Below are positions 1 through 12,675 of a stretch of DNA of 12,675 nt, in pieces (the stretch's first letter is position 1; every line of letters starts with the position of its first letter). Below the pieces are notes generated by a model. That model was given only the letters and a program-made list of their open reading frames with translations, had not been told where the DNA came from and did no database searches. The DNA is from Candidatus Fermentibacterota bacterium (lineage in GTDB: Bacteria; JAFGKV01). A program made the translations under genes and the position numbers. The stretch is taken from positions 1-12,675 of the forward strand of contig JAUXFG010000110.1 in assembly GCA_030620115.1 (NCBI GenBank), written 5' to 3'.

Positions 1-97
1 ATCAACCCATCAACCCATTACCCCATCTCCCCATCTCCCCATCAACCCATCAACCCATTACCCCATCTCCCCATCTCCCCATCACCCCATCACCCCT
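1..97. repeat. C-rich tandem repeat at the 3' end of the sugar-transport operon
   Basis: Bases 1-40 and 41-80 are identical 40-mers built from CCCATC/CCCATTA-like subunits. Bases 81-97 are a degenerate continuation that runs into the last codons and the TGA stop of the MalG-like gene (stop at 90-92). Read on the minus (transcript) strand the repeat is a ladder of GGGG/GGG runs separated by 4-5 nt, which fits the G3+N1-7 pattern of a potential G-quadruplex. The array may continue beyond the window start. A related repeat lies at 3484-3538 in the same position relative to another gene. Confidence 0.95.
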
Positions 98-926
98 TCA
101 CACTCCCCAATGTGAGCCCACCCACAAGCCATTTGGAAAGCGAGAGGAACAGAATCATCACGGGAACTGCCACGATGAGAGCTCCCGCCGCGTACAGACC
201 CCACTCAGTGCTGAAGTTCGACTGAAACATCTTCAAGCCCAGGGGGAGCGTATAGAGCCGCTTATCATTCAGCACTACCGCCGCCACCAAGTATTCACTC
301 CATGCCGCCATAAAACTGAACAATGCGGTGATGACCAGGGCGGGCATAGCCAGAGGAAGCACAATCTTTCTGAACGCACCGAACGCGCCACACCCATCGA
401 TGGCCGCGGCTTCTTCAAGGCTTGAAGGTATGGTATCATAGTAGCCCTTCATGGTCCACACACAGAACGGCAAGGCAGTTGCCGAGTAGATGATGACCAA
501 CCCTCCGAACGTGTTCCAGAGATGAAGGGCGCGAAGCATCATGAACATAGGCAAGAGCAGCATGGTGGCAGGGAACATCTGAGTGGTGATCAGGGAAATC
601 ATGGCGGGCCGGCGCCCCTTGAAGGAGAAGCGACTGATGGCATATCCTGCGGTGGAGGCCAGAGTCACGCCAAGAAGCGTCACACAGAGGCTCACGATTG
701 CCGAGTTCAGCATCCACTTCAGGTAATCCGTGCGCAGGAACAATGTCTTGAATGAATCCAGCGTCGCTCCCTCGGGAATAGGAGCCAACGACCGGCTGTG
801 CAGCTGATCACCAGGCCGAAGACTGACCGTCAGCACACGAATAACCGGATAGACGCTAAAGACCACAAAGAGCAACAGCACGAGATAGATGAGGATGGTC
901 ATCCAAAGCGGATCTCGCTGGATCAT
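90..926 (-). CDS. malG: MalG-like carbohydrate ABC transporter permease
   Basis: Inner-membrane permease subunit of a family-1 (maltose-type) sugar importer, 278 aa, normal length for MalG. About six hydrophobic segments are visible, the first at residues 10-30. The cytoplasmic EAA loop that docks the ATPase is clear at residues 171-195 (EEAAAIDGC ... IVLPLAMP). The C-terminus (GGLTLGSVKG) is the typical MalG ending. The ATG at 924-926 lies 1 nt after the TGA of the upstream MalF-like gene, so the two are probably co-translated. Family assignment to the MalG branch (maltose/maltodextrin/trehalose-type) rests on recalled family similarity; the actual sugar is not determined. The gene ends inside a C-rich repeat. 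No nucleotide-binding subunit follows within the window. Confidence 0.93.
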   Translation of the reverse strand: MIQRDPLWMTILIYLVLLLFVVFSVYPVIRVLTVSLRPGDQLHSRSLAPIPEGATLDSFKTLFLRTDYLKWMLNSAIVSLCVTLLGVTLASTAGYAISRFSFKGRRPAMISLITTQMFPATMLLLPMFMMLRALHLWNTFGGLVIIYSATALPFCVWTMKGYYDTIPSSLEEAAAIDGCGAFGAFRKIVLPLAMPALVITALFSFMAAWSEYLVAAVVLNDKRLYTLPLGLKMFQSNFSTEWGLYAAGALIVAVPVMILFLSLSKWLVGGLTLGSVKG

Positions 927-927
927 C

Positions 928-1806
928 TCAATACACCGCCTCAGTGCCCTTCGTGCTCTTGATGAACCGGATACTGAACAGGAGCAGTATGCCGAATATC
1001 ACCATCGACAGGGCCGCCGCGTAACCAAACCTATAGAGATTGAAGACCGCCCGGTACACATAGGATACGAGAATATGGACCTGATCCGCCGGCCTTCCCC
1101 CGTTGGAGACCAACCAGATCACATTGAACCCATTGAAAGTCCATATGATGCCGAGCGAAATGGCGGGAACAAGCACCGGCCTGAGCAGGGGGAGCGTGAT
1201 GTTCCGGAGCCGCTGCCATCTATTTGCTCCGTCAACCACCGCAGCCTCATAGAGCTCCGTGGGTATGCTTTGCAGGCCGCCCAGCGCGATGATCATCATG
1301 AAGGGAAACCCGAGCCAGATATTCGTGATCAGACATGCGCCAAACGCACTCACAGGCTGCGAGAGCCATGCCACAGGAGCAAGCCCGGTCAGCTTATCCA
1401 ACACAAGATTCACGGCGCCATACTCATAATGAAACATGCCTCGCCACGTCAGAGCGGTGATGTATTGAGGCACGGCCCAAGGAAGCACGAGCAGCGTTCT
1501 GATAATCGCCCGCCCAGGTAGTGGTCTATTGAGAAGAAGCGCGAGAGAGACTCCGATCACCACGTGAAAGAATACATTCACAAACGTCCAAATAACCGTC
1601 TTTGCCAGCGTAACGTAGAAAATCCTCTCGCTGAATACCTTGAGATACTGCTGTCCTCCTATGAGCTTCCAATCCCAGAAATGCCGCATGCTCATGTTGG
1701 AAAAGCTCAGCACCACATTGTACGCAAACGGAAACACCACCACCAGAGCCAGGACCGCTAAGGCCGGGAACGAGAACGAATAGGCGATCTTCTGTTCGCG
1801 TGTCAT
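928..1806 (-). CDS. malF: MalF-like carbohydrate ABC transporter permease
   Basis: Second inner-membrane permease of the sugar importer, 292 aa. It has the short MalF form with about six membrane segments (first at residues 10-36) and lacks the large periplasmic insertion of enterobacterial MalF. The EAA loop is at residues 187-210 (YEAAVVDGANRWQRL ... ITLPLLRP). It would pair with the downstream MalG-like subunit to form the channel. The ATG (1804-1806) overlaps the TGA of the binding-protein gene as ATGA, a sign of translational coupling; the next gene starts 1 nt after its stop. The sugar specificity cannot be told from the sequence. Confidence 0.93.
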   Translation of the reverse strand: MTREQKIAYSFSFPALAVLALVVVFPFAYNVVLSFSNMSMRHFWDWKLIGGQQYLKVFSERIFYVTLAKTVIWTFVNVFFHVVIGVSLALLLNRPLPGRAIIRTLLVLPWAVPQYITALTWRGMFHYEYGAVNLVLDKLTGLAPVAWLSQPVSAFGACLITNIWLGFPFMMIIALGGLQSIPTELYEAAVVDGANRWQRLRNITLPLLRPVLVPAISLGIIWTFNGFNVIWLVSNGGRPADQVHILVSYVYRAVFNLYRFGYAAALSMVIFGILLLFSIRFIKSTKGTEAVY

Positions 1807-3017
1807 TCGTTCATCTCGCGAATCATCTTGAGCGCGGCCTCCTGGGCGTCACGCGCCGCGTCCTCCGGACTCTTAGACCCATTCAGCACCGACTGATAGT
1901 TAGGCCGCATGGCATCCCAAATCGCCCGCATCTCAGGCTCGATGGGCATGGGCCTTCCCACGCGGGCCTGCTCAATGCTGATCCTCAGCAAGGGATCCTG
2001 CTGCAATACAGAGTCCTTCAATGCTTCACTGCGTGAGGGAATTGTTCTCATCTTCCGGGCATACGCCAGCTGCGCCGCGTCGGAGGTCAAGTACATCAGG
2101 AGTTCCGTGACCATCCTTCGACGTTCGCCGGAGACATTGACATTCAGGCTGTATCCCAAGGTGGAGACCATGGGCGTAGACCATTGCCCTGTCGCGGATA
2201 CCTTCGGGATGAGCGTAAGCCCAAGATCGATATCATTCTGGAGGTAGGAGGCCCACGACCACGGGCCATTGATGATCATGGCAGCCCTTCCTTCTTTGAA
2301 GAGGGCATCCGCGGTATCATAATCGCTCTCGGGCGGCAGCACCTTGTGTGTGAACTTCAGATCTTTCATGAACTGGAACGCCGCTACGGTGGCGGGAGCA
2401 TCCAGCGTGGGTTGGGCGTGCTCATCCATCACCCATCCACCGAAGCCCCCAAGAAAAGGCACAAAGAAAAACGGCTCCTCGAAGTTCCAGGCCATGCCGT
2501 AGTAATCGTTTCGCCCGTCTCCGTCCTCGTCTCTGGTCAGCGCCTTGGCCATCTCGATCATTTGATCAGTGTCTTCAGGCGGGATCGGCACCAGGGCCTT
2601 GTTGTACACGAGGTGGAGATGGTTGCCGACCTGATCGCTCACCTGATAAAGATGACCATGGCTCCAGACCAGTCCCTCCGGGACAAAACCCTGAAGGAAC
2701 ACCTCCGGGAGAATCTCTTCCAGCGGTTCAACAAGACCCATTACACTGAACGGCCCCACCTGATCGCTGGGTCCATACACCAGATCAGGACCACTCCCGC
2801 CAAGCACCGAGATCTGATAGTTGCTCCGCAGTTCCTCTGGTTCATAGTAGACCTGAGAACAGGTGATCCCGTGATGAGCAGAGGAGAATTCGGCGAGCAA
2901 TGAATCGAGTATGGCCCGCCCCTCGGGCCGCATGGTGTTCCAGACTATGAAATCACCTTCGCCTCTGGGGCCACAGGAAATCAGAAGAATAACAAGAAGA
3001 CCATAGACACGAAACAT
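1803..3017 (-). CDS. MalE-like extracellular sugar-binding lipoprotein
   Basis: Family-1 solute-binding protein (SBP_bac_1/8 type), 404 aa, expected to capture a sugar in the periplasm and deliver it to the MalF/MalG pair encoded immediately downstream. The N-terminus is a short lipoprotein signal with lipobox L-I-S-C (Cys15), so the mature protein is probably lipid-anchored. Typical features follow: an early hinge-strand region with SGPDLVYGP, the central NGPWSWASY segment, and a C-terminal YLTSDAAQLAYARK...IPSR region. The start is supported by a good Shine-Dalgarno GGGAGG at 3026-3031, 8 nt before the ATG. It is the first gene of the three-gene operon. The ligand is not assignable; a maltodextrin or related oligosaccharide is a guess from the MalG type. 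Confidence 0.9.
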   Translation of the reverse strand: MFRVYGLLVILLISCGPRGEGDFIVWNTMRPEGRAILDSLLAEFSSAHHGITCSQVYYEPEELRSNYQISVLGGSGPDLVYGPSDQVGPFSVMGLVEPLEEILPEVFLQGFVPEGLVWSHGHLYQVSDQVGNHLHLVYNKALVPIPPEDTDQMIEMAKALTRDEDGDGRNDYYGMAWNFEEPFFFVPFLGGFGGWVMDEHAQPTLDAPATVAAFQFMKDLKFTHKVLPPESDYDTADALFKEGRAAMIINGPWSWASYLQNDIDLGLTLIPKVSATGQWSTPMVSTLGYSLNVNVSGERRRMVTELLMYLTSDAAQLAYARKMRTIPSRSEALKDSVLQQDPLLRISIEQARVGRPMPIEPEMRAIWDAMRPNYQSVLNGSKSPEDAARDAQEAALKMIREMNE

Positions 3018-3054
3018 AGAACAAGCCTCCCGGCATCATTATCCCGACCAGTCC

Positions 3055-3066
3055 GCATAACTATGC
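3055..3066. promoter_or_regulatory. Small palindrome upstream of the sugar operon (possible operator)
   Basis: GCATA-AC-TATGC is a perfect 5-bp inverted repeat 38 bp upstream of the binding-protein start codon. Its place suits a regulator site for a sugar operon, but it is short and matches no operator I recognise. A GATAAT hexamer on the minus strand lies between it and the Shine-Dalgarno, without a convincing -35 box. Confidence 0.2.
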
Positions 3067-3128
3067 AGACTATCGCCCATGAAACATCATCTTGGCGCAG
3101 TCCTCAAGGAGAACGAAGCTCCGTTTCT

Positions 3129-3150
3129 CTGTCTGCCTGCCGGCAGACAG
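3129..3150. repeat. Short hairpin element CTGTCTGCC/GGCAGACAG
   Basis: A 9-bp perfect stem (3129-3137 with 3142-3150) has a TGCC loop. A second, exclusive pairing is possible because CTGCCGGCAG at 3137-3146 is itself a perfect palindrome. I recall elements of this style as dispersed intergenic repeats in candidate-phylum genomes. No T-run follows on either strand, so it does not look like a standard intrinsic terminator. Confidence 0.7.
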
Positions 3151-3182
3151 GCGGGATTCGGACGCTGGTGCAGATTTCCGGT

Positions 3183-3247
3183 GAACCCTGAACCTCTAAA
3201 CCCACGAACCCACGAACCTCTGAACCTCTAAACCCGCGAACGGTTAC
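3183..3247. repeat. GAACCT/AACCC short-unit repeat ending in GAACGGTTAC
   Basis: Imperfect tandem units of the types GAACCCT, GAACCTCTAAACCC and CACGAACC run over about 65 bp and end in AACCC-GC-GAACGGTTAC at 3231-3247. The same terminal block (AACCC-AT-GAACGGTTAC) closes the repeat at 5044-5102. The two are therefore copies of one dispersed element with a variable body and a conserved end. Confidence 0.85.
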
Positions 3248-3249
3248 TC

Positions 3250-3353
3250 AGATTCTTCGCTTCCTCCGGTCGCTCAGAATGACAGGGGTGGTCGCTATCG
3301 GGCATGCTACTACGTCTGTCATTCTGAGGGAGCATCGCGCGACCGAAGAATCT
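3250..3353. repeat. Inverted pair of AGATTCTTCG...AGAATGACA elements
   Basis: The left copy is at 3250-3284 and the right copy, inverted, at 3317-3353, with a 32-bp spacer. The outer 10 bp (AGATTCTTCG/CGAAGAATCT) and the inner 12 bp (CTCAGAATGACA/TGTCATTCTGAG) pair perfectly, while the middle 13-16 nt differ between copies. I recognise both middle variants as types of a widespread bacterial intergenic repeat. Paired head to head, the copies could form a long cruciform or RNA hairpin. Confidence 0.9.
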
Positions 3354-3483
3354 CGGCGGGGAAAGGATGCACCATCCATAGGCCCCGAAGAACGTTCAGA
3401 CAGCGAAATCCTACTTTGATCAGAATTGCCTTTCCTGAAACCTGTGAACGCCAACGACTGCGTAAAAACCCTCTTCCTTCCCA

Positions 3484-3538
3484 TAACCCATCACCCCAAC
3501 ACCCCAACTCCCCAACTCCCCACCCATCTCCCCATCAC
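3484..3538. repeat. C-rich repeat abutting the stop of the family-5 binding-protein gene
   Basis: Irregular 8-9 nt units (CCCAACTCC, CCCATCACC, CCCATCTCC) run directly into the TGA stop (3535-3537). On the transcript strand this is the stop codon followed by G-runs, as at the end of the MalG-like gene. It is of the same family as the 40-bp array at 1-97, though not in perfect tandem copies. Confidence 0.85.
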
Positions 3539-4848
3539 TCCTCAGTCCTCTTAGGCCGATACTCCCACGTGGCAACATCGGCGGTCAGCGGGCCAGGGCC
3601 GGGGTCCACATTGAACCATCCAGGGCTCACCGCAGCCCATTTCCCGAGCCAGCAGAGACAAAGGAGACCAGCCTCTTCCTCTAATAAGACCCTCAGTTCT
3701 CCGGTCAACATTCGCCAATACTCTTCGGTCAGCGCCACATCGACTGCCGCCCGAGCTCTGCTCTGTTGAAGCGGATCGGACATTCCCGGGGGACTAGGTG
3801 GAAGGATCTGCTCCGGTGAGACGGACCATGCGCTCACGTATGCCGCGACCTGCCCATGGTCCCGTCCCTCACCTGCATGAATCTGAGCCGACACAAGACA
3901 CACACGAATCCCAAAATCCTCGATATCACGCTGTATCTCTTCCCCGGCCCTGATGGTCTCCCACTGATCCTGAACCACAATCACCAAGCTCTCAGGGAGA
4001 TCGGCGCGCACTGAAGAAGCGTGGGGGTCCTGAAGCCACGGAGCCCAGGCGCCGGGTACATCCGGGGGCACAGGGCAATCGGTGATCCATGAAGGGCGTG
4101 ACCCGATGCGTGATGCCAGCCTCCGCTTGTCAATAAGCGTGCCGAGCCATCTCCTTGTCTCGGGCGATTCAAGACCAGGGTATTCCGTGTTCCACATCAC
4201 ATAGATCAGGCTATTCACCCTCCTGGCGAAAACCTGGAGGTCGGGTCTGGAGAGGTGAATGTGCCTTCGTTCCTCCATACTGAGGTCATCAAGCGCATCA
4301 ATCTCACCGGAGAGCAAGCGCTCAAATGCCTCCGCCCGGGAGCGGCAAACCACGATCATGATGCCCTCCGGACCGACGCCCGGTGTCTGTCTTGCAAGCA
4401 AGACATGCTGCTGCGGAATCCAGTGGCGGATTTCGAACCCACCTAATCCAGACGCAGTGCCGTCCCTATTCGCGAGACACGGAGCTGCGAGAAGATCCCG
4501 CCAACCGAGCTCCTGTTCCAGAAGACGCAAGTGCGTGCCACGCCGGGAGACTGCTTGGGAACACCCAGTATCGGGCCAAGCGAACCGTGCCAACCCCGCT
4601 GAAGGTACTACCACAAGCCAATGGCCATCTGGAAGTTCTGACCATGCTGATGCCAGGCCCGGACGAAGAACCCAATCTCTCCCGAGAACTGCCCAGGGCT
4701 AAGCGAACAGATGCTCGGGTGCGGGATACATGGCTGGAGAGAACGCATCCTGTGGGGATCCGAGCTCACCGATCCTCGGCACCACCAGAATCCGCAGTTG
4801 GTTCGTGGATACCAGATGAAGTAGGGCAAGCAAAGCGATATGTTTCAC
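3535..4848 (-). pseudogene. Family-5 (peptide-type) solute-binding protein, interrupted by in-frame TAG
   Basis: Reading from GTG at 4846-4848 gives one continuous frame of 437 codons plus TGA, broken only by TAG at 4699-4701 (codon 50). Before the TAG come a signal-like MKHIALLALLHLVST and the first strand LRILVVPRIG. After it come PGLASAW (63-69), GLGGFEI (134-140), the LSGEIDAL segment, an IYVMWNTEYPGLESPETRRWLGTL-type region with IDKRRLA, and DIEDFGIRVCL. All are landmarks of SBP_bac_5 (OppA/DppA) proteins, which bind peptides or other solutes for ABC import. The start is fixed by an in-frame TGA at 4885-4887 and a GGAGG (4853-4857) 4 nt before GTG. The segment between PGLASAW and GLGGF is about half the usual length. 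Two other genes in the window end in TAG, so TAG is a real stop here. Recent nonsense mutation, sequencing error, or readthrough are the options. Downstream GTG 4612-4614 would give a 359-aa protein without signal peptide or first strand. Confidence 0.8.
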
Positions 4849-4889
4849 AACTCCTCCAGAGAAGGTCCTCCTTCTTGCACAGACTCACA

Positions 4890-4903
4890 TGAAGCTTGCT
4901 TCA
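4890..4903. promoter_or_regulatory. 14-bp palindrome upstream of the family-5 binding-protein gene
   Basis: TGAAGC-TT-GCTTCA is a perfect 6+6 inverted repeat with a 2-nt centre, 41 bp upstream of the GTG start at 4848. The size and position suit the binding site of a dimeric regulator. No matching regulator gene is in the window and no clear promoter hexamers were identified beside it, so the role is a guess. Confidence 0.3.
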
Positions 4904-4935
4904 CGGCCGGCATGGGTCAATCTTTTTCTATAGGC

Positions 4936-5015
4936 GTTCAGGGTTCTGGGTTCCCCGTTCAGGGTTCTGGGTTCCCCGTTCAGGATTCTGAGTTCCCCGT
5001 TCAGGGTTCGGTGTT
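4936..5015. repeat. 21-bp tandem repeat (GTTCAGGGTTCTGGGTTCCCC)
   Basis: Two identical 21-bp units lie at 4936-4956 and 4957-4977, followed by a third with two changes (4978-4998) and a partial fourth (4999-5015). The unit is rich in GGTTC, the reverse complement of the GAACC motif in the neighbouring array at 5044-5102, so the two arrays face each other. Confidence 0.95.
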
Positions 5016-5043
5016 GCCTTCTCTTACAAACCTTCACTACCCG

Positions 5044-5102
5044 AACCTTGAACCTTCAACCTTGAACCTTCAACCTTGAACCTTGAACCCATGAACGGTT
5101 AC
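5044..5102. repeat. AACCTTG/AACCTTC 7-bp repeat ending in GAACGGTTAC
   Basis: Six consecutive 7-nt units, AACCTTG or AACCTTC, start at 5044. They are followed by AACCC-AT-GAACGGTTAC (5086-5102), the same ending as the repeat at 3183-3247. The GAACC orientation is opposite to the 21-bp array just to the left, giving an imperfect inverted arrangement over about 165 bp. Confidence 0.9.
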
Positions 5103-5121
5103 CCGTTATTTGCCTTGTGTG

Positions 5122-5150
5122 TTGACAAGCTCCGCCATGACACGTAATAG
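5122..5150 (+). promoter_or_regulatory. Possible sigma-70 promoter for the beta-barrel gene
   Basis: A perfect -35 TTGACA (5122-5127) is followed after 17 bp by TAATAG (5145-5150), a weak -10 match. If used, it would give a leader of about 200 nt before the ATG at 5363, containing the hairpin at 5258-5276. It lies just after the repeat array and points toward the gene. Confidence 0.35.
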
Positions 5151-5170
5151 TCTGATTCCGAATGTCATAG

Positions 5171-5190
5171 GGGTTCGTGCAGGAATAAGT
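5171..5190 (+). repeat. GGGTTCG.GCA..AATAAGT motif, copy 1
   Basis: This 20-bp stretch matches 6035-6054 at 17 of 20 positions, in the same orientation. One copy lies upstream of the beta-barrel gene and the other just downstream of it, upstream of the next gene. It is probably part of a dispersed intergenic repeat; a role in transcription cannot be shown. Confidence 0.6.
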
Positions 5191-5257
5191 TCGCATTCTT
5201 GGCGCACAGATTTGCCGCAGACTTGATCTCGGCGAGGGAGCGAAACCGGAGGCGTAG

Positions 5258-5276
5258 TCCCGCGTACTGCGCGGGA
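5258..5276 (+). other. Small GC-rich hairpin in the leader of the beta-barrel gene
   Basis: TCCCGCG (5258-5264) and CGCGGGA (5270-5276) form a perfect 7-bp stem around the 5-nt loop TACTG. It is 86 bp before the start codon, with no T-run after it, so it may be a leader structure or part of a dispersed repeat rather than a terminator. Confidence 0.5.
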
Positions 5277-5362
5277 TGAAGATGGGATGTCAGAATGTGA
5301 AGCTATTCCTACGCGAACCTCATAAACCGGATCGAAGAGATCAAAGACCAGGGAGCACCAAA

Positions 5363-6013
5363 ATGAGAACACTGGCTATCGTTTGTTTCTTCTCGGTTGT
5401 TGTGATACCGCTCACTGTCTCTGCCATGGATGTGTCCGACATCGGCTTCATCACCGGGCATCTCAGCATGGGCATGAGTGGCGGCGACAAGTTCGGTTAT
5501 ACCATCGGTCATGAGCTCGAGGAAGAGCACAAAGACCGGATGAAGAACCTCGACAATAACATGGGTCTCGGCGGCTCCTTGTCGTATAGACGCGGGATTT
5601 CGCCCTCGATACTGTTCGGGGCATCATTTGACTACTTTCGGAGCGCTACCATTGCAGGAGAAGGCGTTGAGGATGTGGCGCAACACGACAGTACATTTGA
5701 GGCCGGTTCCTATGCACTGTATGGCATATCCCTCAACCTTCAGCCGGGCATCAGCATTACTGAACAACTCATGATTTTCGGGAAGTTCGGCCTGGGCGGC
5801 TATACGGCACGGCTGGCAGGAGTGGATCAGGAACTGAATGCGGCCTTGAATATCGGCCTTACGGTAGACTACTTTCTCAATGACTCCATGGGCATAGAAC
5901 TCGCTGCATGGAAGCCGTTCTTCTTCTCCGAATTCATCTACATTGATGAGGGCTACACATTGGATCTATCCCCATTGCAGCTCACTCTGGGGGTAACCTG
6001 GATCAGGCAGTAG
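5363..6013 (+). CDS. Outer-membrane beta-barrel protein, small
   Basis: A 216-aa exported protein. Residues 1-21 form a clear signal peptide (MRTLAIVCFFSVVVIPLTVSA) cleaved after V-S-A. The rest alternates short amphipathic strands with glycines (MGLGGSLSYRRG, SILFGASFDYFR, YALYGISLNLQPG, LMIFGKFGLGGY, ALNIGLTVDYFL, MGIELAAWKPFFF, LQLTLGVTWIR), the pattern of an 8-stranded OmpW/OmpA-like barrel. The last residue is Gln, not the usual aromatic. The frame is open further upstream to ATG 5276, but ATG 5363 is preferred because GGGAG (5351-5355) sits 7 nt before it and the signal peptide begins there. It stands alone, divergent from the left genes and 384 bp before the next. No specific family or ligand is recognised. 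Confidence 0.8.
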   Translation: MRTLAIVCFFSVVVIPLTVSAMDVSDIGFITGHLSMGMSGGDKFGYTIGHELEEEHKDRMKNLDNNMGLGGSLSYRRGISPSILFGASFDYFRSATIAGEGVEDVAQHDSTFEAGSYALYGISLNLQPGISITEQLMIFGKFGLGGYTARLAGVDQELNAALNIGLTVDYFLNDSMGIELAAWKPFFFSEFIYIDEGYTLDLSPLQLTLGVTWIRQ

Positions 6014-6034
6014 ACAATCGATCCTACGATCCAA

Positions 6035-6054
6035 GGGTTCGCGCAAAAATAAGT
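6035..6054 (+). repeat. GGGTTCG.GCA..AATAAGT motif, copy 2
   Basis: Second copy of the 20-bp motif at 5171-5190 (three mismatches), starting 22 bp after the stop of the beta-barrel gene. The two copies bracket that gene in direct orientation. Confidence 0.6.
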
Positions 6055-6072
6055 GGGATGTTTCAGGATAGG

Positions 6073-6118
6073 CCCTTCGACTGAGCTCCCTTCGACTATG
6101 CTCAGGACAGGCAGGACA
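6073..6118. repeat. CCCTTCGACT...CTCAGGACAGG dispersed element
   Basis: Two adjacent starts of the unit CCCTTCGACT (6073 and 6088) are followed by ATGCTCAGGACAGG and a further CAGGACAGG. I recognise this as a common intergenic repeat type in environmental bacterial genomes. The doubled start and doubled end suggest local slippage. Confidence 0.7.
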
Positions 6119-6173
6119 GGCCGGGAAGTGCTTTACACTTTCGGAATCCTCCTTGCAATGACTGAGGCCCGGG

Positions 6174-6247
6174 GTCATCGCGAGCGACAGCGCGGCGATC
6201 TCAATGGGCGGATGAGATTGCTTCGTCGCTACTCTCCTCGCAATGAC
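6174..6247. repeat. Inverted pair of GTCATYGCGAG...AATCTCA elements
   Basis: The left copy is at 6174-6203 (GTCATCGCGAG ... GATCTCA) and the inverted right copy at 6213-6247 (TGAGATTG ... CGCAATGAC), with a 9-bp spacer ATGGGCGGA. The ends pair well and the middles diverge. A fragment TTGCAATGAC lies at about 6153-6162. This is a well-known style of bacterial intergenic repeat; as RNA it would make a long stem between the two flanking genes. Confidence 0.9.
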
Positions 6248-6397
6248 GGAGGGTGATGTCACGTTTCCGGGATATCTCCACAGGATTCCGCATTCCTATG
6301 ATGAGCCGTAGCGTTACGCCGAGACCGCTAAACGAGAGAATGAAACATCCTGTCTTTTGCACACCAACACCCTGGGATTACACAAAGGAGGAGCTTG

Positions 6398-8527
6398 ATG
6401 AAACGGTTGTTCTTCCTCGCCACGGTCTGTTTGGAACTATGTTTATTCGGCAGTGAGGAAGCCGCTTTCGGGGATGACGCAACTCTACAAGTACTCGCCG
6501 AACGGATCGAGACACTGGAGGCCTCGCCCAGTCGGAGCCCGGCGAGTCTCGATTCCCTCGCCCACCAATTGGGCACGCTCGAAACGATCTATGACTATGT
6601 CGCAACACAGATCACCCATGAGGCATATGCGGGGCGATTGAAAGGGCCGGAGGGCACCCTACGCTCCGGTAGCGGGAATGCGGTGGATCAGAGTGAGCTC
6701 CTGCGAACAATGCTGCACATCGTGGGGGTGCAATGCCGCTATGCGAAGGCCAAGCGCGCAACCCCTGAGGGGACACATGTTGATCACCTATGGGTCCAGA
6801 TCCACAAAGGGAAAAAGTGGGAAGACCTCGATCCCGCATTCCCGGAACTGACCCGGGGAGGAGAACTCCACGGTCATGTCATCACCATGACGGAGCTCCC
6901 TCAAAACCTCAATCACACTGTTCGAATCGACGTCAAGTACCGCTTCGCCGTTGCGGGCAGAAAACAACAGAAGTCGGCATTGGTTCATGAGCTCCACGTG
7001 GCGGATCTTTATGCTCAGCCTCTGACCTTGAGCAATCGATTCACAGGCCGACGGGAAGAGGATCGATTCATGGTCACGGAGGTGCAGCCAATCCTCCAGC
7101 TCGGAACGAAGCTATTCCCCGGGACAATTGTCCCGGAGCAGAGCGAGAAGGAAAAACCTCAACCCAGCTCACGCCTGTTCGATGTCTTCGGTCAGGCTGA
7201 AACTGAACAGGATACCCCACGAGATGGATCTTCCGAAGCGAGAGTGGAGATCCTCGCCCAATGGGTTGAGCTGCAGATCATATCTCCGGGTTCACCCCGG
7301 CGGCGGATTGTCTACACGATCTTTGACCGAGAGTGGGAACGCGATGCCTCTCTGAGCAGTCTTGGCGGCCTGATTACCGCGGTGGCATTTGGTTTCTCCC
7401 CAGTCGAAGTGGAGAAGGATGACTTGGTCATCGGGCTTGCTGCCTGTTCAGCAGACATCCGTGCCCTGATCGAATCGCTCCGCTTGCTCTCGCCGCACGG
7501 TTCGACCAGCAACATCAATACAGCTTCGATCTCGCCCGAAGAGGCCGAGAGGTTGAACCAGGCGCTGGAACAGGGACAGAGAATCCTGGCGTGGTCTCTG
7601 CTGCAGCAGTATCTCCAGCTTTCAGACCAGGCCCTGGGGGTAACCTCGGAGAAGCACGGTATCCACGCATACAGTGGCGCCCCTCGCGCCATTATGGCCT
7701 GTGTCAGCTACCGCGACGAAGAGATCAGATTTGATCTTGACCTACAGGAGAATCCAGCGACCTATGTCATGGCTGATGATGCCCCTGAAGGCTTGCGCGA
7801 ATTCTTGCAGTACCATCGCGGCGTCTATGAGTCACGGCTCGAAGGAGCGGTCATGCAATCCATCACCGGCCATGCCGGGATCACGGCGGGTGACATCATG
7901 TTCGCCGCTCAGGAGCAAGACATCCCGCTGCATGTCGTGGTCAAACAACTCCGGCGGGAGCTTTCTTCATGCACCCTGGAACACCGGGCTAAGGTACTGA
8001 TCAATCAGGCTGTCTCCAGAGGACGGACGGTGCTTCTCCCGGAACGGGCTGTGTCAATCAATGGGAACAAACGCATGGCGTGGTATGAGTACGATCCGGC
8101 AACCGGTTCCATGGTGGGAGTATTCCCCTCAGGCAAGCACCAAAGCATGACGGAGTACTTCAACGAAGAGACGGTGATCACCACCCTGGTTTCACAGGGA
8201 ATGTCGTACTTCTCATCCATGGTGGCAGGGTATTACTTCAGCGTTGCCACGGGCCTGGGGCACTTCTACGCCTGCCTGCTCGACCTCGAAGATCCCGGAA
8301 AACCATGCTTCGGCCAACCTGCGGTATGCGAACCCGCCACAAGAGACGCCATGGTTTTCTGCAAGGCGTGGAAGGAGGCCAAGAAGTACTGGGATATGGC
8401 CGGGGCCGCCCAGGGCCTTGATCTGGCGGGGCTTGTTCCCTGGCCTGATGCATGGGAAACTTTGGCAGGCGATCCATGCGAGCGCGGCATATCGTATGGA
8501 CTCCAGTGGTTCGGATGTGGCCAATGA
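6398..8527 (+). CDS. Exported transglutaminase-like protein lacking the catalytic Cys
   Basis: 709 aa from ATG 6398, which has GGAGG (6387-6391) 6 nt upstream; the in-frame TTG at 6395 is not preferred. Residues 1-25 look like a signal peptide (MKRLFFLATVCLELCLFG...AFG), though Glu13 in the core is unusual. Residues ~55-150 resemble the transglutaminase-like core: a helix with GSGNAVDQSELL (91-102), GVQCRYAKA, then HLWV (His130) and DLDPAF (Asp145). In the usual G-x-C-x-D pattern the Cys position is Ala95, so peptide cross-linking or cysteine-protease activity is unlikely by the standard mechanism. A WYEYDPATG stretch (562-570) resembles one I recall in other large transglutaminase-like proteins. 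The rest is unassigned. Six cysteines fall in residues 626-709 (626, 637, 644, 655, 694, 707), suggesting disulphides outside the cytoplasm. The stop overlaps the next start as ATGA. Confidence 0.8.
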   Translation: MKRLFFLATVCLELCLFGSEEAAFGDDATLQVLAERIETLEASPSRSPASLDSLAHQLGTLETIYDYVATQITHEAYAGRLKGPEGTLRSGSGNAVDQSELLRTMLHIVGVQCRYAKAKRATPEGTHVDHLWVQIHKGKKWEDLDPAFPELTRGGELHGHVITMTELPQNLNHTVRIDVKYRFAVAGRKQQKSALVHELHVADLYAQPLTLSNRFTGRREEDRFMVTEVQPILQLGTKLFPGTIVPEQSEKEKPQPSSRLFDVFGQAETEQDTPRDGSSEARVEILAQWVELQIISPGSPRRRIVYTIFDREWERDASLSSLGGLITAVAFGFSPVEVEKDDLVIGLAACSADIRALIESLRLLSPHGSTSNINTASISPEEAERLNQALEQGQRILAWSLLQQYLQLSDQALGVTSEKHGIHAYSGAPRAIMACVSYRDEEIRFDLDLQENPATYVMADDAPEGLREFLQYHRGVYESRLEGAVMQSITGHAGITAGDIMFAAQEQDIPLHVVVKQLRRELSSCTLEHRAKVLINQAVSRGRTVLLPERAVSINGNKRMAWYEYDPATGSMVGVFPSGKHQSMTEYFNEETVITTLVSQGMSYFSSMVAGYYFSVATGLGHFYACLLDLEDPGKPCFGQPAVCEPATRDAMVFCKAWKEAKKYWDMAGAAQGLDLAGLVPWPDAWETLAGDPCERGISYGLQWFGCGQ

Positions 8528-11373
8528 AAGAGAATCGCCTGATGAAAAACATGGCCGCTCTTATCTTGGGATCCACCTTTGTAGCTCTCTTCGCACTTGG
8601 CTCGGTGCTCTCCGCCGAACCGCCTTCTGTCAATGAGACAGAGCCAAATGATAAGCGGGAACAGGCGCAGAATATTCCTATCCCATGCATCATTTCCGGC
8701 ACCTTCAACCATCAGAGCAAACCAGATCACTATCTGTTCGTGGTGGGCAATGAGGGGCTTCCATCCCTCCACGCAGTACTCTCGGTAAAGGGCACGGTCA
8801 ATCCATACATCCAATTGCTGGACGGAGCCGGCACAAAGCTCACCGAGTCCGACTTCTTCCGGGAAAGTTACGGTGAGAATCTCACAAGCCTCCTCCTTCC
8901 TCCGGGATCCTACTTCCTGTGCGTCAACGTGCGATCTTGGGCACAACAGGAGGGAGTACCCTACCAACTCCGGATCACCCAGGTTCCCGAAGTCACTGTC
9001 GAGGAGATCCGAACCGCGCTCAACAAGGCGCTGGACTATCTCATTGCGCAACAGGAGGATAACGGAGGCTTCGTGGTGAGAATGGGCAAGGTCGCTATGC
9101 CTGCCATGGCGATCCAGGCGTGGCTCGGGGCCGGATGTCTGAACCGTGACGACTGGAAAGCGGTATACCGGGCCATTGACTTCGTGAGAGAGTACTATCA
9201 CGATCCGGCTTCCTCCGGCAAGAATCCGGCACAACAGAAAAAAGCCGGGGGCATCTTTGCTCACAAAGACCTCTACGAGCATGCCATTGCTTTGACTGCA
9301 CTGATCGAGGCATATGCCATGGGCGTCGAGGAAGACCTCCCTGAGGTGATCCGCAATGGGCTGGATTTCCTGCTCCGCGCCCAGTGCTGTGAAGAGCGGC
9401 CGGCCGCCCTCAACGGCCCTATCACCCACGACTCTATCTATCACGGCGGGTGGCGCTATGCCGTGAATTCCACTGATGCCGACATCTCGGTCACAGGCTG
9501 GCAGATCATAACCCTCACCGCGGCCAAGGCTGCGGGATTCCAGGTTCCACCTCAACGACTGACATGGGCCCTGGACTTCGTACGCCGATGCTTCAACAAT
9601 CACTCTAAGGAGTTCGCCTATCGCCCCGCGGGTCGTACGGGCACCGGGCGTAGCGCAATGGGCGCCCTCTCCATGCAGTTGCTTGGCGCAGGAGACACAG
9701 AAGAGGTTGCCCACGCCTTGAGGACTATCATGTACCGTGCCCCCGCCTGGGAGGGGGAACCAGGAGGGACTTACCCGTTCTACTACTGGTACTATGGAAC
9801 CCGCGCGGCATATCTCGCCGGAGGCCAAACGTGGGATCTCTGGCACCAAGCCATGTGTGGTTTGCTCGTGCGGCACCAAAACAAGGATGGCAGTTGGGAA
9901 TTAAATCATGACGAAGAACGGAAGCTTGACAAGGTCTATGGGGCAGCCTTGGGCGCGCTGATCCTCGAGCTCTGTTGTGGGAGCCCCCCGATCTATCTTC
10001 GAACAGAAAAGGCACCCCCGCGGTCACAGGCGCCTCTGCGGGACGAGATCACCGTGTCTATCGACTACCCAACCGCGCGATCAATGGTTCAGGGCAGTAT
10101 GGAGATCAAAGCCATTCCGGAAGTTCCGGATCGGATCCGCGTGCGCCGTGTCACCTTCCTCCTCGATGGAGAGGAGCTGGGTACGGCCACCGCAGCTCCC
10201 TGGGCCTGGGAGACAGACCTGGGTCCGGGTGTCAGATCACGACGGATTCAGGTCGTGGCAGAGAATGATCTTGGTACACAGGCCGAAGCCACGGTCGTCA
10301 CCAAAGAGGGACAGAATAGGGTTCAGATCCGCATCGTCAAGCCCCGGGGCAGAGCCGTGCTGGGGACGAGCAAGATTAAAGTCTCTGCATCAGGGCATCC
10401 CGATTCCCCATTGCGAGAAGTGACCATCCATGTAGATGGACAGGAAGCCTTCAGAGGAGCCGAGCTACCCTTCGAAATGGACTTCGACTTCGGCGCCATC
10501 GGCGGCCAAAAAATCGTGGCCGCCACGGTCAACGCCTTGGGCAAAGAAGCTGCTGACAGTCTTGTCCTGCCTGAGGCGCCGGCCTTGGAGGTCGACTTCG
10601 TGGCTACGGTAACCGATGCCCACAACAACTATGTTTTGGACTTGGAGAAGGAAGGCTTTCTTGTTCGCGAGAACGGGATCACCCAAGAAATTCTTCGTTT
10701 CAGCCGTGAGCTTACCCCCGTGTCCATGGCAATTGTGCTGGACACCAGCGGAAGCATAAGGCGCCATATGAAGGCGGTTCAGGAGGCAGCGGTCCGATTC
10801 GTGTCTCAGATTCGACCTACAGACCGGGTTCTGGTGGTGGACTTCTCTGACCATGCCAAGGTGGTTCAGACATTCACCTCGGACATCTCCCGATTGCAGA
10901 AAGTAATCCGTGGAACCAAGGCAAAGGGCGGCACGGCGCTGTACGATGCAGTGATCACCGCCTGTACCCAACTGAAGCGGGAAAAAGGGCGTACCGCCAT
11001 CATCCTGCTCACCGACGGCAAGGATGAGGATAAGAGAGGAACCGGCCCGGGAAGCAGACACACATTCGAACAGGCCATGGACACGGCGAAAGAGAGCGGT
11101 GTCACAGTGTACGCACTTGGATTGGGGAAGAATATCGCCAGAGCCGTGCTGGAAGACCTCGCAAGGCAAAGCGGCGGCCGTGCCTACTTCCCGCCCACCG
11201 TGAAGGACCTTGCAGAAGTCTACGGGCTGGTCGCCAAGGAGCTCCGGAGCCAGTACACCATTGGCTATTCGTCCACCAATCGAATCCGAAACGGCGAATG
11301 GCGTACATTGGAAGTGACCACGCCCCATCGAACTCTCACGGTCCGTACCAAGGAAGGCTACTTCGCACGCTAG
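8524..11373 (+). CDS. Exported PPC-toroid-Ig-VWA multidomain protein
   Basis: 949 aa from ATG 8524, which overlaps the previous TGA as ATGA; ATG 8542 is an alternative start. The frame is open back to 8452, but that part lies inside the preceding gene. A signal peptide ends at ...GSVLSA (residue 31). Domains follow in order. PPC-type beta-sandwich (~36-157, starting at the ETEPND motif). Alpha/alpha toroid of the squalene-cyclase/prenyltransferase-repeat type (~160-485), with QQEDNGGF and HQNKDGSW repeats, GGWRY (308-312) and DISVTGW (320-326). Two Ig-like domains (~507-597 and ~598-680). VWFA domain of the Acidobacteria-associated type (~686-949), with MIDAS residues DTSGS (Asp740), Thr804 and Asp831, and C-terminal QYTIGYSS. 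The cyclase DxDD acid motif is only D318-A-D320-I, so terpene cyclisation is unlikely. The intact MIDAS suggests metal-dependent protein binding. Probably acts outside the inner membrane with its coupled partner. Confidence 0.85.
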   Translation: MKENRLMKNMAALILGSTFVALFALGSVLSAEPPSVNETEPNDKREQAQNIPIPCIISGTFNHQSKPDHYLFVVGNEGLPSLHAVLSVKGTVNPYIQLLDGAGTKLTESDFFRESYGENLTSLLLPPGSYFLCVNVRSWAQQEGVPYQLRITQVPEVTVEEIRTALNKALDYLIAQQEDNGGFVVRMGKVAMPAMAIQAWLGAGCLNRDDWKAVYRAIDFVREYYHDPASSGKNPAQQKKAGGIFAHKDLYEHAIALTALIEAYAMGVEEDLPEVIRNGLDFLLRAQCCEERPAALNGPITHDSIYHGGWRYAVNSTDADISVTGWQIITLTAAKAAGFQVPPQRLTWALDFVRRCFNNHSKEFAYRPAGRTGTGRSAMGALSMQLLGAGDTEEVAHALRTIMYRAPAWEGEPGGTYPFYYWYYGTRAAYLAGGQTWDLWHQAMCGLLVRHQNKDGSWELNHDEERKLDKVYGAALGALILELCCGSPPIYLRTEKAPPRSQAPLRDEITVSIDYPTARSMVQGSMEIKAIPEVPDRIRVRRVTFLLDGEELGTATAAPWAWETDLGPGVRSRRIQVVAENDLGTQAEATVVTKEGQNRVQIRIVKPRGRAVLGTSKIKVSASGHPDSPLREVTIHVDGQEAFRGAELPFEMDFDFGAIGGQKIVAATVNALGKEAADSLVLPEAPALEVDFVATVTDAHNNYVLDLEKEGFLVRENGITQEILRFSRELTPVSMAIVLDTSGSIRRHMKAVQEAAVRFVSQIRPTDRVLVVDFSDHAKVVQTFTSDISRLQKVIRGTKAKGGTALYDAVITACTQLKREKGRTAIILLTDGKDEDKRGTGPGSRHTFEQAMDTAKESGVTVYALGLGKNIARAVLEDLARQSGGRAYFPPTVKDLAEVYGLVAKELRSQYTIGYSSTNRIRNGEWRTLEVTTPHRTLTVRTKEGYFAR

Positions 11374-11403
11374 CAATCAGCATGGTCGCACCAGATCGAA
11401 AGA

Positions 11404-11446
11404 ATAGCCTGGGCCATCCAAGATGTTAGTCGAGTATCCAGGCTAT
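11404..11446 (+). promoter_or_regulatory. Inverted repeat enclosing the start codon of the GT-C-like gene
   Basis: ATAGCCTGG (11404-11412) and CCAGGCTAT (11438-11446) form a perfect 9-bp stem with a 25-nt loop holding the ATG (11423-11425). In mRNA this would place the ribosome-binding region and start codon inside a hairpin loop. It could limit initiation or couple it to ribosomes leaving the upstream gene, whose stop is 30 nt before the stem. No good Shine-Dalgarno is visible. A terminator is unlikely, as no T-run follows. Confidence 0.45.
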
Positions 11447-12675
11447 CGTCCCCGTCTTCCTGAGAGCAACCTTCTCGTATTCCTCGTACTGACGATTCTC
11501 TGCTTCGTCTCCTTCATGCCAACTCTTAGTGCTCTCTATACTCCAGAATTCGTGGCACACTACGGCCCCCTGCTTACCAAGCAAAGATCCATAGATCTCT
11601 CATGGGTAGGCGAAGAGGCCATCAGATTCCGCAAGTTCCGCCCCCTCTCCTCCCTGACACATATGGGGTTGATTGGGCTTTTCGGCACACAGCCAATCCC
11701 CTATAAATCAGTACATCTCCTGCTGCACGTATGCTGTGGGTTTCTCCTGTTTCTGATAGTGGCCGGCTGGTCGAGGCGATTGACGGCATTCCTGACCGCC
11801 GCGCTCTTTCTGTTTCTACCCACAGAACTGCAGTACCAGTCACTCACCCACGTCATGTCATTGGAACGAATTCTCTCTCTATCGCTGCTGCTGGCGAGCT
11901 ATCTCCTCTGGAGGGCTGGGGATAGATCACTGATCTCATGGAGCCTGGTGGGGAGTGCGGTGCTGTACGGACTCGCGCTCCTGTCCAAGGAATCGGTGAT
12001 GCTTATGCCTTTCGCATTCCCCTTGCTGTACATGTATGTGGAAAAGGAAGGCTCATTTCGGTTCCGAAGGGCATATCTTCGGTTGCTCTGGTTCGGTCTC
12101 CTTCTCGTTACCTACTGGACTGTCCGCACACAGATGCTTTCGCACCTCGACTATGGGGTAGGGTCGAATCAGATTCGGCTCAATTCTGATCTTCTGCTTC
12201 GAAACATCTCCGAAGCCGGCGTTTACCTCCTGGGGCTGAGACCTGGCCCGGTTCCTTCGCGGTTTCCCCTGATGGCATGGTTCGCTATTCTTGCGTCGCA
12301 GTTTGTCCATAGATCGTGGGGCGCACGGATTGCTGGAATTATGTGGATCATGGTGGCAGTGGGTGCCCATCTTCATCTGCGGTTCTTTGGTGCAAACTAT
12401 GTGTACGCTGCTGTGCCTTGGCTCTGCTACACGGCCGTTCTGCTTCTTGATAGAGCCTTCTTTTCCCTCCGTATGCGCGCCCCAGTGTCTGCTATAGCAT
12501 GGATCCTCTTGCTGGCCATCATGATGTTGTACTCCCATGGGGGATCGATTCGTGAGGCGGGACCCTGGAGTTGCCTCTATGAGGTGGCATCACGAGTCGC
12601 CCGGAAGGAGCGTTGCCCCGGGGGATCTCTAGACGTGCAATTGAGTTCCAACCGAGACGTGGTGGATCCCGGAGA
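11423..12675 (+). CDS. GT-C/PMT-like multi-pass membrane glycosyltransferase, 3'-truncated by window end
   Basis: The frame is open from ATG 11423 to the window end (417 complete codons). The start is fixed by an in-frame TAG at 11405-11407. About nine hydrophobic segments are seen, the first at residues 17-38. FRPLSSL (72-78) leading into a second membrane span with HLLLHVCCGFLLFLI, and LALLSKESVMLMPF with Lys189-Glu190, are landmarks I associate with the PMT/TMTC-like branch of GT-C enzymes. These use polyprenyl-phosphate sugars to glycosylate on the outer face of the membrane. The first external loop, where such enzymes carry an acidic DD/DE pair, reads YTPEFVAHYG with a lone Glu42, so activity is uncertain. 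It lies 49 bp after the VWA gene on the same strand and is probably co-transcribed. It might modify or serve the exported partners, but that is inference. A soluble tail begins near residue 375. Confidence 0.75.
   Translation, partial: MLVEYPGYRPRLPESNLLVFLVLTILCFVSFMPTLSALYTPEFVAHYGPLLTKQRSIDLSWVGEEAIRFRKFRPLSSLTHMGLIGLFGTQPIPYKSVHLLLHVCCGFLLFLIVAGWSRRLTAFLTAALFLFLPTELQYQSLTHVMSLERILSLSLLLASYLLWRAGDRSLISWSLVGSAVLYGLALLSKESVMLMPFAFPLLYMYVEKEGSFRFRRAYLRLLWFGLLLVTYWTVRTQMLSHLDYGVGSNQIRLNSDLLLRNISEAGVYLLGLRPGPVPSRFPLMAWFAILASQFVHRSWGARIAGIMWIMVAVGAHLHLRFFGANYVYAAVPWLCYTAVLLLDRAFFSLRMRAPVSAIAWILLLAIMMLYSHGGSIREAGPWSCLYEVASRVARKERCPGGSLDVQLSSNRDVVDPG

What the first reader, a model, noticed from the sequence alone, without database searches (positions are those of the whole stretch)
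6398..11373. Translationally coupled pair: Cys-less transglutaminase-like protein plus PPC-toroid-Ig-VWA protein
Seen: two large exported proteins overlap by ATGA, and each has a degenerate enzymatic fold (Ala95 in place of the transglutaminase Cys; DADI in place of the cyclase DxDD). The second also has an intact VWA MIDAS. Known: VWA with MIDAS binds proteins through a metal ion, and Ig and PPC domains are adhesive or accessory. Inference: the pair may form an extracytoplasmic binding complex in which old enzyme folds serve as scaffolds. I know of no described system with this pairing.
Basis: partly seen in the sequence, partly recalled or inferred. Interest (0 to 1): 0.65.

Follow-up and report, generated by a model that had tools for sequence, protein, structure and literature searches.

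The report
Inactive-transglutaminase and adhesion-protein gene pair
Two back-to-back genes make a pair of exported proteins, a transglutaminase look-alike that has lost its catalytic cysteine and a many-domain sticky protein; the same pair recurs in a distant bacterial phylum, and related proteins carry exchangeable toxin-like tails, so this looks like an undescribed offshoot of the bacterial contact-toxin and adhesion machinery.

Summary
P0001 (6398-8524) is an exported transglutaminase-like (TG) protein with Ala95 at the Cys position and His130/Asp145 kept. P0002 (8524-11370) is PPC + alpha/alpha toroid + two Ig + VWA with an intact MIDAS. They overlap by ATGA. The pair is not a one-off: a genome of another phylum (G221) has both genes in the same order (27% and 38% identity). 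A third phylum (G158) has a TG/PPC-VWA pair with the same ATGA overlap, and elsewhere VWA is fused to P0001-like domains. Cys is absent in 14 of 14 family members (A, S or D). "DADI" is not a damaged cyclase motif: D-x-D-[LIMT]-S is the consensus of this toroid class. P0001 also carries a conserved C-terminal domain without a Pfam model ("TGLC"); in two related genomes TGLC proteins have exchangeable tails interleaved with toroid genes, as in polymorphic toxins. Inactive TG domains in Sec-exported RHS polymorphic toxins are already described (Zhang 2012); the link to VWA/toroid/PPC partners and TGLC was not found in the literature searched. Most likely function: a non-catalytic surface binding complex, an offshoot of that toxin machinery. 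Function and complex formation are inferred, not shown.

The parts
6398..8527 (+). P0001: exported, Cys-less transglutaminase-like protein, 709 aa plus stop
   Evidence: ORF and translation; Transglut_core; GGAGG ribosome site
6398..6475 (+). signal-peptide-like N-terminus of P0001 (read from sequence)
   Evidence: sequence MKRLFFLATVCLELCLFGSEEAAFG
6572..6835 (+). transglutaminase core, residues 59-146; Ala95 codon at 6680-6682; His130 and Asp145 kept
7754..8185 (+). conserved C-terminal domain (named TGLC here), residues 453-596, no Pfam model
   Evidence: own profile from 8 relatives; no Pfam hit
8186..8524 (+). C-terminal tail of P0001, Cys-containing, no family; corresponds in position to the variable tails of G307/G022
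8524..11373 (+). P0002: exported PPC-toroid-Ig-VWA protein, 949 aa plus stop; alternative start at 8542
8632..8979 (+). PPC-like domain, residues about 37-152
   Evidence: alignment with G221 PPC repeats and hhalign to G158 PPC; G221 third repeat is itself below the Pfam cut-off
8998..10005 (+). alpha/alpha toroid (squalene-cyclase-like repeats), residues 159-494; DADIS at 9475-9489
   Evidence: A1 profile, toroid alignment, relatives hit SQHop_cyclase/Prenyltrans
10051..10590 (+). two Ig-like domains (Big_7); end of the second approximate
10723..11223 (+). VWA domain with intact MIDAS (D740xSxS, T804, D831); TIGR03436 region runs to the end of the protein

Best explanation
The pair encodes the two halves of an extracytoplasmic, non-catalytic binding complex. 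P0001 is a pseudo-transglutaminase whose cleft (His and Asp kept, Cys gone) binds a peptide or protein instead of cross-linking it, and whose TGLC domain and tail form its functional end. P0002 is the adhesive partner: its VWA MIDAS holds a ligand through a metal ion, and PPC, toroid and Ig domains act as spacer and scaffold. Tight translational coupling makes the two in fixed ratio for assembly after Sec export. It is an offshoot of the Sec-exported inactive-TG modules known from polymorphic toxins. Shown: genes, domains, Cys loss across the family, conserved pairing and fusions, modular tails in relatives. Inferred: peptide binding, metal-dependent ligand binding, physical complex, surface location.
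For: Pair kept in another phylum, same order and close spacing. Toroid of the pair is a distinct type: 899-973 bits in G000 and G221, next best 155 bits in 386 genomes, so two of two carriers have the neighbour. G158: TG-like gene overlaps a PPC+VWA gene by ATGA. VWA fused to TG-like/TGLC in G130/G266, G118 and G121; VWA gene near TGLC in G170. VWA within 5 kb of TGLC: 5 seen, 0.41 expected, P about 7e-5. Cys absent in 14 of 14 family members, His kept in 11. Toroid genes beside TG-like genes in G307, G022, G311, G230. Inactive TG as peptide-binding anchor proposed earlier (PMC3482391).
Against: Only two genomes carry the full PPC-toroid-VWA pair. The two other genomes of the window's family lack P0001. 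No structure of either protein or complex (pLDDT 37 and 36). The VWA subfamily differs between the window (TIGR03436) and G221, so the ligand may differ. No experiment shows binding or surface location.
Confidence: 0.5

Rival explanations
1. Contact-dependent antagonism: P0001 is a polymorphic-toxin-like effector whose C-terminal tail acts on neighbouring cells, and P0002 is its display or target-binding partner.
For: In G307/G022 TGLC proteins have cores 70-92% alike but mostly unrelated tails (17-34%); one tail is 99% identical between the two genomes although the cores are only 75% alike, which points to cassette exchange. G022 tails include NlpC/P60. G230 carries TG plus RHS repeats. Small genes of unknown family follow the cassettes.
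Against: The window tail has no known toxin family, is not strongly hydrophobic, and no immunity-like small gene follows; P0002 does. The G221 tail looks like a diverged copy of the same tail, not a swapped one.
Confidence: 0.2
2. The two genes are merely co-transcribed envelope proteins with separate functions and no complex.
For: Large exported proteins of this build are common in such genomes (20-33 VWA matches in some), and operon neighbours need not touch.
Against: Pairing kept across phyla plus separate fusions of VWA with TG-like/TGLC domains.
Confidence: 0.15
3. P0002 works like a complement/alpha-2-macroglobulin or transcobalamin toroid and captures a ligand in the toroid cavity, with P0001 as accessory.
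For: Toroids beside TG-like genes in G307 match TED_complement (E=8e-9 and 5e-12) and weakly bMG3.
Against: P0002 itself gives no TED hit; by sequence it is closest to planctomycete-type toroids, some of which sit beside DUF4175 genes.
Confidence: 0.1
4. P0001 is still an enzyme that uses another nucleophile.
For: His130 and Asp145 are kept; Ser stands at the Cys position in 6 of 14 family members.
Against: The same position is Ala or Asp in the other 8, and His is missing in 3; no replacement Cys is conserved.
Confidence: 0.05

Closest known systems
Inactive transglutaminase domains of Sec-exported polymorphic (RHS) toxins, Zhang et al. 2012, PMC3482391
   Same: N-terminal signal or TM, transglutaminase core that lost catalytic residues, occasional bacterial Ig domains, proposed peptide-binding anchor; the G230 relative carries TG plus RHS
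   Different: P0001 has no RHS repeats, has the TGLC domain and an unclassified tail, and is coupled to a toroid-VWA gene; the paper says such TGs are followed by RHS repeats, and its held text does not mention von Willebrand, squalene or prenyltransferase
VWFA-related domain TIGR03436 proteins
   Same: VWA of P0002 scores 176 bits against a cut-off of 81 and has an intact MIDAS
   Different: usual members were not compared here; P0002 adds PPC, toroid and Ig domains and a coupled partner
Prenyltransferase/squalene oxidase repeat proteins of the planctomycete type
   Same: toroid with the D-x-D-[LIMT]-S motif
   Different: those are mostly stand-alone toroids, some beside DUF4175 genes, and score under 160 bits against more than 890 for the pair type
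TgpA-type transglutaminase operons (MoxR-DUF58-TgpA-VWA), from general knowledge; no paper retrieved
   Same: a transglutaminase gene near a VWA gene
   Different: TgpA is a polytopic membrane protein with a catalytic Cys; no MoxR or DUF58 gene was seen in the window

Membership tests
Transglut_core (PF01841), by sequence | profile match above curated cut-off | tested here: met
   35.2 bits against 23
Active transglutaminase / papain-like enzyme | catalytic Cys-His-Asp | tested here: not met
   Cys replaced by Ala95; Cys absent in 14 of 14 family members
Inactive-TG polymorphic toxins (Zhang 2012) | export signal followed by TG core with lost catalytic residue | tested here: met
Inactive-TG polymorphic toxins (Zhang 2012) | RHS repeat array after the TG | tested here: not met
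   no RHS hit in P0001; RHS present in relative G230
Inactive-TG polymorphic toxins (Zhang 2012) | variable C-terminal toxin tail | tested here: inconclusive
   variable tails shown in G307/G022; the window tail has no family
Inactive-TG polymorphic toxins (Zhang 2012) | adjacent small immunity gene | tested here: not met
   the next gene is P0002, then a multi-pass membrane protein at 11423
Squalene-hopene cyclase | DxDD motif | tested here: not met
   DADI; the class consensus is DxD[LIMT]S
VWA (TIGR03436) | profile match above cut-off and MIDAS | tested here: met
PPC (PF04151) | Pfam profile match above cut-off | tested here: inconclusive
   no Pfam hit for P0002; indirect support through G221 and G158
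Alpha-2-macroglobulin/complement TED | TED profile match on P0002 | tested here: not met
   no hit; TED hits only on toroids of G307

The most novel reading that the evidence does not exclude
A widespread but undescribed two-gene contact system: a pseudo-transglutaminase/TGLC protein with an exchangeable effector tail is co-made with, and displayed or aimed by, a toroid-PPC-Ig-VWA adhesin; the window pair is a member whose tail is a new effector type.
Probability: 0.2. Interest if true: 0.75.

Novelty: new variant of a known kind. Interest (0 to 1): 0.52.

Why it matters
Inactive transglutaminase domains at the front of bacterial polymorphic toxins have had only a brief proposed role since 2012. 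This locus and its relatives give them a recurrent genomic partner (VWA/PPC/toroid adhesins, coupled or fused, in several phyla) and a conserved domain without a Pfam model, TGLC, that sits just before an exchangeable tail in two genomes. That makes the role of the pseudo-enzyme testable, by asking whether the two proteins bind each other and what the MIDAS and the dead cleft hold.

Tried and rejected
Plasmids gave one weak planctomycete toroid and one weak match to the P0001 C-terminal region in an unannotated stretch. PDB profile searches with the toroid, TGLC and P0001 profiles gave at best a weak terpene cyclase match. PHROGs matched only the VWA and PADLOC gave nothing, so no phage or defence link. 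Considered and rejected: DADI as evidence of a decayed cyclase (class consensus); chance adjacency. Full-text searches for transglutaminase-like with VWA and squalene cyclase or PPC found no paper.

Full report
What was checked. The window is the whole of contig C264 of a 4.1 Mb, 296-contig genome whose phylum has only three held genomes. P0001 starts at ATG 6398 behind GGAGG and ends with TGA 8525-8527; P0002 starts at ATG 8524, giving ATGA. An alternative start at Met7 (8542) would leave 14 nt between stop and start, the same as in the G221 pair. Either arrangement suits coupled translation. Consensus promoter and terminator hits in the region are no more than chance and lie on the other strand.

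Domains. P0001: Transglut_core at 59-146 (35 bits, cut-off 23). P0002: VWA, TIGR03436 (176 bits, cut-off 81) and Big_7, the last in two stretches. The toroid is recognised through relatives that pass Pfam cut-offs for squalene-cyclase or prenyltransferase repeats. PPC is the weakest assignment: EtEPND motif and alignment with G221 repeats, hhalign to the G158 PPC E=1e-4, but no direct Pfam hit. MIDAS D740xSxS/T804/D831 is intact.

Active sites. Ala95 stands at the catalytic Cys position: the relative L028 reads ANCCDQA where P0001 reads GNAVDQS. In 14 family members, P0001 included, the residue is Ala (3), Ser (6) or Asp (5), never Cys; His is kept in 11 (with DHWWLQV of L052 read by eye). Loss of the Cys is therefore family-wide and probably old. 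The toroid motif is D-x-D-[LIMT]-S in most of the ten aligned toroids, so DADI is ordinary for the class.

Is the pair kept? A search of 386 genomes with P0001 and inspection of the neighbours found G221, of another phylum (the two phylum lists do not overlap): an 801-aa TG-like protein (27% identity) followed 14 nt later by a protein with three PPC repeats, the same toroid (38% identity over the aligned part) and a VWA. A profile of this toroid gives 899 and 973 bits in G000 and G221 and at most 155 bits elsewhere; both carriers have the TG-like neighbour. These two sequences built the profile, so their own scores are inflated, but the gap to the next toroid was already plain with P0002 alone (305 bits for G221 against 75 for the best other toroid). 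The two other genomes of the window's family lack P0001, so the pair is scattered.

Wider links. P0001 residues 453-596 form a conserved domain with no Pfam model, called TGLC here. It occurs in 15 of 386 genomes at E<=1e-4. Beside it or in the same ORF are: PPC+VWA with ATGA overlap in G158; lectin+VWA+TG-like in one ORF in G130/G266 and TG-like+VWA in G118; tandem VWA in one ORF in G121 and a VWA gene nearby in G170; toroid genes in G307, G022, G311 and, weakly, G230. With VWA hits over the curated cut-off, five independent loci lie within 5 kb of a VWA against 0.41 expected (P about 7e-5). Contig ends and shared descent are ignored there, so the figure is rough. G232, G085, G190, G402 and two paralogues in the window's own genome show no such partner, some of them at contig ends.

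Link to toxins. In G307 and G022, which belong to one family (f21), TGLC cores are 70-92% alike while tails are mostly 17-34% alike; one tail is 99% identical between the two genomes over cores that are 75% alike. Two further G022 copies with more distant cores have NlpC/P60 tails, one above the cut-off. Many cassettes are followed by a small gene of unknown family and the arrays are interleaved with toroid genes. G230 joins an inactive TG to RHS repeats. This is the build of polymorphic toxins, and Zhang et al. (PMC3482391, section 19) described inactive TGs at the front of Sec-exported RHS toxins as likely peptide-binding anchors.

Reading. The window pair shares the front end of that machinery, but has no RHS, no small immunity-like gene and an unclassified tail. 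The best-supported reading is a non-catalytic extracytoplasmic binding complex, P0001 as pseudo-enzyme subunit and P0002 as MIDAS-bearing adhesive subunit. The toxin reading stays open for the tail. What is shown: genes, domains, residue losses, recurrence of the pairing and fusions. What is inferred: location, binding, complex and function. Structure models were too poor to help.

Noticed in passing
L065, L117, L118 (G307:C54) and L064, L119, L120 (G022): Arrays of TGLC cassettes with conserved cores and exchanged tails (hydrophobic or NlpC/P60), many followed by a small gene of unknown family and interleaved with toroid genes: a candidate polymorphic toxin array for which no described name was found.
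   Followed up: partly
L052:1421-3688 (+): In G221 a second transglutaminase-like gene that keeps its Cys (GICIEHSRF) lies convergent to the pair, 27 bp beyond its end.
   Followed up: no
L126:2035-7214 and L125:1951-7014: Stand-alone toroid genes directly follow DUF4175-like genes (overlapping by 4 bases in L126), another recurrent toroid partner.
   Followed up: partly
window 11423-12673 (+): Gene 50 bp after P0002, running off the contig: multi-pass membrane protein that resembles a GT-C glycosyltransferase by eye, no Pfam hit; may share the operon.
   Followed up: no
window 90-3017 (-): Sugar-type ABC importer set (two permeases and a binding protein); nearby 3535-4614 (-) is a weak SBP_bac_5-like protein without its transporter.
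   Followed up: no
window 1-101, 3487-3522, 4935-5089: Short tandem repeats with 7-, 8- and 21-base units (ATCACCCC, CCCAACAC, GTTCAGG types), mostly in the gaps between genes.
   Followed up: no
L111 (G000:C36:2051-5314) and L112 (G000:C196:1-3981): Two TGLC paralogues in the window's own genome, both cut by contig ends.
   Followed up: partly
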